NCBI GenBank assembly: GCA_963383645.1
Contig: OY726565.1
Location: 31,802,534 to 31,866,533 of the forward strand
Direction of reading: 5' to 3'
Length of the DNA stretch: 64,000 bases
DNA from: Muscardinus avellanarius
Taxonomy: Eukaryota; Chordata; Mammalia; Rodentia; Gliridae
The notes under the pieces were generated by a model. That model saw only the letters and a list, made by a program, of their open reading frames with translations. It did not search any database and had not been told where the DNA came from. The position numbers and the translations under genes were made by a program. The first letter of the stretch is position 1. Each line of letters starts with the position of its first letter. Shown in pieces: positions 1 to 64,000 of this stretch.

Positions 1-566
1 TGACTTCCTTCTAAAGAGCTTAGTATGAAGTGGGGAGGGGGAGAGTGATATACCAGTGAAGAAAACTGACCAACACTACCTAAGCCAGGGGATCAAGGTC
101 AACATACCATGGTAAGTCATGAAGATGTGGCAAGATTGGCACTTGACACAAATCTAAAACCCAGGGTAATTTTATAATGTACCAATGTGATATTCCTTAA
201 ATTGTCAAAATAAGAAAGTGTGAAAACTGCCACAGCTAAGAAAAGCTTATGAAGGCATGACAACTAAATATAAGGTGGTATCTTGGATGAGACCCTGAAG
301 CAGAAGAGGACATCAGGTAAAAAAGAAGACAGCAGCACACTTCACAATAGGCCAATTATGGAACCAACATAGGTTCCCATCAACAGATGAATGGATAAAG
401 AAAATGTGGTCTATACACACATTGGAATTTGATTCAGCTATTAAGAAGAACAAAGTTATGTCATTGGCAGGGAAGTGGATGGAGCTAGAGAATATGCTAA
501 GTGAGATCAGCCAGTCTCAGAAAGTCAAGGCTCCTAAGCTAAAGAGAAAATAGTAAACAAAGGGAC

Positions 567-831
567 TTTACATAAACATAAACAGAGAGAGAGAGAAAGA
601 AAGAGAGAGAGAGAGAGAGTGGCATGGGGAGAAGGAAAAGGAGGGACTGAGGAAAGAAATAGTTCCAATAATGCTGTGTCCATATACGAAGGTATCACCA
701 CCAATCTCACTACACTATACAGGGAGTGAGGTGAGATGGGGGAATCACAAGTGCTGAATGCACTTATATTTGTATCACATTGAACATCACTATGATGTGT
801 AATTACAATGCAAAATAAGAGTATATTGAGA
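567..831 (+). mobile_element. L1-type 3' end nested in the older L1
   Basis: The block is flanked by a perfect 12-bp direct repeat AAACAAAGGGAC (555-566 and 832-843), as expected for a TSD. It ends with TATGATGTGTAATTACAATG, close to the tail motif of the other L1 copies in this window (GATGTATGACTACAATGCACC). A GA-rich run lies at 584-620. Confidence 0.5.
584..620 (+). repeat. (GA)n simple repeat
   Basis: Interrupted GA/GAAA run inside the nested L1 tail. Confidence 0.85.
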
Positions 832-1025
832 AAACAAAGGGACAAAGTACGATCGAGATGATAATAATTTAATATTGATTCATTAGTTGTGATGAATGTA
901 CCATATTGATGCAGACATCAACAACAGGAGAAACAGAGTGTGGGGTATATGGGGATGTGCTCTCTGCATGACCTTCATAATTTTTCTGTAAATCTAAAAT
1001 GTTTATGAAACAAAAAATTTATTAA

Positions 1026-3656
1026 AAATGAAGATAGGGTGATCCTGCCCTGCCGTTTCTAGGGTATGACTTCACTTGTAAAAATAATGGTGAATTTTAT
1101 TTTTAACGGCCTTGGATTTTAAGTGTTAGGCTGTCACTTGAAGGAGTGAAAGTAAAACATTGTGGTTTACTCAAATGTCTTAGAGAAAGAAACTTTACCA
1201 ACATGTTTCGGAGAAGCAGAATGGAGTTAGAGGTGAGTTCTATTGGCAGTGTTTTACGGTAGATAATAGGAGAAATTAACGCCAAGCATTGGTTAGGAAT
1301 TCTTTCTAAGGGAGCAATAAGATTTTTCTTAACACTAACAGAGTCTAATATTGAATAGAGCGTTGCAGTGAATTCTTATTTTATGTAAATAACCACTTCC
1401 AGAGTTTATCTACTTACCCAAGCTTATCTTTCAGCACAGAAAGCTTTCTCAAAGCAAAAGGAAACTTGGCCTTAAAATTATTTTCCCAACGCAATCACTG
1501 GCACTTATAATAGTTAAAAATGCAGCTTTAAAAAGTCCATATCCTTAGTAATTTTTTAAAACAGTAAACTCCAGCTCAGGCTGGGGAGCACCGTTAACTC
1601 CAGGAATTTATGAGTGTGGGGCTAAGTTGTTTCTAACCTCAATAATGGAAAGTTCCCTTCAGAATCCCCTTCAGAAACTATTGATTTTCCAGCACAGTGT
1701 GTACTTATCAGTAATGCCAAGATTTTGTGGCATCATCTGGCCATGTCATTAGAAAACGGCTGAAACCCTATCCTTTTAGTTTTTCGTCTTCTTTTAGAAA
1801 ATTCAACATAATGAGCTTCACTATGCAATGTGAATAATGCTGTTCTAGGTATTAATTCAGAATTACATATGCTCTGTGGTTTCTCTATATCTCTTCAAAG
1901 ATAAAGAAAGACTTGGTTTATATGTCTTTCATTTTAATAGGGGTAGTTAAAACTATCAAAATAGCTTAATACCATTCTAAAGTGTAATAATCAGAAAAAA
2001 AACAACAAATTTGCTCAGATTCAAGGCAGAAAGATTGAGGTAGGATTGCCAAACTTCATAAATAAAAATGCAGGAATCCCTGTATTTAATCTAAATTGAT
2101 TTCAGATAAGTAGTGAAAAAAATATATATATAATGAATTTTGGGTACATATTTATAATAAATACTTACCTATATTTGTCTGAAAATAAAACTTAACTGGG
2201 GTTCCTGTATTTTACTTCATTAGGCAATCTTGAAACATTTTTTTGCTCACTGTATATATGACACAAAAACTTTCCTATAGTTGGAATATAAAACTATATA
2301 TGAGAGATAATTTATAAACCTAGCTTTTAGGCACTATTCAATACTACATTGACATAGAATACCCATAGCAGTGAACCCTTTGAAACATGGTTCGTTTATT
2401 AAATATTTGATGAATGCCTTTTATGTGTAGCCTTTTTCTGAGGTCCCGAGATGCACCCCAAAGAAGTGAAAGGTAAGTATGTACCATTTAATCAATTTTT
2501 CTTTCACATAAGATAGATAAGTTTTGAAGACCCAATGTATAACCTGATGACTATGGTTTATGAATTGCATACTTGAAATATGCTAAGAGACTAGATCTTG
2601 AGTGTTCTTACCACACCTTCATGCAGCCCCTACCCCCCAAAATCAGAAAAGAAAAGTATGTGAGGTGGTGGACATATTGATTGAGTTGACCGTGCTGGTC
2701 ATTATTTCATGATATGTACTTATATCAAAACATCACACTGCATGCCATGACTACACACAATTTTTATTTTTCAGTTATACTTCAGTAGAGCTGCGGGGGG
2801 TGCAGTGAAAGGCCCATTGCCCTTTAGAGGGATAGGTTCCACTTGCAAGTAAGACTTAACTTGCTGAAAATTAAGTTTTCAGCTACCCTTGTGTTAAGTA
2901 CTCATGGGTCTGGCTCTGCATGGGGCACCATAAAGAGCCCTGTAGACTAATGGAGAATCTGCCTTCTTGGGAACTTCTAGAAATGAAGCTCCCAATAGCT
3001 AAATAAAAAAGTATTGGGAATTTGCTGGTTTTGCAGCAAAAAGATAAGGTTAGGTGTTTTGAAGTTTGGGCTGAAGGAAGCCAAAATTGTCCCTGAGCCT
3101 CTGGACATGTGTATTCCTTTTCAAGGCTCCTGCAGAAATCTTAAGTGGAATGCACCTTGCAATTTGATTGTCTTTCAGTCCTGTTTGCAGCAGCATATTA
3201 AATACCCTTGAATGTTCATATGCAACCCCTCTGGTTAACAGTCCTCTTGAAGTTAGGACAATTTAGTCTTTGTTGCCTTTTCCCTTAGCTGTGGAAGTTT
3301 CTTTTTTTAGATGCCTAAAGGTCCTGAAGGTACTGTGCACCCAAGAACTTATCCCCCCTCCCAATTTGTGCAAAACCACTTGTGCTGTTAGTCTGGATAT
3401 TTATTTAGTTAGGTTAAAGAGCTAATTAAAGAGGACTTGTATCTGCCACCCTGGTTATTTATGTACTCACCTGTACTGCATGGTAGAAGTATTCCACACC
3501 TTCACCATCCCCAAAGCTAATAAATCCTCTATTTCTCCCACCCTTGGCTTGATGCTACGTGAAGATTTACAAAGAGGTGCACAAAACTGGCTCCCACTAG
3601 AGCTGTAATTAAAAAGTGTCAAGGGCATATGAACAATACAACTCAAGCAATAGTGA
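1026..3656. other. Unassigned sequence, no gene seen
   Basis: AT-rich non-coding sequence. The only open stretch of note (3014-3211, plus, 65 codons) has no recognisable domain. No clear repeat family, RNA gene or splice pattern was recognised. Confidence 0.5.
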
Positions 3657-3674
3657 AATAAAGAGACTGGGGAA

Positions 3675-3888
3675 GCCGGGCATGGTGGTGCACGCTTGTG
3701 ATCCCAGCATTTGGGAGGCTGAGACCAGAGGATCGCGGTTCACGGACAGCCTCAGCTGCTTAGTGAGGCCCTCTGCAACTCAGTGAGACCCTGGCTCAAA
3801 ATAAAGAATTAAAAAAAATAGGGCAAGGGGTATAGCTCAGAAGTCCGATGCCCCTGGATTCAATCCCCAGACCCGTAAAAAGAATAAT
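3675..3888 (+). mobile_element. B1-dID composite SINE
   Basis: Full-length squirrel-type SINE. The 7SL/B1-like half starts GCCGGGCATGGTGGTG, an A-rich linker follows, and the ID half contains the pol III box motifs TAGCTCAG and GGATTCAATCC. A 14-bp TSD AATAAAGAGACTGG lies at 3657-3670 and 3889-3902. SINEs of this type are transcribed by RNA polymerase III and moved by L1. Confidence 0.9.
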
Positions 3889-4076
3889 AATAAAGAGACT
3901 GGCCAAGAGACTTCCCACTTCCCAGCCTTTGCTGGCTGCTCCTTGGAAAGCTCCTCCTCCACACCTTTGCCTCTCTGGTTCTCTGGCTTTATCTTAAGTT
4001 TTTGTTACTGGGGATATATTACTTTCTCAGAAAAATGTCCCCCCAGTCTATCCTCCTACTTAAAATAGTGTTGCTA

Positions 4077-4294
4077 GCCAGGCATGGTGGTGTACGCTTG
4101 TTATCCCAGCATTTTGGGAGGCCGAGATAGGAGGATCGCAGTTTGTGGCCAGCCTCAGCTACTTAGCGAGGCCCTTTGCAGTGAGAATGTTTCAAAATAA
4201 AGAATAAAAAAATAAAAATAAAAATAGAACTGGTGGTATAGCTCAGAGGTAGAATGCCCCTGGGCTCTATCCCCAGTACCAGAAAAAAAAAAAA
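4077..4294 (+). mobile_element. B1-dID composite SINE
   Basis: Same two-part architecture, ending in an A run. The flanking TSD is near-perfect: AAAATAGTGTTGCT (4062-4075) against AAAATAGTGCTGCT (4295-4308). Confidence 0.9.
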
Positions 4295-4308
4295 AAATAG
4301 TGCTGCTT

Positions 4309-4400
4309 TGCCAGGTGTAGTGGCAAATGCCTGTAATCTCAGTATATGGGAGGTTGAACCAGAAGGACTGTAGGGTCTAGGTCAGCATGGTAATTTAGGG
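4309..4400 (+). mobile_element. Partial SINE, B1-like half only
   Basis: Starts GCCAGGTGTAGTGGCAAATG with a CTGTAATCTCAG motif. The ID half is missing. It directly abuts the previous SINE's TSD. A short (GAAT)n run follows at about 4434-4452. Confidence 0.6.
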
Positions 4401-4594
4401 ACAACATGCTTGTTAGGTTTTGATGAGTCCCATGAATGAATGAATGAATGAATTGCATTTGATTCTGGAATAGAGGTGAGGTAAAATATTTAATTAGAAA
4501 AGTATTAATGAGGCTATAAAAAGAGTAATCAGAAACACTGCTGAACAAGAGAATGAACTCAGAGTTTACCTGCTCACTGAAAAAACATCAGGGA

Positions 4595-4725
4595 TCAATA
4601 CACACATCACCCAGCCAGCCCCCACCCACAAGTTTTTTACCCCATTATGATGTATAAATACAATGCACTAATAAAAAATAACATAAAATAAAATAAAATA
4701 AAAAATCCTTTCTGGGAAAAAAAGA
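4595..4725 (+). mobile_element. Short L1 3' end with internal inversion
   Basis: A perfect 15-bp TSD AAAAAACATCAGGGA flanks the block (4580-4594 and 4726-4740). The right part is a sense L1 tail (ATGATGTATAAATACAATGC, then (AAAAT)n). The left part (about 4595-4640) is the same 3' UTR in antisense (ACACACATCACCCAGCCAGC). This fits a very short twin-primed L1 insertion. Confidence 0.6.
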
Positions 4726-4847
4726 AAAAAACATCAGGGAAGATCAGGTGGAGAAATTCCAATCTTGATCTAATTCAGAGAGATGAACAATAGTAAAGAC
4801 ATTCTCAATGGGGATGTTTAGAGGAAAAATATTTAAGAGAAAAAACT

Positions 4848-4925
4848 GTGGGAGGCTGAGAAAAGAATCACAGATTTGAAATCAGCCTCAGCAATTTAGT
4901 GAGATTTTGTTTCAAACTAAAATAT
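4848..4925 (+). mobile_element. Degenerate SINE fragment
   Basis: Recognisable B1-like motifs GTGGGAGGCTGAG and AGCCTCAGCAATTTAGTGAG, truncated at both ends. Confidence 0.5.
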
Positions 4926-4936
4926 TTAAAACCAGA

Positions 4937-5180
4937 TGCCAAGTATGGTGGTGTACACCTGTAATCCTAGTACTTGAGAGGCTGAGACAGCAGGAGCTCA
5001 GGATCTGCCTTGGCAACTCAGCGAGGCCCTCTGCAACTTAGAAGGACCTTATTTCAAAATAAAATAAATTAATAAGATAGGACTACATGTGTACCTCGGA
5101 GTAGAACGACCCTGGTTTTAGTCTCCAGTCCCACAAAAGATAAAAAGAGAAAAAAAAAAAAAAGAAAGAAAGAAAAAGGA
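4937..5180 (+). mobile_element. B1-dID composite SINE, diverged
   Basis: B1-like half (CAAGTATGGTGGTGTACACC) plus a decayed ID half (TGTACCTCGGAGTAGAACGA). The A-rich tail grades into (GAAA)n. Confidence 0.8.
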
Positions 5181-5383
5181 AGAACTGTTGTCTGTTTTTG
5201 GTTCCTGAGCTTGAGAAGCTGAGAACAGTGGCCACCCTATGCTGATGACATCTCTTGTGGCATGAGACTCAGGAACCAGAGAAACAGCAAGCACATCTTC
5301 TAGCACCCGTGGGTGCTAGAAGGTAGCACTGCTCCAAACAAACTGGCAGCTTGGTAAAGTCAGGGATGCAGTTGTCCTGCTAG

Positions 5384-6110
5384 TTTCTCTCTCTCCCCTC
5401 TCCCCTCTCCGCTCTCCCCTCTCCCCTCCTTCCTCCCCCTCCCCCCTCTCCCCCTTCCCCCCTCTCCTCTCCTCTCCTCTCCCCTCCCCTCCCCTCCCCT
5501 CCTTCCCTCCCCTCTCCTTCTCTCCTCCCCTCTCCTCCTCCCCTCCCCTCCCCTCCTCTCCTCTCTCTCTGCCCTCTCTCTTCTCTCTTCTCCTTCTCTT
5601 TCTCTCTCCCCCCTCTCTCCTTCTCTTCTCCTCTCTCTCTCCTTTCTCTCCTGTCTCTCTTCTCCTTCTCTCTCTCTTTCTCTCTCGTGTCTCTTCTCTT
5701 TCTCTTTCTCTCTCCTCTCCTGCCTCTTCTTTCTCTCTCTACTCTCTCTCCTGTCTCTTCTTCTTCTCTCTCTCTTTCTCTCTCTCTCTCCTGTCTCTTT
5801 CTCTTCCTCTCTCCTGTGTCTCTTCTCCTCTTTCTCTCTCTCCTCTCTCCTGTCTCTTCTTTTTCTTCTCTTTCTCTCTGTCTTTCCTCTCTCCTCTCTG
5901 TCCTGTCTCTTTTCTCTCTCTCCTCTCTCTTCTCTTTTCTTCTCTTTCTCTCTCTCTTTCCTCTCTCTCCTGTCTCTTCTCTTCTCTTCTCTTCTCTTCT
6001 CTTCTCTTCTCTTCTCTCTTCTCCCTCCCTCCCTCCCTCCCTCCCTCCCTCCCTCCCTCCCTCCCTCCTTCCCTCCCTCCCTCTTCTCCCCCTCTCCCCC
6101 ACCCTCTCAC
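5384..6110. repeat. Long polypyrimidine tract, (CT)n/(TCCC)n-rich
   Basis: About 730 bp almost purely C and T on the plus strand. It mixes CTCCCCT, TCTCTC, CTTCTCTT and, near 6020-6070, regular CCCT units. The long open frames on both strands (Ser/Leu/Pro-rich plus, Arg/Glu/Gly-rich minus) are low-complexity by-products. Such mirror-type purine/pyrimidine DNA can form triplexes and stall polymerases, so length is likely polymorphic. Confidence 0.95.
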
Positions 6111-6115
6111 AATAG

Positions 6116-6997
6116 AGAATCCCTGAGATAAATGTTCAGGGCAGAGCACAAAAACGAGTGTGTTGTCATATTTCGAGCAAAGGTTGAAGCTATTAGGCAG
6201 GAAATGCACTATGTTATTTGAGAAAGGCAAACGTAGAAAGGGCAATCTGTCCATTAGCCCTTTTTAAAAAGCGACAATCAGCATTTTCTCTGGCACCATC
6301 AGCTGGTCAAGCCTTATGGAACAGACAGTCTTGCCCTGGGGCATTATACCTGTTGTGCCTATTTGTAGGTTTACTGGAGTGTCCTAGTTTCAGAACGCTT
6401 TCCTGTTGCAAGAACTTGTGCTTGCCATGTTTTTGCACAGGATCACAAAAAGCTTCTGCTTTTAGATGTTATTTAAAACTTATTGTATAAATTAGATATC
6501 TGGTATAGTAAGGAACCAGAACTTCATATATGAAGCACTATCTACAATCATTTATTTAAAATGAGTCTTAAACTCTTTAATTCTTGCTACCATACATATG
6601 AAAATCAGAGTTCCAAACTATTAACCCCTGGTAATTCTCTTGCAAAGGGAGACTGATTGAGAAAAGTGAGAAGCGAAACAGTGTGACACATTTTATAAGA
6701 AGAACATGCCACATAAAGTTCCCGACCTAGGGCAGTTAGATTTGGGGCTTCTAACACAAGGTTCTTGAGAGACACTTAAAAAGATTTAGAAAGAGGAGGC
6801 TATAAGGAGGTGTTTGCTTGTCGTCTACTAAATAGACCACTGTCTGTATTATTTTACTAAAGTAAGCACACACCAGGATTCTGGCTCCATGAGAAGTTTA
6901 TTCTAAAATAATAATAACAAAAATACTTGCACCATCGAATCTTTTCTTTGATGAAAGTAGAAAGGGACAGACATTTGTTGAGTTCTTACTTGTGGCA
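6116..6997. other. Unassigned sequence, no gene seen
   Basis: No repeat family recognised. A 90-codon open stretch (6218-6490) lacks any familiar motif and is probably chance. Confidence 0.5.
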
Positions 6998-6999
6998 GT

Positions 7000-7052
<53 letters not shown>
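6998..7052. repeat. (TG)n microsatellite
   Basis: About 25 TG units with ATG interruptions at both ends. Confidence 0.95.
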
Positions 7053-7053
<1 letters not shown>

Positions 7054-7429
7054 TTACTCACTTCAACAACATTACATCTAGCATGTTATCAGTGTGGAAT
7101 ATAAAGTCAGAGGAGAAAAGAGAATTTTATACATTCTATAAGGCATTCTGTAGAGTATCAAAGTTTGTGTATAATGTCTGACAAGAGCAGCTTGTTCATA
7201 AACCATTAATCACTTCAATTGTAGATAACATGTTTAACATAATTCTTGCAAAGAAAATAAACACTGCACAGGGTGATAAAGTGTTCTTTATTTACCTTCA
7301 TATTCACATTTACTATATATATGTCTATTTCAATATGATATTAAAATTATTTTAATACAGCAGCAGCAAAAATATAATTCTATAATCACAAAAGAGCTAA
7401 ATTGGTATTCATAATTAAGTTACTGTCAT

Positions 7430-7636
7430 TTTTTTGTGTGTGGTACTGGGGATGGAACCCAGGGGCATTCTACCTCCAAGCCACACCCCAGCCCTATATT
7501 TTATTCTTTATTTTGAAACCGGGTCTCACTGAGTTGCAGAGGGCCTCACTAAGTAGCTGAGGCTGTTCGCAAACGTGATCCTCCTGTCTCAGTCTCCCAA
7601 ATGCTGGGATTACAAGCGTGTGCCACCACACCCGGC
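7430..7636 (-). mobile_element. B1-dID SINE, antisense
   Basis: Reads in antisense: poly-T, ID half (GGTACTGGGGATGGAACCCA), linker, B1 half ending CACCACACCCGGC. The TSD is imperfect: TAAGTTACTGTCAT (7416-7429) against TAAGTTATTGCCAT (7637-7650). Confidence 0.9.
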
Positions 7637-7712
7637 TAAGTTATTGCCATGTTTACAATGTGATTCTGAAATAAGTACTTTTATGCAGCTCTGTTGTAGC
7701 TTTCTAGGTTTG

Positions 7713-7716
<4 letters not shown>

Positions 7717-7754
<38 letters not shown>
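7717..7754. repeat. (CA)n microsatellite
   Basis: About 19 CA units, ending ACGCACTT. Confidence 0.95.
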
Positions 7755-7758
<4 letters not shown>

Positions 7759-8280
7759 TTCGAGTTGTGGAAGACTAAAAGTTATGTTCAAAACACTTCT
7801 TTGAAAGAATTCAAGATCCCATGAATCCTAGAAAGAAAAGTACTTAAACTAGTTCTCAAAGCAGACAACAAAAAATTAAATTAATGGGAGAACTTAGGAT
7901 TCCTATGTAACATTCAAAGCAAAGCACATCATATTCTGCAGTAAAGTGGGAGTACTTTTTGGTTGGTCTGCTCTCTCCTTTAGGGCTAATTTTGTCATGA
8001 AGTTTGAAGAAGAACATTTTAGCACCACTAAGTGCATTTAGGTGGCATATTTCTTGTGGTTTTTAAGCTCCTATGAATGAACTAATTAGTGAACTAGTCA
8101 TTACTAATTTAGTCACCAAGGAAAATTAACCTGCAAGAAAAGAAGCCAATATTTTAAATACCATTTTGTTATGTGAACCCAGGTAAGTTACTTATTTTTG
8201 ACATCAACATGGAACTTCAATATGAGATATCTAACGAATTCAAATTTCCAATAAGACAAAGACAATATTTCTTCCTTTAG

Positions 8281-8557
8281 GAGTTAGGTCTTTTTCAGAA
8301 TTGCCAATACGGGGGATGGTCCATACATACCAAGAGGTGCTGTTCCCACTACACAGCTTTGAGCTACTACCTGCACATGGACCAGGTGAGTGGGCATGCT
8401 AGTATCTCCCCTGTTCTTCAATTCATATAATCGGTATTCAAGGATGTCTTTAAAACCAGCCATTTCAATAGGGACAAATGGAGCCTTACTAGCTTCCTGG
8501 ATGTCTGGGTTCCTGATCTTCATCATATGAAAGAGAAACATTCATGTTGATAGACAT
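8281..8557 (-). pseudogene. HIGD1A-like (pseudogene): HIGD1A-like processed pseudogene
   Basis: Antisense copy of a HIG1-domain mRNA. HIGD1A is a small two-helix inner-mitochondrial-membrane protein linked to respiratory-chain assembly and hypoxia response. The ATG (8555-8557) opens a frame with VSLSYDEDQ, close to the family N-terminus. After a frameshift, the open part contains KAPFVPIEMAGF, then LYELKNRGDTSMPTHLVHVQ, matching the HIG1 domain in order (KAPFVP, GLYKLKSRG-like, HLIHMRVAAQG-like). It is intronless, roughly full coding length (about 90 codons), and the C-terminal YSMYREFW-like region is scrambled. No product is expected. HIGD1B or HIGD1C as parent is possible but less likely. 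Confidence 0.72.
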
Positions 8558-8825
8558 CATGATTACATTTTCTTTAATTATGTGGTGGTTTCCACTCTTT
8601 GAAGGCACATCTTGGTTTTTCTGGTCAATCCTGATATCTTCGTGAATGTTATACACTATCTTGAATCCTAAAAAACAGTGATGGCCATCATTTTCTCTAC
8701 TTGACCAAATAGAAATTGGAGGCTAAAAAGAAATAAGTTTGAACCTCTCCAGCTAATTACAAAGAGGAAAGACTTCAGAGTAAGTCTTGACATTTTTTTT
8801 TTACCTGTTCTTCTGCCCCACATTC

Positions 8826-8955
8826 CCACCCTTGGCAGAGGTACTGCTCCTACTACAAAGCTTCAAGCTACCACTGCACATGGACCAGTGAGCAGGAACG
8901 CTAGTATCTGCCTTGTTTTTCAATTCAAATAATCTGTGCCAGTACTGCTGTCATT
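8826..8955 (-). pseudogene. Second, partial HIGD1A-like copy
   Basis: About 120 bp aligns by eye with 8317-8440 in the same orientation. Shared blocks are CTGCACATGGACCAG, GCTAGTATCT and TTCAATTCA-AATAAT. Translation gives RLFELKNKADTSVPAH, matching the same HIG1-domain segment as the first copy, without an open frame. Changes shared by both copies but unlike the family (ATACTAGC in the coding sense) suggest local duplication after retroposition. Confidence 0.6.
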
Positions 8956-10042
8956 CTTACTACTTTGTATTTAAGATCAGGAGGTATGCAACCTAAGAGG
9001 TAGGAAAACCCTAAGAAGATGTGACCAGTTCCTCCTGATGGCAGGCTTTCTATACAGTTTAATCAGAAGAGTTTGTGTTTACAGGAATTTGATAAAATTA
9101 AGTTATATTTTCCATACAACCATCAAAATAATCCTAAAAATTAGGTCAAATCAAATTATGATTATCTTAACTTTAAGGAAGGAAAAGTGAGCCCTGGAGA
9201 TTCGGAGAGTACATATAAGTCATAAAGGCTTTCAGAAACCATGGAGTGATTAAACAGAGTCTATTTCTATCTGAAACACACAAGATAAATTGTGTCTTCA
9301 ACAACCTGTCTCCTATCAGCCATCTATCTAAAAGGCAGGTGCAGCAAAACAGCATAGCACGTCTAAGGTTCAGAGAAGCATCACAGCTTTTCTTATAGGA
9401 TGAGATCATGCAAATTGCCTATTGTGAGTGGATTACCTTACAAAAATAAGCATGATTTAAATTTTCAGTTGGCAGTCAAAATTCAATAAACTACTTCAGT
9501 GTTGTCAAAGCTGTTTTCTGTTATGTTATATTATAGAGAATGGGTCACTTACTCTTTAAAAAGTGATCAATTAGCTGGGCCTACATCACTGCTTACTGAC
9601 AATGTACATTACCCAGCTGGTTGCTTTTGAATCTGTTTTGATTTTTTTTTTAAAGAAAATGTCTAAAAAGAAAGGTAAAGAGTGTAATGAGACATACTCA
9701 CCTCTTACAGAATTCTGAATAAATTTCTATAACTCTTTAAACGTTCATTAGTCTTCTTGTGCTGTGTGCTTGTCACACCTGTTTAGTTATGCCATCCCAA
9801 AGAAGTTCCTTAGCATTTTTCTACTAGTTAGTGATTTCTCTTTTGCTTAATAATATCATAAGTCTTTTTCAAATCATAATGTCAACAAGATTCTTTGTCA
9901 CTTGATAGATGGTTCACAGCTATCAGGAGGCTGGGTTCCATTTATGTACTTGTATTACTTGCTGAACTTCTAAAATGGTACTTAAGGAAACATGTGTATG
10001 CCAAAGCCCCACCCCTAGCAATTTTTATTTAGTGAGGAAAGA
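8956..10042. other. Unassigned sequence, no gene seen
   Basis: AT-rich sequence without a recognised repeat or coding signal. Confidence 0.5.

Positions 10043-10111
<69 letters not shown>
10043..10111. repeat. (AT)n followed by (GT)n
   Basis: About 20 AT units (10044-10084) pass directly into about 14 GT units. The array sits exactly at the poly-T side of the next SINE, so it probably grew from that SINE's tail. Confidence 0.95.
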
Positions 10112-10286
10112 GTACTGGGGTTCCTGGAAGCCCTTCTACCTCTGGGCTATACTCCCAGACCTATTTTATATTTTTATTTGGAAACAGGGTCTCTCAAGCC
10201 AGTGAGGCTGGCTTCGAACCTGTGCAATCCTCCTGTCTCCACCTCCCAAGTGCGGGGATTACAAGCATGTGCCACTATGCCGGGCA
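10112..10286 (-). mobile_element. B1-dID SINE, GTTCCTGGAA subtype, antisense
   Basis: Antisense SINE whose ID half reads GGTACTGGGGTTCCTGGAAG instead of GGTACTGGGGATGGAACCCA. The B1 half ends GTGCCACTATGCCGGGC. The same subtype recurs at 16245, 18435, 26601, 32512 and 46146 (all antisense) and at 15838 (sense), so it is a distinct subfamily. Confidence 0.85.
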
Positions 10287-10299
10287 AGAACCTATATAT

Positions 10300-11588
10300 A
10301 TTTTTTAAAAGGCATTTCTTAACCCAGCTCTACTTAGAAGCCCTTGGTCCACAGGTCTACATCCAGAAAGTGCAGCCTGGAGCAGTGGTTTTGATGCTAG
10401 TGGTTTGTTTGCCAGATACAATCATAAGATGCTGAGGTAAGAAATAGATGTAATTCATTGCAACACAGTGTTTAACTCTGCTGGCTACTGCATTCTATGA
10501 CGCCCCAAAGCAAATATAACAGGTGATTCGGCAGGCTCATTCAATCAGTAGGAAGAGTTTCCTAGGATGTTTGCAAGGGAGAATTGCACCTTAGAGTAGT
10601 GCACAAAGGAGAGAAAGAAAGAAGAGGGAGTTGTCTGGCTGTTTATTTCTTGCCTCCCTTTTCCCATTGGTTCCTATTCCTATTTTCCCATTCCTATTTT
10701 CACTCCTTGGGGATCTACCCCTCTCATATCTCCAGTTACTTCATCTGACCTCTTAGTGGCTATGCCAGGAAACTGGTTTCATGTCCTATAGAGTGAAGTT
10801 TAATTAAGTTCTAGTGATGGAGTCAATATAGCACTGGGTGTGGTGCTAAGATGGACAAGAAGAAGACCACTAAGGTCTGTGTCCCCCAGTGCAATATTGT
10901 TACTGAATAAGTAAGACTTCATGGAGGGGTTATTTCAACTTGCCAAGAATACAGAGTAGCTTTTAAAGAGGGCATAGAAATTTGAGAGAGGCAAGAAATC
11001 ATACAGGATATACTGGCAAAAGTAAAATCAGTGCTGAATATTGTTGCTTGGTCTTTTGCATCTTTTACCACCATTCTATCCTCTCCCCTGTATCCCAGTA
11101 ATTAGAAGGCAAATGACTACTTTACCAGACCTGCAAATGGCCTCTGTTTCAATTCAGATTTGGACCACAAGAAGCACTTGCATGAGCGGCCCACCAAGTG
11201 TGCGCCTGCAGACGTGCATATTGGTGAAAGCAGCAGCGTTTTCATCCCTGGGTTGCAGCAATGAACATTTTAATCTCTGGATGGCATCAATGGCAGCATG
11301 ATTTTAAGAGGAAGAGTCCAATAGGGCCCTCTGACTTCCTTCAGTCATCTAAACATTTTACAAGAATATTCTTTCTTTGTTTAAGCCCTTTATGATTAAA
11401 ATACTGGGAACAGTTTGTGTTTCTTATAATTCAATCTCACAAAATCACTAAAAACAAAGTAGAACTTGTGAGACCTTGATGCATGAAACCTCATGTTCTG
11501 TTCCTCATAATCCATCATTGGCCTGGGAAAGGAAAGGGTCAGCCACAGCAAGGCTGTCTGGTGGAAAGAGATAGCACTTGGGGTTCAA
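10300..11588. other. Unassigned sequence, no gene seen
   Basis: No convincing exon or repeat. An 86-codon open stretch at 11041-11301 (plus) shows no family resemblance. Confidence 0.45.
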
Positions 11589-11589
11589 G

Positions 11590-11702
11590 TTTTCTTGTGT
11601 GTCTTCTAAATCCACTACCTGCTACTTAATCTTGGACCGGATACTTAACCACTTTGGATTTTTGTTTGCTCAGCCTGTAAAATCAACTAATACCATCTCC
11701 GT
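11590..11702 (+). mobile_element. MIR-like ancient SINE fragment
   Basis: Shows the MIR core order: CACTACCTGCTACTTAATCTTGG, ACTTAACCACTTTGG, then TCAGCCTGTAAAATCA. Strongly diverged. Confidence 0.5.
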
Positions 11703-11803
11703 GTCACTCGGGCTGGTCTTGCACATCTAAGGCTAGGTGATATTCCTGCCTCAGCCTCCTGAGTAGCTGGGACTACAGAAGTGTGCCACCGCACCCAACT
11801 AAG
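11703..11803 (-). mobile_element. B1/7SL-like half SINE, antisense
   Basis: Motifs GGGCTGGTCTTG, GCCTCAGCCTCCTGAGTAGC and GTGTGCCACCGCACCCAACT are the antisense of a B1-like monomer. The ID half is absent. Confidence 0.7.
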
Positions 11804-12565
11804 TAAGAAAAGCTAATGAATCAGTACTTCAAGTAATACATGTCATATGTCGTCATCTGGCCTTGAATAAACTGATCTCAGTGTTTTCAAAGACAAGAGC
11901 AGTTTGCTCACCACTGCACCCCTGGTTTTTAGTAAAGGGTTTCACATTTAGTAGTTGTTCAAGAAATGTAAAATGAATGACAGACACCGGCCAGTCTATA
12001 GTCACACAATGAGTGGCAGATGGGAGAAAAAGGGTAGCCCAAGGAAGTTTCACTAGTGGCCAGCCAACACTTCCTTAGAGTGGTGCAAAACATTTAAGAA
12101 ACATTCTTCAACTTTTGCCCCCTTTTGGCTAGTGATCTCACCAATTATTTGAGAGTTTTTCAATGCATCTTTTTCAATAAGTGTTTAACGCACTCCTTAA
12201 CATGAAACATTTTCTGATTAAATATTTTCAGAGAAATAGAAATCAGATTGGTAGGAACCTGTGGAAAGCATGAGCATATGCCTCTGTCTCGCTCTTCATC
12301 TCTTCACGAAGTGGCACAGTGCAGAGAACCTCAATTTTCCATGCATCCAGTTCTCCTGTGGAGCTTTTTATAGAAAGTGATCTCTTTACACATCCGTTCT
12401 GTGGGTGATTTAAAGGCATATAGAAGTTTGAAAACAAGTGGTATGACGGACTTCAAACATTTTTATCTAGTGGAAAAATAATTGTATATGATCACAAATG
12501 TATTGTTTTGTGAAATCTTCACAAAAGTATTTGAATCTTTCTATCCAAAATAAAGGCTTTTTTAA
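11804..12565. other. Unassigned sequence, no gene seen
   Basis: No recognised repeat. Open stretches of 64-66 codons on the minus strand lack domain features. Confidence 0.45.
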
Positions 12566-12735
12566 AACACTAGCGATTAAACCCTCAGATGCTGTACCTC
12601 TGAAATACATATATACCCCAGGCCCTATTTTATCGTTTTATTTTGAAGCAGGGTCTTGCTTCAAAAAGTTAGCGTGTGCTGGCCTTAATACTTCTTTCTC
12701 TGACTCCCGGGTGTGCACCATTGTACCTGGCTAAG
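12566..12735 (-). mobile_element. Diverged antisense SINE
   Basis: The ID-like part (CTAGCGATTAAACCCTCAGA), the linker TTTTATTTTGAAGCAGGGTC and the B1 end TGCACCATTGTACCTGGCT remain visible. It is an old copy. Confidence 0.65.
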
Positions 12736-13375
12736 GCTGTTTTCAAATATATCCTATCCCATCCTATTCTATTTTTTTTTTAACCATAAAATGGTTGTTG
12801 TAATCCACCAAATTGATTCTACAAATTCTATGTGCCACAAACCATAATTTGAAAAACTGATGTAAAATGTTTTGGATTTATCAACAAACAATATCTTACA
12901 CAGTTTTTTCCCCCCTCTTTTTTGTGTATTTGCACTGTACGAGAGCACAAGAAAGGATATTCAGATTCCTGTTTCACATTAGAGAAAAATAATCATGGCT
13001 GGGATCACAGAGCTACTGAAACACACAACCAAACCATAACTTCTTACTTTAAGTTAAATGGACATTTCTGTTAAGTATAGAATTCTAAAGTTTTGATACA
13101 GCCTTCGTCATTAATAAACTTTTATATTTGGGCAGATCATCCCACGTCTCTGTACCTCACTCCTCCCACTCCAAATAAATAGTTTGGAGGCAGATTGGGG
13201 TGTAGAAATATGGGACTGGGACTGGGTAACCATTCGATTGGGATTAGACTAGATTTTTGCCTTAATCTTAGCTAAAATAATGCTATTTACAGACAGAACT
13301 CATTTAAAAAATAATTCCTTAAATTTAAAATTTAGTTCTTTCTATAACAACAATAATAAAAATCAATAGCTAATA

Positions 13376-13530
13376 TCTATGGAACACTATTTATTAGACA
13401 TGGTGTTTAGGATGTTATATATTAGATTTTGTCCTTGTATCAACCTTATGAGTTAGATGTCATTATTATCCCCATCTACAGAAATGGAGACCGAGGGGTT
13501 TAAGTGAGAGGGTAGTGAACTCATTTGAAG
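13376..13530 (-). mobile_element. MIR-like ancient SINE, antisense
   Basis: Antisense MIR signature: TATTTATTAGACATGGTGTT, TCCTTGTATCAACCTTATGAG, ATTATTATCCCCATCTACAG, AAATGGAGACCGAGGGGTTTA. Confidence 0.65.
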
Positions 13531-15822
13531 ATTTAACTACCAAAGCCACATGGGCTTTGCCACATGGTGACCCTGAGCACCAGGAACACCGTGTACTTCC
13601 AGGAAGCACCACAGAATGTGAATAACTGAGCTGGGGCTTATGATAGAGATTTCCCGTGACTCAGTTGAATTTATTACAAAGAGAAATGTTCCATGAACAT
13701 TTTATAAACTTTCAAATGATAATCTATAACAAATTACTTGTATAGGTGACCTCAGAGTGAAGAAATCGTTGGCTAAAATTTTGAAGGCCCTTTTTCATTT
13801 TAAATGTATCTGCTGTTCACTAAATAAACTTTTAAAAAAAATTATATACATAACTTGCCTCCTCTAGTGTTGTCATTTTTAATATGCTTTTGACTATAAA
13901 CTGTCTAATTACCTAGAATTTCAGAGGTATTATCTAAACAATTCACATCATACTGGTTCCAGAAATTTTCAAGTTTGGATGAGTGTGACGATCTTTTTGG
14001 AACAAGGAGAAAATATTAGAGTTTCTAACAAGTTTATATTTGTGTATCTTATATTTATTTAGTCATATGTGCATTAAATCAGTGAAGTAAACAAATATTT
14101 ATTGGGAGTATGTGATAAAAGTGTTTGGCGTCTACTGATTTACCCATTTTTCTAGTTGAACTTGAGTTTTTTTTTTTTTTTAATGGCTGGAGAGAAGGTC
14201 TATGTTCTACTTATCTATTGTTATCTAACAAATTATCCTCCAAACTTGTAATTTAAAATAATAGCAATATTGAATTTTCTTACACAGTGGCAATTGGGTA
14301 GGATTAAGCAGGAATAGTTTGTCTGCTCAGTCAATTGCTTGAAAGCTCTGCTGGAACAGAGCTCACTCGCAGGACCAGTGGCGATGCTGCCTGTTACCTG
14401 GGAAGATTTGTAATCACTTGGAGACAAAAATAGCTGAAGCTCTTCCAGATCTCTCTCTATCTCTCTGGTCCCTCTACATGATCTCTCCCACATGGGGCCT
14501 TCAGAATAGTGGGGCTCATTCCATGGGAGAGCGGGGTTCACAAGGTATATCTGCCACGGGAGAGAGCCAGGTGGAAACCTGATGGCATTTCCAAATCCAG
14601 CCTTGAAAGTTTCGCAGGGTCATTTTGGCCACATCTTTTTTTTTTTGAGAAGCAAATTATATTGTAAATAAGACTTGTTGATGAGGAGAGTGTTAAAGAA
14701 CTTCTGAACATGTATTAATACGACCGCACTTTGATCAGTGTGTCGGACTGGGATCAGTGAGAGTCCAGTGGTGTGGTTGGGAGCCATCTGACTCCACCTG
14801 GGCAGGAAGCTATGGGAGACATGCAAATCTGACAGACTGAGCTGGTCTGGATGGTCTCCAACTGAGCAGCTCCTTAGTCTTTTTTCCTTTCCTGCCTTCC
14901 ACCCCATGTGGAGCTGGGAATAGGAATACATTTTAAGAATAGACTAGATGGCACCCTGCTAAACAGGGGATAGTAGCTGGATTCCTCTTCCCACTCAAGT
15001 AGGCCTGAAAGCAAGAGGTTAAGGATTCTCCCATCAAAATAACATTGATGTCAAAATGTTGAAATAGCATGTGTGTTAATTAAAAAAAAAAAACTTCCTT
15101 CAAAGGTCACGTCAGTAAAAGGTATGTGTGCAAGTAAAAAACATGTACACCTCCCAACAAAAGGTCACACTATAATAGATGTGTGTTCTAATGAAAATAT
15201 TTACTTGGCTATTCATAAGTTAATTGCTGTTACTAAAACAAGAGGACAACAAAGAACTTTCAAAATCAGATTCTTTGTACCTCCCCAAATGATAAGTAAA
15301 TTTACAAGATCTATTTTAAATGAAACTCGTTTCTACAAATAGCAAAATACTAGTGAAATAATTCACTCTTGGTAACCTATTCCAAAAATGATGGTAGAGC
15401 TGAATGTTTCAACTCACGTAGATTTCATTTAAAGTCGTGATATCTAAGAGTAGATCTATTCCTGAATATATTCTAAAAGACTAATGATAGTCTCCTTTGA
15501 CATTTGATTCACTAAGCTAAAACTCAGAAATCAGAATGAAATGAAGAATACTTGGAGATTAGCCAGAGGAAAGCCCCAAAGATTATTAAGTAGTTAAAAA
15601 TTAAAATGGAGAGAAAGTATAATTTATTGAGTTTACTCAACTTTGACAGAGAAGAGATTGAGCAAATGACTCAATTCCTCTTCTGTTGGCTAGAACCCTC
15701 CTCCGTGCTCTACAAGATTTTGCAGCCCTATGAGGACTGATATTCAGGACCGGGGCACTGGAGTAACAACCAGAGCATTCTATTGTGGTATTAGTTCCAT
15801 CCTTATTCAATACCATCAAAGT
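13531..15822. other. Mostly unassigned; possible ancient repeat at 14205-14570
   Basis: The segment at 14205-14570 begins CTATTGTTATCTAACAAATTA and continues into a diverged block. It resembles old mammalian repeats that start CTATTGCTG-ATAACAAATTA, but I cannot name the family. The rest shows nothing recognisable and no coding signal. Confidence 0.35.
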
Positions 15823-15837
15823 TAAATTTAATTAACT

Positions 15838-16045
15838 GTTCCGGGCTTGGTGACACACACTTGTAATCCCCGCGCTTGGGAGGTGGAGACAGGAAGATAG
15901 TGCAGGTTTGAAGTGGCGACTGGCTTAAGAGACCCTGTTTCCAAATAAAAAAGTAAAAAAAAAAAAAATAGGTCTGGGAATGTATCCCAGAGGTAGAAAG
16001 GCTTCCAGGAACCCCATACCACAAAAAAATAAAAATAAAACTAAA
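15838..16045 (+). mobile_element. B1-dID SINE, GTTCCTGGAA subtype
   Basis: Sense copy with a perfect 15-bp TSD TAAATTTAATTAACT (15823-15837 and 16046-16060). The ID half reads GGCTTCCAGGAACCCCATACC, placing it in the GTTCCTGGAA subfamily. Confidence 0.92.
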
Positions 16046-16149
16046 TAAATTTAATTAACTATAAGTTTAGTGCATTCTAGTACTTTGAAATACCCTGTTA
16101 GGATATAGAGTTTCTAAACTGTAAACTCTTTTTATTTTTAAATATTTGT

Positions 16150-16533
16150 TTGTTTGCTTTGAGACTAGGGATTAAACAAAGGGTATTTAACCTCTGAGCT
16201 ATGCTCCTAACCCTTTTTATTTTTTTTATTTTAAAACAATGTCTTTTTTTTTTTTTTTTTTTTTTTGGTGGTACTGGGGTTCCTGGAAACCCTTCCACCT
16301 CAGGGCTACACTCCCAGACACCTATTTTTATATTTTATTTGGAAACAGGGTCTCTTAAGCCAGTGAGGCTGGCTTAGAACCTGTGCAATCCTCCTGTCTC
16401 CGCCTCCCAAGCAGGTGGGGGTGGGGTTACAAGCAATGTCTCTTTTAAGTTGCTAAGGCTGGTCTCAAATCTATAATCCTCCTGTCTTAGCTTCCCAAAT
16501 ACTGAGATTAAAGGTATGTGCTACTGGGCCTAG
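16150..16533 (-). mobile_element. Older antisense SINE split by a younger SINE
   Basis: The ID half (GACTAGGGATTAAACAAAGG, 16160-16244) and the B1 half (TTAAGTTGCTAAGGCTGGTC to GTGCTACTGGGCCTAG, 16442-16533) are separated by the nested element at 16245-16433. Confidence 0.8.
16245..16433 (-). mobile_element. Nested antisense SINE, GTTCCTGGAA subtype
   Basis: Young SINE inserted into the older one, with TSD CAATGTCT (16237-16244 and 16434-16441). The B1 end is rearranged by a short G-rich insertion (GGTGGGGGTGGGG). Confidence 0.82.
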
Positions 16534-16906
16534 AATATTTTAAATTTTTACATAGAAAAATGACTTGCAGTTCATTTTCAACAAGCTAAATCTGGAGCTT
16601 AATTTCAGGTAGTTTTGGAAAAAGAACTGTAAAAATAAAAATTTATAATTGATATTTCAGTGGTTTCAGGGATGGTTAAGTCATTTTTTGCCATGATTAC
16701 TGATATTTTTCTCTCCCTGGAATAACTTAAATACATCAGTATCTTAAAACATTGAAGATAGACAGTAGTGATCCATTTGGAGCTTAAGATCCTCTGAGTT
16801 TTTTTAACCTTTTTTTTTTTAAATATTATTCTGTTAATGGCTTCTCAATGTTCTAACAGAAACAATCCTGATTTACAAATCTATAGAATGCCTGCACCTA
16901 TTCTAC

Positions 16907-16926
16907 AACTCATGCATGCATGAGTT
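16907..16926. other. Perfect 20-bp palindrome
   Basis: AACTCATGCATGCATGAGTT reads the same on both strands with no spacer. It lies in otherwise unassigned sequence (16534-17353). Confidence 0.9.
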
Positions 16927-17353
16927 AAGTTCATATTTGTGCAGCTATATTTGCAGATGATTTGTTACACCTGTAGGCTTCTCAATCACTACAATAGCGA
17001 AAACTCTCTTTGGGACTTTTTCCTCTAGTCAATTAACTTGTTTTCTATTTTGAAAAAGATGCCTGTTGCTTCAGTGCTTCCTGTGTAGTAATATACTTTC
17101 TTGCCCCGTATAAATTTTCTTAAACATAAAACAAGATTCTTTGTGGTACACTCATTATAGGACTCCAGACTCTCCTTCTTGTAAATCAGTTTACTTATGT
17201 TTCACTTTTGCATGTTTTTAGTTGTGATCTTATTGCAATTATTAATCATTGCGAAGGATTTTTAGTTGGATTATGTGGATTATGCAAGAGTATTCTATCT
17301 AGCTGTGGTAGAAAGACATTTGCTTACACTAATATTTTAGACCATGAAGACAT

Positions 17354-17394
17354 CACCATCATCATCATCATCATCATCATTATCATCATCATCA
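17354..17394. repeat. (ATC)n trinucleotide repeat
   Basis: About 13 ATC units with one ATT interruption. Confidence 0.95.
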
Positions 17395-17715
17395 GGCATA
17401 AACCAGGTAGCTCGTAAGCAACAAACTTATTTTTCAATTTTTGGAACTGGGAAGTCCAAGGTCAAGCAGATCTTATATCTCATGAGGGACTGTTCCTCAT
17501 ATTAAGCACCTTCTCTCTGTGTCCTCACGTGGAAGAAAGGGCAAGACAGTTCCCTGGGACCTCTTGCATAAGGACACTAATATCTTCATGAGGGCTCTGG
17601 TCCCCTGAACCAATCATCTCAAAGGTCCTATCTCCTGATGTTCTCACAATATGGGAGTCAGGATTTCAACAAATAAAGTTTGAAGCAATTAGGTTAAATC
17701 ATCAGACCATAGCAG
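17395..17715 (-). mobile_element. MaLR-like solo LTR fragment, antisense
   Basis: Contains motif blocks of old mammalian MaLR/MLT-type LTRs: AACTGGGAAGTCCAAGGTCAAG, GTCCTCACGTGGAAGAAAGGG, TAAGGACACTAATATCTTCATGAGGGC and TCAGGATTTCAACAAAT. The name rests on remembered motifs only. Confidence 0.45.
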
Positions 17716-18425
17716 GTATCTCGAGTATATCTTGCAGACCTAGATTTTCTAATTTTTAGAGTTAGCAAATCTGATAAATTTTATGTCTTCCATGCCGATG
17801 AATGCCCCTAAGAGTTAGACTCAGCAAAAATGATAGATGTTTATATTTGCTTCATTGGAGTGCATTTAAGAAGAGATATACCAGTGCTTAACTCAGACAC
17901 ATTTTGGAAGTTTATAAGTGACTGGAAAAAGTAAAAATTCAAAATTTAAACTCATATCACATTCCTGGAATATATAACACAGATTTTTTTTATAATACTC
18001 TCAGAATTTCTTTAAGTGCACTGTAATTAATCAAATTTCCTTTAGTTTCAATTGCTAACTTTATAAATTATGTGGATTGAATTCATTGATGTTATTTAGC
18101 CCCTTATTTTTCATAGTATGGTATGTTTATAAGTTTTTAAAGGTGATCTTGGGCACTGGGATATTCTGAACTAAGTTTGATAAAATTCTAAAACTGAATT
18201 CCAACTTGGGAAAGTCAAAATAATGAGAGACTTACTTGACAGTGAAATGTTTCTATGCAAGCTTTTGTGGGCGATTTATCTCCATTGCTGTCTGTTCAGG
18301 GCAGCTATGCAGGCACTAAACTGCTGAGAAGGAAAAAGAAGAGTCACGGCTCTCCAGATTAACAATGGTTGTCTTTGTGATTCCATGAATTTAATTGCTT
18401 CACATAATGAACGCGATACAATTTT
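17716..18425. other. Unassigned sequence, no gene seen
   Basis: AT-rich, no recognised element or coding signal. Confidence 0.5.
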
Positions 18426-18434
18426 TAACCTGAC

Positions 18435-18628
18435 TTTTTTTTTTTTTTTTTTTTTTGGTGGTTCTGGGGTTCCTGGAAACCCTTCTCCAGGCTACACTCC
18501 CAGACCTATTTTATATTTTTATTTGGAAACAGGGTCTCTTAAACCAGAGAGGCTGGCTTCAAACCAGCGTGATCCTCCTGTCTCCACCTCCCAAGCGCAG
18601 GGATTACAAGCGTGCGCCACTGCCCGGG
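18435..18628 (-). mobile_element. B1-dID SINE, GTTCCTGGAA subtype, antisense
   Basis: Starts with about 20 T, ends GCGCCACTGCCCGGG. TSD TAACCTGAC at 18426-18434 and 18629-18637. Confidence 0.9.
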
Positions 18629-18825
18629 TAACCTGACCCTTTTGATTATAGAATTTTAGGAAAAATACTAAGGTTTTTCTCTTTGAGGTCTTTGATTTGG
18701 CAGGAGTATATCTTGCATGAAAGACCAGTATAAACAGCAGGCAGGGTACCACTGAACATGATTAGAATTTTCATGGGATAACTTTTGCTATTTTCATGTA
18801 ATAATTTTTAAAAATTGATATCCTT

Positions 18826-19013
18826 TTCTCTCTGTGTGGTATTGGAGGTTCAACCCAGAGATGCTCCACCACTAAGCTACACCTCATTCCTATTTTATTT
18901 TTTATTTCGGGACAGGGTCTTATTAAATTTCCCATGCTGACTTCGAGTTAACAATCCTCCCACCTCAGCCTCCCAGGTTCTGTGATAACAGGTGTGTGCT
19001 ACCACATCTGGCT
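18826..19013 (-). mobile_element. Diverged antisense SINE
   Basis: Motifs TGTGGTATTGGAGGTTCAAC, CTCAGCCTCCCAGG and GTGTGCTACCACATCTGGCT. Confidence 0.8.
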
Positions 19014-19052
19014 TGAAACAGCAAAATTTCCTGGTTAAAACTTACAATCCTA

Positions 19053-19262
19053 GCCGGGCGTGGTGGCACACACTTATAATCCCAGCATTTGGGAGGCTGA
19101 GACCGGAGGACCGCAGTTTGCGGATAGCCTCAGCTACTTAGTGAGGCCCTCTGCAACTCAGTGAGACCCTGTTTCAAAATAAAGAATAAAAAATAGGGCA
19201 GGGTGTATAGCTTGGAGGTCAATGCCCCTGGGTTCTATCCCCAGACCTGCCCCCCCAAAAAA
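19053..19262 (+). mobile_element. B1-dID composite SINE
   Basis: Begins GCCGGGCGTGGTGGCACAC. The linker is TTTCAAAATAAAGAATAAAA and the ID half ends GGGTTCTATCCCCAGACC, then C7A6. Confidence 0.9.
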
Positions 19263-19640
19263 TTTAAATTCTTTTTTATTGATTCTGTGAGGGTTTTTTT
19301 GTCCATTTGTGTTGTTTTGGTTTTCATTTTTAATTTACAGGCCTTTTTGAATAATTAGATTTGCTTAAAGTAGGTCATGACCCTAAAACTAATAAATTCT
19401 TTCAAATTGAAACAAAACAAAGTTATATACAAACACATAATACATATATAGATACAAGCACAGCTATACAAAATTAAAATAGGCAGAAATAAAATAAACT
19501 AAGCAGTTATACTACTAATCTTAGACTCAGAATTATGTTGATAAAAGATTAAGATCAAATGAGAGATGAAATTGAGATAAACTAGTATTAGTTGGTCGAT
19601 TGATTTATGACCTAATTATTTGTCTTAAAAGCTAAGCGGA

Positions 19641-19845
19641 CAGCAAGGTGCAGTGGTGCACACCTGTACTGTCAGTACTTGGGAGGCGGAGACAGGAGAG
19701 TTGCGTTTGTCTAGCCTCAGCAAATTAGTGAGCCATGAGACCCCATTTCAAGAGAATGAAAAGGTTTAGGGGTGTAACTCAGAGGCAGTTGCCCCTGGGT
19801 TCAATTTCTAGTACAAAATAAATAATAATGATAATAATAATAAAT
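19641..19845 (+). mobile_element. Diverged B1-dID SINE
   Basis: B1-like AAGGTGCAGTGGTGCACACC, ID-like TAACTCAGAGGCAGTTGCCC, tail (AAT)n. Confidence 0.8.
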
Positions 19846-19999
19846 TGGGGACACAATAAGTGTTATTTAAAATTTTTGGAACTAGGAGAGCTAGCATTGA
19901 ACATAATTCTGGGGTGTAAATTTTGCAAAATCTTCTAGAGGGCAGAAAGTCATCTTTAATAAATCTCTTTCCAATGTAAACCTATTTTTTTCTCTTCTT

Positions 20000-20190
20000 T
20001 TCTCTGTGGTACTGGGGATTGGAACCAAGGGGCCCTGCCTCTGAGGTACACCCCCAGCCCAATATTATTTTTTGTTTTGAAACAAGGTCTTGCTAAGTTG
20101 CTGAGGGCCTACTAAGTATCTGATGCTGGCCACAAATTTGTGATCCTCCTGTCTGTGCCTCCCCGAAACTGGAATTACAAGCATATGCCC
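20000..20190 (-). mobile_element. B1-dID SINE, antisense
   Basis: Antisense ID half TGTGGTACTGGGGATTGGAA, linker TTTTGTTTTGAAACAAGG, B1 end degraded to CATATGCCCCGTGC. Confidence 0.82.
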
Positions 20191-20193
20191 CGT

Positions 20194-20231
20194 GCTCCAT
20201 TTATTTATTTATTTATTTATTTATTTATTTT
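20194..20231. repeat. (TTTA)n tetranucleotide repeat
   Basis: About nine ATTT units following the antisense SINE. Confidence 0.9.
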
Positions 20232-20512
20232 GTAGTCACTTTGAGCTTCAAGTCCATAATCTGTAAAATAAGATACTAATTTATACCCAATTGGGTGGTC
20301 AGGAGATTAAAAGATAGTTTTTTGAGTAATAAAAGTCTACATAAATACTAGTAGGTTTATGTTTCTGATAAATACCTGTATTAAACTGATCTGTCTGCCA
20401 CCTTGTTTAATTTGTGTAAAGGGCAAGTAAACTTGTGTTTATTCATTCTCTGCTCCTGATTTCTAAGGTGTGATTTTGAAAGTCATTAACTGCTTTGAAC
20501 ATTAGTGTGGCT

Positions 20513-20717
20513 GTGTGTGGTAGATGGGGATTGAATCCAATCTACCTCCAAGCTACACATTCATCCCTTTTGTTTTGTTTTGTTTTGTTTTGAATTAGAG
20601 TCTTGGGAGGTTATTGAAAGTCTCACTACATTGAGGAAGCTGTTCTCTAACCTGTGATCCTCCTGTCTCAGCCTCCTAACTACTGTGATTACAGGAGCGC
20701 ACCATCACACCAGGCTA
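20513..20717 (-). mobile_element. B1-dID SINE, antisense, with (GTTTT)n linker
   Basis: The ID half is shortened (GGGGATTGAATCCAATCTACC), the linker expanded to TTTTG units, and the B1 end is GCGCACCATCACACCAGGCT. Confidence 0.82.
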
Positions 20718-20729
20718 AACATCAATTTT

Positions 20730-22862
20730 TCTTTTTTTTTTAAATTGGGTTTATTGTAATTTAACATCATATTTGAGTACAGAGTGTCAAAAAATACATG
20801 TACACAGCTTTTGTTGCCTTCTCCACTAGATTCACCCTCAACCCACATGTCTCTGAGATTAGAATTGGCAATTTTGATTATGTGCATAGCATTATTTCTA
20901 ATATTGCATTCTTTATGACTTAGTCCCCCTACCTCCCTTCCCTAACCCCCCTCAGTTATTCCCCTGAAGTCTCTGCTCATCTATCTGACGTTTCCCTTCT
21001 TTCCAAATATCTCTCTAGCTTCTACATATAAGAGAGAACATACATCTACTTGTTCTTTAGGACTGGCTGTACTCAGTATAATTTTCTCAAGTTCTGTCCA
21101 TTTTCCTGAAAATGGTACGATTTTGTTCTTCTTTATGGCTGAGCAAAATTCCATTGTGTCTATATTTTATCAAATTTTAGTAATCCACTCATCCATTGAT
21201 GGACCTCTAGGTTGGCTCCATAATTTGGCTATTGTAAATTGTGCTGCTATAAATAGATATGAAACTATGATTATAATATTTGGATTTCATTTCCCTTTGA
21301 GAAGGTGCTTAGAAGTGATATTTGCTGCTCCATTCCCAATCTTCTGAGAAACCTCCACACTGATTTCCAAAGCTGCTGCACAGTTTGTAGTCCCACCAAC
21401 AGTGTAATAGCGTTCTTCTTTTCCCACATTCTCACCAGCATTTATTATTATTTATGTGCTTGATGACTACCATCCTAACTGGAGTGAGATGCAATCTTGT
21501 AGTTTTGATTTGCATTTCACTAATTGCTAAAGATGATGGAATTTTTCATATATTTGTTGGCCATTTGTATCTTCTTTTGAAAAGTATTTAGTTTGGTTGC
21601 CCATTTTTAATAAGCTTTTTTTTTTTAGTGTTAAGCCTTTTAAGCTCTTTATGTATTTTAGATATTAAACTTTGTTAGATAAATTGGTCTTGAAGACCTT
21701 CTCCTATGCTGTAGGCTCTCTCTGTAGAATCTTAATGGTTTTCTTTGCTGCATAGAAGCTTTTTAATTTAATGTTATCCCACTCATTAATTGTTGTTTTA
21801 GTTTCTGAGCTTTTGAGCTCTTGTTGAGAAAGTTTCTACCTGTACCTCTACGTTGGAGTGTTGGTCCTATAACTTCTTCTAACAGTGTCAAAGTTTCTGG
21901 TCTAATTTCTAGACCTTTTTTTGGTGCATTGTTGTCATACATCTTAATGGGGTACAAGATGGTAGAGGCATACATGCACACATCACTTGTTCAGCCCTTC
22001 CCCAATTCCCACTCCATTCCCTCATTCTCTTGTTTGGCTTAGTAATCGACTTTGATATGTTTATGAATGTACATCAGGCACAGTAGGGAATTTCCCTTTT
22101 TCCCCTCCCCACCCTTCTCACATAGGTCACATTATTTGCTGATCTGTGGTTTCTCCTTGTCTAGATTTCCCCATGACCTTTTTTCTCACTAGCTCCCAAA
22201 TATTAGGGCGAGCATCCAATTTTGTCTTTGAGCCATCTTGAGTTGACATTTGTGCAGGGTGAGAGGGTAGGATTTAATTCTATTTTTCTATATATGGAGA
22301 ACCAATTTTCTCAATAGAATTTGTTGAAAAGGCTTTCCTTTCTCTAGTGTATGTCTTTGGCACCTTTATCAAATATCAATTTGTTATAGATATGGGGCTT
22401 TGTTTCAGAGTCGTCTATTCTGTTCCATTGTTCTGTTTTTGTGCCAATACCATGCTGTTTTTATTACTATCATGTATCATGAATTCACCAAAAAAGAAAT
22501 ACAGAAAACAATTTCATTCATAATAACCTCAAAAAATATAAAATGCTTAGAAATAAATTTAATTAAGGAGGTGAAAGACCTCTACAATAAAGTAATCACT
22601 AAAGAAAGAAATTGGAAAAGATTTTATAAGATGAAAAGACTTCCCATGCTCTTGAATAAGCAGAACAAATACAATCAAAATGACTATCCTACCAAGAGCC
22701 ATCTACACATTCAACACAATCCCTATCAAAATATCATTGTCATTTTTCACAGACCTAGAGAAATCAGTTATAAAATTCATATGAAAAAACAAAACACCCA
22801 GAATAGCCAAAGCAATTCTCAACAATAAGAACTATGCCGAAGGCATCCCAATACCTGAACAT
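20730..22862 (-). mobile_element. L1 with twin-priming inversion
   Basis: The left part (20730 to about 22465) is antisense L1 3' UTR and distal ORF2, with marker blocks CCCACCAACAGTGTAATAGCG and TTTTGATTTGCATTTCACTAA. The right part (about 22466-22862) is sense ORF2 upstream of that; its translation includes KCLEINLIKEVKDLYNK, a conserved motif after the reverse transcriptase. The two parts are adjacent in a normal L1 and meet head to head, the signature of twin priming. Frames carry stops, and a second L1 tail is inserted at about 21913-22203. Confidence 0.78.
21913..22203 (-). mobile_element. L1 3' UTR fragment nested in L1
   Basis: The antisense of the young L1 tail (GGTGCATTGTTGTCATACAT, ATGCACACATCACTTGTTCAG, GACTTTGATATGTTTATGAATG) interrupts the host L1. 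No clear TSD was found, so exact ends are uncertain. Confidence 0.6.
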
Positions 22863-22869
22863 CAGTTTT

Positions 22870-23480
22870 TCATTTACTATTTATTAAGTGAGTTGGTGTT
22901 GAGTCCTACAATGCCAGACAGTGTGGCTGGTTCTCAAAATACAGCACTGAAAGAGGGGAAAGGGGCTCACAGAGCTGGCATTCTAAGGGGGAGAGGCAAG
23001 CACAAAGCATGGTAGATATGTGATAGGGCTTGTTGTAAGGTAATCAAACTGAGAGGGCATGGGACTTGGCAGGTAGGGTATTTTTTTTAAGCTCTAATTA
23101 GGGTGACCAGGCACAGACTTTACTGAGAAGGTGATTTTTGAGGAAAGACTCAAAATCTAGAAGGGTATGAGGTGTGCAAAAATGAGAGGGGCAGGTACCA
23201 GGAAGAGAGAACAGCAAACACAAGTCCACATGTTGTGAGGTGGGAATGTTTCTCAGTAGGAAGCCAGTGCAGCAGGAGTAAGTCAGTGTGAGAGAGGAGC
23301 GGGATATGGGGCTGAAGGTGGAGGAGGGCGGGGAGGATGGCAACAAGGGGCCTCTTGGCCATTTGAAGACTGCACTTTTTACTCTGTGTGAGAAGAGGGG
23401 ATATTTAAAGAGTTGTGATTTAAGGTTTTACAGTTTCCCTTGGAGAATATAAAAAAGTCAGGTTTTTTTTTTTTTTTTTA
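22870..23480 (-). mobile_element. L2 LINE relic, antisense
   Basis: Block order matches antisense L2: TTTACTATTTATTAAGTGAG, AAAATACAGCACTGAAAG, GAGAAGGTGATTTTTGAGGAAAGAC, AGAGAGAACAGCAAACACAAG. The proline/serine-rich open frames on the minus strand here are chance. Confidence 0.55.
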
Positions 23481-24401
23481 AATGTCTCCTAGTTCTAGAC
23501 CCAAGATCCTATGATGCTTGATGGTTTCTTCCTCCAGTCTCCTACTATTATTTCAAACAGAAGAAAGCCCTATATAAGCTCCTCCTGTCCTAATTCTGGG
23601 ACCAGCTGTTTGACAGACTCTAGGAATTAATTATTCATGAACATTGGGTCAGTAGGGCCAGTGGAACCTTCCTTTTCCCATGACTTTCTAAAAATATTTT
23701 AAAGGTCACAGTGTTTCAGAAATATGATAGTCTCTGTAAAGGCCTGTGGTATGTGTGCATTAAAAATTACTGTATGTTTAACCTCAGCGTAGGTGAGCAG
23801 CTCAATGGAAACCAATTTGTACTTTGAACATAAAGAAAGGCCATCTCCCCAGTCCTTCCAGCTCTTCCCCAAAGCATTAAAATCTCTCCTGTGAATATTT
23901 ACCTGAGCCTATCCACTTAACAATAGGTGAAATAATCGACCTCAATGCAGTAGGGTCACATGGGATTACAGAATGAGGAATGTGCTAGTTAGTAAATCCC
24001 ATAAGACTTTTAGGTTCTAAGAAAATATTAAAGAGAAAATTGCCTTCCAGTGCTAAAAGCATATTTTCAATGCTAGTTTCATAGATTAATTTAACGTGCT
24101 GTACCTAAGAATCTACAAATGCATTGTTATTTGGGCAGAAAATATATTTTGTGTATATAATGACCTGTAGTCCTTCACACTTTGAGGATGACAGACTCAA
24201 AGTACAAAGCAAAAGAGGTATTGTTGTGTCCATTCAAATGATGACATCATGACAGTATTGATTTTTGAAAAGAATAATCATAATTCCTTTTAAAAAACAT
24301 TGTAATTAAGTCAAACCTTTACTCGCATGTCAATTTTATTAAGTACACTGAGTTAAGTAGAGAAATAGAAACTATACCTTAAATACACTTACAATAAGAG
24401 A
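23481..24401. other. Unassigned sequence, no gene seen
   Basis: No recognised repeat or coding signal. Confidence 0.5.
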
Positions 24402-24449
24402 CAGAGAGGAAGGGGAAAGGAAGAGGGAGAAAGGAGAGAGAGAAAGAGT

Positions 24450-24512
<63 letters not shown>
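24402..24512. repeat. (GA)n-rich array
   Basis: An impure GGAA/GA lead-in (24402-24453) runs into about 29 pure GA units (24454-24511). Confidence 0.95.
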
Positions 24513-25480
24513 ACAGTAGTGTTCTCCATAATCAATTTTATATTTACAAAAGAAAACATTAGCTAAAAGAAGCAGCACCATAAAGAGGCATGGGTGGTGG
24601 TTATCAAAGGGCAGTTGGATACTTTGTAAAAAGCCTTAAAATTCCCAAGAATTAAATTTAATAAAGGAAAGATAAGAACATCATACTGAAATTCATAAAA
24701 TGAGTTGGCAGGGTTTCATGATTCATCTCATTGTTCACAAGACAATTTTTCTGCCATCATAATGTATTGAAAAGGACGTGCTGACTGATACTAAGGCTTA
24801 TACTGAGACAAAGCACAAGAAATTGTGCCATAGCCGAAGGAACTCTTCAAAGTGATGCGGATGAGTAAAATGTGAAGGAGTACCATGGCCATCTGGCCAA
24901 GAACAGTGGCTGTCTCTATGCTCTGGTTTCAGAACAGGATAGTCCCTCAGTGGGACTACTGTGCGTTACAGAATGTCTTCACCAGATGAGTTCTCAGCTT
25001 TACTTCTGAATTGCTCTATTTTAGAAATTACTCGTATGAACTTTATGATAGGAGTCCAAATAAACGAGTATTTGGAGAGAATCATGAGTAAAGGTGATGA
25101 CCAAATAGTTAGGATTCCTTTATTTTATACATTTTAAGTTTCCTCCCACCCAGCCAATTCATGAGTGAATTTAGAGCCCTTTAAATAATCACTCTTCTCT
25201 GTCAGAAATGATTGGCACAGGAAGTGAGAGGTTCCAGGAATCTGAGCCTGTTGTGTAGACATTATATACACAGCACAGTTGCTACCGTCCCTCACCAGTG
25301 TATAAAATAGGCAAGAAATCTAACAGGTTTTAGTTTTCAGGTAATTAGGCAAATTATCTCAATTTTAAAATCTTATTTTTAAATGACAATAATAGGTACT
25401 TACATAGTGTCATTATATTTATTCTCATCCTATCTCGCGTGTACCAGTTAGCTTTTTCTGCATAATAAAGCACCCTAAAG
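24513..25480. other. Unassigned sequence, no gene seen
   Basis: No coding signal. From about 25428 a possible ancient repeat (CCAGTTAGCTTTTTCTGCAT) begins. It appears to continue at 25720-26030 and after 26306, interrupted by two SINEs, but the family is not identified. Confidence 0.4.
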
Positions 25481-25690
25481 CTGGGTGTGGTGGTGCCTGC
25501 CTGTAATCCCAGTACCTGGGAGGCTGAGGCAGGAGGATCACAGGTTCATGGCTAGCCTCAACAACTTAGTTAGGTCCTCTGTAACCTGGCAAGACTCTAT
25601 TTCAAATTAAAGAAATAAAATAGGGCTGGGGGTGTAGCTTAAAGCTAAAACCCCTTTAGGTTCAATCCTCAATGCAACAATTAAGAAAAA
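25481..25690 (+). mobile_element. B1-dID composite SINE
   Basis: Starts GCTGGGTGTGGTGGTGCC. The ID half GGGGTGTAGCTTAAAGC is diverged. Flanks AAAGCACCCTA and AAATCACCCTA suggest an imperfect TSD. Confidence 0.85.
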
Positions 25691-26037
25691 AAATAAAAGA
25701 AAAGAAAAGAAATCACCCTAGAATTTAGTGCTTTCAGACATAATCATTCAGTATTACTAGTCTGTGGGGAGCTTGGTAGTTCTGATCTCAGTCAGATTGG
25801 TGTGTCTTTTGTTAGCTGTGAGACATGTTTGGTATCTTTGCTAATCTCCGATGACCTCTGCTATATTCCTGGGGCCTCGGTTGGGACCACCAAGCTAGCA
25901 TGTTATTACTCACCATCCAGCAGCCTCTTCCATGATGGGAATATCATGATGCCATGAGAAAGGCAGGGTCCTGGGAGAGAGTGGAAGAGAGCAATTCTTT
26001 TTGAAGTCTCAACTGGAAATGTAAGCAAAGCCACTTT

Positions 26038-26255
26038 TTTTTTTTTTTTTTTTTGCAGGTCTGGGGATGGAACCCAGGGGCATTCGACCTCCGAGCTACA
26101 CCCTCTGCCCTATTTTTTATTATTTACTTTGAAACCGGGTCTCACTGATTTGCAAAGGGCCTCACTAAGTAGCTGAGGCTGTCTCCGAACCGGGATCCTC
26201 TGGTCTCAGCCTCCTGAATGCTGGAATTACAAATATGTGCCACCACGCAGGCTTT
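26038..26255 (-). mobile_element. B1-dID SINE, antisense
   Basis: Perfect 12-bp TSD CAAAGCCACTTT (26026-26037 and 26256-26267). The ID half carries GGTCTGGGGATGGAACCCAG. Confidence 0.92.
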
Positions 26256-26273
26256 CAAAGCCACTTTGAATGG

Positions 26274-26275
<2 letters not shown>

Positions 26276-26305
<30 letters not shown>
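26276..26305. repeat. Isolated poly(T)30
   Basis: Thirty T in a row with no SINE or L1 body attached on either side. Probably an orphan tail or slippage product. Confidence 0.9.
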
Positions 26306-26307
<2 letters not shown>

Positions 26308-26368
26308 CAAAAGACTTTCAAGGCTATCTCTGAGTCAAGAGGAGTGAAAACAGGTTAGAGGAGCTACT

Positions 26369-26398
26369 ATAGATATGGATATGGATATGGATATGGGG
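26369..26398. repeat. (GATATG)n hexamer repeat
   Basis: About five GATATG units. Confidence 0.85.
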
Positions 26399-26600
26399 TG
26401 GGGGAAGGTGTGTATCTCTTTTGGCAATCTACCCCAGTGGGCACAATTGTTTCTATTTTACAAAGGAAGGAACCGAAATAGTGTTTAAATGGAATGAGGC
26501 TGTAAAGATTCTTTGTGAAGTCAGAATTCAGACACAGGAAATTCTTACTCCAGAATTCCTGTGCTAACTGATACGACGTGGATTTATCATGTATGTTTTT

Positions 26601-26794
26601 TTTTGTGTGTGTATGTGGTATTGGGGTTCCTGGAAGCCCTTATACCTCCGGGCTACACTCCCAGACCTATTTTATATTATGTTTATTTGGAAACAGGGTC
26701 TATTAAGCCAGATCGGCTGGCTTCGAACCTGCGTGATCCTCCTGTCTCCGCCTCCCAAGCACGGAGATTACAAGGGTGCGCCACCACGCCCGGC
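26601..26794 (-). mobile_element. B1-dID SINE, GTTCCTGGAA subtype, antisense
   Basis: Perfect 16-bp TSD TATCATGTATGTTTTT (26585-26600 and 26795-26810). The B1 half ends CACCACGCCCGGC and the body is little diverged, so this is a young copy. Confidence 0.93.
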
Positions 26795-26810
26795 TATCAT
26801 GTATGTTTTT

Positions 26811-28458
26811 ATATGTCACTGCTGCACAGGTCAGGAGTCAATGGAGTCTCACCCACTGTGCTCTTTCTTTCAGCCAGTCCAACCCGGGAAACAATCGCAC
26901 TTCTCTTCTCTTTAGTGTTTCCTAGTTGGCTTTACTCTTATCTAAAAAAGAAAAACTCATGAGTTTTTAAGAAGGAAACTGTGACACATTTATGTGTTTG
27001 TGTCCTTAGAAAACAAATAGCTGAGGCAAGAGCTGTGGACTTATATATTTACTTAAAGTTTGGGGTTTTTAGAAAGTCATAAAATATTAAAAAAATTTAA
27101 AACCAAGCTCTTTCCTCTATTACAAAGCAAATTCTTTTGAGGTAGGGATCAGGACCCCTGCAGGTTACAGTTGTTTCCCAGCAGTTAGCACATGGTAGGC
27201 ACTCAATATCAATTAGAAGTAGAACAATGAAGGAAGCCAAATTTTCAGTTATTGTTCATAAATATCCCTAATCATTGATCTTGTCAAATAGATTATACTT
27301 TCTTTCAAAAGAACTTTCTGTGTTTCTGTTTACTCAGTACCACTTTCTTTTCTTATTATACTTCATATATGTATGTATTTATATGTGATGCCATAATGCT
27401 ATAACCAGATTTTAAGGAAAATTGTGCTTATTTTGATTCCTTACTGATGTGGAAACAGTAGCATTTTTAATGCTTGTACTAAAATTTGTGAGACTGAACA
27501 TTTTCAACCCACGTGGCCTCTTACAAAGATGGAGACTCTGCCATTATTGCCTTTTAGAAATCTAATCTTTGGGCTCAACTAAATGCTGGGCATTAATTAA
27601 ATATGAGTCTTGAAAACTCCTTGAAGTTCTTTATTAGGGACTCTTCTCAGTTACCTGGTGAATTGTTTGGGAAACACCCCCGCCACACACACACACTACC
27701 AATGAAAATTAAGAGACTGAGTAAGCAGCCTGTCAAATTTCAAATCAAGGACAAAGGATTGGGTAGCTTAGATAAGAAGTGAAGGAACCTCATTTTGTAG
27801 CCTGTTGTTCATGAGACTAAGAAATGTAGCTTATAAGGAAATCATAGTATGAAGGACTATGAAGGACGAATCCCACCTCTCTAAAGCACGAATTATGCCT
27901 GCATGAATGTGTGTGAATATTTTTTATGAGAACATATTAAAGTGTTGGTCTGTGGTTAGTTGGTTGAATTGACAGTTAATGAACATGATTATTAATGGAA
28001 GAAACATTTTGTGATTCACCTAATTAGCATGCATAATTGCTGTCCTGAGACAGCTCTCATGCCTAAAAGACAAAGGGCAAAATGAGTTTAAATTGATTTC
28101 TTCTCTAGAGATTAGAGTGAGAGTCATCAGGATGCAGGAACAGTGGGAAGTCTGTGTGATTATGTTCTTTCTTTGTGACAACTCCATTTCAACCCCAGAA
28201 TCTGTCCATAACAAAGCCTCACTCTATGAGTGCTGAATACATTGTGTTCCGGTGACATTCGTTGTCATGAAGATTCTAAGGTTTGATCAAATGAGAAGTA
28301 GAATTTACTCCTGCATAGCCAGCTCAGAAGTCTGCATTCTTTCCAACTCAACAAATCTCTTTCTTCTGTGACCATTATTTTAATTATGTTTTTATATAAT
28401 TGTATCTTTATATAACTGGTACCTTGCATTCATGCACTTATGCATTTTGCCAGTTTCT

Positions 28459-28460
<2 letters not shown>
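26811..28460. other. Mostly unassigned; short L2/MIR-like piece at 27120-27235
   Basis: AGTTAGCACATGGTAGGCACTCAAT at about 27183-27207 is the typical end motif of an L2 or MIR relic. No gene is seen in the rest. Confidence 0.45.
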
Positions 28461-28490
<30 letters not shown>

Positions 28491-28491
28491 T
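28461..28491. repeat. (TTG)n trinucleotide repeat
   Basis: About ten TTG units with one GATG interruption. Confidence 0.9.
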
Positions 28492-29169
28492 CTGTAGCAA
28501 GGAAATGCATTCTGTGTGAGAGCCACAGACTTTTCATCCTCCCTTCCTGGATGTCTCTTGGTCATGCAAGTCACTCCCAGGTGCTCCATGGGAAAACACA
28601 GTTGCCCTCACAGAAGGGGAGAAGGCATGTGTGTGGCAGACTTCTGCTAAACACTCAACCAACTTACAGCCACTTTCTTACTTTTCAATTAGAATTTGAG
28701 AGTCATGTCAGCCAAGGCCTAATAGGAGGAAGCAAAATGTGCCTGGAGTTGATTGCTGCTAATATATAAAAGAAAGGAAATTTGAACGCAGCAGCACACA
28801 TGCACGCGCATCCTCAACAGGCTGTTGTGCAGTCTGATGTGTTGACAAGCGCTTTCATCTTGATTAGCAGGGCAGAGTAACACAGGAGTACTCTATGGAT
28901 AGCAGTTGTCTTTGTCCTTTTCAATTTGTAATTATCAAAATGCCCGACTGAGAGGCAGAACCATTAGTGTAGTCTTTTTCAGACTTAGAAAAAGAATCGC
29001 CCGGAGCCCTCATTAAGATTCCCAGCCCCACCTGGTCCCTCATGAATGAGAGCCTTTGGGGAAGAGCCTTGGAAATTAATACTTTTTGTTGAGTCTGAGG
29101 GTGATTTGTATTTGCTGATAGTTGTGAGAACTGACAGAGTTCAATTCTGATGTTTAGTGTGTTGAGATG
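28492..29169. other. Unassigned sequence, no gene seen
   Basis: No repeat family or coding signal recognised. Open stretches up to about 100 codons on either strand lack known motifs. Confidence 0.45.
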
Positions 29170-29350
29170 ACAAGTGAGTTTACCTTGTAAAGTGAGTGAT
29201 AGTTTCTTCTTCTGTAAGACCAAGGCTGTGACTTGACCTCATTCTGGCTATTTTTGTGAACACTAAGTGGTGATATGAGTGCAAGATATTTACCGCAGTT
29301 CTAGGCACAAATGCTAGGTGTGCAATAGCTGTTTCTGCTAGTGCTACTGT
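29170..29350 (+). mobile_element. MIR-like ancient SINE
   Basis: Late-MIR order: GTTTCTTCTTCTGTAAGACC, ATGAGTGCAAGATATTTACC, GTTCTAGGCACAAATGCTAGG, TGCAATAGCTGTTT. Confidence 0.5.
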
Positions 29351-29449
29351 CTCTTTATCCCATGAGCCCATCTAACTGGAGGAAATAACTAAGATAAATG
29401 ATACAGGGAATCCTCAAGGGAAAAGAAGCTCTTTCAGGTTGAGGGGGCT

Positions 29450-29945
29450 CAGATATTCTAGTTTAGATAGTGGACCTGGATTCTTCCCAGCATAGCACAG
29501 GGAATACTATTCTGTTTACACCTATTATGGTTATATATCAAATGGATCCTTGAAGAGCTCATAAATTGGTGTTGGGAGCTGGCATAATTGAATCATGAGG
29601 GCTGTAATACCCAACGTGAATAAATCCACTGTAATGGATTTATCTGGGTAGTACCCAGTAGGCCAGTGGGGTGTGGCTGGAGGAGATGGTCCCTGGGGGT
29701 CCAGCCTTGGTGGTTATAGATGGATCCTCTTCCCCATGCTCTATTTCTCTTTCTTCCAGGCTCCATAATGTGAGGAGCACAGCCCATGTGTTCTTCCTCT
29801 ACCTCCGGCTGTTATACCCTGAGATCAGTGGTTCTCAGCCTCACCTGGACTGAGCCCAAAGCCATAAAACAATGAATCTTCTTTCCTCTAAGTTATGTGG
29901 TCAGATATTTAGATCATGGTTGCAAGAATGCTGACGGGTAAAACA
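29450..29945 (+). mobile_element. Possible MaLR-type LTR fragment
   Basis: ATTGAATCATGAGGGCTGTAAT, GCTCCATAATGTGAGGAGCAC and AATCTTCTTTCCTCTAAGTTA follow the layout of mammalian MaLR LTRs. Family not confirmed. Confidence 0.35.
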
Positions 29946-30539
29946 AAAAGTCTCAGGGATTGGCTTTGTCTTCCCTTTCTAGGAGAGAATCATGTGCTTG
30001 GTTCATTTGCTTAAGAAACTTTTTTTCTTAATAGGAAATAAGATAATATTTAATTTATCAAAATATCATTTTTATTTTGTGAAATTTTCATTTGGCCTGT
30101 GCTAATAAAAAAGGTATTATTCCTTTGTATGGCTAGGTCCATCTGATATGCAAATATGTGTAGTTTTCAAAACATGAAGTTTGTTGATTTATTCATTAAT
30201 TCAGTGCACATCTGTTGAACACTTTCTGTGTGCCAGGCTCTGTTTTTAGCACAAAGGATGTATCAGTGAATAGAAGAATTGAACAGGTAAATATTCATGC
30301 CCTCACTGAGCCTCTGTGTGTGTGTAAATAACAATTAAATTATGTAGTAATTGTGGTATGATGAAAACAATCAAGGAAGGAGGATAGCATGTAAGAATAT
30401 GAAGTCAGATCATGTAGGGATTTTCATTTGGGTTATGGAGTAAAATCAAACTTTTTTGAGGAAATAACATTTTAGAACAATTTCTCTGGCAGGTAATATA
30501 TTCAGGGAAGCAAAGGAAGCAGGAGGAAGGCATTAAAAT

Positions 30540-30662
<123 letters not shown>

Positions 30663-31260
30663 GAGCAGTGAAGAGGAGTGGCCAGATGAGGTGATGACTG
30701 TGGGTATAGTTCAGAGATCAAGCCAACATAACTTGCTGGTGGATTATATGTGAGGAGTAAGAGAAAGGAACAATCAAGGAGCACTCAGCCTTCACAACAG
30801 AAAGATGAGCGCTGCCCTTCATGAGATGAGATGAACTAGAGAGGAACAAGTTTTTTAGGGGTAGACTAAGAATTAGATTTTAGGTATGTCAAGTAAGACC
30901 CATTAGTCAGCCAATCAGAGAAGCTGAGAATGAGAAGCTGATAATTGGTTATGTAAAGATTTAGAGTTTAGGGGGAGCATTTGGGCCAGATATGTAAATT
31001 TGGAATTATAAACCTAGACATGGTATTTAATGCCAAGTCTCAACAGGATAACCAAAGGAAGCTGCTGCACACTGGATCGAGAACTGACCTGGGACTTGGT
31101 CATTCTAAGAAGAAAAGAAAATGAAGAGAAATCATCTCGGAATTTAAGAACAGCAGCCAACAAACTGGTGGACAATCAGGGCAGTGTATGTGTCCTGTCA
31201 GTCAAGTGAAGACATAATTCAAGGAGGAGGGAATGACTGACCAAGTCCAGTGTTAACTGG

Positions 31261-31440
31261 AAGCCGGGCGTGGCGGCGCACATCTGTAATCCCAGTAATT
31301 GGGAGGCTGAGACAGGAGGATTGCAGACTCAAGGCCAGTCTCAGAAATTTAGTGAGACTCTATTTCAATATAAAAAATAAAAAGGGTTGGAGATGTAGCT
31401 CAGAGTTAGAATACCCCTGGGTGATTCAATCCCAGTACCA
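31261..31440 (+). mobile_element. B1-dID SINE with (AAAC)n tail
   Basis: Begins GCCGGGCGTGGCGGCGCACA. The ID half ends TCAATCCCAGTACC. The tail has nine or ten AAAC units (31440-31477). TSD TGTTAACT at 31251-31258 and 31486-31493. Confidence 0.9.
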
Positions 31441-32029
31441 AAACAAACAAACAAACAAACAAACAAACAAACAAACACCAAAACATGTTAACTAGACCAA
31501 AGTGAGTGGTTCACCATGGAATTAAACAAAGTAACAATCATTGGTGACTTCTATGAAAGCTAATTAAGTGAAATAGTAGTGTAATGAGTTCAGGAATAGA
31601 GCAATTAGGAGCGAGAAGAGATAATTTCCAGAAGGAAGAGCTTGGCTATAAAGGGGAACTTAGAACTAGACAGTAGCAGCTCTGAGAAGTCAGAGCAAAA
31701 TATTTGTAGTTTTAAGATGGGAGAAACAAAAGGGTGTGTGTAAGGTGATCCAGTGGGCAGGAAAATTAATGATACATAAGAGAGACTCTCTCAAAAGTAC
31801 TGTCCTGTACCCTGTCCCTATAATATACACCCAAACATTCATACTTTTCTCCAACCACAATTTCTCTACCCCAGTTAGAAAAGGCCTAAGACTTTAGAAA
31901 AACCAGGCGACTAACAGCTCCCCCAAATCCATGGTCCTCGATGCATTTAGCATTAAGATTTTTGCTTTTATAGAAGCAAGCAAGGAAAGAAGAAAGAAAA
32001 GGATAAATAATATAATATATATATTTTTT

Positions 32030-32229
32030 ACGATACTAGGGATGGAACCCAGGGGCATTCTACCTTTGAGCTACACCCCAGTCCTATTTTTTTATTCTTC
32101 ATTTTGAAACAAGTTCTCAATGAGTTGCAAAGGGCCTCACTATAAGTAGCTGAGGCTGTCCACAAACCGTGATCCTTCTGTCTCAGCCTCCAGAATGTTG
32201 GGATTACAAGTGTGCACCACCACGCCCAG
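32030..32229 (-). mobile_element. B1-dID SINE, antisense
   Basis: ID half ATACTAGGGATGGAACCCAG, linker TTCATTTTGAAACAAG, B1 end CACCACCACGCCCAGC. Confidence 0.87.
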
Positions 32230-32511
32230 CATAAATATTTTTGACAAATGGCTTTTTTTATACACTTCCTTCTTTAATGCCATTTAATTTTTATAACACT
32301 CCTCATACACTGGATCCCTTTAGCTCTATTAGACCCTAAAATGAAAATTTTATAATCTTCTCAGAAATATTAAATTTCTGATAGCTTCGTAGTTTGACCC
32401 AACCTGGGAAATATAGATTTTAGCTCTTAATCTGACTAAGAGATCTTATTACCCATATAGCAGACTCATCTTCAATCATTGTTATTAGTAAGTATCTCTG
32501 TTCCATTTTCT

Positions 32512-32712
32512 TTTTTTTTTTTTTTTGGTGGTGGTACTGGGGTTCCTGGAAACCCTTATACCTCCGGGCTACACTCCCAGACCTAGTTTATACTTTTTTA
32601 TTTTTGGAAACAGGGTCTCTTAAGCCAGAGAGGCTGGCTTCAAACCTGTGCGATCCTCCAGAGTCCGCCTCCCAAGCGTGGGGATTACCACCAAGCGCCA
32701 CCACTCCTGGCT
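32512..32712 (-). mobile_element. B1-dID SINE, GTTCCTGGAA subtype, antisense
   Basis: Near-perfect TSD TCTCTGTTCCATTTTCT (32495-32511) against TCTCTGTTTCATTTTCT (32713-32729). Confidence 0.9.
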
Positions 32713-32729
32713 TCTCTGTTTCATTTTCT

Positions 32730-33489
32730 GTCAACACTTTCTCTTATATTGATGTGGAGTCTCAGAGTGAAATGTATTTTGCTTTGAAATAGACCATCTC
32801 AATTATTTGGTGGGAAAATACAATCTTATATCAAATATCATATAGTTATCTTAAATTTATTGGATACATCTCTAGACAGAAATACCCCATTTTCTAAGAC
32901 ATAGAAGGAGTCATGTAATTTTGCCTTTAAGAAGAGGTTAGTAGAAGGGTTTCCCTCTACACAGACATTTTAAACATGTATAGGGCAGTGGATGCAATAG
33001 GCAGCAGCTGACAAGGGGCTTCTCACACAAACAACCCGAGTTTACTTTTGTGCATGCTCAGAGGGCCTATTACAGAAGTTCAGCCTCAAGTGTCATGCCT
33101 TCTTTCAGTTATCTTATTTACCCATACTAATTGGCAAACTATTAGAAAAGAGAATTTATCTATCATGTTTGGTCCCTTGAAACTCTAGGCCTTTTTGAGA
33201 AATGCAAATTCTTCTTTTTCAAGAGAAAGAATTCTTCCAGCAGTATTTCTATCAACTTCTTCCTGGATAAAGGCTTTTAGGGTTCTTCTTGAAACAAAAC
33301 TGGGCAACAAAATTGAGTAAAAAATGGTTGGTTAATAGGTTGGTGGAGTATAGGCACATCATCATAACCAATAGGTTACCTGCCAATTCTTCACAAATGA
33401 TGTGTGGTGGAAAGGAAAATTCTTGGTAAATCTTAGGCAACTGAGCTAACAAAAGATAAATGTTCTGTAACACACATGATTTCTTTCTT
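32730..33489. other. Unassigned sequence, no gene seen
   Basis: No recognised repeat or coding signal. Confidence 0.45.
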
Positions 33490-33590
33490 TATTTCTTGTG
33501 GCACTGAGGATTGAGCCCAAGGCTATTCTACATTTGAGCTATACCCTCAACCCTATTTTATTTTTTATTTTGAAATAGGATTTCACTTAG
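33490..33590 (-). mobile_element. Antisense SINE, left piece (host of the composite element)
   Basis: ID half in antisense (TGTGGCACTGAGGATTGAGC, TTGAGCTATACCCTCAACCC) and linker TTTATTTTGAAATAGG. It stops abruptly at the 33591 boundary. The missing B1 half resumes at 37040. Confidence 0.82.
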
Positions 33591-33959
33591 AGGCCCAGTA
33601 AGACGCTGGGTTCTGGGCGGGGGTTGCACGCGGGGCACGCCAGCTGGGGCCCGGGTCGCGGGACTCTGGGCCCCGGCCAAACTGCGCGTAGCACGCCAGA
33701 CCCCTGGAGAAACCAGGCCCAGTAAGAAGCTGGGTTCTGGGCGGGGGTCGCGCGCGGGGCACGCCAGGTGGGGCCCGGGTCGCGGGACTCTGGGCCCCGG
33801 CCGAACTGCGTGTAGCACGCCAGACCCCTGGAGAAACCGGGCCCAGTAAGATGCTGGGTTCTGGGCGGGGGTCGCGGGGCACGCGAGCTGGGGCCCGGGT
33901 CGCAGGACTCTGGGCCCCAGGCCGAACTGCGAGTAGCACGCCAGACCCCTGGAGAAACC
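33591..33959 (+). repeat. Three 124-bp CpG-rich monomers
   Basis: Units start at 33591, 33715 and 33839 (lengths 124, 124 and 121) with GGCCCAGTAAGA-GCTGGGTT and end CCCCTGGAGAAACC. They are very similar to each other and rich in CpG and G runs. The element begins part-way through the repeat phase, so it may be 5' truncated. The minus-strand Pro/Ala/Arg-rich open frames here are by-products of the repeat. Confidence 0.93.
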
Positions 33960-34456
33960 GGGCCCAGAACAGAAAAAGATAAAGAAAAATATCGGAGAGG
34001 AGGTAAGAAAGCCGTTATGGATGCCAGGACACTGGAGATGCAGACAAAACTTATCTAAATGCACTGGAACTTATGGAAAAATTCGCCGTGAAAGAGGACT
34101 GCTATTTCTCTATATTGTTAAGAATCTCAGACATCACATATAAGGAGAGAGTTTAGCGGAGACCAAGGAGAAATGCGGTGTTGAAAGAGTTCTCCGCGAT
34201 GGTGGTGGAGACTTGTATTCAGGAGAAGCAGAAACCGGATCTTACCAACTTTATTTTTTTGGAGAAATTACACCAAATGTCGAATGCTACCATCACGCAT
34301 GCTTAGGAACACTGGACAACATTCAGAGTGGAAAAAGAGCCTGGGAAGGATTTGAAACGGTGGAGGCAGTGGCAATGCCAGTGGCCAATACTCAGGGGAG
34401 GCAGAGATCTGATACATTACACCTGGAACCTTTGAAATAATAACCACAGAGACAGT
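33960..34456 (+). other. Unique block 1 of the composite element
   Basis: Non-repetitive, moderately AT-rich. It starts with the monomer remnant GGGCCCAG and then an A-rich run. A good 5' splice-site match GAG|GTAAGAAAG is at 34000-34011 (GT at 34003). A 75-codon open stretch at 34213-34440 has no known motif. Origin unknown. Confidence 0.6.
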
Positions 34457-36570
34457 GATCAGAACCTGCTGAGGGGTTAGGCGGGTACCGGGGCCAGTGG
34501 CCGACATCGGAGCTTGCTGTGAGGCAAGGCCACTACTGAGGCCTCCGTGGCCGAGATTGGAACCTGCAGAGGGGTTAGACCGATGCTGGGGCCAGCGAGG
34601 CCGGCATTGGAGCCTGCCATGAGGCAAGGCTTGTGCTAGGGCCTCCGAGGTCGGGTCCGGAACTTGCTGAGGGGTTAGGCTGGTGCTGGGGTCAGCGAGG
34701 CTGGCATCGGAGCCTGCCGTGAGGCAAGGCTGGTACTGGGGCCTCCGAGGCCAGGATAAGAGCCTGCCGAGGGGTTAGGCTGGTGCTGGGGCCAGCGAGG
34801 CCGGCATCGGAGCCTGCCTTGAGGCAAGGCTGGTACTGAGGCCTCCGTGGCCAGGATAAGAGCCTGCCGAGGGGTTAGGCTGGTGCTGGGGCCAGCGAGG
34901 CCGGCATCGGAGCCTGCCATGAGGCATGACCAGTGCTGGGGCCTCCGAGGCTGTGATTGGAGCCTGCCGAGGGGTTAGGCTGGTGCTGGGGCCAGTGAGG
35001 CCGGCATTGGAGCCTGCCTTGAGGCAAGGCCAGTACTGGGGCCTCGAGGCCAGGATAAGAGCCTGCTGAGGGGTTAGGCTGGTGCTGGGGCCAGCGAGGC
35101 CGGCATCAGAGCCTGCCTTGAGGCAAGGCCGATACTGGGGCCTCTGAGGCCAGGATAAGAGCCTGCCGAGGGGTTAGGCCGGTGCTGGGGCCAACGAGGC
35201 CGGCATCGGAGCCTGCCTTGAGGCATGACCAGTGCTGGGGACTCCAAGGCCGGGATCGGAGCCTGCCGAGGGGTTAGGCCGGTGCTGGGGCCAGCGAGGC
35301 CGGCATCGGAGCCTGCCTTGAGGCAAGGCCGGTACTGGGGCCTCCGAGGCCAGGATAAGAGCCTGCCGAGGGGTTAGGCCGGTGCTGGGGCCAGCGAGGC
35401 CGGCATCAGAGCCTGCCGTGAGGCATGACCAGTGTTGGGGCCTCCGAGGCCGGGATCAGAGCCTGCCGAGGGGTTAGGCCGGTGCTGGGGCCAGCGAGGC
35501 CGGCATAGGAGCCTGCCTTGAGGCAAGGCCGGTACTGGGGCCTCGAGGCCAGGATAAGAGCCTGCCGAGGGGTTAGGCCGGTGCTGGGGCCAGTGAGGAG
35601 GGCATCGGGGCCTGCTGTGAGGCATGACCAGTGCTGGGGTCTCCGAGGCCGGGATCGGAGCCTGCCAAGCGGTTAGGCCGGTGCTGGGGCCAGTGAGGCC
35701 GGCATTGGAGCCTACCTTGAGGTAAGGCCGGTACTGGGGCCTCCGAGGCCAGGATAAGAGCCTGCCGAGGGTTTAGGCTGGTGCTGGGGCCAGCGAGGCT
35801 GGCATCGGAGCCTGCCGTGAAGTAAGGCCGATACTGGGGCCTCCTAGGCCAGGATAAGAGCCTGCTGAGGGGTTAGGCCAGTGCTGGAGCCAGTGAGGCC
35901 GGCATCGCAGCCTGCCGTGAGGCATGGCCGGTGCTGGGACCTCCGAGGCCAGTATCGGAGTCGGCCGAGGGGTTAGACCAGTGCTGGGGCCAGCGAGGCC
36001 GGCATCGGAGCCTGCCATGAGGCAAGGCTGGTACTGGGGCCTCCGAGCCCGGGATTGGAACCTGCCCAGGGGTGAGGCCGATGCTGGGGCCAGCGAGGCC
36101 AGCATCGGAGCCTGCCGTGAGGCAAGGCCGGTACTGGGGCTTCCGAGGCCAGGATAACAACCTGCCGAAGGGCTAGACCGGTGCTGGGGCCAGCAAGGCC
36201 GGCATCGGAGCCTGCCGTGAGGCGAGGCCAGCATCGGAGCCTGCCGTGAGACATGGCCAGTGCTGGGGCCTCCTAACCCGGGAACGGAACCCGCCGAGGG
36301 GTTAGGCCGGTGCTGGGGCCAGCGAGGCCGGCACCAGAGCCTGCCATGAGGCAAGGCTGGTACTGAGGCCTCCGAGCCCAGGATTGGAGCCTGCTGAGGG
36401 GTGAGACCGATGCTGGGGCCAGCAAGGCCGGCATTGGAGCCTGCCATGAGGCAAGGCCACTCCTGCGGCCTCCAAGGCCAGGACCGAAGCCAGCTTAGGG
36501 GTTAGACCGGTGCAGGGGCCAGCGAGACTAGACCTGGGGCCTCCCATGAGGCAAGGCCGCTGCTTGAGCC
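34457..36570 (+). repeat. VNTR: about 21 copies of a 100-bp dimer
   Basis: Period 100 bp, made of two related 50-bp halves. One carries GAGGGGTTAGGC-GGTGCTGG, the other TGAGGCAAGGC-GGTACTGG, each followed by a GGCC...GAGGCC block. Units starting GAGCCTGCCGAGGGG fall at 34760, 34860, 34960 and so on. Edge units are more diverged than central ones. Because 100 is not a multiple of 3, all minus-strand frames stay partly open, giving long artefactual repeat proteins. Confidence 0.95.
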
Positions 36571-36830
36571 AGCGAGGTATGGATCAGTCCACTGAGTAAC
36601 CAGGCCACTACTGGGGCCATCAAGAGTGGAATCGGTACTTGCAACGCAGCATGCACAGAGAAATATCGCAGAAAATATAAATCAGACGCTTCTCTTAATC
36701 AGCAATAACTAGGAGGAAAAGGGCAACAGGAAGAGGTTGAGCTATAGAAAGGGCCCTATAGTGAAGCAACTAATGTGACCAATCAGAGGGTATGTAATAC
36801 TGGAGGACGGAGCCTCTTTAAAACGCAGGA
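36571..36830 (+). other. Unique block 2 with CCAAT and TTTAAA motifs
   Basis: Between the VNTR and the L1-like tail. Contains GACCAATCAGAGG (CCAAT box, 36779-36783) and, 34 bp downstream, CTCTTTAAAACG (TTTAAA at 36818-36823). The CCAAT-to-TATA-like spacing resembles an LTR or pol II promoter, but activity is unproven and the origin is unknown. Confidence 0.5.
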
Positions 36831-37020
36831 GGTACATAAACAAATGTATCAAAGTAAATCACCAAAGAAGTGTGCGATGGAGGGAGGGGGAGGGAATGGG
36901 ATGGGGGCTGGAGGAGGGCTAATTGGATGATGTGTGCTTGTATATCCTCTCAAGTCTTGTACTCCAATGTGATTGATATATGACTACAATGCACCAATTT
37001 AAAAAATAAATTAATAAAAA
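36831..37020 (+). mobile_element. L1 3' UTR-derived tail of the composite
   Basis: The blocks follow the order of the L1 tails at 42.8, 43.1 and 54.8 kb: ATGTATCAAAGTAAATCACC, a G-rich tract (GAGGGAGGGGGAGGGAATGGG), GATGATGTGTGCTTGTAT, TATGACTACAATGCACCAAT, then A-rich. This supplies the sequence L1 reverse transcriptase would recognise. Confidence 0.8.
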
Positions 37021-37039
37021 GAAATAGGATTTCACTTAG

Positions 37040-37118
37040 TTACCAAGACTAGCTACAAACCTGTGATCCTTCTCTCTTAGCTCCTCAAGTATTGGGATTC
37101 CAGGAATGCGCCACCATT
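37040..37118 (-). mobile_element. Antisense SINE, right piece
   Basis: Continues the SINE interrupted at 33590: TTACCAAGACTAGCTACAAA, TGATCCTTCTCTCTTAGC, GCGCCACCATTTCTGG. The host copy is clearly older than the insert. Confidence 0.82.
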
Positions 37119-38014
37119 TCTGGAATAATCATAATAATCAAATAATAAGAGCCATATTAGTATATATTGTCTTTGGAAAACAAAATAATCAAAACAAATA
37201 CTTGATACACATTTCCTGAGTATCTACCAATCAAAGTAGTCAGATGACTTTCCTATAGGAAATATAAAATATATAGGAAATATAGATTATTGGGTTATAT
37301 TATAAATTCTACATTTCTTCCCATATGAACCTAGTAAGTGAGTAATCCTCTACTTTCCATTAAGCCAGAGATTCTCCTTCTTAGCAATGTCATCACTAAC
37401 ATGATGAAATATATTTTCCTGGAGTGAAGGAAAAATAAACTCATATTGATACTTTAGCAAAATTAAATACAAATATGAGAGATATTATGGCTAATCTATG
37501 GATTGATGACTGGGAAGATGAACAATAGACTATGGAATATGGAAAGAATATGCAAAAGCTGAGTTAAATCAATTATTGGTAAGGTATTTGTATAGAATAT
37601 AGATGACTTGTTTTCTGGAGCGGGAATAAAAATTACTGCAATTCCAAGTCAGGCCCATGACTCACTTTTTCATAAATTTTCACTTTTTTTCCCCTCAATC
37701 ATTTTTTTTCTTCCCTTGAGTCTCTGAGGCTTGGTAAAGAGGTCATCCAAGATGTGTGGTTTTCTTTTCTAATTTCTTTCCTTGTTTGGGGATGTTCATG
37801 ACTAGGTTTATTTGGCAATATTCACTTATTTTTAACCTATGGACCTTTTATTTGTGGTATTCTCTTTCTTCAGAGAATTCAAGATATTTTTATGATTATT
37901 AAAAATACTTTTTTCCCCACTAGATTGCTGAGAGATGGATGGTCAAAAAGTAGGAGTTATTAAGTAATTTTACTTTCATCCAAGCTTCTATTCTATGTCA
38001 TTTAAGAAGGTATT
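37119..38014. other. Unassigned sequence, no gene seen
   Basis: AT-rich, no recognised element. Confidence 0.5.
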
Positions 38015-38192
38015 GCAGCCAAGCATGGTGGCACATACCTGTAATCCTAGAACTTTGGACAGGAGTAACACAGGTTTGAAGCCAGGCTTAGCAACTTAGA
38101 AAGGATTTCAAAAACCTGGAGAGACCCTGTTTCGAAATAAAAATAGGTCTGGGGGGTGTAGCTCAAAGGTAGAACGCTTGGGTTCAATCCTC

Positions 38193-38196
<4 letters not shown>
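38015..38196 (+). mobile_element. B1-dID SINE
   Basis: GCCAAGCATGGTGGCACATACC at the start, ID half GGGTGTAGCTCAAAGGTAGAACGC. The B1 half carries a short internal deletion. Confidence 0.85.

Positions 38197-38224
<28 letters not shown>
38196..38224. repeat. (CA)n microsatellite at SINE tail
   Basis: About 14 CA units replacing the usual A-rich tail. Confidence 0.92.
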
Positions 38225-39830
38225 TGTATTCCAGATAGTTTATTTTTAGACAATGAAAGTCCTGATGATTATATCTTAAATATTTAAAGTTCTTTTTATT
38301 CATAATTCAGGGACACTTTCTTTTGATAATTGTTTTAAGGCATGACTCCCTCCTTCATATTTGTAGAGAACGATTAAGTAAATGCCATTGCCATCCATTT
38401 AGTAGTACTAACAGGATTTTTTATTTTTAATACTTCTTTTGGTTGCTTAGTCTCTAGTATTTTACAAGCTGAAGTCTGCTATTATGCAATTGTTTTTACC
38501 TGTTAAGTCACTATTTCCACATTAATAATAGGGTACAGATATCAGGCTTCAGTTTAGATTATGACAGTACCTAATGTCTTTTCCACATTGACTCCAAGCA
38601 AGGAGACTTCCTCTCTTGTTTTCATGGGAATTTTATGAATTCCAATATGTATATTTTTCCATCTGTAGTATTTTATTTGCAATTGGAAATTACCAGTTGA
38701 GATATCACTTTTCTTATGAAAAATTTCCTAAGTCGGAGCAGCTAATGCTGATTTCAGCTACTCAAGTGGTATGATTTCTTTATGCATGACTAAGATTTTT
38801 TTTAAACATCTTTTCAGTTATTTATTTGGTACTTCTGGGTCAGTGAAACATCACATTATCCTTTTTTCATATTAGCCACCTTTTCGTAAGTGTAATTACT
38901 TTTTTCTGTTGTGTGGCTTTAAGTAGATGATTAAGATAAATGGAAACTCTCTTAGTTAATATGTAGCCATTTGATCTGGTACCAGTTTTTGATTGCAAGT
39001 GAAACTTCTTGATTGCAAATATTTATGTGTCCAGAAAATTCAGGTTGGAAATCCAATATAGCAACAACTTTTTATCTTTATTCATTATAAATTGTTTTCT
39101 TATGTTATATTTGAGATACTAGCCCAAATAGACACACGAGTCTAAATGAAAGGTCATTAGGAATACATGGAATTTTGGAGTCATCACAAAGCATTTTCTT
39201 ACTTTTTTAAAGTTGTTGTATGGAATATCACTTTGCTTCAAAAGAGATAGTGTTTTTCAAAGAGGAACATGCTTAAGTGAGAGACAGGGTATTTGTACAG
39301 GTCAGCTCTGCCAATAATTAGTTAAGGGAGTTAATCTGCTGAGCTCATGTTCTTCATCTGTAAAATTTGAGTAGGCCTGAAACAATTCTCAAGTTTCTAC
39401 TGGGGTTAGAAATAAGCTTCTTTTCTCTACACTTAACAACAAGGTATATATTTATTTTATTTCTTGCTGACTTTTTGATGGAGAAAGACCTTTAAAGCAG
39501 CTTTCTGGAAATTAAGAGGGCTAGAGTCCCCAGAGAGACAAACTTTGAAATTATCCTCAATTCTAAGCATCCTCCTCTTTGAGGGAACTCACCTCATTTG
39601 GTCTGGGAGCAGCTATTAGGTTGGAAAGCAGATTGCAGAAGTGGTTGATGGGCATTCTCATCCTCAATCCTAAAGAAGAATTCCCCCATCATTATGTAGT
39701 AATAATAGTTTAATTAGACCTTGGAGGAACTTGCATTAAGAATCTATGAAAAAATAATAGGAAGCTAATAAAAAATTAAATTTTATTGCCTCGTTCCTTC
39801 AAGTTTAAAATATTATTTTGTTTCCCTGCT
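38225..39830. other. Unassigned sequence, no gene seen
   Basis: No recognised repeat or coding signal over 1.6 kb. Confidence 0.5.
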
Positions 39831-39993
39831 ATGTCCACTTATGTCAAGCTGCAGAATAAAGGTGATGGGCAGTTCAATAGGCAGTTCTCAATCATGCTGC
39901 ACAAAAAAACTTATGTCCACTTATGTCAAGCTGCAGAATAAAGGTGATGGGCAGTTCAATAGGCAGTTCTCAATCATGCTGCACAAAAAAAAC
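39831..39993. repeat. Recent 82-bp tandem duplication
   Basis: The unit starting ATGTCCACTTATGTCAAGC occurs at 39831 and again at 39913. Copies are identical apart from the length of a terminal A run (7 versus 8). Confidence 0.95.
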
Positions 39994-40167
39994 TTTTTCT
40001 TAAGAAAAAGTTCTTCATCTGTAAACAGTTTTGCTGGAAACCTAGATGCACTTCTTTTTTGTGTGTCATGAAAACAGTGACCTTTTTTCTCATGCATCTC
40101 TTTAGTATAAGGGTTACTTTAAGAACAATGAAATTTTGCCTATGACCCTATGATATTTGTAAAGCGC

Positions 40168-40332
40168 TATTTAAAAAAAATTTTATTGGTGCACTGCAAT
40201 TATACATCAGAGTGAGGGGCAATGTGTTAAAACATCCATGCACACAGCTCCTAAGGTACTTCCCTCCACAGCTCACCCCCTTTCCACGCCTCCCTTCCCA
40301 CATAAGTTAGTGAGATTGGTAAGAATACCTTC
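40168..40332 (-). mobile_element. L1 3' UTR fragment, antisense
   Basis: ATTGGTGCACTGCAATTATAC and CATCCATGCACACAGCTCC match the antisense L1 tail seen at 21.9 and 61.6 kb. An A/T-rich run lies at its left edge. Confidence 0.6.
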
Positions 40333-40400
40333 CAACCGCGATCCTCCTGTCTCAGCCTCCTGAATGCTGGGATTACAAGCATGCGCCACCATGCTCAGCT
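40333..40400 (-). mobile_element. Partial antisense SINE (B1 end)
   Basis: CCGCGATCCTCCTGTCTCAG to GCGCCACCATGCTCAGC. The ID half and linker are missing. Confidence 0.75.
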
Positions 40401-41147
40401 TCTTTTCGTAATGAAGATATCCAATGATATGAGAAACATGGGAAACATTTAAATCTGAGTACTGCATACCCTGACACAAAAATCTTTTCCTGCACAATTT
40501 ACCCAGTAGATGGAGGTAATTTTTGTTGTCTTCTATATGCAATTCAAAATATATTTTAAATATGAAGCATAAACATTAAATATGAATTCACTAGGTAAGT
40601 TATAAAAGAAAGTTTTAGGTTTTGTTTATACATAGTTATGTAAAGATGCAACATTTTGTACCTCTGGTTACGCATCTGAGATACTGTAAAACATAATGAA
40701 CTGATTCTTCTATTATGACAACTAGAAGAAAGACACTAAGTTTGCATTTAGAAATAGTATTCTAATAATATTGCAGAATTATTTCAGGAGTATTTTACCC
40801 TGAGTATGTTAGTTTTTCAAAAAGTGAATGGGACTGAAAGGGAGCATACACTTTACTATTTTAATTTTGTCTTTGAATTCTTTTAGTTATTTCCATAGCC
40901 ATCTCTTCTCCTTTAGATGAATCCAAAATACTGGATAAATGTCATCCCAGATAGAAGAATTTACTGAAAAAAATCTTGATCTCTCAAGTCTAATTAAAAG
41001 CAACATATGATTTTAAGCTTATCATTCATTAAAAATGAGGGTTAAAATGTCATATTAAGGTAAGTACAATACAAAAAGAAAACAGATTTAAAACCAAGTC
41101 CAGAGGTAAGTATGTATCTGTTTATTCTTTAGAGATTTTTGTTGTTG
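40401..41147. other. Unassigned sequence, no gene seen
   Basis: AT-rich, no recognised element. Confidence 0.5.
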
Positions 41148-41318
41148 TTGTTACTGGGGATTGAACTCAGGGGCATTCTATTGCTGAGGTACATTCCCAG
41201 CCTTTTTGTATTTTGAAACAGAGTCTCACTAATTCACTGAGGTTGGGTCTGAGTCTGTGATCCTCCTGTCTCAGTCTCCCGAGTACTGGCATTTCAGCTG
41301 TGCACCACAGACCTGGCT
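41148..41318 (-). mobile_element. B1-dID SINE, antisense
   Basis: TTACTGGGGATTGAACTCAG, linker TGTATTTTGAAACAGAG, end GTGCACCACAGACCTGGC. A short (TTG)n lies on the tail side. Confidence 0.83.
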
Positions 41319-42155
41319 TCTTTGGAAATTTTAGCTCTTCTTCACATGCTCGCTGTGACTTCACATCTCCATGCTGAAGCATCTCTTGAAAATCTGCTTG
41401 TGTCGTTTCTGCTTCAAACATTATCATCAAGGACAAGATGTTTAGAGTCTCTACTTGCAGGTGATTATGTTTATGGAGGTGGGTGAGGAGTGGAATAATC
41501 TAAAAAGCAGAGCAGTTTGTGTTATGCATAGATTTTCACTTCCTCAGTGAATGGATTTTATGCTCCCAGGCTGTCCTGTTCCTGCCCTCAGACTCTGCTC
41601 GCCCATTGATAATGACAATCACATTGATTGCCTGTGTGTCAGCTGACCTCCTGTGGCTAATTGTCTTCACAGAGCAGACCTCCATTCAGAAAATTAGATA
41701 TAGAACTGCTGATATTCTGTTCTCTTTCAGTGCACAAAGTCCCTATAAATTTTGGAGTAAAATGTCTGGAAATAGACCTTTGTTTGAGATAGAGAAATGG
41801 AGCTTTATTCCAGATTTTTAAATGATTCTTTAGGATTGTATAATTCTTCACATAACGTCCTATAGACAACTATACAGGTGTCATTTAAACAACTTATAAT
41901 TAAATATAAATTCTGCCACTCCAAATTTAAGGAGATTTAAGAACAATTTATTATCTTTGTTTTTCCCTCTTCAGTCCACTCCTCTGCTACTTTACATATA
42001 TATATTTTTTTAATTTCAGGGAGCTAATTAACAATGAACAAAATTAGAAGTAAATTAAATAAGGACATAATTTATAAGTTGACAGGAAGAAGTAAGAAAA
42101 AAAAGCCTATAATTCATAAAACTGACTAGATCAAAGTAAGATAACAAAGTGTGTT
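41319..42155. other. Unassigned sequence, no gene seen
   Basis: Contains a 100-codon open stretch (41519-41821, plus) with no recognisable motif. Treated as chance. Confidence 0.45.
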
Positions 42156-42172
42156 AAGAGGCCAGACCATGG

Positions 42173-43226
42173 CAATGGTGAATTGTGTAGCTATGAACAT
42201 AATATTCATGCATTGATTTGGTAGTTTGGTTTCCATTCTTTTGGGTAGATACCCAGAAGTGGTATTGCTGTATCATATGGTAGGTTTGTTCACATTCTTC
42301 TGAGGTCCTCCATATATTTTCCAAAGGGGTTGCACTAATTTGCAATCCCACCAACAGTGTATTAGAGTTTCCACTTCTCCACATCCTTGCCAGCATTTGC
42401 TGTTTGTGTGTTTGAATGATTGCCATTCTAGGTGGAGTTAGGTTAAATCTCAGGGTAGTTTTGATTTACATATCTCTGATTGCTAGTGATTGTGAACATT
42501 TTTCATACATTTATTGGCTATTTGAATTTCAAAGATGTCCATCAACAGATGAATAGATTACAAAACTATGAGATATGTACACAAAGGACTATTACTTGCC
42601 ATAAAAAATATGTCATTAACAGGAAAATGGATGGATATGGAGAACATTATGCTAAGTGAGATTAGTTAGTCACAAAATGTAAAAAATAGGATGTTCTCTC
42701 TAATACTCAGAAGCTAGGGAGCAAACGAGTCATAGAAGGAACTCCAAATGAAGGAGGAGAAGCAGTAGATGAGTAAGTAAGGAGGTGTAACTGGGGGTGA
42801 TGGGAGGGGGAAGAGGGAAATTCCCTAGTGTACATGATATACATTCACAAACATATCAAAGTCAATCACTAAGCCAAACACGAGAAGGAGGGAGAGGAGA
42901 GGGAATGGGGTGGGAATTAAGGAAGGCTAAATGAGTGATGTGTGCATGTGTGCCTCTACCATTGTGTTGTCCATTAAGATGTATGACTACAATGCACCAA
43001 TAAAAAAGAATATAAAACAAAACAAAATAAATTCCCTAATGCATATGACATACATTCATAAACATATCAAAGTCAATCACTAATCCAAACATGAGAAGGA
43101 GGAAGAGGGGAGGAAATGGGGTGGGAATTGGGGAAGGGCTAAATGAGTGATTTGGATATGTATGCATGCCTCTACCCTCTTGTACTGCATTAAGATGTAT
43201 GACTACATTGCACCAATTTAAGAAAA
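42173..43226 (+). mobile_element. Twin-primed L1 with duplicated 3' UTR
   Basis: A 17-bp near-perfect TSD AAGAGGCCAGACCATGG / AAGAGGCCAGGCCATGG (42156-42172 and 43227-43243) brackets three parts: an inverted distal ORF2 segment (about 42173-42533), the following sense segment from GATGTCCATCAACAGATGAA through the 3' UTR and an A-rich tail (to about 43030), and a second copy of about 190 bp of L1 3' UTR with its own tail (about 43031-43226). It cannot encode protein. Confidence 0.75.
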
Positions 43227-43243
43227 AAGAGGCCAGGCCATGG

Positions 43244-44221
43244 AACAAGAAAAAGTGGATTTTATTGAATTTCAAACTTGTCTTTTTTAGTTGTATAATC
43301 TTGGCTGAGGTGTCTCATTTCTTCAAATCCATTTTCCATCTCTATAGAATGGTGGTAATAAGAATGCCTCTTTGATCGCATTGGCTTTTTATAATGATTC
43401 ATTTTAGCAGTTTTAGGTTTGTAATGAAATTGACCAGAAAGTGAGGATTTCCCATATACCCCAGGCTCCTCACATGAATGACTTCTCCTGTTATTACCAT
43501 CCCCCATGACAGTGGTTATTTCAATCCATGAACCTACCATAACATGGCATCATGCTTTCTGAGTTTCTGGACAAATGTATGGCATGTATCTAGTATAATT
43601 TCATATGGAGTAATTTCACTACCCTAAACTTCCCCTGTGCTTTGCCTATTCTTCCGTTTATCTTTCATATCCCCTGAATCAGTGATCTTTTGACAATCTC
43701 TGTAATTGTGCTGTTTTCAGAACATCAGATAGTTGGAATTAAATTATATGCAATATTTTCATGACAACTTTAACTTTGTAATATGTGCTTAAGGTTCCTG
43801 TATGCATTTTCGTGGCTTGATGGCTGATTTAATTTTAGCCTTGTATCCTATTTCATCATCTGGAAGTACTACAGTTTATCCATTCACCCACCGAAGGGAA
43901 TCTTTGTTGTTTCCAAGCTTTGACAATTATGAATAAAGCTGTTAAAAGCATCATGTGTAGGTATTTTTGAGATGGGGTAGTGAGTTTTTATTTTATAGCC
44001 ATAAAGACCAAAGAGGGTAATTTCTGGATTGGATGGTAAGACTATGTTTAGTTTTGTACAAAGTCCCTAAACTATCTTTCAAAAAGGCAGAACCATTTTA
44101 TATTTCTACTAGAAATGAAGGGTATTTTCTATTGCTCCAAATGCAGTGTTACCTGATCCAGTGTCCAAAAATGGATTTTGGCCACTCTAATAGATGTACT
44201 TTATAGTATTTTTGTCACAGA
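43244..44221. other. Mostly unassigned; possible old L1 sequence
   Basis: Around 43860-44160 blocks such as CCATTCACCCACCGAAGG and GACAATTATGAATAAAGCTG resemble antisense L1 ORF2 end sequence, strongly decayed. The remainder is unassigned. Confidence 0.35.
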
Positions 44222-44281
44222 AAAAAGGAAGGAAGGAAGGAAGGAAGGAAGGAAGGAAGGAAGGAAGGAAAGAAAGAAAGA
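44222..44281. repeat. (GGAA)n array
   Basis: About 12 GGAA units followed by GAAA units. GGAA arrays can bind ETS-family factors, but nothing shows use here. Confidence 0.93.
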
Positions 44282-44323
44282 ACTCATATATGCATGTATA
44301 TGTGTATATGTATGTATATGTTA

Positions 44324-44324
<1 letters not shown>

Positions 44325-44362
<38 letters not shown>
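44325..44362. repeat. (GT)n microsatellite
   Basis: About 19 GT units at the tail side of the next antisense SINE. Confidence 0.93.
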
Positions 44363-44364
<2 letters not shown>

Positions 44365-44492
44365 TTGTGGCACTGGATATTAAACCCAGAGGCATTCTAC
44401 CTTTGGGCTATACCCCATACATTTTTTATTTTTTTGTTTTGAAACAAGTCTCACCATGTTGCTCACAGGTATGCTCTACCATGCTTAGCACA
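44363..44492 (-). mobile_element. Truncated antisense SINE
   Basis: ID half GGCACTGGATATTAAACCCA, linker TTTTGTTTTGAAACAAG, shortened B1 half ending CTCTACCATGCTTAGC. Confidence 0.7.
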
Positions 44493-45449
44493 GAAAAATA
44501 TTTTTAAAAGGCACTTATCACAGTATGCACTCTATTTTTACTAATTATTGTTATTCCTTTATATTAAGTCATAAAAATCAGTCCATATAAATCATAAGAG
44601 TTTCTGTTTCTGACCATGATGGACTAAAAAGACAGACGTATTATTTTGCCATATACAAACAACAAAAAAAAGGATAAAATGCGGTGAACAACTGTTTTTA
44701 AACATTGAGTATAATACACCAATAAAATCACACACACACAAACACAAAAATAAAAACAAAAAATCATTGGGTTAAAGCCAGTGTAAGTCTGTGATTTCCG
44801 AGAGGAGGGAAACAAATGAAATTAATCTGGAGGCACATTCAGGACTGAGGTTTGGAAGGGGTATCCTAAGCAGAGCGAGTTGTCTCACTGAGGTAGGGAC
44901 TGATCGCAGAATTTAAGAAGACTCTTTCAGGTGAAAGTTACAAAGCAGAATTTTGAAAAAGAAAATTAGAAACAATTTAAAGCAATTTTCCTGAGCCTTT
45001 ACTGAAACTCAAATTGTGTACATACACGAGGAAACTTCACAAGGCCAGGCAAAGCAAAACCAGGGAGCTATCAGCTGACAATAAAAAGGAGATGTTTGAA
45101 CTCTGTTCAGCCAGAATGGAGAGTCTTTTATTATTGAAAAAATCATGGACAACTCAGGACAGCCGTGTCTTAGTACTAGGACTAAACAACATCTAGAATG
45201 ATGACTATTCTTGATTCATCCTTACATAGAATAAAGCAGGTCCCAAGAGATCAAGTGGTTCACACATAAACTCCATTCCAGTACAAATTTGAGTGCTCTT
45301 AAAGAAACTAGTTATTCATTGTCTTAACCCACAATGCTCAGTATTCATTTAAATATGACAAGACCCAAAGTAAGAGTGATCTGTGACCTGGAAAAAAATC
45401 AGTTGAAAGGAATTGCAGAAATGTTGAAATGATCACTCAAGGACTTTTA
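44493..45449. other. Unassigned sequence, no gene seen
   Basis: No recognised element apart from a short CACACA run at about 44729. Confidence 0.45.
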
Positions 45450-46145
45450 TTTATATGCTTTCTACTTTAAAATGACAAGTAAAGTTTGTATACATTTATA
45501 GTGTACAACATTATCTTTTGATACTTGTATATTGAGTCAAATGAGTAAACCAATCTATTTAACATACATATTATCTCACATAATATTTTTGTGGTGAGAG
45601 CATAAAATCTACTCTTAGTAATTTTTGAAACATATATTTACCATAACCACCATGATATACAATAGATCTCTTGACTTATTTCTCCTGTCTAAGTGAAATT
45701 TTGAATCCTTCGAAAAATATCTTGGCTACCTACCTACCCTTTATAGCTTCTGGTAACCACAATTCTATGCTTAACTTTCATGAGGTAAAATTATTTGGAT
45801 TCCACACATGAAGGAGATGAGGCAGTACTCGTAGTCTTTTTATGTCTGGCTTATTTCACTTATTTCACATGATGTTCTTTGTGTCCATCCATGTTGTCAG
45901 CAATGGCAGGATTTCATGCTTTTAAATGGCTGAATAATATTCTGTTGTATATATAGACCTCATTTTCTTTATCTCTACATCCACTAATGGGCATATCGGT
46001 TGCTTCCATATTCTGGCTATTGTGAATAGTGTTGCAGTAAATGTGGAGTACAGATATATTTTTGACATGCTAATCGGATTTTCCTTGGGCATATACCCAG
46101 TAGTAGAATTGCTGAATCACAGAGTAGCTCTGCTTTTTATTTTTT

Positions 46146-46356
46146 TAAATTTTATTTATTTATTTATTTATTTTTGGTGGTACTGGGGTTCCGGGAAACC
46201 CTTCTACCTCCGGGCTACACTCTCAGACCTATTTTATATTAGTTTTATTTGGAAACAGGGTCTCTTAAACCAGTGAGGCTGTCTTCAAACCTGTGCGATC
46301 CTCCTGTCTCGCCTCCCAAGCACGGGGATTACAAGCGTGCGCCACCACACCCGGCT
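46146..46356 (-). mobile_element. B1-dID SINE, GTTCCTGGAA-type, antisense, in L1
   Basis: An (ATTT)n tail, then GGTACTGGGGTTCCGGGAAA, to CACCACACCCGGC. Imperfect TSD TCTGCTTTTTATTTTTT (46129-46145) against TCTGTGTTTTATTTTTG (46357-46373). Confidence 0.88.
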
Positions 46357-46804
46357 TCTGTGTTTTATTTTTGAGGAACCTCCATAGAGTTTACCATAAT
46401 ATCTATACTAATATACACATAATGCAGTGCTAATTTACATTTCCACCAATGATATGTAAAAGTTCCCCCTCTTCTGCTAGCATTTGTTGTTTTCTCTTTG
46501 GGATGAGGTGATATCTCAGTGTAGTTAGGAGTTATATTTTCTCCCATTTGGTAGGTTTCCTCTTGATCTGTTAATTTAATCTATTTTGAGCTTACTTTTA
46601 TATATAGTGTGAGACAGGGTATAATTTAATTATTTTGCATGTGAATATCCAGTTTTCCCCATGAATTTACTGAAGAAACTTCTTTCTTAACTGTGTAGTC
46701 TTGACATCTTTGTCAAAAATCAATTGATTATAGATGCATGCATTTATATCTAGGCCCTGTATTCTATTTCGTTGGTTTATGTATTTTTTTTCCTACTATC
46801 ATAT

Positions 46805-47034
46805 TTTTGTTAGTTTGTTTGTTTGTTTGTTTTTTGTGAGTCTGGGGATGGAACCCAGGGGCATTTGACCTCTGAGCCACGCCCCCTGCTCCATTTTTAT
46901 TCTTTATTTTGAAACAGGGTCTCACCAAATTGCAGAGGGCCTCACTAAGTAGCTGAGGCTGTCCCCGAACCACGATCCTCCTGTCTCAGCCTCCCAAATA
47001 CTGGGATTGCAAGCGTGCACCACCACGCCCGGCT
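46805..47034 (-). mobile_element. B1-dID SINE, antisense, in L1
   Basis: A (GTTT)n tail, GAGTCTGGGGATGGAACCCA, ending CACCACCACGCCCGGCTC. Low divergence. Confidence 0.9.
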
Positions 47035-47263
47035 CTGTCATGCTGTTTTGATGACTTTTGCTTTGTAGTAAATCTTGAAAGCAGGAGTGTGATGCCTCTA
47101 ATTTTATTATTTTTCTGAAGATTACTTTGGCTATCCAATATCTCCTTTAATTTCATATCAAATTTTGGATTGAATTTTCTATTCTGTGAAAAATATCCTT
47201 GGAATTTTAATAGGACTACATCAAATCTGTAGGTTGATTTGAGAAGTATAAATTTTTAAGTAA

Positions 47264-47480
47264 TGTTAAACATACTTTATTATTAAATAATAAACATATT
47301 AAATAATATGTTATAATATTATAACATATATATGTTATAATATATGTTATAATATTATAACATATTAAATAATATGTTATAATATGTTATAATATTAAAT
47401 AATATGTTATAATATTAAATAAATAATATAAATAAATATATTAAAATAAACATACTTTATTATTATTAAACATACCTTGT
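47264..47480. repeat. AT-rich palindromic repeat cluster
   Basis: Repeated TTAAATAATATGTTATAATA and self-complementary ATATGTTATAATATTATAACATAT-type units. Likely a local expansion of an L1 segment and able to form hairpins. Confidence 0.85.
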
Positions 47481-48545
47481 ATTATTTTATTCTTCCACTC
47501 CACAAATGCAAGGTATTATACAATATATTTGTGAATTTTACAATTTTATTTATCAATGCTTTATAGTTTTCAATGTGCAGATAGATCTCTCACCTTTTTA
47601 ATTATAATTATTCATATTTATTTTTGATAATTATTATAAACAGAATAATAAATAAATAAATAAAATAAATAATGATTTATTTTTTTGTATAGTTCACTTA
47701 GTGTATAGAAATGCTACTGACTTTTCTATGTTGATTTTGTAGCCTTTAATCTTTCAAAATTTATGAATTCTGCTAAATTTTGTAGAATCTTTAAGGTTTC
47801 CTAAATATAAGCCTCCAGTTTTTCAGTTTAGTATGCTATGTATAGTCTTGTTATATCTGGCATTTTTTGTGTTAGGGTATTTTCTTTTATATTTAATTTT
47901 TGAGAGTTTTTATCATGCAAAGATGTTGAATATTGTCAAACGTACTTTCTTCCTCTAATGATATATTTGGGATTTAGAGTACCAATGCAGTGTATCACAT
48001 TTTTTAATTTGCCTATATTGAACCATCTTTGTATCCCAGGGATAAAATCCAATTAATCTTGGTGAATAATCCTTCTAATGTGCTTTTAAATTTGGTTTGC
48101 TAGCAGTTTGTTGAAAATTTTTGCATCTATGTTCAACAGAGATATTGGCCTATAGTTTTTTTTTTCCCCTTGTATTATTTTTATTTAGCTTTGGTATAAA
48201 AATGAGGTTGAGCATATTACTTCCTCTTTATTTTTTTGGAACAAATTAATAAGGGCTGGTGTTAATTCTTTAAATACCTGATAAAATTCCGTAGCAAAAG
48301 CATCAGGTGCTGGGAATTGTTTGATTGGAAGCTCTTTAGTATTGATTCAATGTCATTACTTGTTACTGGTTTATTCAGAAGGTCTATTTCTTCATGATTC
48401 AGTCTTGGGTAAATTGTATCTAGGAATTTAGGAATCTAGGAATTTATCCATTTCTTCTAGGTCTTCTACTTTGTTGGTTTATAAGTTCTTCATAGTTATC
48501 TCATTTTTGTTCATATTTCTATTGTCAATTGTAATGTCTCTTCTT

Positions 48546-49122
48546 CATTGTTTTATGTAAACTTTCTTTATTTCAAAGTTAATTTAGTTAAATTACAAGA
48601 CTCCTTAAGCACACTTTTTTAGAGAAAATCTGCGTTATGTAGCTCTTTCAGCTATAATTCAATGCTATGATGAAGGAGCCTTACTGATGTGGTGGTATAA
48701 GAGAGAGAAGATTTCATAATTGTATAATTAGATTTTAGCCTTTTTGCTAGCCCTTATCACTAGGCTGTAAGCTTAACAAATGTTTCTTAACCTTTTTTCT
48801 TTCAGCTTTTTAGGTGACATAGGAAAGTTAAAGAGGGCTGAAAAAGGGATAATTTTCACTTCTTCCAGATGAAACAATAACAGTATGATCCTTTCCCTTA
48901 GAGGGCAGGTGTTTCCTAAGATGGATGCTGTCAGCATTCATCTCATGATCATCTCACGGTGATTCTTCTTCCCGTACCAGCGCTAAAGTCTATGCTGTGA
49001 GAACCTGATGATATTCCTAGAGGTAAAACCAACAAAGGTATGGAAGGATGCCCCTATAATACCACAAATACCCAAAGTTGCTTCCTGTTATGTTAATCCA
49101 CACTCAGCCTCCAGCCTTTCTT
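48546..49122. other. Unassigned sequence, no gene seen
   Basis: No recognised element between the antisense L1 and the SINE that hosts the EEF1A1 copy. Confidence 0.45.
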
Positions 49123-49138
49123 TAAAATTACAATTTAA

Positions 49139-49274
49139 GCTGGGCGTGGTGGCACACGCTTGTAATCCCAGCATTCAGGAGGCTGAGACCAGAGGATTAC
49201 AGTTCTTGGACAGCCTCAGCTACTTAGTGAGGCCCTCTGTAACTCAGTGAGACCTGGTTTCAAGAAAAGAATAA
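49139..49274 (+). mobile_element. B1-dID SINE, left piece (host of EEF1A1 copy)
   Basis: B1 half from GCTGGGCGTGGTGGCACACG to the linker TTTCAAGAAAAGAATAA. The SINE's own 16-bp TSD TAAAATTACAATTTAA lies at 49123-49138 and 51242-51257, so it spans the whole EEF1A1 insertion. The right piece is at 51142-51241. Confidence 0.93.
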
Positions 49275-51141
<1,867 letters not shown>

Positions 51142-51205
51142 AAAATAGGTCAGGGGGTGTAGCTCGGAGGTCGAATGCCCCTGAGTTCCATTCCCAGACC
51201 CGCAA

Positions 51206-51241
<36 letters not shown>
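51142..51241 (+). mobile_element. B1-dID SINE, right piece
   Basis: The rest of the linker and the ID half (GGGGGTGTAGCTCGGAGGTCG, GAGTTCCATTCCCAGACC), then an (AATA)n tail from 51203. It completes the SINE begun at 49139. Confidence 0.93.
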
Positions 51242-51244
<3 letters not shown>

Positions 51245-51245
51245 A
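51203..51245. repeat. (AATA)n tetranucleotide tail
   Basis: About ten AAAT units forming the SINE tail. Confidence 0.9.
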
Positions 51246-51489
51246 ATTACAATTTAACAGTTTCTACTAGTTTATGGATTAAGATGTTCTACTTGTGATA
51301 AGCAGATATTAACTCTGAATTTCTAAATTCACCCATATCTTTGAATTATGAAGTGACAGTTGGCAAACTACCCCTAATGAAGCCAAGGACAGTTGATTTT
51401 CAGTGTAGCTTTTTCTTATTCCAAGTAGGAAAGTGATGTCTTCTAAGCACCTTACATGTTGAAGATGAAATGAAAAATTTGTACTTTAT

Positions 51490-51862
51490 TCATAAGAAAT
51501 ATACCCAAAATTGATAGGTTCAAAATAAAAAGATCATAAAAGAAATACCACAAACACTAATCCTAAGAAAGCTAAAGTAACTATATTAGTATCAAATGAG
51601 TAGATCTCAGAACAAGGAATATTTCTAGGAATAAAGAGGAACATATTTCATAATGATAAATAAATTCAAGACATACAATCCATTAAGTGTCTATGCACCA
51701 AATAACAGAACTTTGAAATATTCATTGTAAAAGTTGAAAGGGAAAAGAAATAAATCCACAATGACAGTTGGAAACTTCAACACTCCATTTTCAGCATAGT
51801 TTTGAAGATAGAAAATTAATAAGGGTATAGAAATCTTGACTTGAGAAAGCTCATCAACTTAT
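51490..51862 (+). mobile_element. Old L1 ORF2 piece 1 (endonuclease region)
   Basis: CAATCCATTAAGTGTCTATGC, ACCAAATAACAGAACTT, GACAGTTGGAAACTTCAACAC and AAAATTAATAAGGGTATAGAAA follow the order of the L1 ORF2 endonuclease region. Decayed. It continues at 52186. Confidence 0.62.
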
Positions 51863-52185
51863 TTGATCTTGTGTCTTGTCTGTTCAGGCTGCATGAAGTA
51901 CCAGAGTCTGGGTAGTTTATAAACGTAAATTGATTTTTCATGGTCCTAGAATCGGGACAGTGTAAAATTAAGGTGATGATAGTTCAGTATGTGAGTTTCC
52001 TTTTTAGCTTATAGATTCTACTTTCTTTCTGTTTCATATGGTGGGAGAGACAAGGCAACTCTCAATGGTTCTTCATGATGTGATCACTCTATAAATACCC
52101 TTCCTCTCAAGATCATCACATTAGTGGCTAGGGCTTAATATAGAAACTGGAGGGGAGAGCAAATATTCAGAACACAGCAGCGTGA
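51863..52185 (-). mobile_element. MaLR-like LTR inserted in the old L1, antisense
   Basis: CTGTTCAGGCTGCATGAAGTACC, GTCTGGGTAGTTTATAAACG, CATATGGTGGGAGAGACAAGG and TCATCACATTAGTGGCTAGGG match the same LTR type as 17395-17715. The L1 resumes directly after it. Confidence 0.45.
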
Positions 52186-52517
52186 CATTCAGAGAATCCT
52201 CTATCCATCAACAGGAAAATGCACTTTCTTCCGAAGTTTCTGTAAAGCACTCACTGGCGCAGATCATATACTTTGAAATGAATCAAATGAATCAAATCTC
52301 AGTAAGTTCAAAGGGATTAAAATCAGAGCATATTCTTTGACAACTATAGAATTAAATCGAAATCAATAACCAAGAGTAGTTAGAAAAGTATCAGTCATTT
52401 AGAAGTAAAATAATATTCGCTAAATAACTATGAGCCATTAGAAAATATTTGAACTATTAAGCATGTGTGGGATGCAGATAAATCAGTACTTAGAGAAAAA
52501 AATGTTTATAGTTCTAA
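52186..52517 (+). mobile_element. Old L1 ORF2 piece 2
   Basis: Continues L1: AGTTCAAAGGGATTAAAATC, GACAACTATAGAATTAAATCG, ATTAGAAAATATTTGAACT, TGTGGGATGCAGATAAATCAG. Confidence 0.65.
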
Positions 52518-53104
52518 GGTGTTTTTCTTTTTAGGGTAGACAATAAAAGGCTTCATTGGTAGGTTCCACAGGAGGATCTGCAAGTGGAATAAAGGAGAGG
52601 GGTGTCTAAAAAGGGGATCTAGTCTGCTGCAGAGTCTCTTCTTATATTTCCCAGAAATTCCACCCCTTTTCGTGCATTGTAGTAATTTGGTTTTTGCGAC
52701 TGTTCAAGATTTTTTTTGGAAAGCTTCTCTCTGTCCTTTTGTCTGCCCTGCATATTCCTAGCTAGCTACCTAGCATTCTCCACTCAAGAGATGGAGGCCC
52801 TGAAATCATTTAGGGAGCATGAGTGATGGTCCTTCTTCTGCTGTTTCCTCGAGCTGAACAGGGATGTAGATATGCCAGGGCCTCCTGCTCTTGCTCACTG
52901 TTAGGGCAAAGCATGCTGGGACACGAGAAGCCCCTCTTAGAAGGCAAATTGGTCCAGGAGTCCTTGATTGTAGTCCATATTCACTGTAGACAGAGATTGG
53001 CAGTGCAACCTAAGTTTTATTTGAAGTTTGACAGGTTGGAATAGGGAAGTTCTAATTCTAGATAAAAAGAGTAATGCATCAGTCCTTTTAGGTTGAGAAG
53101 TTAG
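52518..53104. other. Unidentified 0.6-kb insertion in the old L1
   Basis: Higher-GC block with no L1 similarity, breaking the L1 reading order between 52517 and 53105. No obvious TSD. Open stretches of 60-73 codons are unremarkable. It could be an LTR or other unrecognised repeat. Confidence 0.4.
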
Positions 53105-53345
53105 TAACAAGAAGACAAAAATCAAAATAACTCGAATTAAGTAAAAGGAATAAAGGAAGAATAGTAAATGTAAGCAAACAATAGAAATATCAAATTAAAC
53201 TGAAAGCTGGTTTTAATAAAAAGCAGTAAACTTATAAACTCTGATTAATCAAGCAAAAAAGAATAAGGATATACCACTAATATAATAAATTAAAAAAAAT
53301 ATCAGTACAGAATAATCTATGTTCTCAATATTAAAACATAATAAG
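53105..53345 (+). mobile_element. Old L1 ORF2 piece 3
   Basis: AACAATAGAAATATCAAATTAAAC, TGAAAGCTGGTTTTAATAAAAAG and TACCACTAATATAATAAATT are L1 blocks in order. Confidence 0.6.
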
Positions 53346-53346
53346 A

Positions 53347-53487
53347 GGCCAGGTATGGTGGTGTATGCTTGTGATCCCAGGACTTGGGAGCTCATAACAG
53401 AAAGATCTTGGGTTCAAAACCAGCCTTGGAAAAATAGCGAGACTCTCAGAAACTTAGTGAGACCTTGTTTCCAAATAAGTAAAAATC
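53347..53487 (+). mobile_element. SINE fragment 1 of a tandem cluster
   Basis: B1-like GCCAGGTATGGTGGTGTATGC. Truncated in the linker at TTTCCAAATAAGT. Confidence 0.75.
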
Positions 53488-53489
53488 TG

Positions 53490-53677
53490 AACATGGTGCA
53501 TGCTTGTGATTCCAGTACTTGGGAGGCAGAGACAGGAGGACTGGAGTTCTGGAGCCAGCCTCAGCTACTTAGTGAGGCCCTCTTGACTTAGTGAGACTTT
53601 GTTTCAAAACAAAGAATAAAAAATAGGGCTGTGGGCGTAGCTCAGAGGTAGAATGCCCCTGGGTTTTATCCCTAGTG

Positions 53678-53712
<35 letters not shown>
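53490..53712 (+). mobile_element. B1-dID SINE 2 of the cluster, (CA)n tail
   Basis: GAACATGGTGCATGCTTGTG, linker AAAACAAAGAATAAAAAATAG, ID half GGCGTAGCTCAGAGGTAGAATG, then about 14 CA units (53683-53711). Confidence 0.85.
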
Positions 53713-53715
<3 letters not shown>

Positions 53716-53716
<1 letters not shown>

Positions 53717-53745
53717 CAACAACAACAACAACAACAACAACAAAA
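53716..53745. repeat. (AAC)n repeat
   Basis: About nine AAC units between two SINEs. Confidence 0.9.
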
Positions 53746-53747
53746 AC

Positions 53748-53935
53748 AGCCTGGTGTGGTGACACTCAACATTCAGGAGGCAGAGACCAGAGGATCACAG
53801 TTTATGGACAGATTCAGTTACCTAGAGAGGCCCTTTGTAACTCAGTGAGACCCTGTTTCAAAAATAAAAATACTAAAAAATAGGGCTGGGGTGTACCTCA
53901 AAGGTAGAATGCCCCTTGGTTCTGTCCCCGGTACC

Positions 53936-53968
<33 letters not shown>
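53748..53968 (+). mobile_element. B1-dID SINE 3 of the cluster
   Basis: GCCTGGTGTGGTGACACTC, ID half GGGGTGTACCTCAAAGGTAG, CTGTCCCCGGTACCGC, followed by A30. Confidence 0.87.
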
Positions 53969-53971
<3 letters not shown>

Positions 53972-54030
53972 GGCTGGAGAGGTAGAATGCCTCTGGGTTC
54001 AATTCTCAGCACCAAGAGGAAAAAAAAAAA
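53969..54030 (+). mobile_element. Stand-alone ID-like piece, end of cluster
   Basis: CAGGCTGGAGAGGTAGAATGC and GGGTTCAATTCTCAGCACC with an A-rich tail and no B1 half. Either a 5'-truncated SINE or a duplicated ID half. Confidence 0.65.
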
Positions 54031-54047
54031 ATCAAAAACACAAAAAG

Positions 54048-54978
54048 AAAATATTTATTTGCATCTCTCTGATTGCTACTGATGTTGAGAAATTTTTCAT
54101 ACATTTATTGCCATTTGAATTTCTTCTTTTTTGTTCACTTGACCACTTTTTGATTGAGTTGTTTTCTTAGTGCTGAGTTTCTTACTTCACCTAATTCCAA
54201 CTAGAATGGTAATCATTCAAAACACAAACAACAACAAATGCTGGCAAGGATGTAGAGCTGTGGGAACTCTAATACATTGTTGGTGGGATTGCAAATTAAT
54301 GTAACCTCTTTGGAAAACAGTATGGAGTATCCTCAGAAGAATGGGAATGAACCCATTATATGATCCAGCAATACTACTTCTGGGTATCTACTCAAAAGAA
54401 TAGAAACCCAAATACCAAACTAATTCATGTGTATCCATGTTCATAGTCACACAGCATACAATTGCCAAACTGTGGAACCAGCCAAGATGTCCATCAACAG
54501 ATGAATGGATTACAAAACTATGGGATATGTACACAATACAATTTTACTCAGCCATAAAGAAAAATAAAATGATGCTATTTAGAGGGAAATGGATGGAACT
54601 GGAGAACATTAAGTGAGATTAGGCAGTCACAAGAAGTAAAAAATTGAATGTACTCCCTAATATGTGGAAGCTAGGGAGAGAAAGGTCATAGAAGGAACTC
54701 TAGATGAGAAAGGAGAAACCATAGATGAGCAAATAAGGAGGCCTAACTGAGGGGGATGGGAGGGAAGAAGAGGGAAAATCCCTAATGTACATGATGTACA
54801 TTCACAAACATATCAATCACTAAGCCAAACATGAGAAGGAGGGAAGGGAGAGGCAATGGGATGGGAATTGAGGAAGGGCTAAGTGCATGAGTTGCATGAT
54901 GTGTGCATGTATGCCTCTACCGTCTTGTATTCCATTAAGATGTATGACTCAGTGCACCAATAAATAAATTAAAAATAA
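54048..54978 (+). mobile_element. Twin-primed L1
   Basis: An inverted segment (about 54055-54180; TGCATCTCTCTGATTGCTACT in antisense) meets a sense segment from AATTCCAACTAGAATGGTAATC through the ORF2 end (TGGTGGGATTGCAAATTAATG, GATGTCCATCAACAGATGAATGG), the G-rich 3' UTR and TATGACTCAGTGCACCAAT plus an A-rich end. AATATTTAT near both ends may be the TSD. The sense part is the best-preserved L1 tail in the window but holds no intact ORF. Confidence 0.75.
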
Positions 54979-54999
54979 TATTTATGATTAAATTTATGT

Positions 55000-55790
55000 C
55001 AATAAGTGTGATTTCTATGACAAAACAGGTTATTTGAAAGATATTTATTTCTATATTAGACTTTAAAATAAAAAATCTAAATATTCCTTTATCTATTAAA
55101 ATTTGAATTTCTAACTATAAACTTTCATTCAGAAAATCCAGGCCTGGGTAAGTGATTTCACATACTTAATAGAAAATATTACTAATAGTATACAAACCTT
55201 TTGAAGAAGCAGAGGAATAAAATATACTCCCACACTCATTTTATGAGGGCAGCATAATGAACACCTGTAGAAGAGAAAGAACGATGTGTTAATCTTAATA
55301 GATGCAGAAAAAGCATTTAGAAAAAGTAGGTTAAAAAAAACTCAGTGAACTAGGAATAGAAAGGAACTTTCTCAGCCTAATAAAATCTATAAATTCCTGA
55401 AACTAATGTCCCACTTAATAGTCAATGATTTCTTAAGATTGGGAACAAGTAGATCTCTACTCACTATTTTTATCCAGTATTGTACTGAAAGTCCTAGCCA
55501 TTTCATGCAAGGACAGAAAATTAAATAAAACACATATAGAATATAAAGAGAATTAAAACTTTTTTACTTAAAACATGATAATAAATTTGGAAAATCACAA
55601 GGAACTATCAATATGCTACTAGAACTCTTAAGTGAGTTTAAAAAGTTTCCAGAATATCAGCTCAATAGTGAAAAAAAATCAATTGTATTTCTAAATACTA
55701 ACAACAAAATCTATCATTTACAATTGTGTCCAAAACGAAATTAATAGAGGTGAATTTAACACCTGAACAATAATAATAAAACCATCAGAT
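55000..55790 (+). mobile_element. Old L1 ORF2 piece 4 (reverse-transcriptase region)
   Basis: TCTTAATAGATGCAGAAAAAGC, ACTAGGAATAGAAAGGAAC, TTGTACTGAAAGTCCTAGCCA and TTGTATTTCTAAATACTAAC are in L1 order. Together with the pieces from 51490 it outlines one old L1 broken by a MaLR, an unknown insert, a SINE cluster and a twin-primed L1. Confidence 0.65.
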
Positions 55791-56861
55791 TTACAGAATG
55801 GGTGTGCCTTGCTTAGTTTACTTGTCTGCAGTAGAAGACATGTCCAAAAGTACAACTGATAACAACCAGGATCATGATACACAGAATCTAAAATACTGGC
55901 TCACTTATAACCAATCATGGATAACTGCCCTGTCTCAAACAAACGGTGACATAGTCTCATTTAAGTCTGCTTACCTGGATCTGTTCTCATTCTTCTGCAC
56001 ACTTTTAGACAGGTTGATCTGGATTGAAGTAAGAAAACACAAGACAATCTGCCCCCAGAAGTCCAATTACTGCAGTGGATGAACTGGTGGAGGGAGCCCT
56101 AGCATAGCCATGGCACTAAATTAGATTCTAGGCAGGTGGGATGGGAACAGGAAGCTTAGTTACAAAATCTTTCTCCTGAGTGTCTCTGAAAAATCGGATC
56201 TATTTTCTCCAAACATTGTAAGTCTTTTTGGTGATAAATTCTGCAGTCTCTATTATCTACCTCTCACACCTGTATTAGAAAGATAAATATTGCTTCTGAA
56301 ACACATGTGAGATCATTTAGTGTTTACTTTTTGAAATATATACTTTTCACTTGAGGAACTCATAAACAATATTGGAAACAATTCTTCTATTAAAAAATAT
56401 TGCTAAGAATTAGCCTTAGAAGTTAACCTTCCTACTGTCTCTAGCTCAGCCACTTCATCTTTAGAAACATCTATTTCTGATTACCAATTTGATGAAAACA
56501 GTTCTAACAACACAAAACCACACTAAAGTTTTCTCTAAACATTTGGCTTTGTAACCTCATGAGAGTATTTCTTGTGCAATTACTTGGGGTGGTTCGCACA
56601 GACATCTGAGTTGGCACATAGCCTTCATTAGTATTCTAAACATTCTTGGGGGTTAGATAAATGCTGGGGCAATCTGCAATAGATACATCTAATTATCTTC
56701 TTGCTGTAGCATATAGACCAGAACTAATGTCAGTCTTTCCTCACACACAAGGGGAATCTTGACAATGACTGGATGTGGAAATAAAATATTAAATTGAATG
56801 TGGGATTTAATTTCCATGAGTTTATGAGTCATACCTAAAATATTTAGGGAAAAGAGTATAT
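55791..56861. other. Unassigned sequence, no gene seen
   Basis: A 94-codon open stretch (55798-56082, plus) shows no known domain. No repeat recognised. Confidence 0.4.
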
Positions 56862-56865
56862 ATAT

Positions 56866-56866
56866 A

Positions 56867-56911
<45 letters not shown>
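56866..56911. repeat. (TG)n microsatellite
   Basis: About 22 GT units, next to a short ATATAT run. It is followed by a short SINE-like remnant (ATTGGTGTCCTGGGAAG). Confidence 0.93.
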
Positions 56912-56912
<1 letters not shown>

Positions 56913-57414
56913 TGGTGTCCTGGGAAGTTTCTCCACCTCCAAAAAGAGTTATAAGGCAGCAAGTTCATTACTAGAGTTTGTAATTATTTATTCTTCTTAC
57001 ATTTTCCACGTGCAAATGGAACAGAAGACTAGACTTTCTTCTGTGTAGCAAGATTCTAAATTAAACTGAAATTCAAGTAAATGTAACTTTCAATTAATTT
57101 CTTCCCTCCCTAACTCTCCTTGTACTTACAGCCTCTCTTACTAATTCCTTCTTTTATTTTTTTAATCATATTAAGTACTTAAATTAAGGTAAAAACAGAA
57201 TGAGAATATAGAAAAGCCAAATGAAAAAGTAATTAAAATAATAAATTCTCTATGTAAAGTCTTGATATTGGTAGATTCTGGCAGGACAACACCTTTGATG
57301 CTATCCCACGAAAAGTAAAATTAGCATGAAAACTTCAGGGTCTATAGGGTAGGGTCCAGAATCACACACAATTATTTGACCATTATAAGATATTTCCAAA
57401 AATAGGAGTGTGTT

Positions 57415-57715
57415 TCTATACTGCTGTGGCTTAAGTGTCCCTTCTAAAGCTCATGTCAGGATTTCATTGGCATTGTGAATTCAAAGGTGTAACCTTTAAG
57501 AAGTGACTAGGTCTTGAAGCTCTGCCATTCTGAACAGGTTAATATCCTCTTCACAGGAGTGGGTTGGTAATCTTGAAAGAGGGTTTGTTATAAATTTGAT
57601 GTCCTGTGCTCTCCAATTCTCTTTTTTCCCCAAGAAAAATTTTCTCCTTTTAATAAAAATTTCCAGGAAGAAAAATAGAATTTTCTGATGGAACATTAAC
57701 TAATACATTAACTTA
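57415..57715 (+). mobile_element. MaLR-like LTR, 5' half
   Basis: CCCTTCTAAAGCTCATGTCAGG, GGTGTAACCTTTAAGAAGTGAC, TAGGTCTTGAAGCTCTGCCAT and AGGAGTGGGTTGGTAATCTTG follow the 5' half of a MaLR-type LTR. A 3'-half-like piece is at 58346-58590, so the two may be one LTR split by later SINEs. Confidence 0.45.
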
Positions 57716-57899
57716 CATCTCAGAACAGTTACTTAGAAACTCAAAATGAGAAATAATTTTTAAAAGACCATACAAATTATTGTATTCTACTCTATAAATA
57801 AGAGACCACCAAAATTTGGAATTTTAAGCCCAAAGCAAAAAAAAATTAACATCAATTATAGGTAAAGGTTTGGGCTCTGGATTAAGAGCTAGGTGTGTT

Positions 57900-58112
57900 A
57901 GCTGGGTGTGCTGGTGCATGCATGCAGTCTCAGTATTGGGGAGGCTGAGACAGGAAGACCACAGGTTCGCAGCCAGCCTCATCTACTGAGACCCTTCACA
58001 ACCTACCAAGACCCTGCCTCAAAATAAAGAATAAAAAATAGGGCTGGGTGTGTAGCTCAGAGGCAGAATGCTCCTGGGTTCAACCGCCAGCACCCCTCCC
58101 CCCCAAAAAAAT
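57900..58112 (+). mobile_element. B1-dID composite SINE
   Basis: TSD TAGGTGTGTT at 57890-57899 and 58113-58122. AGCTGGGTGTGCTGGTGC at the start, ID half GGGTGTGTAGCTCAGAGGC, tail C8A7. Confidence 0.92.
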
Positions 58113-58221
58113 TAGGTGTGTTTCCTAGCTCTGCTGTTTTCTATCTATACTTTCTGGTAGATCAGTTAATTCAGTGAACTTCAGACTCTCTATCTATAAA
58201 GTATAGGTAATAAGTTTTTTT

Positions 58222-58345
58222 TTTTTAAATCTAGAAGTATTCTACCTCCAAGCTATACGCCCAGACCCTTTTATTTTTTTATTTTGAAAGAGAGTCTCAC
58301 CAAGTTTCTGAAGGCCCCACTAAATTGCCGAGGCTGGCCTTGAAC
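58222..58345 (-). mobile_element. Partial antisense SINE
   Basis: TTCTACCTCCAAGCTATACG, linker TTTTATTTTGAAAGAGAG, then GCCGAGGCTGGCCTTGAACC, where it joins LTR-like sequence. Confidence 0.72.
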
Positions 58346-58590
58346 CTGCCTGGCTGCTGGCCCTTCCAACTCGCCGCCAGCCCCGATCTTGGTCTCCTCG
58401 GGCCTATCTCTGACTTTACTCGCTTGCCTTCTGCCACGTTATGGCACAGCAAAAGGGACTTCTACAGATTCCTGAACCTTGATATTGGATTCCCACCCAC
58501 CAAAACGGAGAGATGGAGAAGTGTCTATTGTTTATCACTTACCCAGTTTGTGATATTCTGCTATAGCTACAGACAATAGATTGAAACACA
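58346..58590 (+). mobile_element. MaLR-like LTR, 3' half
   Basis: CTGGCCCTTCCAACTCGCC, CTTGATATTGGATTCCCACCC, TATTGTTTATCACTTACCCAG and GTGATATTCTGCTATAGCTAC resemble the 3' end of old MaLR LTRs. The 84-codon open frame here is a by-product. Confidence 0.42.
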
Positions 58591-59069
58591 TACATAGCAG
58601 CATTTTTTTTAAAAATGAAAATTTAAAATATTTCCCATTAGTCCTTGGTTAAGCAATGAATCCCAATTTCATTAGCTGAGTGTGTTTAAAATAAACTCTT
58701 ACTTGGAATGCACTTAGATTACATCTCATGCTGGTCTTCAAAAAGAAATGTCTTTTTAAAGAAGAAAATTTGTTGATTTAAAAAACAATGCTTTGTGTGT
58801 GTGTCCACAGGACTGTGTCAGTGGGACCGGGAATGACTGTCCTTAAGAGGATGAGGCTTGGGCATGATGCTATGTAAGAGCTCAGGCAACTTGAGTGAGA
58901 AGACAGTGGACTGTTGAAGAGAATACTTGGTGGGGCACCTGCCCCATACAGGGGGCTGCAGAGGAAGCTTGTAGGGAGGTCTATGGAAGAGTCAGGTAGG
59001 GAAACTTCTCATGACTGCAGAGTGACCGAAGATACAGGTCTCAACTTTATTCCCCAGCCTCAATTCACC

Positions 59070-59071
<2 letters not shown>
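58591..59071. other. Unassigned sequence, no gene seen
   Basis: No recognised element. Confidence 0.45.
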
Positions 59072-59124
<53 letters not shown>

Positions 59125-59245
59125 TATATATATAATATATATAGTATTATATATATATATATATTATACACACATATATATAATACTACACACAGATACC
59201 AGATATTGAATCTAGAGGCATTCATATATATATATATATATATTA
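59072..59245. repeat. (TA)n array with embedded SINE remnant
   Basis: TA units at 59075-59115 and imperfect TA runs to 59245. Between two runs, CCAGATATTGAATCTAGAGGCATTC (59198-59222) looks like a partial repeat of the next SINE's ID half. Confidence 0.9.
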
Positions 59246-59434
59246 CTAGAGATGAACCCAGAGGCATTCTGCCTCCAAGCTACACCTCAAGCCCTTTTTT
59301 ATTTTTTATTTTGAAACAGGGTCTCACTAGGTTGCCGAGAGTCTCACTACATTGCTGACGCTGTCCTCAAGCCTGCTATTCTGTTCTCAGCCTCTCAAGA
59401 CTGGGATTACAGGCATACACATTACGCCCAACCT
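59246..59434 (-). mobile_element. B1-dID SINE, antisense
   Basis: CTAGAGATGAACCCAGAGGC, linker TTATTTTGAAACAGGG, end ACACATTACGCCCAACC. Confidence 0.82.
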
Positions 59435-59439
59435 GCAGT

Positions 59440-59715
59440 ACATTCTTAACAGTTAGGGGCCTACCATGTTGGGGTTTCTTGAAGTGGTAGGTCTCTGGGA
59501 AGGCAGAGGGAGAAGCAATGAAGGAATTCCTTCCATCGATGTTATGTACACATGTGGGAATACCAATGCCAATGTCAGCATCCTGTATGGGGAAGGGGGA
59601 AGTGGAGAGTAGCGGGGAAAAGTCCGCCAGGTGCCCTGTGCATTCATGTCACTAGCACTATGAACTGCTTTATGCTGTGAGACGATAATGAACCAATAAA
59701 AATATAAAACAAAAC
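59440..59715 (+). mobile_element. Possible L1 3' UTR-like fragment
   Basis: Ends GACGATAATGAACCAATAAAAAT, resembling the L1 tails in this window, and is G-rich upstream (GGGGAAGGGGGAAGTGG). Weak assignment. Confidence 0.35.
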
Positions 59716-61599
59716 ATTTAATCTTGGGAATCTCTAAACGCTCATTTCTGGCTACTAGCCCATTCTGTCAATTACTTGAGGTTAATTTACTGGGTATATA
59801 TTTGTCTACTGGGCAAATGGTTCCTTATGCCCACAGTTGTAGCACATATTACATCTTTGCCGGACTGGACAGGCTCTAACCTAGCACTGATGGCAGAAGG
59901 GCTTGCACACAAGACACTGAAGTGTTATTTTTCTTCAGGTACCAACACTACCCATGACGGGGAAGAATTTCATCTACCAAGCTGGCCCCTACATAGGTGC
60001 ACATAAAATTAGGCAAATTAAGCTACTGTGTTGCAGAAGAAACCAGGACATTGTTAAATAGTTCTCTGTATTATCATTTTTTATCTTCTTTGAGCGAACA
60101 TCTAATTTATTTGGGTACATTTTTATACTTATAGAACTGGGAAATCAGAATTCTAATTATTTACTGGTGGAATCCTATCAATATCTCTTTAAAGAACGTT
60201 TTCAAACTTTGGAAAATTTTTATGGGAATGCATCCCCTTGGAGAAAAATGCTTTGATTGAAAGTCTTGAATAGAAAAAGTAAGTGGAAAAAATAAATTTT
60301 TTCCTTTTTGTAAAAAATTATTTTTATGACATAAAATATTCCTTCTTCCCTGTTGTAACCATTGCATTCTTTTGTATATCTTTTCTAAGCATGTTTGCAT
60401 TTTATACAATTATAGTTGTGTGCGCTATATAAATAACAGTGTCTTCGTTTTTCACTTGTATGTGAAGTTCTTGTGACAGCATCTGTGTTTGTATGTAGCG
60501 CTGTATGTCTTATATTAATCTACCTGTCAATAATCTCTGAGTTTAGCTTTCTGGCACTGTGAAAATGTGTTTCCTGAGGTTCACTCCCTAGTTTTTAAAT
60601 AATAGTCTTTTGTCTACTATGGTTTTGATTTGGTCTGGTCTGAAGACTACAATTATACATGTATTTCTTTGTATAAATATAACAATCTTTTAGAACTACT
60701 TTGTATAAATATGAAAGGATCTTCCAAAATGTGTCCACTTGCTCCTCTATTGTTGAATCAAGATCAACCACTATAAACGTTTGTACTACATGTTTTTGAT
60801 ACAGAGTGCTAAACTGAGAAAGGTGAGAAACATATTCTTGTTTTTTTTTTATCACACTACTAAGTCAAGGATTTGTCATATTTATGCTTCAACTTTTCTT
60901 AAAATACTAAATATTTTTCAGTGTATATTTTGAGGCTGATGGAATTTTATATGATATATTTGGAGGTATATAAGAACTCTAAAAACACAAAAAAATCTAT
61001 TATGCATTTTCTCTTTTTATTTTTCATGCTGCCATCAACAAAATTATAATGTGTGGAGGTATATTCCAAATTAAAAACTCTAATTCTTATTGATCAATAA
61101 AGGATTCAGTGAAATGGCATTTTTCTATTTAATTGTATACCCAAACTCTTATAGGATAGTGCCTAACCTGATAATGCCTGATGGGCTATATGACTTGATG
61201 AATACACAATATACTCTGCAAACACTACTGATGCTCTTTACTAAGAAGAAACAGGAATTTGCAGGATTGGCTTTGCTACTTGCCAGTAGAAACCTTCCTC
61301 TCTGTCCCCCAGTGAATTATCCTCCTGGCACCAAGATGTCAGCCTAGGGGAATACATTTTTATAATACTCAAAGGAGTAAGCTAGACTGGCCATATAGCA
61401 TAGAGATAATTGACCGAGGGGATTTTAAGAAGTTTTATCTTATCTATTAAAGCTAACAATCCAAAAAGTTTAATCATTTTTCCATCCTTTCTTCTTTACT
61501 TGCTAAATAAACATGACTATTTTGTTGCACAAAAAAACAGTAGCAATATTAGGACTACTGACGTTGAGAATGCAAAAATGTCTATTGGATATCGTGTCT
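59716..61599. other. Unassigned sequence, no gene seen
   Basis: AT-rich. Open stretches of 76-86 codons on both strands lack recognisable domains. No SINE is seen over 1.9 kb. Confidence 0.45.
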
Positions 61600-61765
61600 T
61601 CTTTTTTTATTTTTTTTATTTGTGCACTGTATTCATACATCATAATGGGATAAAAAAAAAAAACTTTTGTATACATACATGCACACATCGCCCAATTAGC
61701 CCCTACCCGATCCACACCCCGTTCCCTCCCCATCCCTCCTTCCCATGCTTGGCTTAGTGCTTGAC
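61600..61765 (-). mobile_element. L1 3' end, antisense
   Basis: Poly-T/A-rich start, GTGCACTGTATTCATACATC, ATACATGCACACATCGCCC, a C-rich tract and CTTGGCTTAGTGCTTGAC are the antisense L1 3' UTR. Little diverged. Confidence 0.72.
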
Positions 61766-61979
61766 ATCTAGTATTATAGCAATTTATCCAAAATTAACAA
61801 TGGTAATCTCACATAACAGTTTCATTTGTCTGATACCAAGCTTTTGATGACTTAAAGATAACATTTCAATTTCTTTTTGTTTTCTTTCTTACCAGAGAAT
61901 ATTTTTTCTCTTCTTTTTTTTTTAGATGAAACTATCATACATTTAATTATTTATTTTTCAGAAAAAAATCTATCCTAAT

Positions 61980-62645
61980 ATGGAATATGGACTCTAGATA
62001 CCCAAAACGATCTCAAAAAAGAACAAAGCTAGAAGATATATATTTTCTGATTTCAAACCATATAAAGCTACAATAATTGAAACAGTGTAGTACTGTTATA
62101 AAGGCAGATATATAAACCATTGAAGTTAAATAAAAGCCTAGAACTAAATTCTTCCATATATTGTCAAGTTATTTTTGATAAGGTTTCCATGAACATTTGG
62201 TAGAGGAAATAATAATATTTTAACTAAATATTGTTGAAAAATAATAATTACATGAAAAAGAATAAAATTGGACCCTTACCTAACAACATATACAAATATT
62301 AACTCAAAATATATAAAAGACCTAAATATAAATCTTAAGACTATAAACTTTTAGAAGAAAATCTGGGTCATGAAACCTCACAACATTGAAATTGGCAGTG
62401 ATTTCTTGGATATGATTTCAATGGCACAGGCAACAGAAGGGTAAACAAACTCCCTAAAAAATAAAAAGTAATATTGTATATCCAAAGACAATGTAAATAG
62501 TGTTAAAAGTTACTGATAGAATGGGATAAAATATTTCCAAATGCTATATCTGAAGGTATATTAATATTCCAACTAGAAATCCTAAAAATTAGCAACAATA
62601 AAAGCAAACAATACAATTTAGAGATATGTAAAAGACTAACATAAA
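61980..62645 (+). mobile_element. Old L1 ORF2 fragment
   Basis: TGATTTCAAACCATATAAAGC, CTACAATAATTGAAACAGTG, AAAACTATAAACTTTTAGAAG-type blocks and TTGAAATTGGCAGTGATTTC follow the L1 ORF2 order downstream of the reverse transcriptase. Heavily decayed. Confidence 0.6.
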
Positions 62646-62654
62646 TAATGAATC

Positions 62655-64000
62655 TCCAAAGATAACCAATCTTAGTTGCCTGTTGGATGGAAAATCTTGT
62701 TTCTCTGGTTCTGGTGTGTGTTACCTAATTCTTCTTTGTAGTTAATCTCTTTGAGTATTTTTTCTAGCACTAGATTTGAAGACATAAATTCCTTCAGTTT
62801 CTGATTGTCATGGAAGCTTCTTATTTCCCCATCTAATTTGATAGAAAGTTTTGCTGGGTAGAAAATTTTTGGCTGGAAGTTGTTTTCTTTCAGAGTTTGG
62901 AATATGTTACTCCAAGCCCTTCTGGCTCTCATGACTTGGTTTGGGAAATCTGGAGTGATTCTAACTGGTTTGCCTCTGAATGTCACTTGGCCCTTTGTTT
63001 TTGTTACCTTTAAGATTTTCTGCTTGGTTTCCACATTGGTCATTTTGACAATTATGTGGTGTGGGGATCCTCTTCTCCAATCCTGTCTAAAGGGAGTTCT
63101 ATAAGTTTCCTGGACCTGTGTATCAACCTCTTGCTCTATGTTTGGTAATTTTCTGCTATTATTTCCTTGAAGAGATTATTGATCCCTTTGGTTTCACCTT
63201 CTATTCCCTCCTCTATTCCAATTATTTTTAGGTTAGCTCTCTTAAAATGGGCCCATATTTCTTCAATGTAAGATTTCTGCTGTCGGATTTTTTTTCTAAA
63301 TTAGAAACTATGTGGTCATTTTTGGAATGATCATCTTCTAAGAGCAAAATTCTATTGTCCATGTGGTCTAATCAGTTGTTTGTACTTTGAATTGAGGCCT
63401 TTACTTCATTAATTGCATCCTTTATCTCTTTTTGGCTCTCTCTGAATTCTTTTCAGAACACCTCTATTATTTCTACAGTTATTTTCCTGATTTGAACTTC
63501 TAGAAATCTCTGAATTTCTGTTTTATCGAGTTCTGATGTTGTGGGCATTCATTGCTCCATTGTTATTCCTCTTTCCCGTGATTTTGGAAGTTTATGCCTT
63601 CTCTGGGTTCTTCCCTTGGGTCACTACAACTTCACTTAAGGTGCTCTGGATCTCGAGTCTTTGGTATCTCAGTCCCCACTTCTCCTTTACTAGGTTGTAT
63701 CGCAGAGTCTTAGACCCAGGGAGTCAATCGAGGCTACTTTAGGTCATGGGGGGAGGGGGTGCCAGGTTGGGCATTCTCCTATGGTGTGATATCTCTGCCA
63801 CTGCCACTCCCCCACTGGGTCAAGTCCCTGGGAGTGCAGTACTGGGATTTCTTCTCTAGGGGCCACAATTTGACTCACTGTTGTGAGTGCGCTGATGGAC
63901 CTGTAGTGGACTCGGTGAATTCACTGCTGCTGCTGCCGGTGGCAATATGGCACCGCTGCAACACGCTCAGCCGTGAGGCTGGTGTATTTCTTCTCTGGTT
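62655..64000 (-). mobile_element. L1 ORF1 and 5' UTR region, antisense, runs off the window
   Basis: On the minus strand: GC-rich 5' sequence at the right edge (63.55-64.0 kb), a decayed ORF1 N-terminal part (about 63.1-63.5 kb) and a readable ORF1 C-terminal part ending with TAA at 62672-62674. No ORF2 or poly(A) follows to the left; an older sense L1 piece abuts it. Confidence 0.75.
62672..63130 (-). pseudogene. L1 ORF1 protein, RNA-binding/C-terminal part, broken
   Basis: Resembles L1 ORF1p, the trimeric RNA chaperone that coats L1 RNA. Visible in order: SPHHIIVKM (end of the RRM lead-in), KGQVTFRGKPVRIT, ARRAWSNIF, NFQPKIFYPAKLS, EIRSFHDNQKLKEFM, then the stop. The frame is open upstream to about 63130, where a single-base loss in the block expected to read ENFPN shifts it. 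The open part beginning at ATG 63043 has 123 codons. It looks younger than the neighbouring L1 pieces. Confidence 0.78.

Follow-up and report, generated by a model that had tools for sequence, protein, structure and literature searches.

A candidate L1-mobilised composite retroelement with a VNTR in a rodent genome

Composite retroelements with a VNTR are termed specific to hominoid primates in passages of two published accounts (PMC4432496 and PMC7353768). The same passages describe the ape elements as being mobilised in trans by L1, with the VNTR influencing the efficiency of this process. SVA, LAVA, PVA, and FVA have their 5' region and VNTR in common, as set out in part of PMC4432496, which indicates that the ape VNTR composites have one origin. 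No rodent or squirrel VNTR composite was present among the matches listed for the open-access literature, and a consensus may exist in Repbase or Dfam.

Tandem repeats are also known from the 5' UTRs of L1 elements themselves. The mouse L1 5' UTR consists of an array of monomers followed by a unique tether, and the monomers act as promoters, according to excerpts of PMC9022269. In the L1 elements of horse and rhinoceros, 5' UTRs have been replaced by others without homology, and one type ancestrally carried three tandem repeats; the recruitment of unrelated 5' UTRs by L1 recurs in mammals, as stated in portions of PMC5872511. Additionally, according to a passage of PMC5857283, quiescence of L1 or SINE elements in the ground squirrel was reported by Platt and Ray (2012).

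We analyzed a stretch of rodent DNA of 64 kb, hereafter called the window, which contains a non-coding insert of 3430 bp (33591-37020) made up mostly of two tandem arrays and an L1-like tail; all features of the insert are given on the plus strand. The insert is flanked by two copies of the sequence GAAATAGGATTTCACTTAG (33572-33590 and 37021-37039), identical at 19 of 19 positions. TTTT precedes the 5' copy and the duplication begins with GAAA, so that the cut site reads TTTT|GAAA, one base different from TT/AAAA, which part of PMC13174262 gives as the consensus of the L1 endonuclease. The insert has an A-rich 3' end, where AATAAA occurs twice (37005 and 37013). We then rebuilt the empty site by joining the flanks at a single copy of the duplication, the join lying at base 190 of the query. 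This rebuilt site aligned across the join to further SINE copies of the window. The best of these matches (query 80-267 versus 31459-31271, minus strand) reached 73% and was free of gaps at the join, the second-best copy had small gaps near it, and more copies spanned the join, some of them with gaps nearby.

An exact pair of 19-mers is by itself not rare in the window, in which 64 overlapping k-mer pairs were repeated exactly at distances of 300-8000 bp when the arrays of the insert were excluded. The duplication is informative because the pair abuts both ends of the insert and its removal together with the insert restores a SINE. Taken together, the exact duplication, the restored SINE, and the A-rich end suggest that the event was an insertion of L1 type that hit an old SINE. 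The first-pass annotation, made from the sequence, had proposed both a 3.43-kb insertion with a perfect 19-bp duplication and the splitting of an older SINE, and our results agree with it on both points. The marks of L1-type insertion expected of a VNTR composite, namely a duplication, an A-rich 3' end, and an endonuclease-like site, were thus all found.

The insert begins with a GC-rich array of three 124-bp units and 5-8 further bases (33591-33967), and its start coincides with the edge of a unit. TRF called 3.1 copies with 93% matches, and the mean column identity was 92%. The GC content was 73% in 33591-33962, and GGGCGG occurred once in each unit; these units may represent promoter monomers. 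The array is followed by a unique non-coding block of 485 bp, U1 (33968-34452), for which sequence comparison found no further copy elsewhere in the 64-kb window. The RNA fold of both parts together (33591-34452) had a z score of -4.62, and none of 20 shuffles was equally stable.

The largest part of the insert is the VNTR (34453-36635), with 21 full units of 100 bp and a part of another (approximately 21.5 units), 68% GC. TRF called the period of 100, and wraparound alignment extended this call to the limits given here. The consensus unit is composed of two 50-bp halves that are alike at 39 of 50 positions. Units were weaker at both ends of the array, and 36571-36635 is its decayed last part. 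Variants of the unit reappeared at several places within the array, suggesting that it had a history before the present copy arose. The two GC-rich arrays (three units of 124 bp and about 21 of 100 bp) had been annotated as unrelated, and we confirmed this, since they shared a single weak 23-bp match (E 0.34). Only one of the two blocks annotated as unique retained that status: U1 stands, whereas the region at 36571-36830 comprises the end of the array to 36635 and then L1-3'-UTR-like sequence. Between U1 and this latter sequence, U2, there was a likeness of 16 bp (E 0.037).

The 3' part of the insert consists of U2 (36636-36825) and a terminal tail (36826-37020) with a G-rich stretch, the two AATAAA motifs, and the A-rich end. 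The L1-like character proposed earlier for the tail was borne out, with 70-74% identity to five L1 3' ends of the window at E below 1e-8. Judged by this similarity, the last ~195 bp are clearly of L1 origin. Two L1 3' ends also lie in direct tandem at 42836-43228, 85% alike over 189 bp. A profile built from four L1 copies of the window aligned to the insert in a single stretch (36672-37009), so that U2 is colinear with the tail from 36672, and the score came mainly from the tail. To exclude the contribution of the tail, 36636-36826 was scored alone with dinucleotide shuffles as the null. The four-copy profile, in which one of the four rows was nearly empty over the U2 region, gave 0.9 bits (match 36685-36790), a score reached by one of 2000 shuffles. 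A six-copy profile, made only after the four-copy result was known, gave 3.9 bits (match 36713-36790), reached by none of 5000 shuffles, the best of which scored 3.8. When U2 was used as a query with the insert masked, it picked 22263-22117 (minus strand, E 0.047), which lies next to an L1 3' end (22023-21921). The equivalent region was 75-81% alike among the L1 copies of the window, and U2 was far more diverged from them. These results support, more weakly than for the tail, an origin of U2 from an L1 3' UTR, and the L1-derived 3' part may then amount to ~0.3 kb.

We also considered U2 as LTR-derived sequence comparable to SINE-R, given that it contains CCAAT followed by TTTAAA. This pair, however, had five occurrences on the plus strand of the window (the one in U2 included) and seven on the minus strand, and the candidate was set aside also because U2 scores as L1 3' UTR.

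The insert had been described as containing no plausible gene, and the searches were in keeping with this. The longest stop-to-stop sense frame lying wholly within the insert had 98 aa. In two of the six frames of U1, Pfam gave no weighty match (best E 0.11) and no L1 domain. Neither the 98-aa sense frame of U1 nor a 242-aa antisense frame of the VNTR had a protein relative at E 10 or below in searches bounded by length and shared words. The protein database includes squirrel proteins, and the missing relatives are therefore not simply due to missing taxa. Comparison of the insert blocks with 55 ORF1 proteins gave nothing below E 0.1. U1 was examined as a possible host-gene exon, because plus frame 1 is protein-like between stops, but the matches were at best E 0.11 in Pfam and E 0.83 in the PDB, and this reading found no support. 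All 55 matches of the large search carried PF02994 and thus belonged to the ORF1 half of the joined query, long host genes falling outside the length limits. Rfam returned no match at the gathering score over the window. Exact patterns of the insert had no occurrence in viral contigs or GTDB genomes, and a squirrel-type ORF1 (P0010) had no relative in them; neither collection is expected to contain squirrel DNA, so these results carry little weight.

Several other elements were observed in the window. A broken L1-derived copy at 61606-64000 (minus strand) has a 5' region, the C-terminal part of ORF1 with Pfam Transposase_22 and its dsRBD-like domain, approximately 900 bp of further sequence, and a similar L1 3' end; from this arrangement, it appears to be half-L1-like or rearranged. 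The top matches of the ORF1 at 63175-62672 (minus strand) were three metagenome proteins (68-70%), followed by one bat protein (36%) and then by proteins of Sciurus vulgaris, Marmota marmota, and Spermophilus dauricus (50-54%). This set of relatives would be compatible with a squirrel, or an animal related to squirrels, as the host. Two long open frames at 49318-50836 (plus strand) belong to what we take to be a processed pseudogene of elongation factor 1-alpha. A CT-rich simple-repeat tract of 0.7 kb (5386-6097) is open in several frames, presumably due to its composition alone. At 39830-39991, TRF identified a perfect tandem duplication with an 82-bp unit (2.0 copies, 100%), which is so exact that it is either very recent or an assembly effect.

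The age of the copy was approached through CpG retention and private mutations. The observed/expected ratio of CpG was 0.76, 0.54, 0.50, and 0.48 in four blocks of the insert, the last being 36568-36870. In the last 150 bp of the insert it fell to 0.196, close to the values of the flanks (0.18 and 0.20). For the VNTR, mutations were counted in 14 central units of the 21 full ones, the first three and the last four being omitted as decayed or irregular. Across 924 sites, 14 non-CpG changes were private to a single unit (1.5%); a further 24 non-CpG changes that were shared, and the changes at CpG-capable columns (9 private, 56 shared), were set aside. This value sets an approximate ceiling on how far the copy has changed since it inserted, and no absolute age is claimed. 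With CpG retained upstream of the tail and few private mutations, the insert is probably young on these sequence measures, although this is less strongly supported than the insertion event.

Of the readings considered, the one to which we give about an even chance of being right is that the insert is a young copy, apparently complete at its 5' end, of a retroelement that is non-coding and non-autonomous and that L1 proteins move in trans. By analogy with mouse L1, the GC-rich 124-bp units would serve as a promoter of the monomer type, with RNA polymerase II starting at the edge of the first unit or close by. The RNA would pass through U1 and the VNTR and be polyadenylated at the L1-derived 3' end. 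L1 proteins would then capture this RNA, perhaps aided by its L1-like 3' sequence and the VNTR, and cut at TTTT|GAAA, and target-primed reverse transcription would produce the 19-bp duplication. We infer the promoter from the monomer promoters of L1 and the capture from the ape VNTR composites; the transcript, mobilisation in trans, and membership in a multi-copy family are likewise putative. In favor of such a composite are the L1-type insertion marks, the empty site that restores a SINE, the start on a unit edge, the lack of recognised coding sequence, the colinearity of U2 and the tail with the L1 copies of the window, the CpG retention, and the few private changes in the VNTR. Counted against it are the flank-like CpG ratio of the last 150 bp, the weak L1 likeness of U2 in a region that is 75-81% alike among the L1 copies of the window, and the lack of a second copy in the rest of the 64 kb. 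In addition, the 124-bp array, U1, and the VNTR could together be the 5' UTR of a host L1.

This last point leads to the main alternative, a strong rival although we regard it as less likely than not, in which an L1 subfamily of the host has both arrays and U1 (~3.05 kb) as its 5' UTR. Splicing of the RNA or a template jump would have removed ORF1 and ORF2 and joined the 5' UTR to the 3' UTR, and the copy would have moved as an ordinary L1. The insert has a 3' part that is L1 or L1-like, as a deleted L1 would, its tail being clear and the sequence upstream of it weak but above shuffles. Because the 3' block turned out to be part array and part L1-3'-UTR-like, the insert is more L1-derived than first thought, which raised the chance of a deleted L1. 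The 5' UTRs of horse and rhinoceros L1 elements range over 305-2855 bp, tend to be GC-rich, and are in some cases tandem-repeated, as given in portions of PMC5872511. The mouse monomers and tether (excerpts of PMC9022269) resemble the three 124-bp units followed by U1, an arrangement that would be usual for an L1 5' UTR. However, a 5' UTR containing two separate arrays with different units (0.4 kb and 2.2 kb) would be long, and comparison with the 55 ORF1 proteins revealed no ORF1 trace in the insert (best E 0.14). The one L1 5' region noted in the window (64000-63200, minus strand) had no score with the 124-bp array, with U1, or with the initial 400 bp of the VNTR; this copy is old, and 5' UTRs turn over.

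A single event could also have joined a VNTR-bearing host transcript to an L1 3' end during insertion, through the L1 reverse transcriptase or RNA ligation, and would have left a single-copy chimera. Chimeras of LINE-1 with mRNA fragments and small RNAs have been catalogued (part of PMC13174262), and the rest of the window yielded no second copy of the insert. Such an origin is nevertheless unlikely, in that the start of the insert coincides with a repeat-unit edge and its end is L1, and U2 has diverged far beyond the level seen among the L1 copies of the window, as if it had long been evolving apart. The repeat-rich middle of the insert is of a kind prone to misjoins by assemblers, but the exact duplication, the A-rich end, and the restored SINE make an assembly artefact, or an insertion by means other than retrotransposition, very improbable.

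If the composite reading is right, a rodent lineage may have evolved its own family of L1-dependent VNTR composites, with its own promoter array, VNTR, and L1-derived 3' end, and the SVA/LAVA design would have arisen at least twice in mammals. We put this forward tentatively, as a proposal somewhat more apt to fail than to hold. A second and unrelated design in rodents would give an independent case for asking what leads L1 proteins to take up RNAs with a VNTR, and the features common to the ape and rodent designs would be the likely reasons for this uptake. It would also matter in view of the quiescence reported for the ground squirrel. Should the insert instead be a deleted L1, it would suggest that a rodent L1 has a 5' UTR containing two tandem arrays, which would help in following L1 promoter turnover.

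Compared with known systems, the insert shares with the L1 elements that have tandem-repeat 5' UTRs (mouse A, Tf, and Gf, and horse type 1, as far as the excerpts of these sources describe them) the order of 5' tandem units, a unique stretch, and an L1 3' end. It differs from them in having no recognised ORF1 and a second, longer array. Half-L1 (HAL1) elements are likewise non-autonomous L1 derivatives, but they encode ORF1p (passages of PMC5753468), of which the comparison with ORF1 proteins found no trace in the insert.

The ape VNTR composites have a central VNTR of GC-rich units of 30-50 bp, to which the 68% GC and the paired 50-bp halves of the insert VNTR can be compared. SVA, LAVA, PVA, and FVA have in common 5' CT-hexamer repeats and an Alu-like region; no hexamer array was detected in the insert at the TRF default score, and no Alu-like domain was noticed in it on reading. 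Since it is without these 5' hexamer repeats, we do not class the insert among the four families. Like the SVA elements of great apes, it is composite, with a repetitive start, a VNTR, a separate 3' domain, and L1-type insertion; its 3' domain is L1-like, whereas that of SVA is derived from HERV-K. Differences from the gibbon LAVA element include the additional 124-bp array at the 5' end, the 100-bp VNTR unit (two halves of 50 bp) in place of 30-50 bp, the resemblance of the L1 piece to the L1 3' ends of the window itself, and the different host order. Even so, LAVA is non-coding, has a VNTR core, a 3' domain with a piece of L1, a poly(A)-type end, and a target-site duplication, and is moved by L1 (passages of PMC4432496 and PMC7353768), all of which it has in common with the insert as read here. 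On the best reading of this analogy, the layout of the insert is LAVA-like, and its function would resemble that of LAVA.
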